A stretch of DNA of 58,491 bases from a virus: positions 1 to 58,491 of the IMG/VR virus record IMGVR_UViG_3300009177_000010. The stretch is one strand, 5' to 3'. The translations under genes and the position numbers were made by a program. Under the pieces are notes generated by a model, which did no database searches, was not told the DNA's origin, and saw nothing but the letters and a program-made list of their open reading frames with translations. Shown here one piece after another: positions 1-58,491 of the stretch. The first letter of the stretch is position 1; every line of letters starts with the position of its first letter.

Positions 1-123
1 AGTTCATCCAACGTCACCGGGCTCTGCTTTGCATCGGCTGCATAGGTCGGCGGCTGGTTGATGTCGATGATGTCGCGCGCCTCATCAGCAGTCTGCCCCA
101 TGCCCATCACGATATCTGGCGCA
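1..123. repeat. Terminal direct repeat, left copy
   Basis: These bases are identical to 58369-58491, the last 123 bases of the window. The gene read leftward off the left end continues in frame into 58368 and below, so the two copies are one locus. This is what an assembler overlap on a circular or circularly permuted molecule gives. A true short terminal repeat of a linear virion cannot be excluded from sequence alone. Confidence 0.95.
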
Positions 124-839
124 TGGATATTGCCGAAGAAGCGGCCGGCGCAGTAGGTCAGCATCAGGTCTTTCATCTCGGTCTGCCATTTGCTGCCGGG
201 CTTCGAATACCAGCCTTCTTCCACTGCCAGCTTGATGGAGACAGCTGGGCCGACGATCAGCGGCAATCCTGCGGCCTTGGCCTGGTCCAGCGTGTGCACG
301 TTCGGCGGCAGCTTCTCACCGGCCGGGAGCGCCCATGCGATGCAGCGCAAATTCTCGATTTCGACCGTCTTGTCCTCGAAGTCATAGCCGTTCTTCTGCT
401 TGTTCCAGCCTAACTTCTCACGGTAGGTGGCTTTCATCATGCCCTGGTTCTGCACATCGAAGCGTAGCGGCGTGAAGCGGCCCGATGCATTGATAGCGGC
501 AATCACGAATTTGTCGGACCACCGCAGCTTCCCTTCGATCACATCGGCGTTCTGCATCACGGCCGTGACCGACATGCCGACCGCCTGCGCCGTCTCGATG
601 GCGACGATGCAGTTTCCGATGGCGGCAGGGTTCTCGATCCACTGGACATTATCGCCTTTGCCTTTCTGGGTCATATTGCGGAATGCCGTGGGCACAGCAT
701 CGCTGGAGGCGAAGGCATTGGCTAGTTTGCAGGCCAGCGCAAAGCCGCGGGCGCTGAACAGGTCAATGCGCTGATCGGGTTCTTGACGCGCGATCTGGCC
801 GCTTTTCAGATTGGCCAGACTGGTGGTTTCTTGGGACAT
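1..839 (-). CDS. RecT-like single-strand annealing protein, N-terminal part (wraps the ends)
   Basis: The reading frame starts at an ATG at 839, behind a strong AAGGAG site, and runs off base 1. It resumes at 58368 and stops at 58164. The joined gene is 1044 bp, 347 residues. The segment around residues 60-125 (NPAAIGNCIVAIETAQ, then VMQNADVIEGK and INASGRFTPL) matches my recollection of phage RecT/Redbeta-type annealing proteins; the assignment rests on pattern only. The exonuclease gene lies just upstream and an SbcC-like ATPase two genes downstream, as in Red/RecET-type recombination modules. The protein would coat and anneal ssDNA during replication-linked recombination. The C-terminal tail is low-complexity, rich in Gln, Glu and Pro. 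Confidence 0.7.
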   Translation of the reverse strand, partial: MSQETTSLANLKSGQIARQEPDQRIDLFSARGFALACKLANAFASSDAVPTAFRNMTQKGKGDNVQWIENPAAIGNCIVAIETAQAVGMSVTAVMQNADVIEGKLRWSDKFVIAAINASGRFTPLRFDVQNQGMMKATYREKLGWNKQKNGYDFEDKTVEIENLRCIAWALPAGEKLPPNVHTLDQAKAAGLPLIVGPAVSIKLAVEEGWYSKPGSKWQTEMKDLMLTYCAGRFFGNIHAPDIVMGMGQTADEARDIIDINQPPTYAADAKQSPVTLDE

Positions 840-858
840 CAGTTTCTCCTTGTGGTGG

Positions 859-1719
859 TTATTCGTGATACGGGCAGCTTGCCCAGCGTCCGCAGAACTT
901 CTCGCTGCACAACGCGGACTGGGGATTCGGCAGGAAGCGGCCAGCCTTAAGTTGTTCGGCAGCTAGTTCCAGCAGCCCAGTATGGTTCTCCGTGCCCAGC
1001 ATGATTCGTTTGGCGTCGAAGACCTGCGACACGCCAACCGGCGCCAGCGCAGTGGTTTGCAGCGCGGCGATCTGGCTACCGCCTGTCTGTCGGCCGGTAG
1101 TGTGCTCGTAGAGGATTTGGTAGATGCCGGTCTGCGGCGCACGGCCCTTGATGATGACCTGGCCATCACTGATCAGTCGGCCGCCTGTCTTCAGGTCGGT
1201 GATGATCGTATGCGCTTCCGCGTATTCAGTCCGCGAAAAGTTGTCACCGACCTTCACGATGGGCGATCGCACGAACTTTGCCACGCGTGCACGGTCCATG
1301 GTGCCCGTCAGGCGCACGATCAGGCCCGCGCCGCAATCGACGTCCAGAGGTTCCAGCGGCATCTCAACCGACTCGTATTGCATGCGCGGCGCGATCTGGC
1401 CGCAGTAGGCCGACAGCAGCTTCATGCCAATGCTCTTGGCATCGTTCTTGGTCAGCCGGTCGTCGCGATAATCCACTTCGCGCTCTGGATGGTCAAAGGT
1501 ATCGATCAGCACCTGGCCGGCTTCCATCACATTGACGCCTTGACCGTCCAGCTTGGCCTGATCGAATGCCGCAGTGGCTGCGTGGATGCTGGTGCCGAGA
1601 TGCGCGCGCAGGCTGCTGGCGCGCTGCTTGCCCATCAGCTGCTCCCATTCGAAACGCATGGCGCAGTCGAAGAAGCTGCCGAAAGATGAGGCGCGGATTG
1701 GGATGATGCGTTGCTCCAT
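859..1719 (-). CDS. PD-(D/E)XK exonuclease with probable 4Fe-4S cluster (Cas4/AddB type)
   Basis: 286 residues. A nuclease core is suggested by E119, D142 in GTMDR, and D175-x-K177 in the segment TIITDLKTGG. One cysteine near the N-terminus (C19, in SFFDCAMRF) and three at the C-terminus (C271, C276, C282) reproduce the layout of Fe-S cluster nucleases of the Cas4/AddB/RecB family. It lies 19 bp upstream of the RecT-like gene, so it is probably the 5'-3' resecting partner of the annealing protein. The start ATG at 1719 has the CCACTTTGGAGAAA leader seen before several early genes. Role in recombination is inferred from family and context. Confidence 0.8.
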   Translation of the reverse strand: MEQRIIPIRASSFGSFFDCAMRFEWEQLMGKQRASSLRAHLGTSIHAATAAFDQAKLDGQGVNVMEAGQVLIDTFDHPEREVDYRDDRLTKNDAKSIGMKLLSAYCGQIAPRMQYESVEMPLEPLDVDCGAGLIVRLTGTMDRARVAKFVRSPIVKVGDNFSRTEYAEAHTIITDLKTGGRLISDGQVIIKGRAPQTGIYQILYEHTTGRQTGGSQIAALQTTALAPVGVSQVFDAKRIMLGTENHTGLLELAAEQLKAGRFLPNPQSALCSEKFCGRWASCPYHE

Positions 1720-1773
1720 GTTTCACTTTCTCCAAAGTGGTGCAGGTGGCAGGAGGCCAAAGCCTCCTTGCGT

Positions 1774-1972
<199 letters not shown>

Positions 1973-1986
<14 letters not shown>

Positions 1987-2344
1987 GAATGCTATCCTTC
2001 GCAGCGTCACTGGTAGGGATCAGCTCGCACACACCGGTCAGGTAGATTTCCGGGTTGATCACATCAACCTTGCCGCCATCTTTTTTCAGGCCGTGCTGAG
2101 CAACGCCAGACAGCGCCACGCCATCCTTTGCCTTCCAGGACCAGAGGCGGCGCGAGTTTTTCAGGAATACATTGTCGCCATCAACAGAGACAACTTCACC
2201 AGCATGCACGCCGGCGGCATAGCAGCGCGCGATGACATACTTGCCGATGAACGGGTGAGGTGCAGCAGCCTTTGCAGCGGAACCAACACCGGCCAATGCA
2301 GCGATTTCACGGATTTGCTTCAACGTCAGATTTTCGTAGTCCAA
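1973..2344 (-). CDS. DUF6948-like protein
   Basis: 123 residues. The opening (YENLTLKQIREIAALAG), the middle (HPFIGKYVIARCYAAGVHAGEV) and the segment RRLWSWKAKDG resemble the phage family DUF6948 as I remember it. The function is unknown. The only start at the Shine-Dalgarno site is TTG at 2344, six bases after GGAG. It is followed, with overlap, by the Gly-Ser repeat gene. It belongs to the leftward early operon. Confidence 0.75.
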
Positions 2345-2445
2345 TTTTTTCTCCTTCAGTGGTTTGCAGGTGGCGACCTGCGGCGTTATTCGAAAATTTC
2401 TCGCGTGCGTATTAGGTATAGTTTTACCAAGGGTGATATGCCTCC

Positions 2446-2679
2446 TCAGGCAGTCACACGATCCAGATTCATCAATGATTCCTGATAAACCCTAATCCAA
2501 CCGAAGTCCCACCGATCTCCCCATTTCATCTTTATCACCATGTCAGAAATGAGTTGCGGCATTCGCGGTAGCTACGATGCCTCGGCTGTGCGGGGTGCGA
2601 CGCAAGCCTGTGTTTTCGTGGTGTAGCCCCATTCAGGGCATTGCTCGATTCCAACCGCGTCGTCCACTTCGCGGTCCAT
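2446..2679 (-). pseudogene. Possible small gene or remnant with an in-frame TAG
   Basis: From an ATG at 2679 a frame of 77 codons runs to TGA at 2446 with one TAG at codon 36 (2572-2574). The translated parts look protein-like (a CPEWGYTTKT segment, then WGDRWDFGWIRVYQ) but I do not recognise them, and there is no clear ribosome site. It may be a decayed gene in the otherwise non-coding 2.35-3.2 kb stretch. Confidence 0.25.
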
Positions 2680-2700
2680 GTGGCGGCGCAGAAAGCAAAA

Positions 2701-2777
2701 AAGCCGTTTAGGTCTCTCAGCTTTCCCCGTGGCAGCGGGGGGATTTAACCCTAGGAAAGGAGAGAACTAAACGGCTT
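2701..2777 (-). ncRNA. Branched structured RNA element 1, 77 nt, ends in a U-run
   Basis: The ends pair perfectly over 11 bp (AAGCCGTTTAG at 2701-2711 with CTAAACGGCTT at 2767-2777). Inside, CTCTC (2714-2718) pairs with GAGAG (2760-2764) and CTTT with AAAG. Two short hairpins close the middle (CCCG/CGGG and GGG/CCC around TTAAAT). On the - strand the closing stem runs directly into TTTTTTGC, as in an intrinsic terminator. Length and architecture match the element at 57202-57278. I read it as a small RNA or attenuator of the leftward early operon. Its family is unknown; the phage C4 antisense RNA is one candidate. Confidence 0.55.
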
Positions 2778-2905
2778 CATCTAGCTCACAGCTTCCTGTG
2801 CTGCCACACAGACGAAGCAATGATTCCACAATTCAATGACTGACTGCAATAGATGCTCAAAAAGAAAACTCAACAGCAGAAAAACTGGAGACAGGCAGGA
2901 GCTGA

Positions 2906-2950
2906 TTGCGTAGGCTCCTTGGCATTCTCCACTCAGGCCGTTCTACGCAA
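2906..2950. other. Inverted repeat (hairpin), 8-bp arms
   Basis: TTGCGTAG at 2906-2913 pairs with CTACGCAA at 2943-2950 around a 29-base loop. It sits between structured elements 1 and 2 in the non-coding stretch. No gene is supported on either strand here. Confidence 0.4.
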
Positions 2951-3061
2951 CGCACCCAGCAGATACTGCATTGACCCGTCATTGATCGAGTGACAAACGC
3001 GCTACGCCATCGGCGGTCTTGCACAACCAGCGTTCAGGGAATGATGACGCGTTGCACGTTT

Positions 3062-3172
3062 GCCACACTGGAACAGTCTACCCCGAAGCGGACAGGGTAG
3101 CGGTGGATCGGCTGATCGCCCTTGTTTGATCCACTGCGCATTTCGCATTTATCGCAACTGCTCCAGTGTGGC
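3062..3172. ncRNA. Branched structured RNA element 2, about 111 nt
   Basis: The outer arms GCCACACTGGA (3062-3072) and TCCAGTGTGGC (3162-3172) are perfect complements, extended by CAGT/ACTG after one mismatch. Inside are CTACCC/GGGTAG (3078-3083 with 3095-3100), GTGGATC/GATCCAC (3103-3109 with 3128-3134) and TGCG/CGCA (about 3135-3147). The result is a closed stem with three inner arms, like a cloverleaf, but I see no tRNA T-loop or CCA end. The strand is undecided because neither side has a U-run. Confidence 0.5.
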
Positions 3173-3200
3173 GGCTGGTTGCGCCAGCCAAGCGTGGTGC

Positions 3201-3416
3201 TTACTTCTTCTTGCCTTTGCCCAGTACCTTATCTGCGCGTGCGTCGATCTGCGCTTCCTTGGCTTTGGACAGATTGCCCTTTTTCACTTGACCTGCGGCG
3301 CGCGCCTTACTGTTGGCGGCATGGCTGCGATCCTGCTGCGGATATTTGCGCTCATCAGGCAAACCGAACTTCTAGTCCGGCAATGCCTTGCGCTCTTTCG
3401 GTGTCAGCAATCCCAT
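3201..3416 (-). CDS. Small phage protein, interrupted by an in-frame TAG at codon 15
   Basis: Reading from an ATG at 3416 (GGAG eight bases upstream) gives MGLLTPKERKALPD, then TAG at 3372-3374, then KFGLPDERKYP and a Lys/Ala-rich tail that ends in GKGKKK and TAA at 3201. The two halves together match a common class of small phage proteins of about 70 residues with a K-LP-x(3)-F-x-L/I-P-x(2)-RKYP core. So the gene is real but broken, suppressed or read through. Its function is unknown. Confidence 0.6.
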
Positions 3417-3447
3417 GGTGATCTCCGGTTAAGTTGCTGCAAGGATT

Positions 3448-3699
3448 TTAGCTCAATCCTGAGGCAATGGCCTTATCCCACGCTTCTACGGCCAGCACCA
3501 GGACGAAGACCGCGCCCAGCAGGAACATGCACACATCGAGCACGGCGTGGTCATCCTTGCCCATGCGGTTGACGAACTCGCTCCAGGTTTCGTCGTGGCG
3601 CCATTCGTTCATGTGCTCCTCTTCCTTGCGCTCGGCTTCGACGCGCTCGCGACGCATCCGTTGAATCGCAGCCCAGTGGCGTTTGATGTACTCCAGCAT
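3448..3699 (-). CDS. Small membrane protein with charged N-terminal helix
   Basis: 83 residues. A highly charged Arg/Glu helix (residues 8-40) is followed by one hydrophobic segment (about 56-72). The ATG at 3699 is preceded by CCACAAGGAGAAAA, the leader shared by the early genes, so I prefer it over longer frames that reach 3864. It is the first gene of the leftward early operon. I do not recognise the family. Confidence 0.65.
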   Translation of the reverse strand: MLEYIKRHWAAIQRMRRERVEAERKEEEHMNEWRHDETWSEFVNRMGKDDHAVLDVCMFLLGAVFVLVLAVEAWDKAIASGLS

Positions 3700-3802
3700 T
3701 GCTTTTCTCCTTGTGGTTGGTCGGTAACAGTTTGCTAGACGACAACGATAGCCTAGCACCAATAATTCAACAACGCAATAAGTTATCGGAGAAATATTTC
3801 CC

Positions 3803-3831
3803 TTGCATTTGCCGAACGGCACCAGTATTCT
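3803..3831 (+). promoter_or_regulatory. Putative rightward early promoter
   Basis: TTGCAT (3803-3808), a 17-base spacer, then TATTCT (3826-3831), 45 bases before the regulator gene. AATAAGTT occurs at 3777-3784 and again at 3838-3845, flanking the promoter, and could be operators. The region separates the divergent early operons. Confidence 0.5.
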
Positions 3832-3875
3832 GTTGGAAATAAGTTGTGTTTGATTAACTTCCATGGAGTAAGTAA

Positions 3876-4226
3876 ATGTCGCGAGAACGAATTACGAAAG
3901 ACATGACGAAGGCGGAAATTGCCGTGCGTTCGAACCGCCAGAACCAGCTGCTGGACCGCACGCTGGACAAGCTGTCGCTGAAGAACGATGCCCAACTGGC
4001 GGCGCTGATGGTCGAAAATCCGGCCGTGCTGAGCAAGTTCCGTCATGGCCGGCTAAGCCTGAACGCCACCTACCAAGTCAAGATTCACGAGCTGACCGGC
4101 TGGGCCGTGCTGGATATTCGCAAGGCACTCGGCATCATCCCGCTGATCGACCTGCCGGAACACCGCGCGGCACTGATTGATGTCAACGCATGGCGCGCGA
4201 AGATCAGCGCGAAGCAGGCGGCCTGA
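3876..4226 (+). CDS. Small Cro/CI-type HTH regulator
   Basis: 116 residues. The segment from about residue 33 to 85 (LKNDAQLAALMVENPAVLSK, then FRHGRLSLNATYQVKIHELTG and IRKALG) has the form of a helix-turn-helix seen in small proteobacterial XRE-like proteins. It is the first gene rightward of the divergent promoter region, the usual place for a phage switch regulator. The ATG at 3876 has GGAG eight bases upstream. DNA binding is inferred from the motif. Confidence 0.6.
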   Translation: MSRERITKDMTKAEIAVRSNRQNQLLDRTLDKLSLKNDAQLAALMVENPAVLSKFRHGRLSLNATYQVKIHELTGWAVLDIRKALGIIPLIDLPEHRAALIDVNAWRAKISAKQAA

Positions 4227-4228
4227 CC

Positions 4229-4759
4229 ATGAAACTGGTGCTCGTCAAGCAGACCGACGCCAAGCTGGAGCCCGGCACGCCGGACGCCGATGCGATGCGA
4301 AAATTTCTCTTTGAGATGGTGCGCGGCGCTACCGATAAGGATCAGCGCGCCTGGCAAAGGTTTATCCGCGCGATCAACGAAGCATCGCAGGGCGAGTATT
4401 TCCAGATCGACCTGAAGCGCACGCGCAACTCGCAATTCCACAAGCTGGTGATGGCCGTCCTGACAGCCGGATTCAAAGCGCAGGACCATTTCGATGACTT
4501 CGAAATCTACCGCGAGTGGATTAAGTTGGGCGCCGGTTTCGCCGTCTTTGTGCCGGACGAAAAGACCGGCGAGTTGAAAGCTATTCCGAAGTCGCAATCG
4601 TTCGATGAGGCCAGCGAAGAAGAAGTGCGCGAGTTCTTCCTGAACATGTGCGCCTTCATGCGCTCGGCGACGTATTGCGCGATGCTGTGGCCGAAGTCTC
4701 CGGTAGAGCATTCCATGCTCGGTATGGAGAATCTACTGCGCCGTTTTGATTACCAATGA
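4229..4759 (+). CDS. DUF1367 family protein
   Basis: 176 residues. The centre reads KRTRNSQFHKLVMAVLTAGF, which is the hallmark stretch of DUF1367, a family found in lambdoid early regions and of unknown function. The ATG at 4229 overlaps the end of the regulator gene closely (TGACCATG), so the two are co-translated. Confidence 0.7.
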   Translation: MKLVLVKQTDAKLEPGTPDADAMRKFLFEMVRGATDKDQRAWQRFIRAINEASQGEYFQIDLKRTRNSQFHKLVMAVLTAGFKAQDHFDDFEIYREWIKLGAGFAVFVPDEKTGELKAIPKSQSFDEASEEEVREFFLNMCAFMRSATYCAMLWPKSPVEHSMLGMENLLRRFDYQ

Positions 4760-4773
4760 GGAGGAGATAAATC

Positions 4774-4923
4774 ATGAGCGAACAGTACAAAAATCCGCTG
4801 GAGAATTACGAGCCGACGCCAGCGCTGATCCAGTTGGTTGAGCTTTTCAAGAAGCTTGACCAGCGCGGCCAGAACACAGTGCTGGCGCTGGCGGTATGCC
4901 AGGCCAAGCTGTGCGCGAAGTAA
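4774..4923 (+). CDS. Small hypothetical protein
   Basis: 49 residues, starting MSEQYKNPLENYEP and ending CQAKLCAK. The start is behind an excellent GAGGAGGAG site 9 bases upstream, and it fills the gap between two early genes. Mostly helical by appearance. Function unknown. Confidence 0.65.
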   Translation: MSEQYKNPLENYEPTPALIQLVELFKKLDQRGQNTVLALAVCQAKLCAK

Positions 4924-4950
4924 ACCCATCCTCACCACTTGGAGAAGAAG

Positions 4951-5415
4951 ATGACGGATACCAGAGTAAGAACCACAGCGGCCACGCTGCGCGCCGATAT
5001 GCGCATGCGCGAGCTGCTTGCCATCCTCGCCGACCGCGAGTCCCACAACATCTGCGACCTGAGCACGACCATGAAGATGTCGCGTTCCGGCCTGCGGAAA
5101 TACTGCTACAAGCTGGTAGAAGACCACATCGTGACCCTGCACTACAACCCGGCACGCTGGGCGTTCGTGACGCTGACGGCCAAGCCGGATGATGTCGAGC
5201 GCTACGCGCATTCCTTTCTCGGCCCGATGCCGAATCCTAAGCCGCGCAAACTGCGCCGCTCGCTGGAGCTGATGCCTGGCACGTTCGTGCACCAGTGCAC
5301 CGACGACGCCGAGGTGCCGTGCAAGCCGCGGCAGAATGCGATGATTCTGCCACGCCGTGATCCGCTGGTGGCAGCGCTGTTTGGGTTGCCCTGCGATGTG
5401 CTGGAGGTGGCGTGA
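4951..5415 (+). CDS. Winged-helix-like regulatory protein
   Basis: 154 residues. Residues about 20-65 (MRELLAILADRESHNICDLS, then MKMSRSGLRKYCYKLVEDHIV) look like a winged helix-turn-helix of the kind found in ArsR/MarR-like phage regulators. The ATG at 4951 is preceded by CCACTTGGAGAAG. It overlaps the start of the methyltransferase gene by four bases. The target is unknown. Confidence 0.6.
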   Translation: MTDTRVRTTAATLRADMRMRELLAILADRESHNICDLSTTMKMSRSGLRKYCYKLVEDHIVTLHYNPARWAFVTLTAKPDDVERYAHSFLGPMPNPKPRKLRRSLELMPGTFVHQCTDDAEVPCKPRQNAMILPRRDPLVAALFGLPCDVLEVA

Positions 5416-7157
5416 TAAAGCCCTACACACTTCACCTGGGTGACTGCATCGAAGTGATGCGCACCATGCCCGACAACTCCGTCGATTCGATCGTCACCGA
5501 CCCGCCATACGAGCTCGGCTTCATGGGTAAGAGCTGGGATGCCAGTGGGATTGCCAACAGCGTAGCAATGTGGCGCGAAGCGCTGCGCGTGCTCAAGCCT
5601 GGCGGCCACCTGCTGGCCTTCAGCGGGAGCCGAACCTACCACCGTATGACCTGTGCAATCGAAGATGCTGGGTTCGATATACGGGATCAGATCATGTGGG
5701 TCTATGGGTCAGGATTCCCTAAGTCGCTGGACGTAAGCAAGGCACTAGAAGCATTCGCCAAGACCGGACGAAGCGACTCGCAAGTGACTGGGGATGGTCG
5801 TAGTCGCGTACCCGGTCAACATTTCAAAGAATTTCGGAAGGGTAATGGGCCAAAGGCCGAATTCACCCCCACTACCGACGATGCCAAGAAATGGGATGGC
5901 TGGGGAACTGCCCTTAAACCTGCCCACGAGCCCATCTGCGTGGCTCGTAAGCCGTTGGTCGGAACCGTGGCGGTAAATGTGCTGGCACATGGTGTGGGGG
6001 CGCTGAACATTGATGAGTGTCGGGTGTCTGGTGAAAGCACTGCGCGCACGACCGGAAAGGTTCTTTCGTCAAAAGGGGTGATTGGCGACGCAGGCCGCTG
6101 GCCCGCCAACCTGATCCACGACGGAAGTGCGGAAGTGGTGGCACTGTTCCCGCGCGAAGCCGGTGCCAGCGCGCCTGTGCGCGGCACCGAGGCCAGCGCG
6201 GCGAACGTGGGCCGCGTCACGGGAGAGCGTGAGAGGGTTGCCGGCGTCTTCCACGGCGACAAGGGAAGCGCCGCCCGCTTTTTCTACACAGTTCAATCGG
6301 AGCAAGAATGCAATGCGAATACTGCGGTCAACAATTCGACCCTGCTAAGCCAAGTCGACGGTTTTGCTCAAAATCTTGCAGCAATCGCGGCGCTCCACGT
6401 GGGCAAGCCATTAAGCAATTTGATTCGACGGTTTATGAGCGACATGGCGAGCGAATTCGGGCAGAACGCCGCGCCAAGTATGCAAGCGATCCAGTCTATC
6501 GAGCAAAGGTTCTCGCTAGAGTTGCTGCATATAAGCACGCCGGCAAAGACCGGAAGCCATGCGAATCCTGCGGAAGTTCTCGCGCTGACATCCACCACGA
6601 TGATTATTCAAAGCCTCTCGAATATCGCTGGCTCTGCCGACGATGCCACGTCACCCATCATCGCGATGATCTTGGGTCATGGGGCCAGGGTTTGCGACCC
6701 ATCGCTGCGTGAGCGCTTCAAGTACTGCGCCAAGGCCAGCCGCGCCGATCGCAACGAAGGCCTCGAGGATCCGGGCCCACAATTCCAGCACGGCAGCACG
6801 CTGCGCGACGCGGAGAACCTGGCGGCCGAACGCAACGGCAACTTCCATCCGACCGTGAAGCCAACCGACCTAATGGCCTACCTGGTGCGCCTGGTGACAC
6901 CGCCAGGTGGTACCGTGCTCGACCTGTTCATGGGCAGTGGATCGACCGGCAAGGCGGCCGTGCGTGAAGGCTTCCGTTTCATCGGCATCGACATGACGCC
7001 AGAGTACGTGGCCATTGCCGAGGCGCGCATTGCTCACGAACTTGATCTCGCAGCGCCGCCGGCCGCGCCAAGGGTTGCGCCCGCCCCCGAGGGGCAAATG
7101 GATCTCTTTGGCGTGGGTGGTTCTAATTTCGAACCATCGGTTACGGGGGCTGCATGA
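5412..7157 (+). CDS. DNA adenine-N6 methyltransferase, with internal HNH insertion
   Basis: 581 residues, GTG start overlapping the previous stop. DPPY at about residues 31-34 is the catalytic motif; DLFMGSGSTGKAAV near residue 500 is the SAM-binding FxGxG motif, so the order is that of beta-class enzymes. The family signature RFFYxAKASRxxRNEG is split: RFFYT is at 289-293 and RFKYCAKASRADRNEG restarts at 435. The roughly 140 codons between are the DNA of the HNH gene at 6308-6712 read in a different frame, yet with no stop. The protein may tolerate this as a linker or may be inactive. The likely role is to protect phage DNA from restriction or to regulate. Confidence 0.85.
   Translation: MIKPYTLHLGDCIEVMRTMPDNSVDSIVTDPPYELGFMGKSWDASGIANSVAMWREALRVLKPGGHLLAFSGSRTYHRMTCAIEDAGFDIRDQIMWVYGSGFPKSLDVSKALEAFAKTGRSDSQVTGDGRSRVPGQHFKEFRKGNGPKAEFTPTTDDAKKWDGWGTALKPAHEPICVARKPLVGTVAVNVLAHGVGALNIDECRVSGESTARTTGKVLSSKGVIGDAGRWPANLIHDGSAEVVALFPREAGASAPVRGTEASAANVGRVTGERERVAGVFHGDKGSAARFFYTVQSEQECNANTAVNNSTLLSQVDGFAQNLAAIAALHVGKPLSNLIRRFMSDMASEFGQNAAPSMQAIQSIEQRFSLELLHISTPAKTGSHANPAEVLALTSTTMIIQSLSNIAGSADDATSPIIAMILGHGARVCDPSLRERFKYCAKASRADRNEGLEDPGPQFQHGSTLRDAENLAAERNGNFHPTVKPTDLMAYLVRLVTPPGGTVLDLFMGSGSTGKAAVREGFRFIGIDMTPEYVAIAEARIAHELDLAAPPAAPRVAPAPEGQMDLFGVGGSNFEPSVTGAA
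6308..6712 (+). CDS. HNH endonuclease nested in the methyltransferase gene
   Basis: 134 residues. Cysteines C3, C6, C20 and C24 form one zinc knuckle. C85, C88, C110 and C113 frame IHHDDYSKPLEYRWLC, a typical HNH core, with H96/H97 probably catalytic. The ATG has GGAG five bases upstream, so it can start inside the host message. It is in the +2 frame relative to the methyltransferase and begins just after the interrupted RFFYT motif, so it looks like a mobile, free-standing homing-type nuclease that landed in a conserved site. Confidence 0.85.
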   Translation: MQCEYCGQQFDPAKPSRRFCSKSCSNRGAPRGQAIKQFDSTVYERHGERIRAERRAKYASDPVYRAKVLARVAAYKHAGKDRKPCESCGSSRADIHHDDYSKPLEYRWLCRRCHVTHHRDDLGSWGQGLRPIAA

Positions 7158-7606
7158 AGCGCTCGCCCATGAAGCCCGGAACCAAGCCGCTCGAACGCAA
7201 GACGGCGCTTAAGGCGAAGGCGCCGATGGCGCGCGGCAGCTCGCGCATGCGCACCAGCAAGCCGAAGTCGGAGAAGCCGAAACGCATAGCGCATGCCGGC
7301 GACGAACGCTTCCTGGAAGTCTGCCGTGGCCAGCGCTGTTATTTGGCGATACCGGGTGTCTGCAATCATGACCCAGAAACTGTCGTGCCGTGCCATAGCA
7401 ATTCTGCCAGCAGAGGAAAGGGCATCGGCATGAAGGCGCCGCACCGCTTCACAGTTCCTGGGTGCTTTGCATGCCATACCGCGATCGACAGCGGTAGTAA
7501 GTTAAGCAAGGAAGAACGGCGCGCGATCTGGGAACGAGCCTTCGCGCGCTGGGAGCAAGACCGATCGAAGCTTTACCCTGAACTACTTGGAGAAAATAAT
7601 GAATAA
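7154..7606 (+). CDS. YbcO-like (DUF1364) recombination nuclease
   Basis: 150 residues, with a basic N-terminal third and then CRGQRCYLAIPGVCNHDPET, HSNSASRGKGIGMKAPH and CFACHTAIDSG. These are the conserved pieces of DUF1364/YbcO, a Zn-dependent HNH-type nuclease found beside lambdoid Nin genes. The ATG overlaps the methyltransferase stop (ATGA). It probably helps process recombination intermediates together with the RuvC-like gene 1 kb downstream. Confidence 0.75.
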   Translation: MKRSPMKPGTKPLERKTALKAKAPMARGSSRMRTSKPKSEKPKRIAHAGDERFLEVCRGQRCYLAIPGVCNHDPETVVPCHSNSASRGKGIGMKAPHRFTVPGCFACHTAIDSGSKLSKEERRAIWERAFARWEQDRSKLYPELLGENNE

Positions 7607-7787
7607 CCTGCTTGAAGAATTGTACCGGGCTGATGCGCTGTATCCGGCTGCTGTGCTGATGCTGCTGTTCGGGCTGGCCGCGTTAATCTTCGCCTTCTCG
7701 TGTGGCGTGGCCTTTGCCATCAAAAAGGTGCATCAGTGCGCGCATCCAGCGGAAGATGAGCACCGCACTTTCCCGGAGGGCCAGTAA
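7599..7787 (+). CDS. Small single-pass membrane protein
   Basis: 62 residues with one hydrophobic segment (about 16-41) and a short charged C-terminus. The ATG at 7599 lies behind CTACTTGGAGAAAATA, so the shorter of the possible starts is used. It overlaps both neighbours by a few bases, as part of a tightly packed early operon. Function unknown. Confidence 0.6.
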   Translation: MNNLLEELYRADALYPAAVLMLLFGLAALIFAFSCGVAFAIKKVHQCAHPAEDEHRTFPEGQ

Positions 7788-8098
7788 TGTTCGTACTGCA
7801 ATCAACGTTCGATAAGATGCAGAAAAGAGCTTCCATCGCTGAGTCGGCTTATTGGACAACGAAGGCTCGCCACGACAACCTGCTGACGCAGTGGAATGAC
7901 CTCGTTGATAGGATCAACAAAAAGGGTGGAGAGGCATTCCTAAAGCGTGCAAAGATTCCTACCGGCTGCGAATTCGAGCCAGAGGACGTGCAGCGCCTCA
8001 TCCAACTTTGTCACCCTGACCGACATGATGGTAAGCCACTGGCCACGGAGATGACGCAGAAACTGGTCGCCCTCAAGCAGAAACTGGAGGCGAAGTGA
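7787..8098 (+). CDS. J-domain-like small protein
   Basis: 103 residues. A coiled N-terminal half is followed by LIQLCHPDRHDGK with an HPD tripeptide at 76-78 and a helix after it, as in the core of DnaJ J-domains. The domain would engage host DnaK. Start and stop overlap the neighbours (TAATG upstream, GTGA downstream). Many phages carry such fragments; the role here is inferred from the motif only. Confidence 0.6.
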   Translation: MFVLQSTFDKMQKRASIAESAYWTTKARHDNLLTQWNDLVDRINKKGGEAFLKRAKIPTGCEFEPEDVQRLIQLCHPDRHDGKPLATEMTQKLVALKQKLEAK

Positions 8099-8598
8099 AT
8101 ATTCTGGCGATCGACATCGGCTCGCAACTCGGTTGGGCATTGACGAAGCGCGACGGAAGCATACGCAGCGGCAGCGAAGGCTTTGCGCCCGGCAAGCACG
8201 GTGGCCATGGTGGGCGCTTCCTTGCCTTCATGGCCTTCCTTAACCAGATCAGGAACGCGCATGGAGACATCCACGCTGTTTATTACGAGGATGTGAAGAT
8301 GCACCAGGGTGTGCTCGCTGCGCATGCTTACGGAGGCTTCCTGGCGATCCTGCAGGCGTGGTGCTTCACGAATGGCCGCGTGCCGCTGTATCCGCTCGGC
8401 TTTGGCCAGATCAAGAAGGCATGGACAGGCACAGGCAATGCGAAGAAGGACAAGATGATCGCCTGTGCAAAGCAGCGCGGCTTCGCGCCGGCCGATGACA
8501 ACGAAGCCGACGCGCTGGCGATCTTGTCGCTGGCCTGCCAGCATGAAGGGCGCCCATTCCCAGCACCGAATGCAAAGCCTGAAGGAGCGCTCCTATGA
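8095..8598 (+). CDS. RuvC-like Holliday junction resolvase
   Basis: 167 residues with an RNase H-like fold signature: LAIDIGS with D7, YYED with E65, and DDNEADALAIL with E137/D139, which together give the acidic active site of RuvC/Rap-type resolvases. It starts with GTG overlapping the previous stop. It would cut branched recombination or replication intermediates before packaging. Confidence 0.8.
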   Translation: MNILAIDIGSQLGWALTKRDGSIRSGSEGFAPGKHGGHGGRFLAFMAFLNQIRNAHGDIHAVYYEDVKMHQGVLAAHAYGGFLAILQAWCFTNGRVPLYPLGFGQIKKAWTGTGNAKKDKMIACAKQRGFAPADDNEADALAILSLACQHEGRPFPAPNAKPEGALL

Positions 8599-8855
8599 TC
8601 TGCCCAGAAGACGGCACACGCATGGGCTGCGTCGATACGCGCCAGAAGCAGGACTTCGTCAGCCGCGCCTACAAGTGCCCGAAGTGCGGCGGCCGGTTCC
8701 TGACCGCTGAGGTCTTCCGCGAAAAGGGCAAGTCAGGCCGTGGCCGACAGCTGACTATCAGCGGCGAAGCCTTCGGCCAGCAACAGATCCAGGAAGCAAA
8801 GCAGCGCATAGCCTACCGCCTGCGCGCCGCCATTGATTCGATCATGGAAGACTGA
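8595..8855 (+). CDS. Zinc-ribbon regulatory protein (NrdR/Ogr-like N-terminus)
   Basis: 86 residues. CPEDGTRM near the N-terminus and CPKCGGRFLTAEVF at about 27-40 form a zinc ribbon like that of NrdR, followed by a helical tail. Overlaps the resolvase stop (ATGA). It could bind DNA or RNA. The target is unknown. Confidence 0.55.
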   Translation: MICPEDGTRMGCVDTRQKQDFVSRAYKCPKCGGRFLTAEVFREKGKSGRGRQLTISGEAFGQQQIQEAKQRIAYRLRAAIDSIMED

Positions 8856-8864
8856 GCAACACGA

Positions 8865-8893
8865 TTGCACTGGTCATGCACAAGTGCAATAAT
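8865..8893 (+). promoter_or_regulatory. Putative promoter with overlapping palindromic operator
   Basis: TTGCAC (8865-8870), 17 bases, AATAAT (8888-8893). The arms TTGCACT (8865-8871) and AGTGCAA (8883-8889) are perfect inverted repeats that cover the promoter, so a dimeric repressor could block it. It lies in the only real gap of the rightward operon, before the gene at 8942. Confidence 0.5.
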
Positions 8894-8941
8894 TTAGTTC
8901 GCGCTTCGGCGTGAAAACCTTTACTGCTTTGGAGAGAGCAT

Positions 8942-9379
8942 ATGAAAATCATGAAAGTCACGGCATGCGGCGCCGTAGCCGCTTGCCACGATAACCCCAC
9001 GGATTACCGCTTCGACTTCCCGGAAGATGCCGACCGCAAACAGGTCGCCAGCTATGCGCTGGAACGACTCGCTGCAGCGCGCCACGCCGACAACATGACC
9101 CACATCAGCAACCTGGTTCCGATGGTCAACAACCAGGCCGTGCGCGATTCGATCTGTTCGTTCATGGAAAGTGTCGGCATGCCGCGCGTCTATGTGCCGG
9201 CGCTGCCGAAAGAAGAGGACAAGCGTCAGCCGAGTAAGGTGGCCGGCTACATTCTCGACCTGGACCGCGAAGTACCAACCGTCGATGGCTGGGCGCAGTC
9301 CGAGAAACGCTACGGTGATCTGCTGAAGCGCTACCTGTCGTTTGTCGAAACCACCACCAAGGAGAGCGCCCATGTCTGA
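8942..9379 (+). CDS. Hypothetical early protein
   Basis: 145 residues, alpha-helical in appearance, with no motif I recognise. It is the first gene after the operator-promoter at 8865 and precedes the two replication-like genes. The start has GGAG nine bases upstream. Function unknown. Confidence 0.6.
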   Translation: MKIMKVTACGAVAACHDNPTDYRFDFPEDADRKQVASYALERLAAARHADNMTHISNLVPMVNNQAVRDSICSFMESVGMPRVYVPALPKEEDKRQPSKVAGYILDLDREVPTVDGWAQSEKRYGDLLKRYLSFVETTTKESAHV

Positions 9380-9908
9380 CCATGAATCGCTGCGAGAAGC
9401 AGCGCAGTTCCCGTCGCCGAAGACGGTGGTGCGCACCGAAGACCTGGTTGCGCTGCTCAATGCCTACGATGAGCTGAAGGTGCAGGCCCAGCCGAAGCGT
9501 AAGGCAGCCGCCAAGAAAGCGGCAAAGGAATCTGCAGAACTCCCCGCATGGCTGCCACTGGAAGCCTGGGAGGCGTTTCTCGCCATGCGTGTGAAGATCA
9601 AGAAGCCTGCGACTGAGCGTGCACAGAAGCTGATCCTGAACGACCTGGAGCGCTTCCGTCAGCGCGGCATGGACCCGGAGGCCGTGCTGGACCAGTCCAC
9701 GCGCAAGAGCTGGCAAGATGTCTATGAGCTGAAGGAGCAGTTCCAACAGCACCTGGACCAGCGCCACACCGGCCGCCGCCAGCAGCCAGACCGCCGCCAG
9801 GTCATCAAGGAAAGCGACACCGAACGTGCCGCGCGCCGCGATCGCTGGGGCATTCCAGACCTGCCGCCTTCCAGTTTTGACGATGAGGTGATTGATGCGT
9901 CCAACTGA
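9372..9908 (+). CDS. Replication-initiation-like protein (C-terminal primosome-type domain)
   Basis: 178 residues. A Lys/Ala-rich linker (about 40-60) precedes a domain with W, F and R spaced as in AWEAFLAMRVKIKKPATERA and GMDPEAVLDQSTRKSWQDVY, which resembles the C-terminal domain of phage replication O-like/DnaT-like proteins. The ATG at 9372 follows AAGGAG. It overlaps the next gene, so the pair may act like lambda O and P to recruit host helicase. This is inference from motif and order. Confidence 0.55.
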   Translation: MSDHESLREAAQFPSPKTVVRTEDLVALLNAYDELKVQAQPKRKAAAKKAAKESAELPAWLPLEAWEAFLAMRVKIKKPATERAQKLILNDLERFRQRGMDPEAVLDQSTRKSWQDVYELKEQFQQHLDQRHTGRRQQPDRRQVIKESDTERAARRDRWGIPDLPPSSFDDEVIDASN

Positions 9909-10593
9909 CCGCAAGAAGTTCGAGGCGGTAATGGTCGACGCGCGCAACCTGATCGGTCAAGGCGAACCCTACAGCGACGGTGATCTGGACCTGATGTTCG
10001 CGGCCTTGATGGATCTGGAACTGGTGCAAATCCAGCGCGCGTTGATCGACCACATGAACGGCAAGGATGGCCGCTGGCGCCCGAATCCGCATTACATTCG
10101 TGAGGCGATGAAGGCGCGTGCGAGCGTTGCGTGGGTATCGGCCGATGAAGCCTGGGCACGCATCCCGAAGCCTGGACCGCGCGCCAGCCTGACCGATTGG
10201 CGCGGCAAGACGGTGACCGATTACCGCACCGGCAACTGGCCGCCTTGCCTGCTGAACCAGGCCACGACGGAAGCCATGGCACTGGCGGCGCCGTACCTGG
10301 AGCAGGAGCCGTGCGATGTGAACGCCGCGCGCATGGCCTTCCGTGCCTGCTACGAGCGCATCGTGGAACAGGAGAAGCTGGCTAACCGCGCGCCGGTCTA
10401 CCGCGTCTCAGGCGGCGGCACGCATGAAGAGCGCCAGATGTTGCTGCAACAGGGTGTCGAGCAGGGGCTGCTGCCAGCTTCTGCTGCACCGGTTACTGGA
10501 CAACTCGAATACAACCCCGCCGGACAAGCGCGTATCGCGCAGGAGATGGCCAAGATCAAGGCGCTGGTGGCGCCGAAAGGAAATCATGAGTGA
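9895..10593 (+). CDS. Replication P-like/primosomal protein
   Basis: 232 residues. The first 90 residues (for example DLMFAALMDLELVQIQRALIDH and WRPNPHYIREA) resemble replisome-organiser proteins that load helicase. The ATG at 9895 lies inside the end of the previous gene. The rest is unfamiliar. With the 9372 gene it is the only replication candidate; there is no polymerase, primase or helicase in the window, so host enzymes must be used. Confidence 0.5.
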   Translation: MRPTDRKKFEAVMVDARNLIGQGEPYSDGDLDLMFAALMDLELVQIQRALIDHMNGKDGRWRPNPHYIREAMKARASVAWVSADEAWARIPKPGPRASLTDWRGKTVTDYRTGNWPPCLLNQATTEAMALAAPYLEQEPCDVNAARMAFRACYERIVEQEKLANRAPVYRVSGGGTHEERQMLLQQGVEQGLLPASAAPVTGQLEYNPAGQARIAQEMAKIKALVAPKGNHE

Positions 10594-10816
10594 TATCAAA
10601 GACGGCGGTTCTGCATTCCCACTTTCGGTAGCAATTTAGCCGATCTGTGATGAGCATATCGCTTACACAGGAATGTCCTTGCGTGATTATTTTGCGGCCA
10701 AGGCGATGCATGCACTGCTCTCCAACCCAAGTTCTGTTGGCATAAATGGAGAAACTATTTCGAAAGCAGCGTATGGTGTTGCCAATCGTATGCTGGATGC
10801 GCGGGAGGCGAAGTGA
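10586..10816 (+). CDS. Small phage protein, interrupted by an in-frame TAG at codon 18
   Basis: From an ATG at 10586 (AAAGGAAATC upstream) the frame reads MSDIKDGGSAFPLSVAI, TAG at 10637-10639, PICDEHIAYTGMSLRDYFAA and on to TGA at 10814. Both halves match a common phage family that opens with DGGPAFP and continues GMSLRDYFAAKAM, so this is one gene of 76 codons with a nonsense codon. The DNA is richer in AT than its neighbours, as in an exchanged cassette. Function of the family is unknown. Confidence 0.65.
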
Positions 10817-11217
10817 GCGACGACATCAACTACTGCAACTGCGCGGCACATAGCTGCCCAATGTTGGGTGTAATGTCGCGCAGCACCACCGGCAGCAAGG
10901 AGTGGTACTGCGGCATCCACTTCGGCGCGCCGGCCAACCGCTGGGGCCAGATCACCGACGAACTGAACCGCCTCGGATGGCTCGTGACTATCACGCGCAA
11001 CCTGCGCGCGGCCACTGTGCAGAACGTGCAGGCCGTCATCAAGGCGGCGCATAAGGAGATCGCGCTGAACCAGAGCGGCCACCTGCGCATGTCCGACAAT
11101 GAAGACGCGCACCGCTGGTTGATCCGGCTGGAAGCTACGCTGTTCCATGCGTGCCAGGATCGCCAGCAGGAGCTGCAACCGGCAGCAGAACCACAGGGAG
11201 AAAATAGTGCTGCCTAA
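10813..11217 (+). CDS. Hypothetical protein with Cys/His cluster
   Basis: 134 residues, GTG start overlapping the previous stop. The N-terminus holds CNCAAHSCPM and WYCGIHFG, which could bind zinc; the rest is helical. No family recognised. Confidence 0.6.
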   Translation: MSDDINYCNCAAHSCPMLGVMSRSTTGSKEWYCGIHFGAPANRWGQITDELNRLGWLVTITRNLRAATVQNVQAVIKAAHKEIALNQSGHLRMSDNEDAHRWLIRLEATLFHACQDRQQELQPAAEPQGENSAA

Positions 11218-11551
11218 TGATGAAACCTTCATGTCGATGCTGAAGAACAAGGAAGCTGTGCTCACCAGTATCCTTAAAGACATCGAAGTCTCAGCAGCCA
11301 ATGCTAAAGCATTCGAGCAACTGGAACAGCTTTACAAAGACGGCGAGCCTGTCAGCACAGACCGCGCATTGGCTGCATGTGCCAAGTCCCTCAGGCACGC
11401 CAATCAGATCAACCAGCGCCTGCTTATGATCGCGCTGGTGTATGCGTCGGGTGGTGACTTCTCAGCAGATGCGGGCAAGGTGCTGGTGAAGATGGGCCGC
11501 GGCGAAGAAGCGCTGCGCGAAATGATGCGCCAGAAAATGGAGGGGCGCTGA
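11207..11551 (+). CDS. Hypothetical helical protein
   Basis: 114 residues. I chose the GTG at 11207 because it sits behind CCACAGGGAGAAAATA, the leader repeated before early genes here; an ATG at 11231 is the alternative. The start lies within the end of the previous gene. No motif recognised. Confidence 0.55.
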   Translation: MLPNDETFMSMLKNKEAVLTSILKDIEVSAANAKAFEQLEQLYKDGEPVSTDRALAACAKSLRHANQINQRLLMIALVYASGGDFSADAGKVLVKMGRGEEALREMMRQKMEGR

Positions 11552-11552
11552 G

Positions 11553-11963
11553 ATGACCTTCAAATACCGTGACAAACGCAGCCCATTCGCCGTGATCGAA
11601 GCCAAGGCCAAGCCGGACCAGGATGCAGTCGACAAGATTCACATGAACGCGCTCACCGCGCTGGATGCGGCAAAGCGCGGGCAGGCGACACATGCGCTGG
11701 CCAATACGCTCACCGAGCACCTGATGGCCGGCGTGCTGCTCTGGGCACGCATGGGTAACCGGGCGCTGTATGAACGCGCCGTTGCTGCCTGGATGGCCAT
11801 GTCGAAGGCATGCAAGCGCGACACGCAGCTGCTTGACCTGACGACTGGCGAGTACTGCGATATCCGCGTGGCGATGATCTACTATCTGCGCGCGATCCCG
11901 CAGCTGGAAGTAGGCATTCTTGCGGCGGTGTTTCTGGAGGCGCAGCGCAAGCTGTGGGTGTGA
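11553..11963 (+). CDS. Hypothetical early protein
   Basis: 136 residues, mostly helical, starting MTFKYRDKRSPFAVIEAKAK. It is packed closely against its neighbours and ends one base before the next ATG. Its place near the end of the early operon is where an antiterminator would lie in lambdoid phages, but I see no motif to support that. Confidence 0.55.
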   Translation: MTFKYRDKRSPFAVIEAKAKPDQDAVDKIHMNALTALDAAKRGQATHALANTLTEHLMAGVLLWARMGNRALYERAVAAWMAMSKACKRDTQLLDLTTGEYCDIRVAMIYYLRAIPQLEVGILAAVFLEAQRKLWV

Positions 11964-11964
11964 C

Positions 11965-12198
11965 ATGATACTGAAAATCAATGGCTTCGTTCCGATCGCT
12001 CCATGCGTCTCAAGACTGTCATGGCATGGCGCTAATCTGGTTTCTCTCACACCACGCGGCAGGTATTTACAGGATCAATCTCGGCTGCGCTGGGAGCGTA
12101 ATTACCCAGAGAATGCCGAGTATGCGCGGCAGCCGATCATGGAATGCGAGGTCGGGTTCAGCGAGAACTTCCGCTTCATCAATAGTCCAGATCTCTGA
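11965..12198 (+). CDS. Small hypothetical protein
   Basis: 77 residues, from an ATG directly after the previous stop (TGACATG). No membrane segment or motif seen. Translation is probably coupled to the gene before it. Confidence 0.45.
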   Translation: MILKINGFVPIAPCVSRLSWHGANLVSLTPRGRYLQDQSRLRWERNYPENAEYARQPIMECEVGFSENFRFINSPDL

Positions 12199-12320
12199 TG
12201 TCGTAGGCATTCTCCTACATGACACACGAGTAACACATTCCAAATGGAAATGATGTAGAGTTTTGTTTGTGCAATCCCGTGCCGGGCGGCTTCCCCGGTA
12301 AATCCTGAAGGAGTAACTAC

Positions 12321-12764
12321 ATGAAGAAAGCAATGACCTCCCTGCTGCTGGCCGCCGCTGCGCTGCTGGCTGCGGGTACTGCGATGGCGGGTTCCCTGCC
12401 ATTCGCTGTGAAGACCGCCTCCGGTGTTCTGGTGCAAGTTGAAGGTGCTGTCGATTTCGACAAGAGCGTTTCCCCGGCTGAGCTGCGCGTGACCCGCTTC
12501 GGCGTCGATACCACTGGCCAGCCTGTCGCTGTGGTGACTGCCTATGCTGATCCGAGCAACGTGGCCTACAGCAAGCTGGCCGGCGTTGCCAATGCCAACG
12601 GCTACTTCCAGCTGGGCACCTCGACTAAGTACGCAAACGCGAAAACCGCCCAGTCCGTAACCTGCGCCAGCGGCCTGTCGCAATTCACCTACACCGTGGG
12701 CGTGCGCTCGGCCAGCGATTCCTGCGGCGCCTTTAATGCGGCAAACAGTCAGGCCATTCCGTAA
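12321..12764 (+). CDS. Secreted/periplasmic phage protein with Sec signal peptide
   Basis: 147 residues. Residues 1-23 form a textbook signal peptide (MKKAMTSLLL, hydrophobic core, AMA cleavage site). The mature part is small and beta-rich, with two cysteines (C115, C135) that could form a disulphide after export. It is the last gene of the rightward operon, set off by 122 bases and followed by a strong terminator, so it may be a separately expressed accessory gene acting in the periplasm, for example on the envelope or on superinfection. The function is not known. Confidence 0.7.
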   Translation: MKKAMTSLLLAAAALLAAGTAMAGSLPFAVKTASGVLVQVEGAVDFDKSVSPAELRVTRFGVDTTGQPVAVVTAYADPSNVAYSKLAGVANANGYFQLGTSTKYANAKTAQSVTCASGLSQFTYTVGVRSASDSCGAFNAANSQAIP

Positions 12765-12787
12765 CTTGGTAGCCTGGTAAAGAGAAA

Positions 12788-12811
12788 GCCCGCAGAACGC
12801 GGGCTTTTTTT
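12788..12811. terminator. Intrinsic terminator between convergent early and late operons
   Basis: GCCCGC (12788-12793), AGAAC loop, GCGGGC (12799-12804), followed by seven T. The flanking A and T runs let it act in both directions. It separates the + early genes from the - late genes. Confidence 0.85.
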
Positions 12812-13328
12812 ATGGCTTGAACTCGCCCGTATCGGCTATGGCACGACAGGCTTCGTAGCGCTGGAGGAGGTCGTTGTAATCTCGCACGTCTCGCGCAATA
12901 CCTGCTCCGATGCGGAGAACGTCCGCAGCAGCGTCAGGCACCAGCGGTTGTCCTTCTTCTGTGCCATGTCCGGCGGCAGTGGGTCGATCTTCACTCGCGG
13001 CGGTGGCTGATACGGTGCTGGCGGCTGGGCAGAACAGGCGCACAGTGCCAGCACGAGCGCGGCGTTCAAGGTCAGCAATCTGGGCTTCATGGCGTTGGTT
13101 CTCCTGGTAACGGCGTTCGTCCTGGTCGCGCATGGCAGCGCGCAGGGACTCGGTTTCTTCCTGGGCCTTGGCCATATCCTTGGCATGCTGCTTGAGCCCT
13201 TCTGCAACAGCACGGTCATAGCCGCGCTGCTCAACCTGTTCGAGGTAACGGTGGCCTGCGAACCAGAGCGCACCGACCGCGGCCAGCGCCAGTGCTGCAC
13301 GCAGCACGAATGAGGGAATCGGGATCAC
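12810..13328 (-). CDS. Rz: Rz-like inner-membrane spanin
   Basis: 172 residues from a GTG at 13328, with an N-terminal hydrophobic segment (about 10-25), then a long coiled coil (residues 30-100) rich in Glu, Gln and Arg. Size and topology are those of i-spanins. The o-spanin gene is nested in another frame at 12836-13090, the classic Rz/Rz1 arrangement. It disrupts the outer membrane at lysis after the endolysin has cut the wall. It overlaps the endolysin end by four bases. Confidence 0.8.
   Translation of the reverse strand: MIPIPSFVLRAALALAAVGALWFAGHRYLEQVEQRGYDRAVAEGLKQHAKDMAKAQEETESLRAAMRDQDERRYQENQRHEAQIADLERRARAGTVRLFCPAASTVSATAASEDRPTAAGHGTEEGQPLVPDAAADVLRIGAGIARDVRDYNDLLQRYEACRAIADTGEFKP
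12836..13090 (-). CDS. Rz1: Rz1-like outer-membrane spanin lipoprotein, nested in Rz
   Basis: 84 residues, fully inside Rz in another frame. A basic start and hydrophobic core lead to a lipobox-like LALCACSA (C17 or C19), followed by a proline-rich SAQPPAPYQPPPRV. This is the normal look of Rz1. The C-terminal half is longer and less proline-rich than usual. Confidence 0.75.
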   Translation of the reverse strand: MKPRLLTLNAALVLALCACSAQPPAPYQPPPRVKIDPLPPDMAQKKDNRWCLTLLRTFSASEQVLRETCEITTTSSSATKPVVP

Positions 13329-13855
13329 GTAAAAATCTCCAGTGCTTTGCGGGTGAAGGCGAGGCGTTCGGCCAGCCCATTGGCACCGCCGTTGATGCGG
13401 CGGCTTATCTTCTCCCACTCGCCGGCATCGGCCAGTGCGTTCAGGCCACGCGTCGACCAGAACCAGGCTGCAGAACGGCAGGCCAGCTCCGGCGTCTCCA
13501 GCAACTCAGGGTTGCTCAGCAGGTCGGCACCGAGCGCCTTGCCGCAGATGTCGTAATTGGTGCGGCCGGTGACCTGGATCAAGCCGCGACCAAGGTAGCG
13601 CACGCCGTCGCCTGCATGGATATTGCCGAGGTCTTTGCGGCCTTCGTAGCTGCGCTGGGCAGGTGTTGGCCCCCACAGTTCGCGCACATAGCGCAGCTGG
13701 CCGGATTCATGCGCCAGCTGGGCCAGGAAGCCTGCCATGCGCTCGCGGCTGGTGATGCTGAACTCGCTCATCGCGGAATTGAGTGGATTCAGAAAGCGTG
13801 TGGCGCGCTGGCCGGAGAGCGGCATGATCTGCTGCAGTTCTTCAATTCGCAGCAT
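13325..13855 (-). CDS. Endolysin, glycoside hydrolase family 19 (chitinase-like)
   Basis: 176 residues. LAHESGQ with E50 and REL with E60 fit the two catalytic acids, and YLGRGLIQVTGRTNY at 87-101 is the diagnostic GH19 stretch. It would cut peptidoglycan glycan strands. There is no signal peptide, so it depends on a holin. It overlaps the spanin gene at one end and the holin gene at the other, forming a compact lysis cassette. Confidence 0.9.
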   Translation of the reverse strand: MLRIEELQQIMPLSGQRATRFLNPLNSAMSEFSITSRERMAGFLAQLAHESGQLRYVRELWGPTPAQRSYEGRKDLGNIHAGDGVRYLGRGLIQVTGRTNYDICGKALGADLLSNPELLETPELACRSAAWFWSTRGLNALADAGEWEKISRRINGGANGLAERLAFTRKALEIFT

Positions 13856-14057
13856 CGTCTTTCCCTTGCTTCTTCAGGCGCCCGACGATACCTACGAACA
13901 GCAGCGCCATGGTGATACCGTGCACGACCTCCTTGGGGATGGAGGCTTTCATGTCCTCTGGGATGAACATCCAGGCACCCTGAATGGCCATGGCCACGGT
14001 CATGCTCTGGACTGAGATCCACTTCCATGCCTGCTTCCAGTCATCGACAAGCTTCAT
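13842..14057 (-). CDS. Holin candidate
   Basis: 71 residues with two hydrophobic segments (about 16-34 and 44-60) separated by PEDMKASIPKE and a basic C-terminus. Position directly before the endolysin and the size support a class II-like holin. Confidence 0.7.
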   Translation of the reverse strand: MKLVDDWKQAWKWISVQSMTVAMAIQGAWMFIPEDMKASIPKEVVHGITMALLFVGIVGRLKKQGKDDAAN

Positions 14058-14064
14058 GATTTCC

Positions 14065-14349
14065 TCACTGTTTGCTGAGCAGTTTCAGGATCAGATCGGA
14101 CAGGTTTTTCTCCACGGCGTTGATCCGCTCCTGCAACTGGATCACGACGGTGGCGAACTTCGTTTCATACAACCGCTCGATCCGTTCGATTTCACGCTGG
14201 TTGGATTCCTCCATTCGGCGCATGTCGTCCTTGTCCGCTTTGTTGCGCAGGCTGCCCTTGATTTCGGAATGGGCATCTTTCAGGAAGTAGGCAAGGATCA
14301 CGACGAGTAATGCGACAACGTACGGCCATGGTTTGTCGAAGTCAGGCAT
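14065..14349 (-). CDS. Membrane-anchored coiled-coil protein of the lysis cassette
   Basis: 94 residues: one N-terminal membrane segment (about 9-22), then a long charged coiled coil. It could be a holin partner or antiholin. Overlaps the next gene upstream by eight bases. Confidence 0.55.
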   Translation of the reverse strand: MPDFDKPWPYVVALLVVILAYFLKDAHSEIKGSLRNKADKDDMRRMEESNQREIERIERLYETKFATVVIQLQERINAVEKNLSDLILKLLSKQ

Positions 14350-14713
14350 GGTGCGCCCTCTCTTTCATTGTGTGATGGGAGAGAACGATGCAGGCGATCA
14401 GCTCTGCATGTTCACAGAGACGCACGAGTACATGGTAAGGACTTTCCGGTGGATAGCCGTTGAGCCACCAGCCAAGGCCATGCAGGGCCATCAGAATGAT
14501 GGAAATTCGCACGACGGGTTTGCTGGCGTTGGTGGCAATCAGGTAAGCCAGGAAGGCGACCGTCAGTTCCACCAGCGCGCAGTTCAGATAGAAATAGGCG
14601 TCCGGGATCGGCAGGAAAATGCCGCCGCCGACCACGAGGCATAGCCAAAACATGCGCAGATCACGCATGTTCAGCATCAGCGCCAGGGCCAGCATAACGC
14701 CGTACGAAATCAT
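14342..14713 (-). CDS. Multi-pass membrane protein of the lysis cassette
   Basis: 123 residues with about four hydrophobic segments and a His-rich end. It is coupled to both neighbours (ATGA overlap upstream). A holin or accessory membrane protein is likely from context; the family is not recognised. Confidence 0.55.
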   Translation of the reverse strand: MISYGVMLALALMLNMRDLRMFWLCLVVGGGIFLPIPDAYFYLNCALVELTVAFLAYLIATNASKPVVRISIILMALHGLGWWLNGYPPESPYHVLVRLCEHAELIACIVLSHHTMKERAHHA

Positions 14714-14802
14714 TTTTTCTTCGACTTCGCGGATGGGACGGTTGCGTCTTTCTTCGGTGGTGGTGGCGGTGGGTTGCCGTTGCCTGCGTGCAGTTTATAC
14801 AT
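14710..14802 (-). CDS. Very short Pro/Lys-rich peptide
   Basis: 30 residues: a start MYKLHAGNGN, a run of six prolines, then a Lys-rich end. The ATG at 14802 follows AAGGAG at good spacing, and the stop overlaps the next ATG. Function unknown. Confidence 0.45.
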   Translation of the reverse strand: MYKLHAGNGNPPPPPPKKDATVPSAKSKKK

Positions 14803-14912
14803 GGCCTAACTCCTTCTTTTTATTGCGGTTGTGGAATGTTACTGTTGCACATTTTAGCAGCACGATTGGGAACTAATTACCCGGCGTAAATCTCGTGCCT
14901 ATAATCGGCTGC

Positions 14913-15086
14913 ATGGGATCGCTCATCTTCTGGGCCACATGGCTGGCCATCTTCTGCTTCTTCGCTCTGACTACGCGCCAGCAGCGCCGTGCATGGCTGA
15001 GCACCTTCTGGTGCCTGGCCTGCATCAGCCTGACCGGCTCCATGCTGTCAGGCCTGCTGACACAGGGATACATCACGCTCGCGTAG
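14913..15086 (+). CDS. Possible leaderless small membrane protein on the opposite strand
   Basis: 57 residues with two hydrophobic segments (about 2-19 and 34-52). It is on the + strand inside the - strand late block. A perfect TATAAT at 14900-14905 places the transcript start at about the ATG, and there is no Shine-Dalgarno site, so it would be leaderless. The - strand has no gene between 14803 and 15072. An alternative start is GTG at 14895. Confidence 0.35.
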   Translation: MGSLIFWATWLAIFCFFALTTRQQRRAWLSTFWCLACISLTGSMLSGLLTQGYITLA

Positions 15087-18000
15087 CAATCTGCCGTGCA
15101 ATCATGTCTTGCTGCTGCTTCAGGCGTTTCACAATTCCCTCTTTCTGTTCGCCGGTCAGTTCCTTGCTGTTGATGGTGCGCTGGATCTGCTGGGTGATCT
15201 TCGACTCGTTGCGCTTGAGCGCTTCGACCAGGTGGTATTTGGCGATCTTCTCGCCCTCGGCGCGCTGGATGCGCTGTGCTTCCTCGATGTCACCGTTCTT
15301 GAGCGCATTGCGGTAGCTGTTGTAGGACTGCTCGATATCCTGAGAGGTCGAATACAGCATGTCCACATAGCGGCTCGTGTTGGTCGGTAGCTCTTCGGCA
15401 AACGATCCGGCGAAAGTTTTCAGGTTGGCCGGCAGCGCCTCGCCGCGGTCGATCACGCTGTGGTGCAGCAACCCATCCACGGCAGACGTGGCTAGCGTGC
15501 CGACGCCGGAGAAGTAGCCTTTGATCAGCGCGTCGATCTGCACTGGAGACAGCTGCTTCACGCCCGTACCGGCGACCAGGCTGAGCGGATCGACAAAGGC
15601 GCCGGACTTGCTCAGGAGTCGCGCCAGCTCGCTGGTGTTGTAGGTATAGCGGTCCTCCGGTCGCAGACGCTGCATGGCCATGGATTCGATTGGCCGGCCG
15701 GTAAAGGCATCCTTGTTCGAGTAGATGTCGATGAGCGGGCGGAAGACTTGCGGGATCGGGTTCATGGCTAGTTGGCCGTTGATCAGGTCACCCAGCTGGT
15801 CGGCGAAGCGCTTGCCGTTGGTGTTCTCCGGGTCGACCATCAGCGCGGTCAGGTGCTCAATGGCGGAACCGGCTGCGCCAATCTCGAATGGCTTGGGAAT
15901 ACGGTAGGCCACATCGCCGACCTTGAACCACCAGTAATTGTTGCGGTCGGAGTCAGTGCGCTTCTTGAAGTCGTCGTCATCTTTGTACGCCATCATCAGC
16001 GCCACCGAGGCCAGCGCCACCGCGCCAATCACCGCGCCCAAGCGTTTCGGATCATCGTTGTAGGCGCGGCCCAGCTTGTACAGACCTTGCAATCGGGCAT
16101 TGAAGAACGGCAGCACCTGGTTCAGCGCGCGCACGCCAGCCCATGCACTGGATAGCCCGAAGTCCATCAGGTCGCGTGCTTCGAAGGAGGCTTCCAGGTG
16201 GCTCTTGCCTTCGGCGCGCAGCTTCTTGTACAGGGCCGCGCGATTCAGGTTTTCCGACAGGTCACCCAGTTCCTGGTAGCCGTGCCACAGCTTGCCGAGG
16301 AACGCCTGCATCTTGGCCTTGGTATCGAGGATGGTATCAGCCGGCACACCAGCATCGATCAGGCGCTTGACGTTCTCGCCGCGGTTGCCTTCCATAGTGG
16401 TTCCGAAGCGGAAGATGCCGCCGCCGGCCACCAGCTGCGCCATTTCCTCTTTGTTGCGCAGCAGCGAATAGCCATTCTTGATGTTGGCCAGCGGGTTGTA
16501 ATCGGTCCCGGCCACGCCGATGGCGCCAATCGAGTCGCGAATCAGGTTGCGCACCTTGAAGCCCGGCAGGCTGGTTACGGCGCGGGTCAGGTAATTCTTG
16601 AAGGCGCTCATTACCTTCATGGCCTGGTTGTTATAGCCGCTGAACTCCAGCGCGCTGATGGCGGCCAGCAGGTGCTCGTCTTCCACCACGTGCCAGCGGT
16701 TTGCCCCGTTCTCCATGTAGGACACGGCCTTGGTCTGTGCCGACTTCGCCATGTCGCGCACGGTCGCCTCGTTGGCTTCCGTCGCGGCGCCGATAGCGGT
16801 GGCAGCATCCAATGCAGCCTTGGCGGCGCGGTTCTTGGCGCTGGCGGTCAGCAGGGTCGACCAGTTCATCAGCATGTTTTGCGTCAGGTCGCCTAGGTTG
16901 TTGGTGCCGCCCTTCAGTTTTTTGATGGACTTCTGGTTGACCAGGCCGGACTTGATCGACGGGCCGGTGACGCCTTCTTCCATGACGCGGTAGAACGGCA
17001 CGTAGAAATCGGACTGCCAGATTTTGCGGGATTCAGGATCGATCAGGCCGGATTTCTCGGCGATGTCCAGCACCGACTTGTTGAGCTCGGCCACGTCCTT
17101 CTGGGCGCGCAGGTATGCTTGCTCGCGGCTGCTGCCATCTTTCATGGTGCCCTGGTTCAGCGTCGACAAGGCGCTGATGTCTTCATTGGTGAACAGGTTC
17201 TCGCGGCCTTCTTTCTTCAACTGCTCGGCGCGGCGTCCAGCCATCCACGAGAAGAAGCGGTCATGTTCGCCTTGCAGCGCCTGCATGGTTTCGATGAAGC
17301 CCTTTTTCGTGGTGTCGACCGTCATGCCGCCGTCGGCGTCCAGCTGCGGGCGGCCGTACAGCATCAGCGACTCCAGCGTGCCGTCAGCATTCTTGGCCAT
17401 CCGCGCCAGCACGTAGGGAATCTTGCCTAGCTGGTCCTTGATCGGGGCGAACTGGTCAAGGATGCCGTACTGTAGTTTCTTCAGCGCGCCTTCCTTCAGT
17501 TCGGCCACCTTCTGCTTCATGGTCTTCTCGGTGTAGATGGCGCCGGACTTGCGCAGCGCGGCCTTCTGCGCGTCGGACAAATTCTCGGCCCACTTAGGCA
17601 CCTTTTCCTCACCGGCCGGTGCTTGGCTGTAGCGGATGCCTTCTGTTGGGTCGGCCAGAATAGGGCGGCCGTCGGCATTGACCGGGCCTTTGTAATTGCG
17701 CCAGAATTCAATCTGCCCTTGCACATCCGGCGCCACCAGTTGGCCGCGGCTGTCGGTGATCGGATGACGTACACCATCCACCTCGACAGTGCGGTTGTCC
17801 GCTTCGTTCTGCGAAGCCAGCGCGGGCTCGGCGCGCGGTGCACGCTCGGCACTGGTACGGCCTTCCACGGCAGCCTGCTGCTGGCTGACCAGGGCGCGCA
17901 CATCGGCATTGGTGACGCTGTCCACCGGCTGCTTGGTGATGGTGGCAATGAAACGCTTAACCGCTTCCACCACGCGGCCGACCACGCCGCGGATACCATT

Positions 18001-19239
18001 GCGGGAAGCTTCCGGCACGTTCACACCGTAGCGCTCGGACAGCCTGCTGAAATCGTCGTTCTGGATAGCGGCAGCCAGTTCGGCCACGGCCTCCTCAGTA
18101 GCCGTCTCGGTGACCGCTGGGCGATCTTTCTGAATGGCCTCGGCCAGTTGCTTCACAAAGCGGTTGGCGCCGGCCAGATTCAGCGCCTCGTTCACGCTCT
18201 TGTCCTGCAACATGCGCAAGCCACCATGGCCAACTACTTCGTGCGCTGCTACCCAGGCTGCGCGCTCAGGTGACGCAAGGTTGTCGGCGATCAGGTACAC
18301 AGCCTTAGTCTGCGGATCGTAGAAGCCCTCGGTGCTACTGTCAGCGTCGACGCGAGCGCGCACTTCCGGTGGCAGGTCTTCGATGCTCTGGACGATGTTG
18401 GTGCGCTGGAAACCAAGCCACTTGGCGCGCAGGGCAGAAGTCGCTTTCGTCACATCGGCCGCTGTCATGCCGCCGGATGGTTTGGCTTCCGACTTGCTGA
18501 TGGGCTCGGCCTGCTCGCGGTAGCCGACCACCTCGTAGCGGTCGTAACCGAGATCCTCGTTCGCCTCCGCGCGCCAGGTGATGCCATCGTTCAGCCGGTT
18601 GCGCTTGGCGACTTCCGCATTGGCATTGTTCTGCGACATGCCTTTACCGTACTGGCCCAAGTAGCGCTCGACTACTTCACCGGCTGGCTTAGATGGCTGT
18701 GCTGGCTGGGCCTCGGTTTCGGTGGCAGGGCGGCGCGCTGCGGCGCTTTCCTTGGCGCGGGCAATCTCAGCTTCTTGTCGGGCATAGCGCTGCTCCGTCT
18801 GCGGGTTGGTGGTGGCGGGACGCTTGCGCACTTCGGCGACCAGTTTTCCAAGCTGCTTGCCAGCGTCTGCCTGGCGGCCGGCGGCGATTTCTTTCACGCG
18901 CACGACATCCTGCTCGGTGACCTTGCCGGCGCGGACCTGGTTCTTCAGCGCGTTCCACTGTTCATCCCATGCCTGCCGCGCTGCCAGCTCGAAGTTGGCG
19001 ACTTGGCGTGGAATCTCGACGCGCGAGACTACTTGGGACTCAACAGGCCGCGCGGCTTCTTCTGCGCGCGTTCCTTCTCGGAGTACGCGATGGCCACCGC
19101 CTGCTTCGGCGGTTTGCCCGCTGCGATTTCCGTTTTCACGTTCTCCTTGAACGCGGCTTTGCTGGCTGATTTCTTGAGCATGTTGCACCTCCGGTTGAGT
19201 GACTGCTGGCGCTGGGCGCGGCTTGCCGCCCTTGGCCAT
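15073..19239 (-). CDS. Large polyvalent virion protein with HEXXH metallopeptidase-like motif
   Basis: About 1390 residues, probably ejected with the DNA. AWVAAHEVVGHGG near 18,230-18,250 is an HEXXH zinc-peptidase motif. The C-terminal half (for example KVRNLIRDSIGA, YDRYEVVGYR earlier) resembles the LPD38-type large polyvalent proteins of podoviruses; many helices. The start is uncertain. The frame is open to 19362, but the DNA at 19029-19181 belongs to a recognisable small gene in another frame, so the true N-terminus lies near 19030 without an ATG there, or the frame is reached through an indel. The last four residues' codons overlap the opposing small gene. Confidence 0.75.
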   Translation of the reverse strand: MAKGGKPRPAPAVTQPEVQHAQEISQQSRVQGERENGNRSGQTAEAGGGHRVLREGTRAEEAARPVESQVVSRVEIPRQVANFELAARQAWDEQWNALKNQVRAGKVTEQDVVRVKEIAAGRQADAGKQLGKLVAEVRKRPATTNPQTEQRYARQEAEIARAKESAAARRPATETEAQPAQPSKPAGEVVERYLGQYGKGMSQNNANAEVAKRNRLNDGITWRAEANEDLGYDRYEVVGYREQAEPISKSEAKPSGGMTAADVTKATSALRAKWLGFQRTNIVQSIEDLPPEVRARVDADSSTEGFYDPQTKAVYLIADNLASPERAAWVAAHEVVGHGGLRMLQDKSVNEALNLAGANRFVKQLAEAIQKDRPAVTETATEEAVAELAAAIQNDDFSRLSERYGVNVPEASRNGIRGVVGRVVEAVKRFIATITKQPVDSVTNADVRALVSQQQAAVEGRTSAERAPRAEPALASQNEADNRTVEVDGVRHPITDSRGQLVAPDVQGQIEFWRNYKGPVNADGRPILADPTEGIRYSQAPAGEEKVPKWAENLSDAQKAALRKSGAIYTEKTMKQKVAELKEGALKKLQYGILDQFAPIKDQLGKIPYVLARMAKNADGTLESLMLYGRPQLDADGGMTVDTTKKGFIETMQALQGEHDRFFSWMAGRRAEQLKKEGRENLFTNEDISALSTLNQGTMKDGSSREQAYLRAQKDVAELNKSVLDIAEKSGLIDPESRKIWQSDFYVPFYRVMEEGVTGPSIKSGLVNQKSIKKLKGGTNNLGDLTQNMLMNWSTLLTASAKNRAAKAALDAATAIGAATEANEATVRDMAKSAQTKAVSYMENGANRWHVVEDEHLLAAISALEFSGYNNQAMKVMSAFKNYLTRAVTSLPGFKVRNLIRDSIGAIGVAGTDYNPLANIKNGYSLLRNKEEMAQLVAGGGIFRFGTTMEGNRGENVKRLIDAGVPADTILDTKAKMQAFLGKLWHGYQELGDLSENLNRAALYKKLRAEGKSHLEASFEARDLMDFGLSSAWAGVRALNQVLPFFNARLQGLYKLGRAYNDDPKRLGAVIGAVALASVALMMAYKDDDDFKKRTDSDRNNYWWFKVGDVAYRIPKPFEIGAAGSAIEHLTALMVDPENTNGKRFADQLGDLINGQLAMNPIPQVFRPLIDIYSNKDAFTGRPIESMAMQRLRPEDRYTYNTSELARLLSKSGAFVDPLSLVAGTGVKQLSPVQIDALIKGYFSGVGTLATSAVDGLLHHSVIDRGEALPANLKTFAGSFAEELPTNTSRYVDMLYSTSQDIEQSYNSYRNALKNGDIEEAQRIQRAEGEKIAKYHLVEALKRNESKITQQIQRTINSKELTGEQKEGIVKRLKQQQDMIARQIATRA
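19029..19181 (-). CDS. Small Lys/Ala-rich phage protein (KPxKQAVAIA family)
   Basis: 50 residues. The core VKTEIAAGKPPKQAVAIAYS is a widespread small phage protein signature of unknown function. The ATG has a perfect GGAGGT site. It ends at TAG 19029-19031. It overlaps both the gene before it and the open frame of the large protein after it. Confidence 0.7.
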   Translation of the reverse strand: MLKKSASKAAFKENVKTEIAAGKPPKQAVAIAYSEKERAQKKPRGLLSPK

Positions 19240-19432
19240 ACTGCTGGCGCACGGTGGCGACGATGGAGCGTTCCTCCATGCGCGCCATGTCCAGTCGGTC
19301 GACCACGGCGCGCTCCAGCGCTGCTTCCGACGACATGCCGCGCTTCTGGTACGCCGCCGCATTCTCGCGCAGCTCGGTGATGGGCAGCTTACCGCCCAGC
19401 GACAGGCTGGCTACACAGGAACTAAAGCTCAT
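19136..19432 (-). CDS. Small hypothetical late protein
   Basis: 98 residues. The first 65 (ELRENAAAYQKRGMSSEAAL, then MARMEERSIVATVRQQYGQ) look like a helical N-terminal module of large virion proteins; the last 30 are Ser/Arg-rich and less convincing. It overlaps the next small gene by 46 bases. It may be a free gene, or the true N-terminus of the large protein cut off by a frameshift near 19240. Confidence 0.5.
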   Translation of the reverse strand: MSFSSCVASLSLGGKLPITELRENAAAYQKRGMSSEAALERAVVDRLDMARMEERSIVATVRQQYGQGRQAAPSASSHSTGGATCSRNQPAKPRSRRT

Positions 19433-19751
19433 GGCTTGCAATCTCCATCATAATTTTCATCAGGATGTCCTCTTCTTCGGCTTCATCCACATTTTCAATA
19501 TAGACATTGTATTGCTTTTTAACACTGTCATAACGCTTGCCGAAGCGTGGGAAGGTGCGCCCGCGATCCCCACCACCTCCGCGGCCTTGCACGGGAGGCG
19601 GTTCTGGCACGAACGCCTGCGTGTCGAATTCCGCCCAGCCCACGTACGCACCGGATGGCGTGGACAGTGCATCGAACTCGGCCCAGCCGACATAGGCCCG
19701 GCTCGGCTGCGCCAGCACGTCGAATTCAGCAAAGCCGACGAAGGCGGTCAT
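19422..19751 (-). CDS. Late protein with three YVGWAEFD repeats
   Basis: 109 residues. Residues 1-48 hold three copies of a 16-residue unit ending AEFD: AFVGFAEFD, AYVGWAEFD, AYVGWAEFD. A Pro/Gly/Arg linker and an acidic tail follow. Natural TAG stop, overlapped by the next ATG. Overlaps the fibre-like gene upstream (ATGA). Probably a virion protein. Confidence 0.6.
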   Translation of the reverse strand: MTAFVGFAEFDVLAQPSRAYVGWAEFDALSTPSGAYVGWAEFDTQAFVPEPPPVQGRGGGGDRGRTFPRFGKRYDSVKKQYNVYIENVDEAEEEDILMKIMMEIASHEL

Positions 19752-21370
19752 AGCGCCTCAAACTTGAACCGCAGATTGCTGTAATCAGTGATGCTGTCGC
19801 ATTGCGTTGCCGTCAGAAACTGCTCGAAGACTGTGGCACTCATCGGCGTTGAAGCGTGCACCCAGCTGGCGATTTCTACCGCGCCCTGCAGAAAATGCAC
19901 CGTCATCGGACCACCGTCATCGGTCCAGATTTGATAGCGCACCGCCTGCCCTGAACTGGTGCCAGGATCAGTTACAGGATTGAGCCTCACCTCAAACGAC
20001 GACACCGAATCCGTGTAGGCGTAATCTGACGCCGACGGCACCGATTCGCCAATCATCGCTGACAGCGAAGTGCCAGTGGACGGCAGCCACGCGCCAGCGG
20101 AAATGTCGATGCGCGGGCGGCCGTAGCGCGGATCAGTTGGCAAGCCCTGTGACACGGTCGGCGCCAGCCCGCTGATGGTCAACTGGCCGGTGCCAGCAGT
20201 CACGCCCTGCGGCTGGGTGATGGACGGGGAAAAGCCCGTGATCGCCAGGCTGCCGACACCGGGGCTGACGGTCTGGTTGAACGTCTGCGCCACGGACGGT
20301 GCGAAGCCTGCCAGCGTCAGCACGCCCGTGCCTGGATTCACGTTGGTGGTGATGTTCTGCGACACCGTGGGCGCGAAGCTGGCAATGGTCAGGATGCCGA
20401 CACCCGGGTTGACCGCTTGCGGCTGCGCAATGGACGGCGCGAAGCCGGTAACCGACAGCGTACCGGTGGCAGGGGAAACGGCAATCGGCTGCGCGATCAA
20501 CGGCGCAAACCCGGTGATGGACAACGCGGCTGTGCCCGGCGTCACCGACTGGTTAGCGCTCTGGGCCACTGTCGGCGCCAGACCGGTCAGCGTCAGGACG
20601 CCAGTATCAGGGGTCACGGCATTGCCGCCAGTAGCAGGAGCGACTACCCACAGACGCCGCACCGGCCCCTTGAACAGCTGCCATGGATTATCGGCCAGCG
20701 CCTGTTGCTCGGAGTCGGACAATGTCCGGCTCCATCCTGCTGCCAGGACCATGCCACCGGAGGACCAGGCAGACCCGCCCGCGCCCTTGTGGCCGCCGAC
20801 GCGCGTGTTACCTGTGGGCTGGCGCTGGGTGCCGCCTGCTGTGTTGGCCGTCTTGGCGCCATTCTGGAACACGGCGATGTTGTTGCCCGCGACCGAGGCG
20901 CCCATCACGAAGCCGGCCGCCAGCTTGCCAGCGGACATGGCCGTCGCGGTGGCGAAGTAGGGATTGTTGCTGGTGTCAAAAGTGATCAGCTCGGCCTTGC
21001 TGGCATTGATGCGGAATTGGAAGCAACGCGGCGAGCCGGTATCGTTGTCGTCATCCAGCGCATTCTGGATGGCGCTGGTGCTCATGCAGTTACCAGCCAT
21101 CAGCAGTGAGTAGGCCGTGCCGGTCATCGGCGTAGTGCCTGTATCGTACAGGAAGGACGAAGTCTGCACGCCGCGGCCAAGCGGCGTATTGGTCAGCGTG
21201 GCAGCATTGTAGGCGGTGACGGAGTTGCCGCCGGATGTAAAGCCGAAGACGCTGCCGTTCTGGCCCTGCACATGGCAGAAGGCCAACCCGCGTGTGATCG
21301 GTTTGGCCCAGTCGATTTGCGCGCCTTGCTGGGGTTGCAGGCGTGCCGAGTTTTTCAGCGCGATAGCCAT
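19748..21370 (-). CDS. Tail fibre/spike-like protein with LamG-like head and tandem repeats
   Basis: 540 residues. The N-terminal 235 residues are beta-rich and look like a concanavalin/LamG-type carbohydrate-binding fold. Seven repeats of about 23 residues follow (consensus V-x-P-G-x-G-x-L-T-I-x-G-F-A-P-x-V-x-Q). A C-terminal domain of about 130 residues ends the protein. The repeats probably form a stalk. Receptor binding is inferred. Confidence 0.6.
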   Translation of the reverse strand: MAIALKNSARLQPQQGAQIDWAKPITRGLAFCHVQGQNGSVFGFTSGGNSVTAYNAATLTNTPLGRGVQTSSFLYDTGTTPMTGTAYSLLMAGNCMSTSAIQNALDDDNDTGSPRCFQFRINASKAELITFDTSNNPYFATATAMSAGKLAAGFVMGASVAGNNIAVFQNGAKTANTAGGTQRQPTGNTRVGGHKGAGGSAWSSGGMVLAAGWSRTLSDSEQQALADNPWQLFKGPVRRLWVVAPATGGNAVTPDTGVLTLTGLAPTVAQSANQSVTPGTAALSITGFAPLIAQPIAVSPATGTLSVTGFAPSIAQPQAVNPGVGILTIASFAPTVSQNITTNVNPGTGVLTLAGFAPSVAQTFNQTVSPGVGSLAITGFSPSITQPQGVTAGTGQLTISGLAPTVSQGLPTDPRYGRPRIDISAGAWLPSTGTSLSAMIGESVPSASDYAYTDSVSSFEVRLNPVTDPGTSSGQAVRYQIWTDDGGPMTVHFLQGAVEIASWVHASTPMSATVFEQFLTATQCDSITDYSNLRFKFEAL

Positions 21371-21376
21371 ACTGGA

Positions 21377-21847
21377 TTAGGTAATGTCGCCGGTAATGTC
21401 CATCGTGTAGCAGTCGTTGTCGGTGCCGGTTGCGGACAGCGCTGCGCCGGATTCGTTTTTTGCGATCGGCTTGGTGGCAAAGGGCAGTGAGCCGAAGACC
21501 TGCGCCAAACTGAAAATGCGCCGCTCGGAGGTGGTATTGCTGTTCAGTGGAACAGTGCCGACATAGGTCAGGTTCGGCTCGTCGGTCGTGGTGGTGCCGG
21601 AAGTCGGGCCGCTTTCGAAGTTGGTGCCGTCCAGGCTTTTCTGGGCAAAGATGGTCAGCTGCTTCAGACTGGATACCGTACCCGGCTTGCAGTAGACCTC
21701 GACCAGGCAGTCCAGTGGCGTCTTGCCGCCGCTATTGTGGGTGATGGTGCCCAACACGGCGTAGGTAGCCGAGGCCAAGGAGGTGAGCGCGGCCGATGCG
21801 CCGGAGAGCTGGGTACGGCTGCCTTGTGCGTTCTTGACGGTGCTCAT
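21377..21847 (-). CDS. Virion-associated hypothetical protein
   Basis: 156 residues, beta-rich, starting MSTVKNAQGSRTQLSGASAA. Part of a run of small co-oriented structural genes with 4-base overlaps. Function not recognised; a tail or fibre component is likely. Confidence 0.55.
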   Translation of the reverse strand: MSTVKNAQGSRTQLSGASAALTSLASATYAVLGTITHNSGGKTPLDCLVEVYCKPGTVSSLKQLTIFAQKSLDGTNFESGPTSGTTTTDEPNLTYVGTVPLNSNTTSERRIFSLAQVFGSLPFATKPIAKNESGAALSATGTDNDCYTMDITGDIT

Positions 21848-22308
21848 GCGATGACTCCGCTATCGATCAGGTCGTAGATGGTGACAGGCGGCAGGCCCAG
21901 CTGCTCTGCGCGACTGGCGGCGACGGTGGCTTCGGCGATCAGGTCGGCGTGCTCATCGGCCGTGATGACGCCTGCAACGATCCAGGCATCGAACATGGCG
22001 CGCACCTTCGGCTGGTCGATATGGATGGTGCCGGCCGAAATGAACTCATCGCGCACCACCAGGCAGGAGGCGCGCACGGCAATATTGAGTGCCCTGTTCT
22101 CCGAGGCGTCCACAATCTTGGCGTAGGGGCCTGCGGCCGCCCAGATTTTGGCGGTCCCGGAAGGCAGCGGCTTGACCATGGAGCGGGTCGGCGCGTTGAG
22201 CAGGTCGGCCACCAATCCTGGACTGTCCGGCAGGTACTGGGCATAGCCGATGGCTTCCGGGTCGTTGCGCACCTCGGTGCCGAGGGTTTGCAGTTGTTCT
22301 GGCGTCAT
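21844..22308 (-). CDS. Hypothetical late protein
   Basis: 154 residues, helical, with EQLQTLGTEVRNDPEAIGYAQ at the start. I remember this opening from proteins in siphovirus and podovirus tail regions annotated as hypothetical. Overlaps the downstream gene by four bases. Confidence 0.6.
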   Translation of the reverse strand: MTPEQLQTLGTEVRNDPEAIGYAQYLPDSPGLVADLLNAPTRSMVKPLPSGTAKIWAAAGPYAKIVDASENRALNIAVRASCLVVRDEFISAGTIHIDQPKVRAMFDAWIVAGVITADEHADLIAEATVAASRAEQLGLPPVTIYDLIDSGVIA

Positions 22309-22319
22309 CTCGGCTCCGA

Positions 22320-22784
22320 TCAGGCAATCGTCAGAATACCGGAGGCGTTCTGCGTGACGGTCAACGTGTTGCCGCTGGTGGTCGCCGGGATATCGGTCGG
22401 CGTGGTATCACCCAGGAAGTGGCCGACGATCGGATTCACCTTGCTGTTCAGCGTGCCGCTGTAGTAGATCACGGCGCGGCGCCACGCTGGAATCGAGCCG
22501 CCAGAGGCGGTCCAGGTAGCCGGATTGCTGGTGAACTTCACGGTGCCGGAGGTCTGCGTCAGGGTGACGCCCGTCAGCGCCACGCCGCCGGACGTGTAGC
22601 CGTTGCCATTGGCGATCTCGTTAGCCGACACGTCCGCAAAGACTTCATCAGTCGAATTGGCGGGAGTGTAGGACGAGGTCAACAGCGCCATCTTGAAGTT
22701 GGCCGCGTTCGCGCCGATCAGGTTGGTGGCGTTGACGAAATTAAGCTTTGCCTTATCCGGGACGACATAAGCGCCTGATGCCAT
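22320..22784 (-). CDS. Virion-associated beta-rich protein
   Basis: 154 residues, rich in Thr, Ser, Asn and Gly, with VNATNLIGANAANFKMALLT near the start and VIYYSGTL in the middle. It has the look of phage structural proteins in this neighbourhood. No precise function. Confidence 0.55.
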   Translation of the reverse strand: MASGAYVVPDKAKLNFVNATNLIGANAANFKMALLTSSYTPANSTDEVFADVSANEIANGNGYTSGGVALTGVTLTQTSGTVKFTSNPATWTASGGSIPAWRRAVIYYSGTLNSKVNPIVGHFLGDTTPTDIPATTSGNTLTVTQNASGILTIA

Positions 22785-22788
22785 GGTA

Positions 22789-23067
22789 TTACTCCTTTGG
22801 TTTGACGGTGATAGTGACGCCGCTCATGCGGCCGTTTTCATCGCGGTGAATCACCGCTTCCAGAACTTTTTCAGGCTGCTTGGTGACCGCTTTGGCGATC
22901 ACTTCCGCGCTGGCGGCCATGATCAGCGCCGACTTTCCCAGCCTGTCGGCAACATCATTCATGGTCGCCTTGACCTGGTCCGCATCAGATGGCGCGCGCT
23001 GGGGTTCAGGTGCTGCCTTCTTGCTGCCGTTCTGCGCCGCGATCTCGGCGCGGGTCATGGTATGCAT
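22789..23067 (-). CDS. Small hypothetical late protein
   Basis: 92 residues: an Ala/Lys-rich linker, a helix (VKATMNDVADRLGKSALIM) and a short beta end. Two bases after the ejection protein stop. Not recognised. Confidence 0.55.
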   Translation of the reverse strand: MHTMTRAEIAAQNGSKKAAPEPQRAPSDADQVKATMNDVADRLGKSALIMAASAEVIAKAVTKQPEKVLEAVIHRDENGRMSGVTITVKPKE

Positions 23068-23068
23068 G

Positions 23069-25612
23069 TCAGCCCCTGATGCACTTCAAGAGTGCTTCCA
23101 AATTGGTGATGTCTTCGCGCACGCTGGCGAGTGCCTTGTCGGCGCCCAGCTGCACGGTTTCATAGCGGTTCTCGTCCTGCACCCAGACCTCGTGCGGCAC
23201 CTTGACGCGGCGCATGAAGGCGACCGGGATATCCGAGCCATCGTCTTCTGGAATATTTTCTGGAATATTTTGTGCCGTCTTTTGTGGTGCGCCTTCAGCC
23301 GTCTCCGCGCTAGGGAACTCGTGCACTTCGTCCAGCAGCTTGGCGATCGGCGCATTCAGCTGGATGGCCTTGACCGGCTGGTCATTGGCCAGCGCCGCTA
23401 GCCACTGGTGGTGGCCGTCCAGCACATAGCCGTCCGACGACACCAGGATCGAGCGCTCGCCACCCTGATAATCCTGCGCCTGCCGGACCTTGGCTTCGGA
23501 AAATTCCTGCTGGGTTGGCTTCAGGCTGGCAGCAGGGATTTCGCGCGCTGGCTCATGTGTGATTCCGCGCGCTGCCAGAAACTGTGTCAGCGCGCCACGC
23601 GCTTCAGCCTTCACCTGTGGCATGACCTCGCGCGGTACGCCCAGCGAGCCGGACTGCGGTGAGAAAGTATTCCATTCGCCGTTGACGCGGCGACCGGTGA
23701 TGCGGCTCAGTGCGGCAGCAGTCCGGGCCGCGGCTTCACCTGCGCCAGTTGCAGTAGCCGGAACAGATACAGCAGGTCCGCTGGCACCCGCGCCGCCGGG
23801 TTCTTCAGCAAGCGGCGCGCCCGGCGTACGTCCTGCCGCTTCAGCAGGTTGCAGTTGTTGAGGTACTTCAGCGCCAGCAATCCGTTGTTGTGGCAGCGGC
23901 TGTGCATTCTGTAGTTGATTTGCAACATTCGTCGCTTTCGGTGGATGGGCATCGGCCAAGTCTTCCAGCGTGTTCTCGCCCGTGCGGATACTGCGCAGCG
24001 CGCGCATACGCTCATTGCCGGTGACACCTGCCGCATCAAGGATGGCGCGGGCCTGCGTCACATCGGGATTCTGCGCCTCGGTAATCCGCGACTGGCGCTG
24101 CTCCTGCGCGCGCTGCATGGCCAGCTGCATGGCCGTTGGCTCAGCCTGGTTGAAGCCCTGTGCTTCGGTGATAGCATTGGCCTGTTCAACCTGCTGAGTG
24201 CGCTGCTGTTCCAGCATGGCGGCCGATTCCTGGCTGCGGCGTGCAGCCTCGGCGGCATCGTATTCCGTCTGACGGCGCTGGCTCTGCTCGGCCAGGTAGG
24301 CATCCCATGCCTTGCCCACCTCGTCGGCTTTCTGCGCTTGGTATTCCGGCGTGCCCTGCTCAATGGCGCGGTTGGCTACGGCGATGGCATCATTCACCGA
24401 CTGCGCCTGCAGCACATCGTTCTCGGAAACCTGCTGTTCTTGATAGCCATACAGGCGCGCTCGTGCGGCAACACGCTGGTCTTCTGGCAGCCCGGCAATG
24501 AAACTGTCGGCATCTGACTGGCGCCCAACCGAGCCATCGGGGAAGACCAGGAGCGGGTCGGGTTTGTAGCCAAGGCGCTGTGGCTCGCCCTGAACCGCTT
24601 CCGCAGCTTGTGCGGCGGGATGACCATGCAGCGCAGCACCAGCGACACTACCGAATAGGCCGCCAGCCAGCAAGCCCTGCGCCGCCTGCTCGCCGACGCC
24701 TTCCAGCAGCGGCTTGTCGAGCGCGGCATTCTGCCAGATTTGTTCCTGGATCGACTGCGGCAGTTCTTCGAACACGCCTTCGGAAACGCCGCCTTCGATC
24801 AGGCGACGGATCACGCCTTTGCTGCTCTGCACTGGCGCACCGGAGTTGACCAACGCCGTGTCGATATCGCCGATGCCCAGCTTGTGCGCAATGCGGCCGC
24901 CGACAGCACCAAAGATACCGGTGCCGATGCCGGAGCCCAGCGCGGAGAGCGCTTGGCCGGCCGTCAGTTCGCCGTTTTCATTGGCCTGCCGGATCTGCTC
25001 TGCCGCCTGGCCACCACCGACCACGCCTTCCCCCGCCGCTGCGGCACCCACTTCGCCCAGTCCCAGGCCGAGACGGCCAGCGCCAGCGACCAGGCCGCGG
25101 CCAACCGCGCCGCCAGCCAGCATGGAAGGAATCGACTCGACACCCGTCTGCACCAGCGTGCTGGGGTTGGACACCATCGCGCCGATCGATGGCAGGAAGC
25201 CTTTGGCCTCGGCCACGCGCTGGTTGGCGGCCTGCTGCTCAGGGGAATACAGTTCGTTCAGCGCAGCCTTGGCCTCCTTGGGGCGGAATCCCAGTTCCTC
25301 GGCCGCCTTCCCAGCGTAGCCGCCGGTCACGATATCAGCCAAGCCGACCGCTGTTTCCGGCACGCTGATGGCGCCTTTCAGTGCTGAGATACCGATATCG
25401 CCCGCGCGGCGCAGTAGGCTACTACTTTCCTTGGGTGGTTCCGGTGCACGCTGGGGCAGGATGGAACTGAGGATTTCCGTAGAATTGTAACCCGCCTTGC
25501 GGGCCGCCCCCAGGTCGAAGTCGAGCAGCCCTTTCTTTTGCAGGCCGTTCAGGATGTCATCATCGCTGTAGCCGGCACTCCGCGCTGCATCGTAATCGAA
25601 GTTCAGGTCCAT
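23069..25612 (-). CDS. Large internal virion protein with ParB-like domain
   Basis: 847 residues. The N-terminus (AARSAGYSDDDILNGLQKKG) and Ala/Gly-rich amphipathic helices around 75-330 are typical of podovirus ejection proteins that cross membranes. A Gln-rich coiled part lies at about 380-520. Near nt 23,400-23,460 the segment ILVSSDGYVLDGHHQWLAAL matches the DGHHR/Q core of ParB-like nuclease domains. A cargo enzyme carried into the cell is the natural reading; activity is unproven. Confidence 0.65.
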   Translation of the reverse strand: MDLNFDYDAARSAGYSDDDILNGLQKKGLLDFDLGAARKAGYNSTEILSSILPQRAPEPPKESSSLLRRAGDIGISALKGAISVPETAVGLADIVTGGYAGKAAEELGFRPKEAKAALNELYSPEQQAANQRVAEAKGFLPSIGAMVSNPSTLVQTGVESIPSMLAGGAVGRGLVAGAGRLGLGLGEVGAAAAGEGVVGGGQAAEQIRQANENGELTAGQALSALGSGIGTGIFGAVGGRIAHKLGIGDIDTALVNSGAPVQSSKGVIRRLIEGGVSEGVFEELPQSIQEQIWQNAALDKPLLEGVGEQAAQGLLAGGLFGSVAGAALHGHPAAQAAEAVQGEPQRLGYKPDPLLVFPDGSVGRQSDADSFIAGLPEDQRVAARARLYGYQEQQVSENDVLQAQSVNDAIAVANRAIEQGTPEYQAQKADEVGKAWDAYLAEQSQRRQTEYDAAEAARRSQESAAMLEQQRTQQVEQANAITEAQGFNQAEPTAMQLAMQRAQEQRQSRITEAQNPDVTQARAILDAAGVTGNERMRALRSIRTGENTLEDLADAHPPKATNVANQLQNAQPLPQQRIAGAEVPQQLQPAEAAGRTPGAPLAEEPGGAGASGPAVSVPATATGAGEAAARTAAALSRITGRRVNGEWNTFSPQSGSLGVPREVMPQVKAEARGALTQFLAARGITHEPAREIPAASLKPTQQEFSEAKVRQAQDYQGGERSILVSSDGYVLDGHHQWLAALANDQPVKAIQLNAPIAKLLDEVHEFPSAETAEGAPQKTAQNIPENIPEDDGSDIPVAFMRRVKVPHEVWVQDENRYETVQLGADKALASVREDITNLEALLKCIRG

Positions 25613-25657
25613 CTCATCCCCATGTAGTTGCGTTAATGCACTGCTTCGTGCAGCTTA

Positions 25658-26776
25658 TCAGAGCGTCCGGCTCTTCGCGGCTTGTTGCTGCTGAAGAAGA
25701 TCATTTAGCCGCGCCACTTCCGCCTGGTCACCTCGGTTGTTTGCCGCCGTCAGGTCACGCACCGTGTTGTTGATGGCGATGTCCAGCGCACGCACCGCCT
25801 GCTGTCCAGGGCTGGCACGTTCTGCAGGCGCTGGTGCAGCACCTTGGCCCAGTGGATTCGGCACCGTCGTGGCGCGCGATGATCCACCGGAACTGCCGCC
25901 ACCACCGGTGCGGAAGTCGTCAGGATTGAACGGTTTGCTCGGCGCTTCCGAACCTTCCAGCCCAGCACCAGAGAGTGCGGAACGGTAGCGGCGCGCTTCG
26001 GTGCGGGCGCTGTCGAGCTGGCGCTGGATGACCTGCTTCTGTTCCGGCGCCAGCAGCGGGTCGGCAATGTCCTTCGACAGCTGCTTGATATCTGACTCGG
26101 CACCGCGCAGCGCATTCGCGGTGGCGGCGCGCTGCTCACGCTCAGCCATTTGTTCTGAACGCGCATCTTCCTTGCCGGCACGCGCCTGCTGGAATGAGAG
26201 TTGCGCAGCCGCCAGGCGGTCAAGGCGATCCTCTCGGCGCTGGTTGTAATCATCGATCTGTTTCTGGCGCTGTTCCTGCAGGTCAAGGCGACGATTGGTA
26301 TTCGTGTCACTAGCTTCCTGGCGCTTGTTGCTGACTTCAGTCTGCAATTGCGAGCGCGTTTCCTTGGCTGCATCCAGATAGCCCAGGTTCTCGGCCGCTG
26401 TAGCGCGCGCTTCCAGATCGCTCTGGCGCGTTGGGCTCAGCAGGCCATAGGCTTGCCGTGCAGCCTCGTTGCCGCGTAGCGCCTGCACGTCTTCTGCCGT
26501 GGCGTTTGAGCCGTATTTGGCATTGATGGCGGCGGCATCGGACTGGTTCTGCAGGCGCTGGGTTTCGGCCTGAATGTCCTGCCCCTGCTGCACACCGGCT
26601 TGGCGCTGGCGCGCCGCACGGGCTTCGTCAATGCGCGCCGTCTTCTCTTCTTCCAGCTGCGCGCGCTGCTGTGCCAGACGTTGCTCATCCAGTACACGCT
26701 GGTCTTCCGCTGCACTCTGGGCCAGTCCGCGGCCAGCGCCAGCGATGCCGCCCAGTAAAAGTCCCAAGCCTGCCAT
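25658..26776 (-). CDS. Coiled-coil internal virion protein
   Basis: 372 residues: a Gly-rich opening (MAGLGLLLGGIAGAGRG), a long Gln/Glu/Arg coiled coil (25-270), a Ser/Gly/Pro linker, and a helical end. Adjacent to the ParB-domain ejection protein. Probably part of the internal core or ejectosome. Confidence 0.6.
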   Translation of the reverse strand: MAGLGLLLGGIAGAGRGLAQSAAEDQRVLDEQRLAQQRAQLEEEKTARIDEARAARQRQAGVQQGQDIQAETQRLQNQSDAAAINAKYGSNATAEDVQALRGNEAARQAYGLLSPTRQSDLEARATAAENLGYLDAAKETRSQLQTEVSNKRQEASDTNTNRRLDLQEQRQKQIDDYNQRREDRLDRLAAAQLSFQQARAGKEDARSEQMAEREQRAATANALRGAESDIKQLSKDIADPLLAPEQKQVIQRQLDSARTEARRYRSALSGAGLEGSEAPSKPFNPDDFRTGGGGSSGGSSRATTVPNPLGQGAAPAPAERASPGQQAVRALDIAINNTVRDLTAANNRGDQAEVARLNDLLQQQQAAKSRTL

Positions 26777-27325
26777 TTAAGCCTCCGTTGCTTCTGGCTG
26801 GCCACCGCCCTGCGCCTGGCCGGCCGCCACCGTTTGATCGACCTGCTGCTGCGAGATACCGAAGCGCTGCAGCGTTTTCATCACCGTGGCCTTGGTCGCC
26901 TGCGCCACCAGATCATCGGTAACCTGGCCATCGCGGGTTTTCTCCCAGTAGTCCAGCGCCTGGCACATCAGGGTGACGCAGGCCAGCCCAGCGGCCGGGA
27001 TGCTCATCCGGCCCTGGCTCTCGTTGTAGATGATCATCATCAGCTTCGAGATGCCGTCGGCGACGTTGTCTACGATATCGCCCTGCGCATCGAGCTGCTG
27101 CTCGATCAGGTCCGAAGTTTTGGGATTGAACATCACGTCCATGCCGGCCAGCACGATCGAGTCGTAATCCTTCTTCAGGTCCGGCGGCACCTTCTCTTCG
27201 ATTCCCTGCTCGACTTGCTGCAGGATCGGATCGCTCAGGTTCTGCGCAGAAGCGCCTTGTGGTGCAGCCTGCTGTGCGCCGCCTGCTGCGGCATCGTCTT
27301 GGGGTGGAGTCAGAAGACCGGCCAT
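26777..27325 (-). CDS. Hypothetical virion protein
   Basis: 182 residues; Ala/Gln-rich ends around a helical core (IEEKVPPDLKKDYDSIVLAG, then IIYNESQGRMSIPAAGLACV). Directly abuts the coiled-coil gene. Similar proteins occur in N4-gp56 podoviruses, as I recall, with unknown role. Confidence 0.55.
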   Translation of the reverse strand: MAGLLTPPQDDAAAGGAQQAAPQGASAQNLSDPILQQVEQGIEEKVPPDLKKDYDSIVLAGMDVMFNPKTSDLIEQQLDAQGDIVDNVADGISKLMMIIYNESQGRMSIPAAGLACVTLMCQALDYWEKTRDGQVTDDLVAQATKATVMKTLQRFGISQQQVDQTVAAGQAQGGGQPEATEA

Positions 27326-27326
27326 A

Positions 27327-28163
27327 TTAACCTCGCTGTGGAGTGAGCAGGCCGGTGCCTTGGCCTACTGGGGTAACTTGCTGGAAACGGACAGTTGGCT
27401 GCGCAGAGGCATTCGCCATCGCTGTGTTGTATTTCTGCTGCTCCAGGTTCTGGCGCTCGCGCTCAAAGGCCAGGCGCTGTTCCTGCGACCAGCCTTCCAT
27501 CAGACCATTGGCGGCTTGACCACCAACCTGCAGCAACTTGTTTTTGGTCGCTTCGGACAGACCGCCCCACCATGCCGACAGGCCGGAAGCGGAAGTCGAA
27601 GCCGGTGGTGCGATGGCCGATGCCACGGAGGTCAGTGGCGCGCTAGTCGCGGCAGTCTGGCCAATTCCCAGCCCTTCGCTACCGGTGGCAAACGAAGCCT
27701 GCGGCGAGGCGCCTAGCGCGCTGCTGGCCTGCGGCGTCGCGCTGAGCAAGCCGCCCGTGCTGCCGCCTTCTGCTGCAGCCGCGCCGCCAAGGCCCCCGGT
27801 TGCACCAGCGCTGCCTGCGCCTTCCAGCGCAGAGCCGACCGCTTCGCTGCCTTCCAAGGTGCCTGCAGCGCCGGAGATGCCACCGGCCGATGCGCCAGCG
27901 CCTTCTGCTGCCGTGCCTGCGGTGGAGGCAGTTGCGGCACCCGTGCTGGCCGCTGCTTCCGCGCCGCCGAAGATGCTGGAGGCGGCCGAGGCTAGACCAG
28001 CACCCAGGCTCATGCCGCCGCCCAGCTAAAGTAGTTCCTTGCTCTTGGTGATCTTGCCTACAACGGTGGTAGCCAAGCCGACCATGGCGACGGTGGAGGC
28101 AGCGATAGCGCCTGTGGCGACTGCGGCTCCGGCAGCAACGGCTGCGACTGCGACAATGGGCAT
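27327..28163 (-). CDS. Ala/Gly-rich internal virion protein, interrupted by an in-frame TAG at codon 46
   Basis: The ATG at 28163 follows AAGGAG. The frame encodes a 45-residue Ala/Val-rich hydrophobic start ending TKSKELL, TAG at 28026-28028, then LGGGMSLGAGLASAASSIFG and 212 more residues to TAA. The segment across the stop fits the pattern of related tail-region proteins, which run from a SK-x-L motif directly into GG-x(2)-G. So the two pieces are probably one 278-residue protein. A restart at the internal ATG (28013) has only a poor ribosome site. Confidence 0.6.
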
Positions 28164-28173
28164 GGTTAGCTCC

Positions 28174-28554
28174 TTATTTAATGTTCAGTTTATCAAGGCT
28201 GTACAGCGTCCAGCTGCCTTCCTTGCCGGTTTCGTAATAGCCGAGGCGCTTCAGGAAGCGGTCATCGGCAGCATTGCCATCGGTGCGGGTGACCAGGTAG
28301 CCGAGACGCTCCAGATTGGCAGTCAGGTAGACCCGGATCACGTGGCGCGCATGGCGCAGCGCGTTTTTTTTCGACAGCGACATGTGCGTCTCGTGGCCGC
28401 GGCGAATATACACGCCGATCGCCTCGTCTCCCAGCATGATCGGCTCGATATCCCAGCCATGCAGACTGTTGCCGTAGGCGGCGCGCGTGATCGGCACTTC
28501 CGCCTTGATCTGCTCATACAGCTTGTCGATCCAGTGTTGACGGTCCATGGTCAT
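28174..28554 (-). CDS. GNAT-like acetyltransferase-type protein
   Basis: 126 residues. A central GDEAIGVYIRRG strand pair and the C-terminal RFLKRLGYYETGKEG resemble the core and end of GNAT domains. Such proteins are often found in this place among podovirus tail genes. It overlaps the upstream gene by four bases. No substrate can be named. Confidence 0.5.
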   Translation of the reverse strand: MTMDRQHWIDKLYEQIKAEVPITRAAYGNSLHGWDIEPIMLGDEAIGVYIRRGHETHMSLSKKNALRHARHVIRVYLTANLERLGYLVTRTDGNAADDRFLKRLGYYETGKEGSWTLYSLDKLNIK

Positions 28555-29663
28555 TGTCCGTAGGTGCCTTGGTAATCAGGATTGCTATTCACGGTCGCTG
28601 GCGGTGCGCCGTTGATACTGCCGGCTGACTGGAGATATTTCGACAGGTCCAGCCCGCTGACCTGGCCGATGGCCTTGAGCGTCTGCTGCATAATCGCTAA
28701 CTGGTTGTCGACGGCGGCCTGCTTGGCGGCGGCATCCATGTCCTTGCTTTGCAAAATCTGCGACACAGCCTGTGCGTATTGCGCATAGATGTTGGCCGCG
28801 CTGATGTTCGTTTGCAGCAGTTGCCGGTTGTCGGCGTCGATCTGGGCCAGCTTGGTTTTCGAGTCTGTATCCATGTTGGCAAGCGCCTTCTGGGTATCAG
28901 ACTGCAATTGCTGGAGTTGCATCTTGTTGGCGTTCTCCGAATCGGCGATCGCCTTCTGTGCCGCGATCTGCTTGTCGGCCACCGACATTGTGGTGCTGGC
29001 CTGAATCTCTGCCAGACGCTGGGACAGGCTGGCCTGCTGGCCAGCGAGGTTGGCGGTATTTTGCGCGGCGGCATTGAACTGCGGTGCCGCATTTGAATAC
29101 TGTGCATTGGCAGTATCGGCATTCGCGTAGGTCGAGGCATTCTGCTGCGCCAGCGGGAGCGCCGTGTTCAACACCGCCTGCTGGCCCGCTTCCGCTGCGA
29201 TGCTGGAGTTCAGCAGGCCGCGGCGATTGGCGGCGGCCTGCGCCTGTGCCTTGGCCTGGTCGGTCAGCTGCGAGCCGGTCGCCGTAATGGCGGACAGCTG
29301 GTTCGACGCCAGCGACTCCGGCGAAACGGTCTGCTTGGTCGGATTATAAGTCGCCACCGCTGCCGTGGTGGGTACGGTCGTCGTCGCCGCTGCCGCAGGA
29401 TTTGATGCTGTCGGCGCCTGCGGCGTCAGCAGACCGCCACCCGTGGAGCCGGTGCCCGTTGCCGGTACCGCATCGCCCCAGCGCGCGCCGGCCGTGGTCG
29501 GATTCAGCATGTAGTCATAATCCTTGGCCGACAGGCTGGTGCCTTTTTCCTTGTTGTAGTCGGCCACCGCGCTATTCAGATTCTCGATGTAGCGTGGGTC
29601 GGTCAGCACGGTCTGGCCATTGTATTGCTTGGTCTGGAAGTCTCCAGTGCTTTGCTCGGCCAT
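28551..29663 (-). CDS. Coiled-coil virion protein
   Basis: 370 residues. Thr/Pro/Ala-rich N-terminal third, then a long Gln/Ala coiled region (about 120-340). It is followed by the GNAT-like gene. Probably an internal or tail protein. Family not recognised. Confidence 0.55.
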   Translation of the reverse strand: MAEQSTGDFQTKQYNGQTVLTDPRYIENLNSAVADYNKEKGTSLSAKDYDYMLNPTTAGARWGDAVPATGTGSTGGGLLTPQAPTASNPAAAATTTVPTTAAVATYNPTKQTVSPESLASNQLSAITATGSQLTDQAKAQAQAAANRRGLLNSSIAAEAGQQAVLNTALPLAQQNASTYANADTANAQYSNAAPQFNAAAQNTANLAGQQASLSQRLAEIQASTTMSVADKQIAAQKAIADSENANKMQLQQLQSDTQKALANMDTDSKTKLAQIDADNRQLLQTNISAANIYAQYAQAVSQILQSKDMDAAAKQAAVDNQLAIMQQTLKAIGQVSGLDLSKYLQSAGSINGAPPATVNSNPDYQGTYGQ

Positions 29664-29666
29664 GGC

Positions 29667-30032
29667 TTACTCCTTCTTCAGTTGTGCGCGCAAGGCGACT
29701 TTCTGTTCGATGATCGATGCCACGCGCGCCTGGTCGCCTTCGCTCAGCGGATGGATCAGCTTCATGTCCAGCCGCTCTAGTTCGGCAAGGATCGGCGCAT
29801 TGTGCTGGGCAAGCGTCTGAGGATTCTTCAGCAGCAAATCGGCGTCCATCTGCGCCTGATCGAATACCAGCGTGTCGCCCTGGCGAACCATGCCCCCCAG
29901 CGTGATCTCTGGCAGCGGTCCATCAATGCGCTCATCCCATAGCACGCGTGCCGGGTCGAAGTAGCTGCCGCTCTCGGTGACTTCCACCAGTTGCTATCCC
30001 GCATAGGGATCATTGACAAGTAATTGGCTCAT
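29667..30032 (-). CDS. Small tail-region protein, interrupted by an in-frame TAG at codon 13
   Basis: From an ATG at 30032, overlapping the end of the fibre gene, the frame reads MSQLLVNDPYAG, TAG at 29994-29996, QLVEVTESGSYFDPARVLWD and on to TAA at 29667. There are 121 codons in all. Both halves are co-linear and no other start with a ribosome site exists after the stop. Family not certain; it resembles small proteins that follow tail fibres. Confidence 0.55.
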
Positions 30033-31102
30033 AGCACTTTCAGCTTTCGGATAGAGAACATGGTGGCAGCTTGTGCATTCACAGCATTGGCTGGCAGAGT
30101 ACAGTGTGGTCGGATAACGTCACTAGCTACTAATCTCTGAACACGCGAAACTGATCCGAAAGTCGTCGCTGTTGCAACACCAAGCCTATTTGCGGCAGTA
30201 ATCAGTTCAATGGCGGTTGAAAGCTGAGCCGAATTCAAAGAAATACCAACATAGGTATCCACGCCAGAACCACCGCCTTGGCCAACAAAAGTCATGGCAT
30301 AAATGCCATCTTCATTAATTGTGAATGAAGCACCCAAGGTAGCGCTGTCCGCATAGGTGATAGCACTACCGGTATTGGTTTGTGTTGTCGTAAAGCGCCG
30401 GATCTGGGTGTTGGTTGAGCCAAACCCATTGCCGGTATTGACCACCACTTCGCTGACGCCAGACTCTTGCAGTATGATTTTTGAGAAACTAGTACCGTTG
30501 CAGATCAGGAGGATAGCAACACCTGCCGCCAGCACGAAAGTCGCAGCGCCATCGATGGTTTCCGCGCCGTTCGGGTCGATCGTGATAGTGCCGGTGCCGA
30601 AATTGTTCAGGTAAGCCAACCACCCAGATCCCAGCGTTGCGGCAGCACTCAAGGTCTGAGTGAATGTGCCGCTGGTGTATTTGATCTCCTTGCCCGTGTC
30701 GGCGGCAACTAAAATGCTGTTCGTCGTGCGCACGTCTTCAATCAGCGAGAAGGTAGGTGGCGGCGACCAGTTTCCATCACCGCGTAGGAACTGCGACGTA
30801 CTGCCTGAGAGTTTCGGCAGCCAGCCGTGTGCCAGCGTGGTGGAATTGTTGGTGGTGAGATCGGTTAGGATAAAAGTTGGATCATTAGCGCGCACGAAAT
30901 TGCCAGTACCAGTCGTTGTGGCAACATCCATGCCGGTAGCCAGTGCATTGATTACCACCACTTTTCCAGCGTTACCGGCCAAGTCCGGCATGCGGCTAAA
31001 TCCGACCTGGATCTTGTCCAGTTCTGCGCGCATCGGCGCCGACGAACCCAGTGAACCAAAAGCCGGGTAGCCAGTATGCGAATAGTATTCAGTCGATGCC
31101 AT
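30029..31102 (-). CDS. Tail fibre-like protein
   Basis: 357 residues, rich in Thr, Ser, Gly and Asn. The middle has LSGSTSQFLRGDGNWSPP, a phrase common in phage fibre shafts. The C-terminal part is beta-rich with a C1q-like look. It likely forms receptor-binding fibres on the short tail. Confidence 0.65.
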   Translation of the reverse strand: MASTEYYSHTGYPAFGSLGSSAPMRAELDKIQVGFSRMPDLAGNAGKVVVINALATGMDVATTTGTGNFVRANDPTFILTDLTTNNSTTLAHGWLPKLSGSTSQFLRGDGNWSPPPTFSLIEDVRTTNSILVAADTGKEIKYTSGTFTQTLSAAATLGSGWLAYLNNFGTGTITIDPNGAETIDGAATFVLAAGVAILLICNGTSFSKIILQESGVSEVVVNTGNGFGSTNTQIRRFTTTQTNTGSAITYADSATLGASFTINEDGIYAMTFVGQGGGSGVDTYVGISLNSAQLSTAIELITAANRLGVATATTFGSVSRVQRLVASDVIRPHCTLPANAVNAQAATMFSIRKLKVL

Positions 31103-31109
31103 GGTGTCC

Positions 31110-33403
31110 TTACCTCAATAGGCGTTGAGCGGTGTAGTGGATGATTGCGCTGTTGAGCGTGATCGGCTGGAAGGCATCCGACATGCCCCCGAAGTACAGC
31201 GACAGGTTCTCGGCGGTTCCATACAGGTCGGCCTCGTTCGGGAACAGCGCCAGCCCATCCCAGATGAACTGGTCCCAGCTGAAGCTGTCCCAGTTGAAGG
31301 GCGAACTGATGGTCGTCAGCAGTTCAGTAGGATTGGCAGAGAACTCGGCCGAGCCATAGCCGATGGTGGATGACATGTTGAACTGCGCGTAGCCCAGCCC
31401 GGTGACTTCGACCGCCGCCTTGCGGAAACGCTTCAATTGCCGCGGAGAGTTGAAATGGTTGAAGGTCAGGTTGGCAAACCAGTTGATCGCCTGCCCGTCG
31501 AACGACGTGCCGATCTCGGCCTGACGCACGTAGCCATCGGTCGAGCCGAAGTAGATTTCTTCCTGCCGGCTGGCGCCTTCCATCGAGCTTATGCAGGTCA
31601 CGTCATGCGGAAACGACATCGTGGTCATGCCCAGCAGCTTGCCGCCGCCGAAGGTGACGAAGACCGCTTCATTGTCCGAGAAGAACAGGCGATACTGGCT
31701 TTTTTTGCGGCTGATACAGGATGCGGACGACATGCCGACCTTGCCGTTCAGGTAAGTGTTGATCTTGTCCGACTCGGTGGCCGTGACGAAATTGCCGAAC
31801 TTCTGGGTGGTGGCCAACGAACTGATGCCTCCCGTGTCGAAACTGTAGACGCCGTTGATCAGCTGGATGGTGTAGGCCTCGGCGCCGACCTCATAGCTGT
31901 ACGGGACCAGGTTGAAGTCGGACGAGTCGTTGCCATACAGGACGAAAGTGCGGTTCAAGGTCTTAGCCACCAGCGCGCCACCGGTATCGCAGCCCGGTAC
32001 AGACAGCAGATTCGTGATCGTGTCACCGCAGCCGAATTCGCCAGCGCCCAGAATCGGGCTGAAGGAGTACGGCTCGCCAGGGCCGGAGAACTGGATACTC
32101 GACTTGAACGAGTAAAACAGCGCATTCTTGTGGATCTGCATGTGGCTCGGCGCATCGGGCGTCATGCCGCTGTGGATCGGCACATACACGGTGCCGTCGA
32201 ACTCGAAGCCAGGATTGACCCCGTCACAACCATACATACGCTCGGTGTTCTGCTGCGAGCCGAAGTTCCAGTTGTCGAACTCATAGCGACCGTTGGGCAG
32301 CAGGGTGATCGCAGTATCTGCGCTGGACGCACTGACGCGCGCGGTGCCCCCCACACTTAGCGCCTCGCCATTGACGAATGTGCCGGTCACGCTGGTGAAG
32401 ACGATACTGCCGGCCGGCGAGCCGGTCCAGGTGCTGGAGCGCAGCAGCACGCGCTGAGCCACGCCTGTAGCACCGGAGGTCAGCCCGGTGATGGTGTCGC
32501 CATCGTTGATCTGGGTCGCAATCAGGTAGGCTGTCTGCGTGCCGGACTGGGTGCCAGTGAAGTTGATCGGCGTACCGCCAGCGGTCGCCGCCACACCGAA
32601 AGTATTCGCGGCCGGCGACACCACAAAGTAGGGAATGCCAGCACTCAAACCGGTAGGTAATGCGCCATCAGTCTGGAAGAACACGCGCTCGCCTGCGGAC
32701 AGGCCGTGGTTGTTCCAGGTGACGATGCCGGGCGATGAGATGGTGAGCGTCACGGTGGACTGGCGCTGCACGAAGCTGATCTCGCGGCCCAGCGTGATTG
32801 CCGACCAGCCGCTGCTAGTGGCGACATACATTACGGCAGCCGTGCCTGCGGCATTGTTGCGGAAGGCGTAGACCTTGCCACCATACTGGTGCACGCCAAG
32901 CACGCGGCCGGAACCCGGCAACTGCCCGATCAGCGCGCGGTAGACATTAGCTGCCAGCGCGGTGTAAGCCGCATGCAGCGCGGCGGTAGTCGCCGAGTTC
33001 TCCTGCTGCGCGCCGGTATTGGTGCCAACCAGCGTGCGCCGACGTACAGGTTGCCGGTGCTGAACTGGCCGACCGTCTTGGTCAGGACCAGGTAGCCGGT
33101 GCCGACGGCAATCACGGTGCCGCTGACGGTGACTGCTAGGTTGTTCACCACATCGCCTACGTTCACGGTGCCAGTCAGCGTTACGGTCAGGATGGAATAG
33201 ACGGCGTTCGATGGTTTGAACTGTCCATCGTAGCGCTCATATCCGGCTGCCGTGGCATAGCCGCCGCGCACGCCGATTTCCACATTGACACCAAAGCGCA
33301 GGCTGCCATTGAAGCGTTCGATCGGAGGCGTGACGAGATCCAGCCCACCATTGAAGGGGAAATACTGGGTTGCAATCGGTGGCATTTTCACTTGCGTTGC
33401 CAT
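31110..33403 (-). CDS. Large tail/nozzle-type protein, split by a frameshift near 33035
   Basis: The N-terminal frame starts at 33403 (MATQVKMPPIATQYFPFNGG) and is good to about VGQFSTGNLYVG. After that the coding sense moves to the frame that reads TLVGTNTGAQQENSATTAAL and LIGQLPGSGRVLGVHQYGGK, and goes on to 31110. A single missing or extra base within about 33030-33045 explains it. The joined product is about 764 residues. It is beta-rich and lies after the adaptor gene, where podoviruses encode the tail tube/nozzle. Confidence 0.65.
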
Positions 33404-33412
33404 GTTCCCTCG

Positions 33413-34126
33413 TCAGGCCAGTGGTTGGCGCGAATTGAAGCGCGGCAGCTGCGTGCGCTCCATGCGGTGCAGCATCTTCTTGTACAGGCGCTCACCGTCG
33501 GCGAACACTTCCGAGGCGCCAGTAAAGCGGCCATACTTCATCATGGCCAGGTACACCGGAAGCATGTGATATTCGGACGGGTACTTCGGATACTCGGAGT
33601 CGGCCACCATCTCGGTGGCATTACGGTGATACTAGCCGGAGACGCGGTACACATCATTCGGCAGCGGCCCGATCAGCAGCTCGTTCTGGTTGCCAGTGGT
33701 CCAGTGAATCGGGCGGCTATTGGTCTGTGGCCGCGTGTTATACAGCACGTACCAGGACTCGTAATCGATGTAGTTCAGTTCGATCTCGTCGTTCACGCCG
33801 GCCGTCAGGTTGTAGCACTTGACCGTGCGCTGGCGCCACTGGCGGAAATCGTTGAACGGCGTCAGGCAATCAGCCGGTGTATAGCTTGCATCGCCCACCA
33901 CCGTGTTCAGCGCAAAGTTACCTACCATGAATTTCCAGGTGTCGTGCTCCTGCTGGATTTCCTCGTCGGCCTCAGCAATCCAGTCCACGATGCGCTTGTA
34001 CTCACCGGTCTGATTCAGCACGGTGGTCGGGCCTGTCCCAGCACCCTGTACCTCTTGCCGCAGGCGCTGTGCCAGTTGCAGGAAGGTTTTGCCGGGATTG
34101 CCAGAGGTGGGGATAACGATCGTCAT
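33413..34126 (-). CDS. Head-tail adaptor protein, interrupted by an in-frame TAG at codon 165
   Basis: From the ATG at 34126: a helical start (FLQLAQRLRQEVQGAGTGPT), then LNQTGEYKRIVDWIAEADEE and DVYRVSG, TAG at 33632-33634, then YHRNATEMVADSEYPKYPSE, YHMLPVYLAMMKYGRF and TGA at 33413. This is the pattern of podovirus gp4-like adaptors, in which the block after the stop is the conserved C-terminal helix pair. The full length would be 237 residues. The truncated 164-residue form would lack those helices. Confidence 0.7.
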
Positions 34127-34129
34127 GGT

Positions 34130-34708
34130 TTAGCCCGGTTCGAAGATTTCGTAAGCCACGGTCGAGGTATCGGTGCCGCTGCTGCTGGTGATGGTGAACG
34201 AGACGCCGGCCGAGCGCGCGGAAACGCGCAGGAAGCCTGGCGTTCCGCCGTCAGCGTTGCTGGTCAACTGGATGCGGCTGCTGGCGGTGATACTGGTATT
34301 TGCCACTACGGCCGAACCAGCGGTCAACGTGGCGACGCCTTGCTTGGCATTCGATCCTTCCTTCACGCGCAGGCCGGAACCAGCCACGCTGGTGGAGATA
34401 TTGCCGGATGCGGTCAAGGTGCTTACCGTCAGCGCGCTGCCATCAGCTGGATCTTCCAGCAGGATGTCGTTGACCTGCACCGTGCCGGAGATGTTGGAGC
34501 CCGTGATGCGCAGCGCATAGCGACCATCGGCAGCGTAGAAAGCGAAATCGCCTAGCGTGCCGGTAACAATCGGATTGGTCTGCGGCGTCACGCCATTGTC
34601 GGAATAGATCGTCGCCACCACCAAGCCGGGATAGGTAAGCACCTGCACCGAGGCACCCGGCAGCACATTGCCCTTGGCATCCGTCAAATTGTTCTGGTAC
34701 TTCTGCAT
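34130..34708 (-). CDS. Beta-rich virion protein
   Basis: 192 residues. The first 75 residues (KYQNNLTDAKGNVLPGASVQ, then TGTLGDFAFYAADGRYALRI) resemble the N-terminal anchor of tail-associated proteins; the rest is Ser/Thr-rich beta. Three bases before the adaptor start. Confidence 0.6.
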   Translation of the reverse strand: MQKYQNNLTDAKGNVLPGASVQVLTYPGLVVATIYSDNGVTPQTNPIVTGTLGDFAFYAADGRYALRITGSNISGTVQVNDILLEDPADGSALTVSTLTASGNISTSVAGSGLRVKEGSNAKQGVATLTAGSAVVANTSITASSRIQLTSNADGGTPGFLRVSARSAGVSFTITSSSGTDTSTVAYEIFEPG

Positions 34709-34737
34709 GATGCTTCCCTATCTCGGTTGTCGTTCGA

Positions 34738-35265
34738 TCAGCCCTTCTGGGCCAGCGTCCACTTCAGCCAGTCATTGCCGCGCGGATTATCGTCGCGAAT
34801 CACGGAGAAGTCGTATTTAAGTGCGGTGTGCGGGACGTTGACGATCTGGCGGATGCCTTCTTCGTCCATGATTTCGCGCTGGGTGTAGCGGGTTTCCTTC
34901 ATGCGCAGCATGTGGTCCACGATGTAGCGCTTGACGGTCTTGGTTTCGCCGCGGCGGAAGAACTCCAGGCGCCCGTTCACGTTGATCTCGAAGACCTGTT
35001 CGGCATTCAGATCGGTGGTGGTGGCGACCTTGATGGTGATCATTTCTTCGTTGAAGCGCATCATGTAGTGCCATTCCTGGTCCATCGGGCTTTCCGCAAT
35101 CTGTTCCAGCTTCAGCTTGTCCAGCGCGGTAGCAGCGTCGCCCGTGCTGCGCATGACGCGCTCATTCGATTCGCCGATTGGCAGCTGTGACATAGGATCG
35201 GTTTCGCCGGTCGATGCGACTGGGTTGTTGACTGCGTCATTGCTGCGCGGGGTAAGACGTGCCAT
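34738..35265 (-). CDS. Hypothetical capsid-region protein
   Basis: 175 residues, charged, with ADLNAEQVFEIN-like helical parts and an arginine-rich centre (RGETKTVKRYIVDHMLRMKE). It lies between two decoration-type genes downstream of the capsid gene. Function unknown. Confidence 0.6.
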   Translation of the reverse strand: MARLTPRSNDAVNNPVASTGETDPMSQLPIGESNERVMRSTGDAATALDKLKLEQIAESPMDQEWHYMMRFNEEMITIKVATTTDLNAEQVFEINVNGRLEFFRRGETKTVKRYIVDHMLRMKETRYTQREIMDEEGIRQIVNVPHTALKYDFSVIRDDNPRGNDWLKWTLAQKG

Positions 35266-35287
35266 GTGTTTCTCCTAAGGTGAGGAT

Positions 35288-35303
35288 GCCGCCCGAAGGC
35301 GGC
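35288..35303 (-). terminator. UUCG-loop hairpin after the 35320 gene
   Basis: GCCGCC / GGCGGC around CGAA (UUCG on the - strand). No long U-run. Likely a stabilising mRNA end or weak terminator. Confidence 0.5.
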
Positions 35304-35319
35304 GTTTGAATCAGACTGC

Positions 35320-35889
35320 TTATGCGACTGTGTCACTGTACGGGGTCGCGGCGCCCGAGCTGGTCACGCTGCCACGGACGGCGTACGTGTTGGCTGCGAT
35401 GTCCTGAATTTCGATGTAATCGCCGATGGCAGCGCCACCAGTAGTCGTACCGTTCAGGGTGATGGTGTCGTCGGTGGCACCAGGCGACCAGCCACGCAGC
35501 GCACCAGCCGATGCACTGTTGGTCTGCAGGATCGTGCCTTTAAACAGGGTCGTGCCAGCAGGCGGCTTGAAGAAGTAGCTGTTGGTGTTCACGGTGCCGA
35601 CGATGAAGCGGTAGATAGCGCCACTGCCGGTAGCCAGCGGAACGGTCACGGTCAGCGCCGAGGTCGAGTTCAGCACGATGGTGCGGTTCTCGTGGATGCG
35701 CTCATCCAGGGTCAGCGACGCGGTAGCCGAGACGTTGCGCTGCGAGACGGTAGTCATGCGCAGCAGCGAGCCGGAACTGGCGATGATTTCCTGGCCGTTG
35801 AACAGGATGTGACGCAGACGCGCGCCGCGCAGGAACATCAGTTCGCGGTCGACGCAGAAGTTGTTGGCACGACGTTGAAGCATAGCCAT
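35320..35889 (-). CDS. Putative capsid decoration or head-associated protein
   Basis: 189 residues from an ATG at 35889 with AGGAG seven bases upstream; a longer frame to 36327 is not coding. Beta-rich, with repeated Thr/Gly segments (IRENRT-like, SAGALRGWSPGATDDTITLN). Two genes downstream of the major capsid gene, flanked by UUCG hairpins. Decoration is inferred from place. Confidence 0.6.
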   Translation of the reverse strand: MAMLQRRANNFCVDRELMFLRGARLRHILFNGQEIIASSGSLLRMTTVSQRNVSATASLTLDERIHENRTIVLNSTSALTVTVPLATGSGAIYRFIVGTVNTNSYFFKPPAGTTLFKGTILQTNSASAGALRGWSPGATDDTITLNGTTTGGAAIGDYIEIQDIAANTYAVRGSVTSSGAATPYSDTVA

Positions 35890-35911
35890 AATTTTTCTCC
35901 TATACGGACAA

Positions 35912-35927
35912 CAGCCCCGAAGGGCTG
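35912..35927 (-). terminator. UUCG-loop hairpin after the 35949 gene
   Basis: CAGCCC / GGGCTG around CGAA (UUCG on the - strand), followed by TTGTCC. Same design as the hairpins at 35288 and 36480. Confidence 0.5.
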
Positions 35928-35948
35928 AGCGTGGGTTTCGATTAAGAA

Positions 35949-36446
35949 TCAGGAAGACTGCGGACGATCCGGCAGGGTGGAGACGTTGACGAACAGCGAG
36001 GTCACACCGGAAGCGGCCCAGGCCGAAGTACCAGGGGTCCATGTTGCAGCCGATGGCGCGGTGCGGATCAGGGTATAGCCGATCGCCACGAAGTCGTCTG
36101 GGATCACCGGGAACTGCGGCAGCACATTGAAGGCGCCAACCGTGGTGGTCACGCCAGGCAGCGTGTCGGTAATGGTGCCCTGCACCAGCTGAATGGCGCC
36201 GGCAGCGTTGACGCCCCACACCAGCACGGTAGCTTTGTTCGGCGCCAGCGATCGGAACGCCAGACCGGTATTCACATCGGTGGTGGGCGATGCGGTATTG
36301 GTCTGTGCGGTCAGCACGGTCGCCCACTTGCCGCGGATCGCAGCATTGGTAGATGCGGTAGTCGAGTAGGTGGAGGTAGTGCCAGCAGCGAGCCCTGCGT
36401 TCGCAAAGCTCATCGTGACAGACTTGAAGTTAATCAGGTTATGCAT
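35949..36446 (-). CDS. Putative capsid-associated (decoration) protein
   Basis: 165 residues, Thr/Ala/Val-rich and beta in character (GLAFRSLAPNKATVLVWGVN). It is the first gene after the major capsid gene and has hairpins on both sides, which suggests separate tuning of a structural protein made in many copies. Confidence 0.6.
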   Translation of the reverse strand: MHNLINFKSVTMSFANAGLAAGTTSTYSTTASTNAAIRGKWATVLTAQTNTASPTTDVNTGLAFRSLAPNKATVLVWGVNAAGAIQLVQGTITDTLPGVTTTVGAFNVLPQFPVIPDDFVAIGYTLIRTAPSAATWTPGTSAWAASGVTSLFVNVSTLPDRPQSS

Positions 36447-36479
36447 GATGGTTCCTTTTCACTTCGATCTGATGAGAAT

Positions 36480-36495
36480 CCCCGCCGAAGCGGGG
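36480..36495 (-). terminator. UUCG-loop hairpin after the major capsid gene
   Basis: CCCCGC / GCGGGG around CGAA (UUCG on the - strand), then TTCTC. It ends the capsid gene and may be a partial terminator or a 3' stabiliser. Confidence 0.6.
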
Positions 36496-36507
36496 ACACG
36501 CTATGCG

Positions 36508-37551
36508 TTAGGACAGCAGGGTGACTCCAGCCTCAATGACACCGATCCATCCCGGGTTGGTCACGACAGCCGCCGACCAGAACATGGCACCCACGTAGCC
36601 GCGCTGACCGAACGGATCTTCCTTGGTCTTCTGCTTGGCTGGGATATGGGTCACGTCGAAGTTCGCATTCAGTGCCAGGTCGTTCACGCAGTCTTCTGCG
36701 CAGACGATGAATGGATACACGTCGATGTTCGAACCGGTGGTCGAGAACAGGCCGGTCGAGCCAACCGATGCGCCGGCATCCTGGTAGGCAGCCAATTCAG
36801 GCGAGGTGATGAAGCGGAAGTTGTTCATCGAGCCGAACTCGAACTCATTGATCGGCTGACGGTTGGCGTACTTCGCCACCGGCACGAAGTCTTCCAGGCG
36901 GCGGATGTCGTGCTCGCAGTCGGTATGGCAGAACACGATGTACGAAGCCTCGATGGCGCTGGTGTCGTAGGCTGGGCCTGGCGCCAGAATCTTGGTCTTC
37001 ATGCGGCCGTGGTTGGCCTTCAGGGTACGCGAGATCAGCGACAGCTGGTTGTAGCTGATGGTGGCCGACACGGTGGCGCGGGAAGTACCGCCGGAGTATT
37101 GCACGGTGCTCGATGCCTTCATCACGCCATAGCGAATCAGTTCGCGGACTAGCGGCATGCGCTCTGCGGTCTGCATTTTCTGATCGTTCGGGATGTCATC
37201 TTCGTGCAGGTCGGCCGCTTTGTCGGTGTAGCTGTACAGGCAAGCGTACTGCTGGATGGTGACGGTCACGTCGCGGTAAGTCAGCGACTCGGCCTGCGGG
37301 GTGACACCTTCCTGCACCTGGTGAGTGGCAGGAGTGATCGACCAGCGGTTGATCGTGTTGGCGTTGGTGGTGCTGCCGCCAGTTGGAATGCGCGCGCGGT
37401 AGATGATGTTGTCGCCGCGATTCTTCGGGAACGGCTTCATCGCGCAGCCAAGGGCCAGAACTTCCACGGGCTCAGCGATGCGCAGCATCTCGCCCTTGAT
37501 AATGTTAATCCGGCCGGCTGGCGAGCCGTAGGTTTGAATATTTTGCGTCAT
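36508..37551 (-). CDS. Major capsid protein, N4-gp56 family
   Basis: 347 residues. PAGRINIIKGEMLRIAEPVE, then NRWSITPATHQVQEGVTPQA and VTVTIQQYACLYSYTDKAAD, are the N-terminal features of the N4-gp56 major capsid family (HK97 fold). The ATG at 37551 has AAGGTGA at good spacing; a GTG nine bases earlier is less likely. It follows the scaffold gene and is followed by a stable hairpin. Confidence 0.85.
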   Translation of the reverse strand: MTQNIQTYGSPAGRINIIKGEMLRIAEPVEVLALGCAMKPFPKNRGDNIIYRARIPTGGSTTNANTINRWSITPATHQVQEGVTPQAESLTYRDVTVTIQQYACLYSYTDKAADLHEDDIPNDQKMQTAERMPLVRELIRYGVMKASSTVQYSGGTSRATVSATISYNQLSLISRTLKANHGRMKTKILAPGPAYDTSAIEASYIVFCHTDCEHDIRRLEDFVPVAKYANRQPINEFEFGSMNNFRFITSPELAAYQDAGASVGSTGLFSTTGSNIDVYPFIVCAEDCVNDLALNANFDVTHIPAKQKTKEDPFGQRGYVGAMFWSAAVVTNPGWIGVIEAGVTLLS

Positions 37552-37556
37552 GATGC

Positions 37557-38462
37557 TCACCTTTTATGGAGAGGGCGAGGCGCACCACGCTGGTAGCCCA
37601 GCATGATTTCTTCCTCTGCCGACAGTTTGGAAGGTGCCGGTGGCTTGGCCACACCCGTAGGCGTGACGGCGGCTGCCAAGCGGCTCTGTTTCGTTTGTCG
37701 CACTTGCTGCGATGCCTTGAAGTCCGTCAGGAAACGCGACGCCACCATCGGATTCATGGTGTTGCGGATCACGTCCTGCTGCTCGGCTGGCTTGGTGTTG
37801 ATCCAGTCCTTGAACACTTTCGAGTTGATGACCGTGTTGAAGTCGGGATGCTCCAGCTTCAGGGCTTCTTCGCCATCCTTGCGGCGCTGCTCGGCCAGCT
37901 CGGTCTGCAGCATCTGCGCGATCTGCTCCTGGCTGACTTGCTGTGCAGCTTCGGTTGGCTGTGGCACGGCGTTGAACTTCGCGGTCAGCGCCTTGACGGT
38001 CTTGACCAGCGGAGCCCCAAGCTCTGGGAAGTCTTCTGCAACACGCTCGGCTTCTCCTAGTGCAGCGGTCAACTCATCGTCGACGGGTTCGGGAGCGGGC
38101 GGCGTGGCCTGCTTCTTCAGGTCTTGCAACGTGCGATTCATGGCGCCGATTTCACCGTACAACTTACGTACAGCAGTCGGGTCGTTCTGCGACGCATTGG
38201 CGCGGACCATTTCCTTCAGCTCGTTCAAGCGGTCTTCCAGGGAAGGCTCTTGCGGATCGCCACCACTGGAAGGCTGCTCGACGTTTGCGTCCGGTGCAGC
38301 GGTTTGCTCGTCGGTGTTCTGCTCATCCGACGATTGATCATTGGCCGATGCGGCGGCAGGGGGCGCGTTCTCCGCGGCGCCTGCACCGTAGCCAGTCAGC
38401 AGGTCTGCCATCTCGTCACCGGCAGGCTGCCCAACCTCTGTGTTTTCCGTTTCCACGCTCAT
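37557..38462 (-). CDS. Scaffolding-like protein
   Basis: 301 residues, acidic and rich in Ala, Gln and Glu, with a coiled middle (EDRLNELKEMVRANASQN, then AEQQDVIRNTMNPMVASRFL) and a basic end. Place directly before the capsid gene and composition fit a podovirus scaffold. The stop overlaps the possible GTG of the capsid gene. Confidence 0.65.
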   Translation of the reverse strand: MSVETENTEVGQPAGDEMADLLTGYGAGAAENAPPAAASANDQSSDEQNTDEQTAAPDANVEQPSSGGDPQEPSLEDRLNELKEMVRANASQNDPTAVRKLYGEIGAMNRTLQDLKKQATPPAPEPVDDELTAALGEAERVAEDFPELGAPLVKTVKALTAKFNAVPQPTEAAQQVSQEQIAQMLQTELAEQRRKDGEEALKLEHPDFNTVINSKVFKDWINTKPAEQQDVIRNTMNPMVASRFLTDFKASQQVRQTKQSRLAAAVTPTGVAKPPAPSKLSAEEEIMLGYQRGAPRPLHKR

Positions 38463-38518
38463 TGCGTCTTGCTCCTAGTAAAACTCAGCCTTGCGGCTGC
38501 AACACGACAGGGGGAGGG

Positions 38519-38734
38519 CTATCGCCCTGCGCCTGCCACATCCTTGCTGTCCTGTTCGCCGAGGGCCAACAGGCTCTTGATGGTGTCGATCTGCCAGCAC
38601 AGCTTGATACGCTCGCGCTCGTCAATGTCTGGGTTCTCCAGGCGCTGGCGTGCCTTGGCCAGCTTCTCGCCGTAGTGCGCCACCAGCTTTTCCCACACAC
38701 TGGATTTGCGCTCGAAGTCGGTCAGGAAATTCAT
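38519..38734 (-). CDS. Small helical protein between portal and scaffold
   Basis: 71 residues: FLTDFERKSSVWEKLVAHYG and a charged helix, ending VAGAGR before a TAG at 38519. In another frame the DNA runs on as QGDSPPPVVLQPQG to a TGA at 38485, which looks like a natural C-terminus, so a frameshift near the end is possible. It overlaps the end of the portal gene. Function unknown. Confidence 0.6.
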   Translation of the reverse strand: MNFLTDFERKSSVWEKLVAHYGEKLAKARQRLENPDIDERERIKLCWQIDTIKSLLALGEQDSKDVAGAGR

Positions 38735-41208
38735 CGCTGGAATCCTTCACCGTTCGGAGCGCGGCCGGCGGGTTCCGTCGGCGGCGTGGTGGCGTATTGC
38801 GTTGCGGCATTGGCAGCGAGCGTGGCGGCCGACAGTTCCTTTTGCTGACGCAGCTTGGCCGAGACGGAGAACAGCTGCGCCTTGATCTCGTCGGTGCTCA
38901 TTTCCTTCTGGCCGGCTTGCTTGCGCTGCTCGTTCTCGGCATCGATCTGGGCGAAGGCCATCTGCAGCTGGCGGTCCTTGTCCGCTTCGGAAGCATCGAA
39001 CTGCTGGGTCTGGGCAAGCTTCTGCTGCTCGCCCTGCTGCTTCTGCTGGGTATCAGCCTGACGGCCCTGCACCATGATCTTGGCAGCAGTCACGCGCGGA
39101 TCTTCCGGTGGCTGGCGCTGTGCCATGGCCTGCTTCTCCTGCTCGCTGTAGGAGAAAGTATCAGGATCGAAGCGGCGCGACTTCAGGAACTCGGTCATCG
39201 CCTTTTCTGGGCTCATGCCGTAAGCGGGATTCAGGCACAGCTGGATGATCTGCACCATCTCCTGCGCCTGCAGGTCACGCTCGACCAGGGCGGTGGAACA
39301 GCGCGCGACGATCTGGAAGTCGCCTTTCATGTCGTCGTCGTCGCCGTATTCCATCAGCCACGCATAGTAGCGGCGCACATGCGGCTCGGTGATGGAGGAA
39401 TCGAACAGGCGAGCAATGCGGCGCAACACAGAGTTGGCATTGTTGTTCAGGATGGTCAGGCCACCAACGGTATCCGGTGCTGATCCCTGCTGGCCTTGCA
39501 GCAGCATCGGCAGGCCGGTGACATCCTCGGCCATCTTCATGCCGTACTGGATGATGGCCATCAACTCGTTTTGAAGCATTGGGATCACGACGGAGAAGAC
39601 CGGCGCATTGGCGCCAGGTGGCGCATCTTCGTTCTCGGTCCACAGCTTGAGCGGTACGATTTCCCACACGCCGTCTTCCGGCTCGACGCCGCGGCGGATC
39701 ACAATCTGCGGACCAGCAGCCAGGCCGGCATTGTCCATCAGGTTGCGAGTAGCCGCCACGACAATGCGCTGTGCGGTGCGCATCTGGCGCGCCACGCCCA
39801 TGCCCCATGGCATGCCGGGGCGGCGCTTCCACGGGATCACATCGTAGGGATACTCGCCATTGTCCAGCGGATTGAGCGACGCCTTGATGACGTGGTTGTT
39901 CACCATCGTGATCAGTGCCGGGAAGGATTTCTCTTGCGGCAACCCTTCGCAGTCGCAGCCTGCTGCTTCCAGTTCGGCCACGGTGATGATGCCGTAGTAG
40001 TACCAGATTTCGAACAGGTCTTTTGCGGCGAAGGCGTTGGAGAGCAGGTTGCGGTTGTCGGCTTCCTGCTGGCGCGCTGGGCCTTCCTTTAGGCATTGGT
40101 CAATCGATGACGTTAGATAGCCCGGCAAGCCCTTCATATCTTCCAGCTGGCGGCGCGTCTGGCGGTCGCGCTCGAACACGTACGAGCCGTTGTGGATGGA
40201 TTCGCCGCAGGCTGGATCGGGGAACAAGTCCCACGGGTCAACGCGCTTCGACGCGGGTTTGATTTCTTCCACGATGATTAGCTGGTGCACGCCAGTCTGC
40301 GGGTCTTGGCGCCATTCGCAGGAGCGGCGCTTGACTGGCACCGGGCCTTTGATCACGCCGCTGCCCAGCTTGGCTGCATCATCGATCACCTTGCGCATCT
40401 CGGCGTGGTACTGGCACTCATCCATCCAGTCTTCGATCTGGGTCTGGGCACGGCCAGCCTTACGCGCGGCCTCGTCCTTCATGGCGTCGAAGCGCTGTTT
40501 GGCCTGCGACAGTGACATGACCACGCCTTCATATTCGACCTGCGGTTCAGGCGGCGCTGGAGGCTGTGCAGGCTGTCCCGGTGCTGGTTGTCCAGCTGGC
40601 GCCGCAGGTTGTTGCGGTGGTTGCTGCTGCCCCATGCCAAGCATATTGCCGAGGCGCTGCATCATGCCCGGCTGCTGCGGTGGCTGACTTGGCTGTGCGG
40701 CTTGCGCATTCTGATCCGGTGCACTCTGCGCCATCTGCTGCGCTGCCTGTGCGAGTGGCTTGGCTACCAGCCCGGCCTTGGCCAGCTGCGCTTCCAGGCT
40801 TTCGAACATGTCTGGGATCGGCGTCGGCTGGATGGCGAAGTTGCGGTCATCCGTCGGTAGCAGCATGTCGCCTACGCGCGCAGCAGCGGCGTCGACGTAA
40901 GGCTGGGTGATGTTGGGGAAGACAGTGGAACCGGTTACTGGGACGCGGCGCTCATCGATGTTGCCGCCGCCCTGCATCGGCTTGGCGGCGATGGTGACGT
41001 ATTCATGGCGGTTGGCATCGTCATAGCCCTGGTAAAATTCCTCGTCGGAAATCATATCCTGCTCAATGCCAATAGTAGCTTTGGCACTAACTGCGTCACG
41101 ACGCTTTCCCGCCAGAGTAGATGCGAGTGCATTCAAGATATTAAGACGATGCTGCTCCTCATCGGAGAGTTCCACCACCACATAATCGCGCATGTCCTGC
41201 ATGCTCAT
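38731..41208 (-). CDS. Portal protein
   Basis: 825 residues. The region at about 90-150 (TGSTVFPNITQPYVDAAAAR, GDMLLPTDDRNF) and the core (KRRPGMPWGMGVARQMRTAQ, AEDVTGLPMLLQGQQG) are those of podovirus portals. Residues about 185-260 are a Gln/Pro/Ala-rich insert. A long Gln-rich coiled C-terminus (about 690-800) suits the barrel. It makes the dodecameric DNA gate. The ATG lies four bases inside the end of the GIY-YIG gene, and its ribosome site is in that gene. Confidence 0.85.
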   Translation of the reverse strand: MSMQDMRDYVVVELSDEEQHRLNILNALASTLAGKRRDAVSAKATIGIEQDMISDEEFYQGYDDANRHEYVTIAAKPMQGGGNIDERRVPVTGSTVFPNITQPYVDAAAARVGDMLLPTDDRNFAIQPTPIPDMFESLEAQLAKAGLVAKPLAQAAQQMAQSAPDQNAQAAQPSQPPQQPGMMQRLGNMLGMGQQQPPQQPAAPAGQPAPGQPAQPPAPPEPQVEYEGVVMSLSQAKQRFDAMKDEAARKAGRAQTQIEDWMDECQYHAEMRKVIDDAAKLGSGVIKGPVPVKRRSCEWRQDPQTGVHQLIIVEEIKPASKRVDPWDLFPDPACGESIHNGSYVFERDRQTRRQLEDMKGLPGYLTSSIDQCLKEGPARQQEADNRNLLSNAFAAKDLFEIWYYYGIITVAELEAAGCDCEGLPQEKSFPALITMVNNHVIKASLNPLDNGEYPYDVIPWKRRPGMPWGMGVARQMRTAQRIVVAATRNLMDNAGLAAGPQIVIRRGVEPEDGVWEIVPLKLWTENEDAPPGANAPVFSVVIPMLQNELMAIIQYGMKMAEDVTGLPMLLQGQQGSAPDTVGGLTILNNNANSVLRRIARLFDSSITEPHVRRYYAWLMEYGDDDDMKGDFQIVARCSTALVERDLQAQEMVQIIQLCLNPAYGMSPEKAMTEFLKSRRFDPDTFSYSEQEKQAMAQRQPPEDPRVTAAKIMVQGRQADTQQKQQGEQQKLAQTQQFDASEADKDRQLQMAFAQIDAENEQRKQAGQKEMSTDEIKAQLFSVSAKLRQQKELSAATLAANAATQYATTPPTEPAGRAPNGEGFQR

Positions 41209-41984
41209 GCGGCACCACCTTTCAATACCTTGCGACGAGCAATTGAGGCACGCATAGCGTTGCTCATATTTGCGCGAGCTTCATCTGTGGCTTTCCGGCC
41301 AAGTTGCGCTTGACGCATTTTCTGCTTCGACTCTTCCGAATATTTATGGCCGGTCAGAGCTGCAGCAATCTTTGCGCGTGTTTCTTGGGATACCAGGCGA
41401 TTACGAAGTCCTTCAACCTGTTCTGCACTGAGCTTCTTGCCCTTGTTGAAGGCACTGATTTTTCGACGAGTTTCTTCCGAAACAACACGACCGAGATTGT
41501 TCTGACGCATCTTCTCGCGCGATTCAGGCGACATAATTTTGCCGAGATGAGCAGCACGAAGCTTGGCCTTCGTTTCTTCGGAGTGCTTCATGCCGCGACG
41601 GCTGCCGGCTGTGCGCAGCACGTTATAGCCGTGGTCGACAGTCTGGAAGTAATCGAGGAACAGCTGCTCATAGAACAGGACCATATCCGGCGCGCACATC
41701 ATGAGTGGCTTGAAGACGAATGCAGCTTCGCCATACTTGGCCCAGGCACGTTGCAGCTTTTGAGAGTGGTGACGGTTGGCCTTCAACGCATGGCGATGGC
41801 CTTGCAGGCGGTTCTGAATGTTGATAGCCGAGCCGATGTACAGCTTGCCGTTGACGGTATTGGTAATGGCATAGACACCAGAGAGCCGGTTCTTATCCGC
41901 TCCCATCATCACCATGTCGCCCATGCGCACGCCACCCGCGACGCGTCGTTTGATGACTTCCATGCCAGCCTCATTTAGATGCAT
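41205..41984 (-). CDS. GIY-YIG homing endonuclease with NUMOD3 repeats
   Basis: 259 residues. GVYAITN (36-42) and KLYIGSA (47-53) form the GIY-YIG catalytic start, with R59 and E86 positions plausible. From about 125 onward there are repeated SxExxxKxRxxxLG units (KHSEETKAKLRAAHLGK, MSPESREKMRQNNLGR and more), which are NUMOD3 DNA-binding modules. It is inserted between terminase and portal, and its end overlaps the portal start by four bases. It is lower in GC than its neighbours, as expected of a mobile gene. ATG at 41963 is an alternative start. Confidence 0.9.
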   Translation of the reverse strand: MHLNEAGMEVIKRRVAGGVRMGDMVMMGADKNRLSGVYAITNTVNGKLYIGSAINIQNRLQGHRHALKANRHHSQKLQRAWAKYGEAAFVFKPLMMCAPDMVLFYEQLFLDYFQTVDHGYNVLRTAGSRRGMKHSEETKAKLRAAHLGKIMSPESREKMRQNNLGRVVSEETRRKISAFNKGKKLSAEQVEGLRNRLVSQETRAKIAAALTGHKYSEESKQKMRQAQLGRKATDEARANMSNAMRASIARRKVLKGGAA

Positions 41985-42106
41985 CGGCGGGAGTGAAACC
42001 CGCTTGCCGGAGCAATCCTTCTGGACAATGCGAAATGTGAAAATTGTTACCTAGAAACTGTGCGGATTATAACGCTGCGGTTGTTCCTTTGCACCAATCT
42101 TGCAAC

Positions 42107-43570
42107 TTAGTACCCCATGCCTCGGTCCTTGACGCTACGTGCGGCACCATGGCGGCGCGGCTGATCCACAATCGGCAGCTTCCAGTGGTTCGCATCAGCG
42201 TTGACCAGGTAGCGAGTGGCATCCATCAAATGGTCGTTCTCTTTGACGATCTTGCCTTTTTCGTCGCGGCGGTACACGCGATACTCGGCTTTCCAGCTTT
42301 GCAGTGACTTGAAGACCTTGAGGCGCCCGGTGGATGCGCGCTGCCATACTTCCAGAATGCCGGATTCGACGCCGTTGTTCGCGATGTTCAGGCTGAGGCC
42401 TAGGTCTTTATAGTTCTGTAGCAACTGTTCGCCGTCGCGCTGAGCCCTGCCACGTGCTGCCGGGTCGATCTCTCCTGAGATGCGGCCGCGCGCTTTGATG
42501 GCATCTGCATGGATAGATGGCTCAGCCTGCCCGCGGTAATGCTCCGAGTAGAGATAGATGATATCGGCGTCGCGGTCCCATGCCCCGAAGACAGCAGCCG
42601 TGCGGTTCCAACCCACATCCAGGCCGTAGAGGCGCGTCCAGTGCTTCGGAATGGCGAAGTCATCCACGAACAGCATGTCTTCTTACACTGGGTATATCGC
42701 GCCAGCACCAAGGCTCGGAATGCCCTTTGATCTGGCATCGCGAAGATATGGCGGCGTCTCGGCCAGCATCAGCTTCTTCTGCTGCTCGGAGAGGTGGGGC
42801 ACATCGTCCCAGCCGGCCATCACCATCGCACGCTCGCCAGTCACGGCCACGCCTTCGCTGATCTCACCATCAGGCAGGTAGGTCATGACGACCGGCGTCA
42901 GGCCGCGCAGGGGCGTGAACGTCTCCATCAGAATGCCATTGGTGGTCATCAAGCGCAGGATGCATTCGCTGCGGATCGACTCGTTGGATTCCTCATCAAG
43001 CCAGATCACATCCTGTTCCGTACCTTGGAATGATTCGCGGCCCTGGTCGTAGGACTTGAACACGAGGATCGAATCGCCGTCGTAGTTGCCGTCCTGGTCG
43101 TAATGCTTGACCGTCAGCGTGTCGACCGCCTCTGGCACGCCTGACTTCGAGGTCCACTTGACGATGTCCTCTTTCGGGATCAGACCGGTGCCAAACTGTC
43201 CCCATGCACCCAGCAGCTTGTTCTGGATAATGTCACGTACCGATTTGCCGGTGTCGCCGGCCGCCCATGAGCGCACCGGAGCATCGAACAACGCACCTTC
43301 CCACCACGCCGGATAACGGCCGGTCAGGTGCAGCGCCATCTCATAGCCGCCACCGCCCTCGGTCTTGCCGACCCGATTAGCAGCCATGAAGCAGCGGATG
43401 GACAGCTTCTGCCCCAGCTTGAAGAACAGCATATGCTTGGCGTACAGCTCGCGGCGCAGCGGTCCAGTCGCCGGGTAATAGCTAAACAGCTTGTGCGTAT
43501 TGAACCATTCCGCCTTGGCGTCTAGTGCCATGGCCAGGGAAACGCGTGGGTCGAGGGCTTCCAGGTCCAT
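42107..43570 (-). CDS. terL: Terminase large subunit, interrupted by an in-frame TAA at codon 296
   Basis: 487 codons. Walker A is AANRVGKT (63-70) and Walker B VIWLDEE (188-194); the coupling motif region follows. The ATPase half ends IPSLGAGAIYPV, TAA at 42683-42685, then EDMLFVDDFAIPKHWTRLYG and LDVGWN with the first nuclease Asp (318). Families of this type run from YPV straight into a xED/EED stretch, so it is one gene with a nonsense codon. If the stop is real, the nuclease half would need a restart; the ATG at 42676 has no good ribosome site. It packages DNA and cuts the concatemer. Confidence 0.85.
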
Positions 43571-44184
43571 CAGTGCAGGCTCCCACCCATCAGGCGCTCA
43601 ACCTCTTGGCGCTTGCGCTCGATGAACCGATCGAGCTCATCCGGTTTCATATCAGCGAACGGATTGCGCTGCCGGTTGTCCCGCTCGTACTGCCCGAGGT
43701 GGCGCATGGCCTTGTCGATCGCCGCGTTCTTGTCCCAGAACTTGACCTTCTGTGTATGTCCGATTTGCTTGCGGTCCTTACCTTGCCCTTCGAATAGTGC
43801 ATCCACCTCAATCGAGGCGACACCGGTCGCTACTTCCTCCGGCCACTCGCTGATGGGGATCATCACGCCGTTGGCATCGAAGACCTTGCGCGGGTCGGAA
43901 TAGACGATTTTGGCCAGCTGCGCCAGCACATCCTCAGTGCGCAACCGGAACTTATCGGCAATTACTTTCTTTCGTGCAGCTAGCTCAGAAGAAACTTTCA
44001 CGTCATTTAACAAACGACTTCCTTGCGATGCTGCAGTTTTTGGGCTGTACCCAGCTTCGATAACTGCCTGCCGAGCGTTACCGCCATTGGCAATATAAGC
44101 TTCGACGAAGAGGCTGCGGCGTTCAGGTGTGGCATCTTGGCCGGTGCCTGGCTTGCTGGGCGGCTGGGTCTGTTTCTTCTTCAT
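43570..44184 (-). CDS. terS: Terminase small subunit (Terminase_2 type)
   Basis: 204 residues. The segment RSLFVEAYIANGGNARQAVIEAGYS with SQGSRLLNDVKV is the helix-turn-helix of Terminase_2 small subunits. A long C-terminal helical part includes RFIERKRQEVERLMGG. It recognises phage DNA for packaging. The start has GAGGATGAATC before it, and the stop overlaps the terL start (TGATG). Confidence 0.85.
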   Translation of the reverse strand: MKKKQTQPPSKPGTGQDATPERRSLFVEAYIANGGNARQAVIEAGYSPKTAASQGSRLLNDVKVSSELAARKKVIADKFRLRTEDVLAQLAKIVYSDPRKVFDANGVMIPISEWPEEVATGVASIEVDALFEGQGKDRKQIGHTQKVKFWDKNAAIDKAMRHLGQYERDNRQRNPFADMKPDELDRFIERKRQEVERLMGGSLH

Positions 44185-44307
44185 GATTCATCCTCTCGGC
44201 GGGGCCTTAGCGCGGCCATTTGGAATTTTATTGCTCGCGGCTCGCTGAGCGAATCGCATTTAAGGCCATTTCCGGCGCTTCTTTGCGCAATATTATTGCT
44301 CAGTTTT

Positions 44308-44541
44308 CTATTTCTTTGAGTTCTGCTGCTTCCATACAATGAAGTTCACCACGTTCTCAGCGTTGCCGCCCAGTCCGAACATGCTCTCACCGCAGGACTG
44401 GCAGGTATGGCCGGAGCCTGGCGGCAGCTGTTCGTAGCTCAGATCGAACAGCGGGGAGGATAGGAAGCGCTGGCCCGGCACAGGCTTATCGGTCATCAGG
44501 AAGGCCGGGGCGCCGCAGGCGCGGTGAAGGTAGGCGTACAT
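44308..44541 (-). CDS. Zinc-ribbon protein, tandem paralogue B
   Basis: 77 residues starting MYAYLHRACGAPAFLMTDKP, with CQSCG in the second half. The start and the CxxC spacing match the protein of the next gene upstream, so the two are tandem duplicates. Ends in TAG. Function unknown. Confidence 0.6.
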   Translation of the reverse strand: MYAYLHRACGAPAFLMTDKPVPGQRFLSSPLFDLSYEQLPPGSGHTCQSCGESMFGLGGNAENVVNFIVWKQQNSKK

Positions 44542-44754
44542 TCAGGGCTCCGTGATTTCTTGAATGTGCTTGCGGCGCAGGAAAGCGGCCCACATCGGCG
44601 CGCCGCAGGATTCACAGACCATGTCAGCGCCGTATTCCATCGGTGTGCGGTCCAGGTGCAGAATGCCCTTCGAGGTATGTGGCGCGCGCGGACCTGGAAT
44701 TTCCGTCAGCAGAAACGCTGGTTTGCCGCAGTCTGGATGGATGTAGGCGTACAT
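44542..44754 (-). CDS. Zinc-ribbon protein, tandem paralogue A
   Basis: 70 residues starting MYAYIHPDCGKPAFLLTEIP, with CESCG in the second half: a single zinc-ribbon-like unit. It abuts paralogue B with no gap. Function unknown. Confidence 0.6.
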   Translation of the reverse strand: MYAYIHPDCGKPAFLLTEIPGPRAPHTSKGILHLDRTPMEYGADMVCESCGAPMWAAFLRRKHIQEITEP

Positions 44755-44757
44755 GGC

Positions 44758-45069
44758 TCAGCCCTCAGCTTTGAACAACACAGGAAACTGGCGCATTGAA
44801 TTCAGCATCTGCTGTAGATGAATGCGGTTTCGTTCTTCCTCCAGGCGCTCGCGCTCTGTCTTGTGTGGCTCAATGGTGACGGAATAGCATTTACCATCTA
44901 CTTCGACCAGTACAGCCCCAGTATGAACATCGACGCGCACTGTCATATCGTCAGCAATACGGCTCAAAGCATGCGCAATTTTTCGCTCCGCTATGCGGGC
45001 TGAATGGTTCCACATTTCCAGCATGGTTGCAGTAGCGTGCGCGTGTGGATTGTTGAATCTGTCGCTCAT
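44758..45069 (-). CDS. Hypothetical late protein
   Basis: 103 residues. Helical first half, a short beta stretch (RVDVHTGAVLVEVDGKCYSV) and a charged coiled end. No family recognised. Confidence 0.55.
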   Translation of the reverse strand: MSDRFNNPHAHATATMLEMWNHSARIAERKIAHALSRIADDMTVRVDVHTGAVLVEVDGKCYSVTIEPHKTERERLEEERNRIHLQQMLNSMRQFPVLFKAEG

Positions 45070-45081
45070 GGCAGCCTCTAC

Positions 45082-45285
45082 TCAGCGCACGTCCGAGGCG
45101 CAGTAGTTCACGCCGGACTTGGTCGGATAGTCGGCGCTCTGCTGCGCGCCTGGCGATGCCCGGTAGCCCTGCATCAGCTCCGAAAGCGTCTGCCTCGCGC
45201 GCTCACGGCGGAGTGGTTCCACGGCATCAATGCGCTGCTCGCGCATGACCTGCTGGTACTGCTCAATTGTCATGATCTGCATCAC
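45082..45285 (-). CDS. Small hypothetical protein
   Basis: 67 residues, Gln/Arg-rich helix and a short polar tail. Overlaps the upstream gene by four bases. Not recognised. Confidence 0.5.
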   Translation of the reverse strand: MMQIMTIEQYQQVMREQRIDAVEPLRRERARQTLSELMQGYRASPGAQQSADYPTKSGVNYCASDVR

Positions 45286-45623
45286 GCTCTCCTTACGGTT
45301 TTGACCATGCGCTTGACCGCTTCGACAGGCATGCGTGCCTGCTTGGCGATCTGGCGCAGCTGTTTCTTCTGGGCCTTGGCGGCTTCGATGGCGGCGTTGT
45401 GCTGGTTGATGTGCTGGCGCTGGGCAGCGCGCTGCAGCTCGTCATCTGGCATGGCTGCCATCTTCTGCTCCATGCCAGCCAGCATGCCATTCAGCACCTT
45501 CTGGTCCATCAGGCGCTGGACTTCGACGGGGTGGTTCAGCCACGCGGTCAGTGGGTCGATGCCAGACAGCGTGGCCGGATCGGCGCCACGGTCCAGAATG
45601 ATGATGCCTTCGTTCGATTTCAC
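45282..45623 (-). CDS. Hypothetical helical protein
   Basis: 113 residues; an N-terminal segment with DPLTAWLNHPVEVQRLMDQK and a long Gln/Ala/Lys helix. Overlaps both neighbours by four bases. Not recognised. Confidence 0.55.
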   Translation of the reverse strand: MKSNEGIIILDRGADPATLSGIDPLTAWLNHPVEVQRLMDQKVLNGMLAGMEQKMAAMPDDELQRAAQRQHINQHNAAIEAAKAQKKQLRQIAKQARMPVEAVKRMVKTVRRA

Positions 45624-46189
45624 GTCGGCTCCTTGCGCGGCTTGATCGCGATGTTCAGCACTTCGGCCAGGTCTTCCGTGCTGTGGCTCTGCACCATGCC
45701 ACCACGGGTGAACTTCAAGCCCTCGCGGTCAATCAGCAGGGTGTCGAAGTCGTAGGTCACGATGGCACGTGGGTAGGTCAGCGTCAGCCGGCCAAAGATC
45801 GTGAAGCGGGCTTCGAAGATGCGGCGCGCTTCGGCCAGGATATTGGCGAAGTCCGGGATATTGCACGGGTAGACGCCGAGGCGCATCATGCGCGCCACGT
45901 TCAGCAACTCTTCCAGGTTCTCTGCGGTGGCCGCACGCTCGCGCAGCTGGACAGCGCAGGCAGCCAGTTGCTCGGTCTGATCCATGAGCACCACGAAGCC
46001 GAGACAGCCTCGCTCTCCCATTGGATCGCTGTGGGAGCGCTGACCTGGACTCACATCGTGCCAGCGGATTTCCTTATTGTCGGCCAGCGGCAGCAGCTCG
46101 CGCACCGCCTGCTGGCGTGTGACCTCATCGTGGAAGTGGCGCCATGCGACCGTCACGCCGTCGTCATCCTTGAACTGGCTCAGGTTCAT
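45620..46189 (-). CDS. Hypothetical late protein
   Basis: 189 residues, mixed alpha/beta (FVVLMDQTEQLAACAVQLRE, then PDFANILAEARRIFEARFTI). No motif recognised. Four-base overlaps on both sides show one translationally coupled operon. Confidence 0.55.
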   Translation of the reverse strand: MNLSQFKDDDGVTVAWRHFHDEVTRQQAVRELLPLADNKEIRWHDVSPGQRSHSDPMGERGCLGFVVLMDQTEQLAACAVQLRERAATAENLEELLNVARMMRLGVYPCNIPDFANILAEARRIFEARFTIFGRLTLTYPRAIVTYDFDTLLIDREGLKFTRGGMVQSHSTEDLAEVLNIAIKPRKEPT

Positions 46190-46608
46190 TTGAAGACCTT
46201 TCGAATGCCCATACCCTGCTGCTGGCTACGCAGACTGCCGGAGCCATAGCCCTGCATCATGTCGTCCATGGCAGAGCCCTGGTCCATGCCCTGGTCACCC
46301 TGCATCGGCAGCTGGCCATTGTTCTTATACGCCTGCATGGCAAGGTGCATGGCCTGCTCAAACGAGTTCACGGGAATCTTGGTTTCCTCGGATTCCTCAT
46401 CCTCGCCTTCAGCCTCACCAGCGGCGCCCATCTGGCCCTCTTCTTCGATGCCTTCTTCTTCGCCATTCTCCATCTCGATGCAGACGGACTTGGCCTGGTT
46501 GTTGGCGTCGACGTAAATCTTGATGCAGTAGCCGCCTTCTTCCTCGTCACCGCTCATGTCCGAACTGTTGCCGGTATCGCCATCGCCGTACAGTTCATCG
46601 GTTTGCAT
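46186..46608 (-). CDS. Highly acidic hypothetical protein
   Basis: 140 residues from an ATG at 46608 with GGAG upstream. The first 85 residues are strongly acidic (many Glu/Asp runs), the rest is Gln/Met/Gly-rich. Acidic proteins can mimic DNA, but there is no specific evidence here. First gene after the hairpin at 46653. Confidence 0.55.
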   Translation of the reverse strand: MQTDELYGDGDTGNSSDMSGDEEEGGYCIKIYVDANNQAKSVCIEMENGEEEGIEEEGQMGAAGEAEGEDEESEETKIPVNSFEQAMHLAMQAYKNNGQLPMQGDQGMDQGSAMDDMMQGYGSGSLRSQQQGMGIRKVFK

Positions 46609-46652
46609 GCTGTTCTCCTGTGAAATTTCTAACTTGGAATATGTTAGCAAAG

Positions 46653-46686
46653 AAATAGCCGCAAGGCTTTCGCGATGCGGCTATTT
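46653..46686 (-). terminator. Hairpin between the fibre-like gene and the acidic gene
   Basis: AAATAGCCGCA (46653-46663) and TGCGGCTATTT (46676-46686) are perfect complements around a 12-base loop. On the - strand TATTTCTTTG follows, so partial termination is plausible between the 46729 gene and the genes downstream. Confidence 0.55.
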
Positions 46687-46728
46687 GGGGTGGCTCGTTG
46701 GGAAAGCCGGGGAGGGAATTACAGTGTA

Positions 46729-47802
46729 CTACAGCAACACTTCCTGTGAGGGGCGCGCGGTAAATGTCGGCGTCCATGTTGTATTTTCCGTCACCAGCTG
46801 CACCCATGTGCCGGCCGGCGCAATGCCTGTCAGGGTGCCAGTAGCGTTCTGGGTAATCGCCAGGCCAATGGTGAGCGTGCCCGTGTTGCCATTCACGAAG
46901 CGCGCCATCTCTTGCGCGCCGGTCGTGCACGTGTTGTTCGTATAGGTGCGCAGGTAGACGGTGCCGGTCTGGCCACCGCTCAGTGTCAAGGCAGTCGAAA
47001 TATCCACCGCGTAGGTCACGAAGGCGTCGCGCGTGCTGCTGATCTGGAAGCAGGTATTCAGGCTGCGCGTGCTGTAGCTGAAACTGCGCGTGGTGCCAGC
47101 CGTGACGCGGCCCTGCGCATCCGTGGTCAAGCCGCTATAGGTGCCTGCCGTACCGGTGCTGGGTAGGCTGATGGTGCCGCTGCCGGTGATCGTGCCGCCA
47201 GATAGGCCAGTGCCTGCCGTGATGCTGGTGACGGTGCCATTGCCCGTCCCGGCGCCGATCGCTGTGCGCGCGACTGCGGCATCGCTGGCAGTCACCAGGC
47301 TGCGCCCAGTGGTCGTGCTATTGCTGATATCCGCTGCCAGGTGCGTATGCGCCGATGGCATGAAGGTGGACGGAATGCCGGTCAGGCTGGTGTACATGCC
47401 GTCGAACAGCGTTGGCAGGCCGATCAGATCGACATAAGAGCCGCTGAAGTTGCTGGTACCTGCACCGATGGCAGAGCGCGCAGCGGAGCCGTCCGCTGCC
47501 GTCATCAGCGCCTGCCCGGTGCTGGTGGTGCCGCTGATCTGCGCCGCGCTGACGGCCACGTTCAGGGTGGTCCCACTACGCGACAGCCCGGTGCCGAGCT
47601 TGCTGTATTCCGGACCGTTGTTGGTGCCGTTATAGGTGACCAGCTGGTCGACCGCGCCGTCGGGCACGACGTAATATGTGATGGTGCCGTTGTTGGCGGG
47701 ATTGCGCTGCTTGAACTCCATCGAGTCGGCAGTAGGCGTGGTGCTCTGGGCGATAGCTGCACCGGCCAGCGCCAGCAGCAGCCCTGCGAGAATCCGTTTC
47801 AT
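46729..47802 (-). CDS. Fibre-like protein with a Sec signal peptide
   Basis: 357 residues. Residues 1-18 form a clear signal peptide (basic MKR, hydrophobic core, AIA-QS). The rest looks like a phage fibre: repeated motifs such as GTSNFSGSYVDLIGLPTLF, then GIPSTFMPSAHTHLAADISN and GTGNGTVTSITAGTGLSG, which are common in fibre shafts. A signal peptide on such a protein is odd. It may be a periplasmic or surface protein with fibre-like folds. Ends in TAG. Confidence 0.6.
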   Translation of the reverse strand: MKRILAGLLLALAGAAIAQSTTPTADSMEFKQRNPANNGTITYYVVPDGAVDQLVTYNGTNNGPEYSKLGTGLSRSGTTLNVAVSAAQISGTTSTGQALMTAADGSAARSAIGAGTSNFSGSYVDLIGLPTLFDGMYTSLTGIPSTFMPSAHTHLAADISNSTTTGRSLVTASDAAVARTAIGAGTGNGTVTSITAGTGLSGGTITGSGTISLPSTGTAGTYSGLTTDAQGRVTAGTTRSFSYSTRSLNTCFQISSTRDAFVTYAVDISTALTLSGGQTGTVYLRTYTNNTCTTGAQEMARFVNGNTGTLTIGLAITQNATGTLTGIAPAGTWVQLVTENTTWTPTFTARPSQEVLL

Positions 47803-47812
47803 GGTCTTCTCC

Positions 47813-48091
47813 TTATTGTTTGAATACTTTGGCGCGCAGCGTGCCTGACGCCAGGTTGATGTCGGCGCCGCTGCCGTTGTACAGCACCACGGTCACCGTA
47901 TCGGTGGCGCTCACGTAAGCCGTCATCGTGATGCCTTGCAGCGATAGGCTGAAGGATGCCGCAGCGAAGTCCCCAAGCGCAGCGCCGGGCACCGAAATGG
48001 TGGTGGTGGTCTGCGTGCCGCCGACGATATTGGGCGCATCATACGTGGCGGAAGCAGTTGCCAGAGCGGTGACGGTGTAAAGCGGCCACAT
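47813..48091 (-). CDS. Small beta-rich virion-type protein
   Basis: 92 residues, Thr/Ala/Ser-rich (IVGGTQTTTTISVPGAALGD), likely a beta sandwich. Between two structural genes. Similar in character to the gene at 48901. Role unknown. Confidence 0.5.
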   Translation of the reverse strand: MWPLYTVTALATASATYDAPNIVGGTQTTTTISVPGAALGDFAAASFSLSLQGITMTAYVSATDTVTVVLYNGSGADINLASGTLRAKVFKQ

Positions 48092-48103
48092 AGTCGATCT
48101 CCT

Positions 48104-48883
48104 TCATGTTTTCTCGTAAAAGCCGTTCCACTCAGCCGTGCAAGTCGGGTTGCTGCCGGAGGCATCCGTGATGCGCAGGTCGAACAAGGACTTTTCCGGG
48201 ATGGTGATGGGCGGATCGGCCATGTGCGGATAGGGGGTCCCGTTCGAGTTGCCGATGATGAGCGGCATGAAGCCGCATGCTCCGGCTGCGTTGAAGAAGG
48301 CGAACCAGGTGCGCATCTGCGCAAACTGGGCCGAGCCACCACCCGCACTGCCCACGTTGATGAACAGCTGCGGGATGATCAGCGTGAAGCCGGCCGGCAC
48401 CACGTGGGGAGCATGGTAGGCCACGCCGCAGCCCGCCAGGATGATGCCGTAGGTGACGGTCCCCGCCAGGTTCTCCAGAATGATGTTGCCGACGTTGGTG
48501 CCTACGGACCCGGCCGTCAGCCCGCGCATGCCGTTGTTGCCCAGCAGCTCGGTGCCAATCGGGACCGGAGTGGTACCGTTCAGGGTGAAGACGTTTGGCG
48601 TCAGCTCAGCGTAGTTGCCATCAATCGGCGCCAGTTGCAGGGTGCGCATGCCGGTGCCTGCTGCGGAATCATTCGCGCTGGTGCTGCGCAGCTGCATCTG
48701 GGTCGGCGTGGTGGGGAATGGATATAACCCCGTGCCGCCGAAGCAGCTCACTGGCGCTGTCACCGTGGGCGTGCCAAGTGCGCCGTTAAAGCCAATGCCG
48801 CTGGAGCGGCGGTACAGATTGGGGAATTTGTTGCGGGAGATGTAGGTGCCCCATCCGATGGAAACATCCGTTGGGTAGGTCAT
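48104..48883 (-). CDS. Virion-type structural protein
   Basis: 259 residues, Gly/Thr/Asn-rich with mostly beta character. It has no repeats or known motif. By its place it belongs to the first late transcription unit. A tail or capsid surface role is only a guess. Confidence 0.5.
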   Translation of the reverse strand: MTYPTDVSIGWGTYISRNKFPNLYRRSSGIGFNGALGTPTVTAPVSCFGGTGLYPFPTTPTQMQLRSTSANDSAAGTGMRTLQLAPIDGNYAELTPNVFTLNGTTPVPIGTELLGNNGMRGLTAGSVGTNVGNIILENLAGTVTYGIILAGCGVAYHAPHVVPAGFTLIIPQLFINVGSAGGGSAQFAQMRTWFAFFNAAGACGFMPLIIGNSNGTPYPHMADPPITIPEKSLFDLRITDASGSNPTCTAEWNGFYEKT

Positions 48884-48900
48884 GGCCGCCTCCCAAGTCG

Positions 48901-49179
48901 CTAACGCAGGTTCCAGGTATCCGCATTGGCCCCGGTGATGCGGATCACGCGGATCGGCGAGCGGATGCTGACATTCACCATGTTGGCGGTGGTGGCGTCA
49001 TAAGTCGGCGTGTAGAAGTTGACGCCATCGGTCGACAGTTCTATCAGACGCCCACCGGCTGCGCTGGTCAGGGTCATAGTGGCCGGCAGTGTCAGATCGG
49101 CCGCGCCGATGACGAAAGGCGTGCCACTGGTCAACGTGCCGAATTTGAAGTTGGCGGTGCTGGTGCTGGCGCTCGTCAT
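48901..49179 (-). CDS. Small beta-rich virion-type protein (first late gene)
   Basis: 92 residues from an ATG at 49179 (GGGAGATTGCC upstream). Thr/Ala-rich, ending NADTWNLR and TAG. It is the first gene after the terminator at 49274, so a late promoter should lie at 49180-49270; I see only weak candidates there, such as TAAAAT near 49220. Confidence 0.5.
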   Translation of the reverse strand: MTSASTSTANFKFGTLTSGTPFVIGAADLTLPATMTLTSAAGGRLIELSTDGVNFYTPTYDATTANMVNVSIRSPIRVIRITGANADTWNLR

Positions 49180-49273
49180 GGCAATCTCCCTTTGCGCGAA
49201 GGTTAAGAAGTGTTGCCAACATTTTACGCGCCATATACCACCAGTTATCGATTGTGACGACAGGAAAACAAAA

Positions 49274-49300
49274 CGCCGCGTCCATTGCTGGAGCGCGGCG
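49274..49300 (-). terminator. Strong intrinsic terminator ending the leftward early operon
   Basis: CGCCGCG (49274-49280) plus TCCA pair with TGGA plus CGCGGCG (49294-49300), with a TTGC loop. On the - strand TTTTGTTTTCC follows. It separates the accessory early genes from the late genes. Confidence 0.8.
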
Positions 49301-49343
49301 CCTGCTTTACCACTTGGAGGAAGCCCGATTGTAGCGGAACTGC

Positions 49344-49631
49344 TTAGAACTGTGTCGCACCGCTGATGTAGTTTTGCAGCACGACAATCTCTTTCTTGAG
49401 CCGCTCGTTCTCGGCCTGCACTGTGGCGAGCAGATCGCATACATCTTGGTCTTCCCGGCGGCGACCAAGATGTTTGCTGCGCCCGAAGTTATGGCGGCAG
49501 AAGCTGACGATCTCCACGCCGGCCAGCATCACTACTCTGCCGTCCACGTGGCTTCTGTCCCATTTGGCAGCGGCGCGCAACACGCACTCGCTGTCATCCA
49601 GATTAAGTTCCTTTTGTTCGCTCATGTTCAT
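49344..49631 (-). CDS. Hypothetical coiled protein
   Basis: 95 residues from ATG at 49631 (or 49625). Basic His/Arg-rich middle, then a coiled coil (ATVQAENERLKKEIVVLQNY). Last gene before the terminator. Confidence 0.55.
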   Translation of the reverse strand: MNMSEQKELNLDDSECVLRAAAKWDRSHVDGRVVMLAGVEIVSFCRHNFGRSKHLGRRREDQDVCDLLATVQAENERLKKEIVVLQNYISGATQF

Positions 49632-49740
49632 GACCTGTCTCCTTCTGTTCATTGTTGCGGTTTCGCAACGCGTCGGCCAATTTCAACATCTCTCCCAGTA
49701 ACTTAATTTGATTTTTGTCTTCGTCAAGTTCGGCTTTCAT
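49603..49740 (-). CDS. Very short helical peptide
   Basis: 45 residues, charged helix, overlapping the next gene by 29 bases. The ribosome site is weak. Kept because it fills the gap in the right frame order. Confidence 0.3.
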   Translation of the reverse strand: MKAELDEDKNQIKLLGEMLKLADALRNRNNEQKETGHEHERTKGT

Positions 49741-49760
49741 GGACACGCACTGCTGGCAAC

Positions 49761-50822
49761 TCAATCTTTGCCTCCTTTCTCATCGCCCAACGCTGCCCGT
49801 ATGCTGGCAAGCTTCTCTTCAGCGGCGGTGAATTTGGCTTTCCAGTAGTTCACATCCTGGTCATTGGCGAGTTTGGTGAAATCGATGCTTGGCTGTACGT
49901 GCTCAGGGGCGGCAACGGCTCGCATATCCCCGTCATAGAAACACAGGCCATCTGTGGGCAGCACGTCACCCGGCAAGCAGAACATCAGCTTGCCGTCCCG
50001 CGCTATGACCTTGTGGCCTTCGTAACCTGGTGGCGGGAGCAAACGCGCCAGAAATTCATCGACGGTCGGCACGGCTGGCACTTCCTCTGCTTGTGGTGCA
50101 GCGGCGGGAGGGGTGCACTTGGGGCATGGGTAGTAGTCATCAGGCGGGAAGCCTACCGTGCCGTTGTCGCCGCACATGTTGCAGCCGCCAAGCGCCTCAA
50201 CGCGTGCTTCCAGCCGGTAAATTTCGGCATTCAGGTTGTGCACTACGCGGTCGGCAATATCCTTGTCGTATGCGTCGAATGGCTCGCCGCTGCCATCCCA
50301 GCATCGGACATGCCGCCGCGCACCGCTTGCTGTCAGCAAGGTGGTCAGCGGGTGATTAGGTTCTGGCGCTTCCGGTACTGCGCTTGCCTTCGCAGCTTCA
50401 GCCAAAGCGACGTTGCAGGATACGCGCACATATTCATCCAGCTCGGCACGCCAGAATTCCTGCCGTTCGTCATCGTGCTGAAGGCTTCCGACGATGGTGT
50501 CGAGCGTGAATTCAAACGTCATGTCGTCGTTGGTTGAGTCGAGCTTACTTGTGCTGATTGCCTTCGGTGTTTCAGAGGCGGCCAGGACTTCTACGCGCTT
50601 GTGGTTGCTGCGTCCTTTGATGACCATTGACGTGATGAAGTAGTAGTTGCTGCGCTTGTTGTATATCACCTCTTCGGCGTCGGTGCCAGCGTGAAGGATC
50701 TGACTGGCGGTTTCCGCATAGCCGGTGTCGCCAATCCAGAAGCGCAACTTGTCGCCCACCTTCACCTGGCCGGCGCGGGTGACTGGCTGCCAATCGGCAG
50801 CGGGTTTAGTCGTATCGTTCAT
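49761..50822 (-). CDS. Accessory protein with DnaJ-type zinc ribbon
   Basis: 353 residues. CNMCGDNGTVG and YYPCPKC at about 217-240 form one zinc knuckle pair as in DnaJ or similar. The rest is a mosaic: an N-terminal beta part (KVGDKLRFWIGDTGYAETAS), a helical part, and a C-terminal EGHKVIARDGKLMFCLPGD. Mosaic proteins of this kind are usual in Ea22-type accessory regions. Function unknown. Confidence 0.55.
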   Translation of the reverse strand: MNDTTKPAADWQPVTRAGQVKVGDKLRFWIGDTGYAETASQILHAGTDAEEVIYNKRSNYYFITSMVIKGRSNHKRVEVLAASETPKAISTSKLDSTNDDMTFEFTLDTIVGSLQHDDERQEFWRAELDEYVRVSCNVALAEAAKASAVPEAPEPNHPLTTLLTASGARRHVRCWDGSGEPFDAYDKDIADRVVHNLNAEIYRLEARVEALGGCNMCGDNGTVGFPPDDYYPCPKCTPPAAAPQAEEVPAVPTVDEFLARLLPPPGYEGHKVIARDGKLMFCLPGDVLPTDGLCFYDGDMRAVAAPEHVQPSIDFTKLANDQDVNYWKAKFTAAEEKLASIRAALGDEKGGKD

Positions 50823-50989
50823 GCTGTCTCCCTGTAAGCGCGCACGGCACGGCGCATCGAAACTTGATGGAATTTTCGGGCGTGGCGCGACCAGCCTTCA
50901 GCAACCATCGCGCTCTCAACGTCACGACGGCATTGGAGCCACAGCTTGGTGTTGCGGTAGTAGCCGCTTTCATATGTGCTTGGCATCAT
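50819..50989 (-). CDS. Small hypothetical protein
   Basis: 56 residues, Arg-rich and helical, from an ATG at 50989 preceded by CCACTCGGAGAGAG, the shared early leader. Overlaps the zinc-ribbon gene start by four bases. Confidence 0.5.
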   Translation of the reverse strand: MMPSTYESGYYRNTKLWLQCRRDVESAMVAEGWSRHARKFHQVSMRRAVRAYRETA

Positions 50990-51013
50990 CTCTCTCCGAG
51001 TGGGGTGGGGCGG

Positions 51014-51193
51014 CTATTGAGCTTCGCCGCGAAATTTCGGGCATTGCATGATCCAGCCGGCGGAATAGGCACTGCGCGCCCATTGCGGCCACGATAGGCG
51101 CTTCGAGCGACCATCGCTTACACCGAGGCCGCGACTGCGCGCGCTGCGTCCCATGGCCTCGAATGCGCGCTTTCCTGCGAGAGGCTTAGCCAT
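51014..51193 (-). CDS. Small basic protein
   Basis: 59 residues, Arg/Lys/Ser-rich, with two Trp. The ATG at 51193 lies inside the end of the Ea22-like gene. Could bind nucleic acid; no motif. Confidence 0.45.
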   Translation of the reverse strand: MAKPLAGKRAFEAMGRSARSRGLGVSDGRSKRLSWPQWARSAYSAGWIMQCPKFRGEAQ

Positions 51194-52259
51194 TCGCTCC
51201 CCCTTCAGAGGACATGGCAGCGTCGATTTCCATGGCCGCATCGATGGCTTCGCGCCTTGTGCGGAATGCTTCACCTTCCCCGGAAATCACATCAAACAGT
51301 CCGTCATCGCTCTCTTTCATGAGCTGATGCATGCCTTCGTCGAGCGTGCAAATGAACGCTCTGCAATCGAGCACATAATCAAGTCGCGTTGCGTCTTTAG
51401 TGTCCGCCTGTACGGCTGCTGTCTGTGCTGGTGCTTGGGCTGCGGCATAGAGGACGCGTACTCGGGAGCGATCCTCAAAAGTGTCGTAGACGAACCGGCT
51501 CACGTCGTTCCAAACCTGCCGGTCCCGCGATGCCACTTGATAAATCGGCTGCTGCGCAGTGGTAGGTGCTGGCTGTGCTGCGGCAGCGGAAGGAGATACC
51601 CAGCGGATGAAGTCCATGCGGTGCTGCCACAATTTCACTGTGCGCTCATCGGACGCTAGCATCAGGACTTTCTCAAAGGGATTAGACGAAGACCAAAACT
51701 CGCCCACGCGCCACGCCACTGCTTCCTCCACTGCTACAGGAGAGGCAGCAGCCAAGATGGCGGTTATTTCGGAGGCTGCCTGCGCAAGTTGATAGTCGAA
51801 CTCGGTAGGGTAGCCAAAATCATCGGGACCGTTCTGGACGATCCGCGCGCTGCTATTCATCCATCCAGCAATCTGCTCAAGGGTCTTGCGATGATCAGTT
51901 TGAAGCGCACCGACATCACGCAGCGCTTCATTGATCGCATCTTTTAGCTTCTTCTGAGCCCAATCTTCAGCGAAGTAAGAGCGCGCGATATCGTCTAGCT
52001 TCTGTTCGCTCATCACCACAGCAGAGCCTGCGGAAGAGGTGCGCTCGGCGATGGCGATCAGTTCAAGGATGGCGGCAGGGTTGGCGGCGGCGATGTAGTC
52101 CCGATTGGCGTGCTCAAGCTCATATTTGCCACGAGTGCAGGCGACATGTGCAATAGCGCTGCCATTTTCCGTTGATACCTGATGATGCTCAGATACCCAT
52201 TGTCCCGGCGTTGCCCTCTCTGCGAGTTTCTTCAGTTTCTGCAAGTCTTGAGTGTTCAT
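51186..52259 (-). CDS. Ead/Ea22-like protein
   Basis: 357 residues. The opening (LKKLAERATPGQWVSEHHQV) and ANRDYIAAANPAAILELIAI are the signature of Ead/Ea22-like accessory proteins of lambdoid phages. The middle and end are a patchwork of unrelated segments, as usual in this family. Ea22 influences the lytic/lysogenic choice in some phages; the role here is not known. Confidence 0.75.
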   Translation of the reverse strand: MNTQDLQKLKKLAERATPGQWVSEHHQVSTENGSAIAHVACTRGKYELEHANRDYIAAANPAAILELIAIAERTSSAGSAVVMSEQKLDDIARSYFAEDWAQKKLKDAINEALRDVGALQTDHRKTLEQIAGWMNSSARIVQNGPDDFGYPTEFDYQLAQAASEITAILAAASPVAVEEAVAWRVGEFWSSSNPFEKVLMLASDERTVKLWQHRMDFIRWVSPSAAAAQPAPTTAQQPIYQVASRDRQVWNDVSRFVYDTFEDRSRVRVLYAAAQAPAQTAAVQADTKDATRLDYVLDCRAFICTLDEGMHQLMKESDDGLFDVISGEGEAFRTRREAIDAAMEIDAAMSSEGGANG

Positions 52260-52283
52260 ATTATTCCTGGTGGGTGTGGGCGG

Positions 52284-52508
52284 TTAGGCCGGTTCGCCGT
52301 GCAAGCCGATGTCGATCTGGGCGATGTGCCCCTCCAACGGGCCCATGCCGACCAGCGTGGCGTAGAGGACTCCCTCATCGTCGGCTTGCAGCTTTGCAAT
52401 GGTGTAGCGACCGGATTCCATGAAGTCGTCTTTGTCGGCAAAGACGGCAATTTCATCGCCAGTGCTGATGTTGCCTTCCGAACGCTGCTTGAAAAAATCA
52501 AAGTGCAT
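52284..52508 (-). CDS. Small hypothetical protein
   Basis: 74 residues from an ATG at 52508 with AAGGGGAAAA upstream. Beta-rich with GDEIAVFADKDDFMESGRYT, which looks like a small barrel. Not recognised. Confidence 0.5.
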   Translation of the reverse strand: MHFDFFKQRSEGNISTGDEIAVFADKDDFMESGRYTIAKLQADDEGVLYATLVGMGPLEGHIAQIDIGLHGEPA

Positions 52509-52521
52509 GTTTTCCCCTTTG

Positions 52522-52728
52522 TTATACGGGCATCGTAGCGACGGCCGCTTGCCAGATTTCCCATGCGCATTGAGTATTCGCAAATGGGTATGCATTTTTA
52601 TTGCCCTTCATATCTATGCAGTAACCATGGCTTTTCGCCCATGCTTCAAATTTCTTGCGTTGCTCACTCAATTCGCTCTCCTTTATCCGCCTCTGTGTGG
52701 GAGGCGGGTGGTTAGATGCTGCTGTCAC
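52522..52728 (-). CDS. Stand-alone WAKSxGYC...WxxWQAA module
   Basis: 68 residues. The segment KKFEAWAKSHGYCIDMKGNK through WEIWQAA is the same module that ends the protein at 53502-54158. Here it stands alone behind a short N-terminus. Such modules recur in phage accessory proteins. Function unknown. Confidence 0.55.
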   Translation of the reverse strand: MTAASNHPPPTQRRIKESELSEQRKKFEAWAKSHGYCIDMKGNKNAYPFANTQCAWEIWQAAVATMPV

Positions 52729-52978
52729 TGAAGCCGCTCTTGTGTCCGCAGTCTCGGCAAATAGTGTCTACTTCGTAGTAGTAATACTCGCCATATTCAG
52801 AGTGATTGGCGCGGCCAGAATCGGTGCAGTAACCATCAACACGATCACCACCGCAGTTCTCGCAGTCGCCACCGGAGTAGTAGCTACGCTCCGGGATGGT
52901 TCCCTTCGCATGCAGGCGCTTGTGTCGGCCATCCGCTTTGCCGACATATCTGCCTTCGCGCTCGTTTCGGCTAATCAT
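52712..52978 (-). CDS. Zinc-ribbon accessory protein
   Basis: 88 residues with CENCGGD and CRDCGHKSG pairs plus CT, giving one four-Cys zinc ribbon; Tyr-rich loop. Overlaps the downstream gene by 17 bases. Not recognised. Confidence 0.5.
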   Translation of the reverse strand: MISRNEREGRYVGKADGRHKRLHAKGTIPERSYYSGGDCENCGGDRVDGYCTDSGRANHSEYGEYYYYEVDTICRDCGHKSGFSDSSI

Positions 52979-53181
52979 TTCGGCTCCTTCGCTTCACTCA
53001 TGGCGATAGCAGCGCGTTCCACCTCGACGGCCAGTTCAACGGCGCGCATGATCGTGCAGCGATAGCAGCCGCCGAAGTCGTCTGGTGCGAAACGAGCTTC
53101 GGAGCCCGGGTTTGTGTCATCGCAGCCGGTTCGGTCATGGTACGGGGCGACCTTATCGATAAATTCCAGAGCTTTATTCAT
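52975..53181 (-). CDS. Small hypothetical protein
   Basis: 68 residues, with CDDTNPGSEARFAPDDFGGC followed by YRC. The Cys/Asp spacing could bind metal. Not recognised. Confidence 0.45.
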   Translation of the reverse strand: MNKALEFIDKVAPYHDRTGCDDTNPGSEARFAPDDFGGCYRCTIMRAVELAVEVERAAIAMSEAKEPK

Positions 53182-53518
53182 GGTTGTTGCCTTCCATTTG
53201 CGGAATAATTGCTGCTATCAGTTCAGCGCCAACAGGCCTTCCATCGCAGAACATGCGACGGATAGAACTCGCGTGCTGGCTGACCAGTAATTTCAGCAGC
53301 TTGTCCTGCTCGCTCGGCTCTGCCGGTACTGCTTCTTGCTGGGGCTGGGATGGGGCAGCAGCTTCACGCTCAGAGATAAAATTGATGATCCCATATGCGA
53401 TTGACGCACAATGCGCACCTTTGATTCGCGGATAGCGAGCAGTGATAATTTTCGTGACCGCGCCATAGATTTCTTCGTGCAATTTCACGTTCAGTTTTGG
53501 ATCAAGCATCTTTGCCAC
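53174..53518 (-). CDS. Hypothetical accessory protein
   Basis: 114 residues: a helical part (VKLHEEIYGAVTKIITARYP) and a Pro/Gln linker before a second helical end. Overlaps both neighbours. Not recognised. Confidence 0.5.
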   Translation of the reverse strand: MAKMLDPKLNVKLHEEIYGAVTKIITARYPRIKGAHCASIAYGIINFISEREAAAPSQPQQEAVPAEPSEQDKLLKLLVSQHASSIRRMFCDGRPVGAELIAAIIPQMEGNNHE

Positions 53519-54158
53519 CTTCAGCGATGTTTTTCGAGATCCCTGGAACGCTGTATTGGGTGTCGATGGCGGCTTGCCAGACTTCCCAAGCGCTCTGGGT
53601 ATTTGCAGAAGGGTATGCTTTTTGATTTCCCTTCATGTCCACGCAATAGCCGTTGGATTTTGCCCACGTCTCGAATTGCTTGCGCTTGCCGTCCATGACT
53701 GGCACTGCTGCTCGCTGTCCGTATGCGCGGAGAGCGGCGCGAGCGTATTCGTGCATTTGGTCGGCTGTGAAGTGGTAGCGCGCTGCCGGATCTTTCGTGG
53801 TCATGTCAGTGATCCACGCTTCGGGCAGCGGCGGCAATTCAGATACGCCTGGCACGTTATCTTGCGGGGTGGCGCTATCTTGGGAGAGGGCGGCTTGAGC
53901 CACGCGCAGCTGCTCTTTCAAGCCGGCCTTTTGAGCCGCAGCAATCGAGCGCTCCGTGCGCTGCGTGGTGCGCACTAGTTGCCACGCGATGTCTTCCAGC
54001 GGCTGGCCATTGATCGCGGCGACAAACTTGTTCAGTTGCGCGCGCTCGGTGGCGATGGTGCAATTGACGCAATCGAGGAAGTCCGACAGGCTGCCGTTGT
54101 CGAGAACCTTGTGGCCCGTATCACGACATGCCTCACAGTTGTATTCGCGCTCAGGCAT
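53502..54158 (-). CDS. Mosaic accessory protein: zinc ribbon plus WxxWQAA module
   Basis: 218 residues from an ATG at 54158. CEACRDTGHKV and CVNC near the start form a zinc ribbon; coiled middle; from about 160 the segment KRKQFETWAKSNGYCVDMKG through WEVWQAA repeats the module coded alone at 52522. The pair is evidence for module shuffling inside this region. Confidence 0.55.
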   Translation of the reverse strand: MPEREYNCEACRDTGHKVLDNGSLSDFLDCVNCTIATERAQLNKFVAAINGQPLEDIAWQLVRTTQRTERSIAAAQKAGLKEQLRVAQAALSQDSATPQDNVPGVSELPPLPEAWITDMTTKDPAARYHFTADQMHEYARAALRAYGQRAAVPVMDGKRKQFETWAKSNGYCVDMKGNQKAYPSANTQSAWEVWQAAIDTQYSVPGISKNIAEGGKDA

Positions 54159-54327
54159 TTTGCTGCTCCTTCTGGGCGTCACGCCAAGCTTTGTACCAAG
54201 CGCTCTTATAGGCGGAGTTCTCTTTCACGTCGAACTTCTTGCATGCTTCCTGCACTGACAGCGGCCAAGTCTTTCGCGTCACTGCTTTCTGGACCTGCGC
54301 CATGCTGCCGCTTTGTGGTCTTGCCAT
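54151..54327 (-). CDS. Small HTH-like protein
   Basis: 58 residues from an ATG at 54327 with GGAGGAAATC before it. KTWPLSVQEACKKFDVKENS looks like a helix-turn-helix for DNA contact. First gene after the terminator at 54407. Confidence 0.5.
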   Translation of the reverse strand: MARPQSGSMAQVQKAVTRKTWPLSVQEACKKFDVKENSAYKSAWYKAWRDAQKEQQNA

Positions 54328-54406
54328 GATTTCCTCCGGTTGGTTAGTCACTGGAATAATTATGCATTCTTCACTGGATTAATGCAATGAGTTTTTAATG
54401 ATAAAA

Positions 54407-54422
54407 GCCACCCGTAGGTGGC
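54407..54422. terminator. Intrinsic terminator after the 54433 gene
   Basis: GCCACC (54407-54412), CGTA, GGTGGC (54417-54422), with TTTTAT on one side and TCTCTTTT on the other, so it can act in both directions. Confidence 0.75.
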
Positions 54423-54432
54423 TCTCTTTTCT

Positions 54433-55407
54433 TCAGTAACCGCGCCGCTTTCGTCGTTCTTCGGCGCGGTCAATTTCAGCTTGCTTTGGCTTGTCGCCTT
54501 CGTGCACTTCATCACGATAGCCGTATTCCGGCACGCGCAGATTGCCGCAGTAAGCATTGGTGCCATCCCAATAGGTGCGCCAGAATGGGCCGGCCGGCTC
54601 CTTGTTACGATAGCGGTTGATTTCCAGGTCGTAGACTTCGGCCTTCAACATACCCCACTCGGCGCGGTATGCTTCAAGGCGGTAGCCATAGCTCTTCTCG
54701 ACGCCGGCAATGCGCACATGCGGCAGATAGGTCGCCACAATCGCTAGGAATACGTCGTGCCGAAGGTACATGGAGCCGCCGATAAAGCGGCGATACCATG
54801 GCTTATGCTCCTTCTTTCGCTCCCACTCATACCGTTGCGATGAATCGCAGCAGGTGACCTCGACGTAGCCTGGCGGCGCTCCAACATGCCATGGACCGCG
54901 CAGCACCAATTGCGTGCCGTCATCCATATCCAGCCAGATGTTTGCCCCACCGTAGCCGTCCTGCTTGGTCGTGGCCAACACTTCGACTTCGACCCATTCC
55001 CCCGGCTCAAAGGAAGATTCATAATCTTCAGTAGAAGTAAAGACGTTCGAAATGCCAGGCTTCTGCGGCACATAGTCATGCAGCTTACCGTCAGTGGTGC
55101 GGAAACGGCGCATTGCGGTCATGCTGACCGCGCCACTGTGATGATGTTGCTGCAAGCGGCCATCTGGATGCCGCGCCATATACATGCCACCCTTTTCGCG
55201 CATCCATACCTTTCCATCCCAGTCGTTCACCTTACCGCGCACGTTCAGTTTGATGGTGGGTGCATTGGCAACGCCATCGTGCCAATCGACGTGTGCACCA
55301 CGCACCCAGTCAGGAAGCTGCTGTCTGCCGGTCGGCAACGGTATGTCCACCCATGCGCCATTGCGGGAACCGGAGATGACGTTCATTTGTTCATCGCTCA
55401 GCATCAT
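54433..55407 (-). CDS. Hypothetical protein of the recombination operon
   Basis: 324 residues, rich in Trp, Tyr, Arg and His, mixed alpha/beta. Its start overlaps the ATPase stop by four bases, so it is made with it. No nuclease or helicase motif is visible to me. It might be the partner of the SbcC-like ATPase in the place of a nuclease, but I see no catalytic pattern. Confidence 0.5.
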   Translation of the reverse strand: MMLSDEQMNVISGSRNGAWVDIPLPTGRQQLPDWVRGAHVDWHDGVANAPTIKLNVRGKVNDWDGKVWMREKGGMYMARHPDGRLQQHHHSGAVSMTAMRRFRTTDGKLHDYVPQKPGISNVFTSTEDYESSFEPGEWVEVEVLATTKQDGYGGANIWLDMDDGTQLVLRGPWHVGAPPGYVEVTCCDSSQRYEWERKKEHKPWYRRFIGGSMYLRHDVFLAIVATYLPHVRIAGVEKSYGYRLEAYRAEWGMLKAEVYDLEINRYRNKEPAGPFWRTYWDGTNAYCGNLRVPEYGYRDEVHEGDKPKQAEIDRAEERRKRRGY

Positions 55408-57179
55408 GCCGCCTCCTGCTGTTCTTGGCGAACGATGCTGCCATTCTCGATCCAGTGTGATTCCACCGAATCTGGCAGCGAAGTTGGCTGCTGCTTCAAC
55501 GTGGCAAAGAGGAGAGCTGTACTCAGCTCGCCGTTCTCGACCAGCATGTCAAGCCAGCCGAGAAGTTCAGCGCGTGCTGGCACATCAAGCACGTCCACGC
55601 GATCCAGCACCAGGCACTTGATGCCGGACACATCGGCCACGGCCTGCGCCACCATAGCATCGGCGCGCCACTTGAACGACTCGGATTCCATCAGGTAGGA
55701 GCGCTTGCCGACGCGGATAGCCATGTCGGACTCGATGGTGACGCGCGGCCAGCCGGTATCCAGCGCAGCCTGTTCCAGATTGGCATTGATCGGCACCAGC
55801 GCCTCTGCCAGCAGTTGTGCCGGGATGCCATCGGGCGACAGCAGATCGGCAATCTTCGTCCACGCCAGCACATCCTGGTGATGCTTAGCGGCTTGCTCCG
55901 TCTTCTGTTTCGCTGCTGCGATGCCGCGCTCGGCTGCTTCGAAGTCCAGTACCTTGTTGGCCAGAAGCACACGCTTTGCTCGCGCGGCTTCGATCAGGGC
56001 CGACACTTCACTGATTTCCTGGCTGGCATCAACGGCATCTTCTGCAGGCTCCAGCGCATCATACTGGCCCTTAGCCATCTTGGCGGCGTCAAGGTCGCGT
56101 TGCAGATTAGCGGCCTTGTTCACCAGCACCTGCAGGCCGCGCTCATGGTCCGGCAGGCTCGCGACGGCCGCAGCATCCGGTGCGCCCGCTTCGGTGATCT
56201 CGCCATGCTCCTTGGCATAGGCCGCCAGTAGATTGGCGTGGCGGATCGCCGTCTCTTTCCCGGTTGGCACGAATTCCTTGATGAAGCGTGCCATGTCATG
56301 CACCAGACCCTGCTTGCCGCCGCGCGCACGCTCGCGCATGGCTTCCACCTTCTGCTGGAATTCGTCGTGCTCCTTGATGCCAGCCTCCAGCAAAAGTGCC
56401 AGCTCTGGCACTTTCTTGGCCGACGCTTCCAGTTGTGCGCGACGCTCGGTATTGCGTGCTGCGGTGTCTTGCTGCGCTTTGATCGCGCCCAACGACTCGT
56501 TCAGCGTGGCGGTCGCTGCATCATGATCGGCCAGTTCCTGCTTGAGCACGGTCAGGTCGCCCGATGGCATCTGCGGCACTTCCGCCGCCCAGCATTCCGC
56601 CTGCTTCGGTCCCCAGGTCAGATTAGCGTTCTGGCGCCAGGCACCCTTCGCTTTGGTCGCCTCTTCCTTGGCATAATCGACGCCGCCCTGCAGGCCGGTC
56701 AACAGCATGTGCAGTACGGCCTCGGACTTGGCCTTGTCGGCCCCGCGCTCGATCAGCAGCGGCAGGATCGTATTGGGCGTCAGCTTCTTGTCCGACAGGC
56801 TCAGGATGAATTTGCGGCGCTCCTTCTCGTCCATCTGGGCGAAGCGCTGGCCGTCAAGCGAGACGCGCATGGCTTCGCTGATCTCAGGGCCGGTGAAATC
56901 GCCTTTAGGAACGTTGAAGCCGAATGCCTGATCAACATTGTTGTCACACACTACCAGTACGCCGCCAGCCTTCTGGCCTTCCTTCACCAGCGCGCTGTAA
57001 TCCTTTTTCTTGGTGATGCCACGCATATCCTGCTGGGCGATCGCCATGAGCACGCAATCCCTAATGGAGCTTTTCCCCGAACCATTGGAACCTGCAAAAA
57101 GCGTGATCGGCTTCTGCGGCTGGATGCGGACCTCGCCGATGGTCAGCACGTTCTGGATCTGAATATCTGTTACCTTCAT
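55404..57179 (-). CDS. SbcC/Rad50/RecF-like coiled-coil ATPase
   Basis: 591 residues. Walker A is GSNGSGKSS (30-38), Walker B is CLVLDRVDVLD near the C-terminus, and the middle is a long coiled coil (about 200-450), as in a short SMC/SbcC-like protein. The ATG at 57179 (GAGGTC upstream) begins the family's usual first strand (MKVTDIQIQNVLTIGEVRI). It lies in one operon with the exonuclease and RecT-like genes, so a role in end processing or repair is likely. A structured RNA lies just before the start. Confidence 0.8.
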   Translation of the reverse strand: MKVTDIQIQNVLTIGEVRIQPQKPITLFAGSNGSGKSSIRDCVLMAIAQQDMRGITKKKDYSALVKEGQKAGGVLVVCDNNVDQAFGFNVPKGDFTGPEISEAMRVSLDGQRFAQMDEKERRKFILSLSDKKLTPNTILPLLIERGADKAKSEAVLHMLLTGLQGGVDYAKEEATKAKGAWRQNANLTWGPKQAECWAAEVPQMPSGDLTVLKQELADHDAATATLNESLGAIKAQQDTAARNTERRAQLEASAKKVPELALLLEAGIKEHDEFQQKVEAMRERARGGKQGLVHDMARFIKEFVPTGKETAIRHANLLAAYAKEHGEITEAGAPDAAAVASLPDHERGLQVLVNKAANLQRDLDAAKMAKGQYDALEPAEDAVDASQEISEVSALIEAARAKRVLLANKVLDFEAAERGIAAAKQKTEQAAKHHQDVLAWTKIADLLSPDGIPAQLLAEALVPINANLEQAALDTGWPRVTIESDMAIRVGKRSYLMESESFKWRADAMVAQAVADVSGIKCLVLDRVDVLDVPARAELLGWLDMLVENGELSTALLFATLKQQPTSLPDSVESHWIENGSIVRQEQQEAA

Positions 57180-57201
57180 GTTGTAGACCTCAAAAGAAAA
57201 A

Positions 57202-57278
57202 GCCATCACCTGCCCTCTCACCTGTTGCCAGGTGGTGGAATACGGAGTTCAGTTCTCCGCAAGAGGGCATGTGATGGC
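57202..57278 (-). ncRNA. Branched structured RNA element 3, 77 nt, upstream of the ATPase gene
   Basis: Outer stem of 17 positions with one mismatch: GCCATCACCTGCCCTCT (57202-57218) with AGAGGGCATGTGATGGC (57262-57278). Inside are two perfect hairpins, CACCTG-TTGC-CAGGTG (57219-57234) and CGGAG/CTCCG (57243-57259): a three-way junction. On the - strand TTTTTCTTTT follows, then the ATPase ribosome site. It may be a terminating small RNA, or a leader that decides read-through into the ATPase gene. Same length and plan as element 1 at 2701. The phage C4 antisense RNA family is a candidate that a covariance search can test. Confidence 0.65.
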
Positions 57279-57325
57279 TCACTGATTTATGTTTGGTTGC
57301 CGGATTCCACTCCGTCAACACCTGC

Positions 57326-57354
57326 ATTCTTGCAATACTGCTGAGGAAAGTCAA
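57326..57354 (-). promoter_or_regulatory. Putative promoter for the structured RNA/ATPase unit
   Basis: On the - strand TTGACT (57354-57349), 17 bases, AAGAAT (57331-57326). Transcription would begin about 40 bases before structured element 3. This supports an independent unit inside the leftward operon. Confidence 0.45.
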
Positions 57355-57378
57355 CAAGCCGGTGTCCCGGCCTGACGC

Positions 57379-58125
57379 TTATTCGATATCGCTATTCGCG
57401 ACCGCCTTGGTACGCTTGCGGCCACCAGTGATCGGCGCCACGTTGTCGGCCACTTCCGGCGCAGCTTCAATGGCCAGCACTTCGGCAGGCACTTCGCTGC
57501 CAGCACCGAACATCTTCTCGGCTTCCTTGCGCGCATCGCTCATGCGGTCGGGTTGCTTGTCCAAGTCCATCACTTGCTGGAAGTTATCGCCCGCGACTTC
57601 TTCTTCGGCCGACGACAGGCTGATGTGCACGTTCTGCTTGTTGCAGCGGATCAGGCTCGGCGCCACTTCTTCGTCGTAGTCGCTGAACTGGCAGCGGAAC
57701 TGAATCTTGACGGTGCCGCCGTCGAGCATGGTCAGCTTGAACTTGTTGGCGCGGCCGCCGGCCATGATGACCGTGCTGTGATCGTCGTCTGGGTCGTGGA
57801 TGGTCAGCTTCACGCGCGGGATTTCCCAGTCGTAGGCCAGCGGGCCGATCTGCGGGTGCTTCAGCTTGCGCATGAAGTCTTCTTCCACGTCGCGCTGGCG
57901 GTCTTGCTCGTAGAACGATTCGATCAAGCCGGGGCGAATCTTCTTCAGGATGGAGTTTGGTGCGCTCAGTTCGAACTTCAGGTCGCAGGCTGGCACTGGA
58001 TCATCGCCATGCATCTCGGTGCGCGGATTCCAGTGCACGAACAGCGCACGCTCTTTGATGAGTTCGAATGCCAAGTAGGCGGCAACCGGGGCTTGTTCTG
58101 CTGCTTCGATGACTTCTTCGGACAT
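57379..58125 (-). CDS. Unknown protein of the recombination operon (possible ssDNA-binding partner)
   Basis: 248 residues. Beta-rich core at about 20-170 (AYLAFELIKERALFVHWNPR, then KLTIHDPDDDHSTVIMAGGR), followed by a helical part and a basic tail ending RKRTKAVANSDIE. The tail is like that of the RecT-like protein coded immediately upstream. Place between annealing protein and ATPase suggests a helper in recombination such as an SSB-like protein. No OB-fold motif can be proven by eye. Confidence 0.55.
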   Translation of the reverse strand: MSEEVIEAAEQAPVAAYLAFELIKERALFVHWNPRTEMHGDDPVPACDLKFELSAPNSILKKIRPGLIESFYEQDRQRDVEEDFMRKLKHPQIGPLAYDWEIPRVKLTIHDPDDDHSTVIMAGGRANKFKLTMLDGGTVKIQFRCQFSDYDEEVAPSLIRCNKQNVHISLSSAEEEVAGDNFQQVMDLDKQPDRMSDARKEAEKMFGAGSEVPAEVLAIEAAPEVADNVAPITGGRKRTKAVANSDIE

Positions 58126-58163
58126 GCTGATTCCCTTTCTTGTGGTTGGTAGAGGTACTGCAA

Positions 58164-58491
58164 TTATTCGATGTCGCCTGCGGCACGTGCGCGCGTACGG
58201 CGCGAGGGTTGCTGTTGAGTCTGCTCGGCTTGCATGCTGCGTTCGTAATCCAGTTCTTCGGGCGTTTTCTCGCGTTCTGATTCTGGCTTTTGCTCTGCCT
58301 GTGGCTGCTCGGCAACCTCGGCCTGAGGCTGCGGCTCTTGTACTGTCTGCTCTGGCGCAGCTGGGCGGAGTTCATCCAACGTCACCGGGCTCTGCTTTGC
58401 ATCGGCTGCATAGGTCGGCGGCTGGTTGATGTCGATGATGTCGCGCGCCTCATCAGCAGTCTGCCCCATGCCCATCACGATATCTGGCGCA
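58164..58491 (-). CDS. RecT-like annealing protein, C-terminal part (wraps the ends)
   Basis: This is the continuation of the gene that starts at 839; bases 58369-58491 duplicate 1-123. It encodes a Gln/Glu/Pro-rich linker followed by a short basic patch and the C-terminus ending RTRARAAGDIE. The next gene downstream ends in a very similar basic patch plus DIE, which hints at a common binding partner for the two proteins. There is no fold to recognise in this tail. Confidence 0.7.
   Translation of the reverse strand, partial: APDIVMGMGQTADEARDIIDINQPPTYAADAKQSPVTLDELRPAAPEQTVQEPQPQAEVAEQPQAEQKPESEREKTPEELDYERSMQAEQTQQQPSRRTRARAAGDIE
58369..58491. repeat. Terminal direct repeat, right copy
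   Basis: Exact second copy of bases 1-123. Removing it gives a 58,368-bp circle in which the recombinase-like gene is uninterrupted. Confidence 0.95.

Follow-up and report, generated by a model that had tools for sequence, protein, structure and literature searches.

Immediately ahead of an SbcC-like ATPase gene, the virus record IMGVR_UViG_3300009177_000010 (58,491 bases, analysed over its whole length and referred to below as the window) carries a three-way-junction RNA at 57200-57280, designated E1, which is the strongest RNA-structure signal of this 58.5-kb genome. We interpret E1, with confidence that is evenly balanced, as a self-contained C4/IsrK-like antisense small-RNA gene of about 125-130 nt, lodged as a cassette between a gene of the recombination operon, gene A, and the SbcC-like gene. 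The window contains one more RNA with this kind of architecture, E2, at 2701-2777.

A 123-bp direct repeat is present at both ends of the window, and their join lies within a RecT-like gene (1-839 and 58164-58491); the genome is therefore circular or circularly permuted, and probably complete. Genes are carried by the minus strand from 58 kb down to 15 kb. Over the joined ends, the order is exo (1719-859), RecT, gene A (58125-57379), E1 and the SbcC-like ATPase (57179-55404), and this block is a lambda-like recombination operon. Relatives of the phage point to a host among the Burkholderiales. Elsewhere on the minus strand, a homing-endonuclease-like gene adjoins a separately encoded terminase nuclease domain (41205-41984 and 42107-42676), and the terminase gene may thus be split.

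Read 5' to 3' on the minus strand, the E1 region consists of a GC hairpin, a promoter-like sequence, a leader hairpin (P0), the three-way junction, the U-run UUUUUCUUUU, the Shine-Dalgarno GAGG and the ATG of the ATPase gene. The features are as follows:

57379-58125, minus strand: gene A, the upstream neighbour of E1; its homologues precede SbcC in relatives.
57355-57374, minus strand: small GC hairpin behind gene A, just outside the insert; in relatives its counterpart lies within the short gap that separates gene A from SbcC.
57326-57354, minus strand: promoter-like TTGACT-N17-AAGAAT with an extended -10 TG, the first bases of the insert (consensus match).
57296-57319, minus strand: predicted leader hairpin P0, GUUG-A-CGGA[GUGGAA]UCCG-G-CAAC, with its loop at 57310-57305.
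57200-57280, minus strand: predicted three-way-junction RNA E1, formed of the outer stem P1, the hairpin P2, the linker J2/3 and the hairpin P3.
57192-57201, minus strand: U-run UUUUUCUUUU abutting the outer stem, the putative end of an intrinsic terminator.
55404-57179, minus strand: SbcC-like AAA ATPase gene, 3' of E1 (phrog_77, E = 1.9e-21; Pfam AAA_23).

The promoter-like boxes, TTGACT (57354-57349) and AAGAAT (57331-57326), match the consensus at 9 of 12 positions. The outer stem P1 is formed by 10 + 8 bp, 57280-57271 and 57269-57262 pairing with 57218-57211 and 57209-57200, and is interrupted by a single A.G mismatch. It closes two hairpins, P2 (57261-57241, loop AACUGAA) and P3 (57234-57219, loop GCAA), which are separated by the linker J2/3, UUCCAC (57240-57235). 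Immediately beyond the U-run come the Shine-Dalgarno (57191-57188) and the ATG (57179) of the ATPase gene, a start that is backed by homologues. Upstream of that start the SbcC frame crosses the U-run and meets no stop codon as far as an ATG and a GTG within the stem (57177-57221, minus strand). An earlier note, made from the letters alone, had described a three-way-junction RNA before an SbcC-like gene, with an outer stem, two inner hairpins, TTGACT-N17-AAGAAT and a U-run; every part that it named was found, on the minus strand, the same as that of the ATPase gene, the outer stem being the 10 + 8 bp with one mismatch given above. The note made no mention of P0 and its complementary loop, of where the insert begins and ends, of E2, or of the circularity of the phage genome.

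None of 200 shuffles was as stable as the predicted E1 fold (z = -5.6 for the plus and -5.7 for the minus strand). When both strands of the entire window were scanned, E1 ranked first (z = -7.1, minus) and second (z = -5.1, plus) and E2 third, in a scan of 12 shuffles per site of which the ranking alone is meaningful. The window has four inverted repeats whose arms measure 15 bp or more and differ by no more than one mismatch, and the two that reach 18 bp are those of E1 and E2.

The distance between the gene A stop codon and the SbcC ATG is 43-69 nt in five relatives versus 199 nt in the window. In all five, the short gap holds one small GC hairpin; the window retains a GC hairpin right behind gene A, and its extra sequence spans exactly from the -35 box to the U-run. 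Because these five relatives have the short gap and a like hairpin without the cassette, we consider E1 to be an insert, its loss in all five relatives being less likely. The promoter-like match is by itself within chance (three found versus 5.9 expected in 16.5 kb), but it gains weight because it is positioned at the boundary of the insert. In another locus, L003, the place of E1 is occupied by a short ORF of approximately 95 amino acids followed by a GC hairpin. In tailed phages, morons are units that bring along a promoter and a terminator and are inserted between genes of the same orientation. E1 resembles them in being an insert that has a promoter-like sequence at one end and a U-run at the other and is absent between the same genes in relatives, and both moron-type features, a candidate promoter and a candidate terminator, can be read in it; it differs in that E1 encodes an RNA whereas morons encode proteins. 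That E1 is an RNA gene equipped with a separate promoter and terminator, as the earlier note proposed, is thus supported both by the anatomy of E1 and by the relatives that are devoid of the insert.

The whole 6-nt loop of P0, GUGGAA, is complementary to the whole 6-nt linker UUCCAC (6/6). In a hairpin-loop test, in which the leader is shuffled and a loop complementary to an unpaired segment is sought, this match had p = 0.0012, and a plain 6-mer complementarity test gave p = 0.05-0.07. As the test was framed after the match had been seen, the leader-loop match of E1, taken as a single case, is suggestive and no proof. A second complementarity of 5 nt links ACUGA of the P2 loop to UCAGU, located just 5' of P1.

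The second RNA of the window also has a matched leader loop:

2796-2811, minus strand: E2 leader hairpin CUGUG[UGGCAG]CACAG, its loop complementary to the hairpin-2 loop CUGCCA (2735-2730).
2701-2777, minus strand: E2, an 18-bp stem with one mismatch, a bulge, two inner hairpins and a U-run, identified by the inverted-repeat scan, the fold and the z-scan.

The E2 leader loop matches the hairpin-2 loop at 6 of 6 positions (p = 0.0074, hairpin-loop test). A clear homologue of E2 was found at L156:10720-10796 in the relative record G003 (z = -6.6), the SbcC of which is 48% identical; here the leader loop GGUGGGC is complementary to the hairpin-2 segment GCCCACC at 7 of 7 positions (p = 0.011 in the hairpin test and 0.005 in the plain test). 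The sequences of E2 and L156 differ and yet each pair still matches, indicating that the loop partners have changed together. In both RNAs the leader could instead pair with sequence 3' of the U-run, giving an alternative fold. E2 itself sits in an ORF-poor stretch of about 1.1 kb (2345-3447), which also contains a 16-bp inverted repeat at 3062-3172; this repeat is predicted to close a four-way junction, has no U-run and gave no match in Rfam or by blastn.

Patterns built on the E2 stem brought two further phage contigs, L180 and L166. The RNA of L180 lies 3' of NinG, in a nin-type region. At L166:12640-12900 (minus strand), a branched RNA is located immediately before a ribosome site and displays a C4-like logic without matching C4. 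L166 fails the hairpin-loop test; its leader segment GAAAGAAGC nevertheless forms a 9-nt complement to a hairpin loop (p = 0.001). Part of this leader segment recurs in the Shine-Dalgarno region of the next gene, GGGGAAAG, which is complementary to the hairpin loop over 5 nt, a match with p = 0.31 on its own. The matches of the leader and of the Shine-Dalgarno follow the b1/b2 logic of C4, the downstream one alone being not significant. Since the interior of the stem differs from that of E2 in both L180 and L166, their homology beyond the stem is less certain. Of the contigs returned by the two loose patterns, most were unrelated matches, L165 is G003 itself, and L180 alone represents an additional genuine structure. 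The stem pattern occurred in none of 793 genomes from the two families around Herbaspirillum and Paraburkholderia.

The outer stems of E2, L156, L180 and L166 were aligned by hand, one bulged base being skipped in L166; in this alignment of four RNAs, 8 of the 18 columns are variable, and in 7 of these both sides have changed, in a compensatory manner that preserves the pair except in one cell. The conserved stem of this family, GCCGUUUAG/CUAARCGGC with its U-run, is not matched by the E1 sequence. E1 shares the design of the family, namely an 18-bp stem with one mismatch, two hairpins, a U-run and a matched leader loop. E1 and E2 are thus linked by their design and by the leader-loop rule, and not through shared sequence.

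The control of phage immunity by a small antisense RNA has its textbook example in C4, which the earlier note had named as its best guess for E1. As a statement of family membership, this guess was not upheld: the Rfam C4 model (RF01695) did not match E1 at the gathering score or at E <= 10, although it finds a real C4 with 59.9 bits in NC_030909.1, a phage with a distant SbcC relative. A scan of E1 against Rfam, C4 included, at gathering and permissive thresholds returned chance-level matches only and assigned it to no family, and no tRNA or tmRNA was detected at E1. As an analogy, the guess stands: E1 is a three-way junction of the size of C4, and the loop of its leader hairpin is the complement of the linker in the junction, which is also the arrangement of isrK/C4. 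Like the C4 RNAs of P1 and P7, it is a phage RNA of similar size with a long outer stem that closes two hairpins and exposes a linker and a loop, and it is preceded by a hairpin with a 6-nt loop complementary to the linker, an a1-type feature that E1 shows at 6 of 6 positions. A comparable arrangement is seen in the Pseudomonas phage P54, in which the isrK loop UUGGCC is complementary to the C4 linker GGCCAA and recurs in a hairpin that precedes the antirepressor. There are also differences. The E1 linker lies between its two hairpins, whereas that of C4 follows the second hairpin; and a U-run directly abuts the stem of E1, whereas C4 is cut from a longer transcript, from which it is released by RNase P (PMC5320573). 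In C4, a' and b' pair with the target mRNA, b' partly covering the ribosome site and a' giving specificity (PMC5320573); neither an antirepressor gene nor an a2/b2 target was found downstream of E1.

The IsrK covariance model (RF01394) did not match E1 either, although it does find its member in L014. IsrK of Gifsy-1 is likewise a short RNA of a phage that has a dedicated promoter and ends at an intrinsic terminator ahead of downstream genes, and the short RNA and its read-through mRNA can interact (PMC4825925); it differs in being a row of hairpins, whereas E1 is a three-way junction. A third comparison is with phage anti-sRNAs, of which AgvB of EHEC prophages is an example and which bear no sequence relation to E1: a short terminated phage sRNA without a neighbouring target gene would fit a decoy for host RNAs (PMC12197685).

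On the reading of E1 as an antisense RNA gene, polymerase would start near 57319 and mostly stop at the U-run, releasing a stable short RNA. The linker UUCCAC and the P2 loop AACUGAA may then be its antisense segments, like a' and b' in C4, and the leader loop GUGGAA may reproduce the target within the same transcript, much as a1 does upstream of C4. This loop could either cap the linker in the finished RNA or mark read-through transcripts as targets, a mode of action with a precedent in IsrK, the short form of which binds the mRNA that arises by read-through of its own terminator (PMC4825925). Transcripts that read through, or operon transcripts under phage antitermination, would continue into SbcC; when antitermination does not occur, transcripts would end about 12 nt before the SbcC ATG and E1 would lower SbcC expression. 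It had been suggested in the earlier note that E1 could switch expression of the ATPase gene. The part of this suggestion that holds is that a terminator at this place would necessarily affect transcription into the gene; the antisense match to the SbcC ribosome site was not convincing (p = 0.26), and a specific antisense effect of E1 on SbcC is not supported. No convincing bipartite target (GUGGAA followed by UCAGU) was found elsewhere in the window.

These empty target searches are also what would be expected if E1 were just a strong branched intrinsic terminator or attenuator between gene A and SbcC, accompanied by a promoter and devoid of any function in trans, with antitermination deciding on SbcC. 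We regard this explanation as possible, though on the whole unlikely. The long stem abuts the U-run shortly before the SbcC ribosome site, and terminators within antiterminated operons are common in lambda-like phages. However, the two inner hairpins and the matched leader loop would be superfluous for a terminator, a promoter placed ahead of a terminator yields a short RNA and not an SbcC mRNA, and E2 and L156 repeat the design of E1 with the loop pair re-matched.

It is improbable that E1 serves for RNase III processing or as a 5' stabiliser of the operon mRNA, its long stem being cut or protecting the SbcC message. A stem as long as 18 bp, with a single mismatch and placed between two genes of the same operon, would suit such a role, but it would account neither for a promoter-like sequence and a U-run exactly at the ends of the insert nor for the matched leader loop, and relatives have no such stem between the same genes. 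We consider it highly improbable that E1 acts as DNA, as a cruciform, a recombination site or a mobile repeat, the RNA fold being a by-product of inverted repeats. E1 is an insert, it adjoins a recombination gene and it gives good folds on both strands, all of which would be compatible with a DNA element; but the promoter and the U-run are on one strand only, G-U pairs are kept on the transcribed strand in the stems of the E2 family (columns 2, 7, 13 and 18), and among phages, plasmids and virus contigs no copy was found besides that of one sister contig. In this contig, IMGVR_UViG_3300010397_000116, the single further copy is identical over the RNA; blastn of E1 against phages and plasmids gave chance matches only, and E1 is not a known repeat in the collections searched. 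Finally, that E1 encodes a 26-amino-acid peptide (MPSCGELNSVFHHLATGERAGDGFFF, minus strand) with the stem as a by-product is barely credible and was rejected, since its frame, although uninterrupted between an ATG in the stem and a TGA ahead of the SbcC ribosome site, has no clear Shine-Dalgarno and no Pfam match and found tblastn matches only by chance, inside unrelated genes; no protein frame within E1 has support.

The covariance models R1 and R2 found nothing among the SbcC relatives (80 viral and 55 genomic loci) and their whole records. Weak covariance-model matches in three Burkholderiales genomes were judged to be due to chance: that in L150 begins right behind a long ORF and retains little of the outer stem, that in L151 is a low-scoring end-to-end match with a long insertion and no U-run, and that in L152 lies within a long open frame. 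A different RNA from E1 was observed in Pseudomonas phage phi297, immediately 3' of the SbcC gene (L010:4287-4369): a branched element with a 22-bp stem and z = -6.5. At least 42 records of Pseudomonas phages conserve this element, with recombination genes (SbcC or RdgC/LexA-like) on one side of it and a DNA methyltransferase on the other; it is mostly unannotated (one record calls it a terminator) and has no match in Rfam.

Returning to E1 as an antisense RNA gene, we tentatively propose that E1, E2 and their relatives form a class of phage antisense RNAs apart from C4, which would travel as promoter-to-terminator cassettes and in which the target copy in the leader hairpin would co-evolve with the inner loop or linker, exchange of the loop pair altering immunity or target specificity. 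Such a class could be searched for by its signature: a long stem with two hairpins and a U-run, preceded by a hairpin of which the entire loop is the complement of an inner loop or linker. If this proposal is true, a logic of the C4 type would recur in sequence unrelated to C4, in the form of an insertable cassette and two times in a single phage, which would suggest that RNAs of this kind are commoner in phages than the existing covariance models show.
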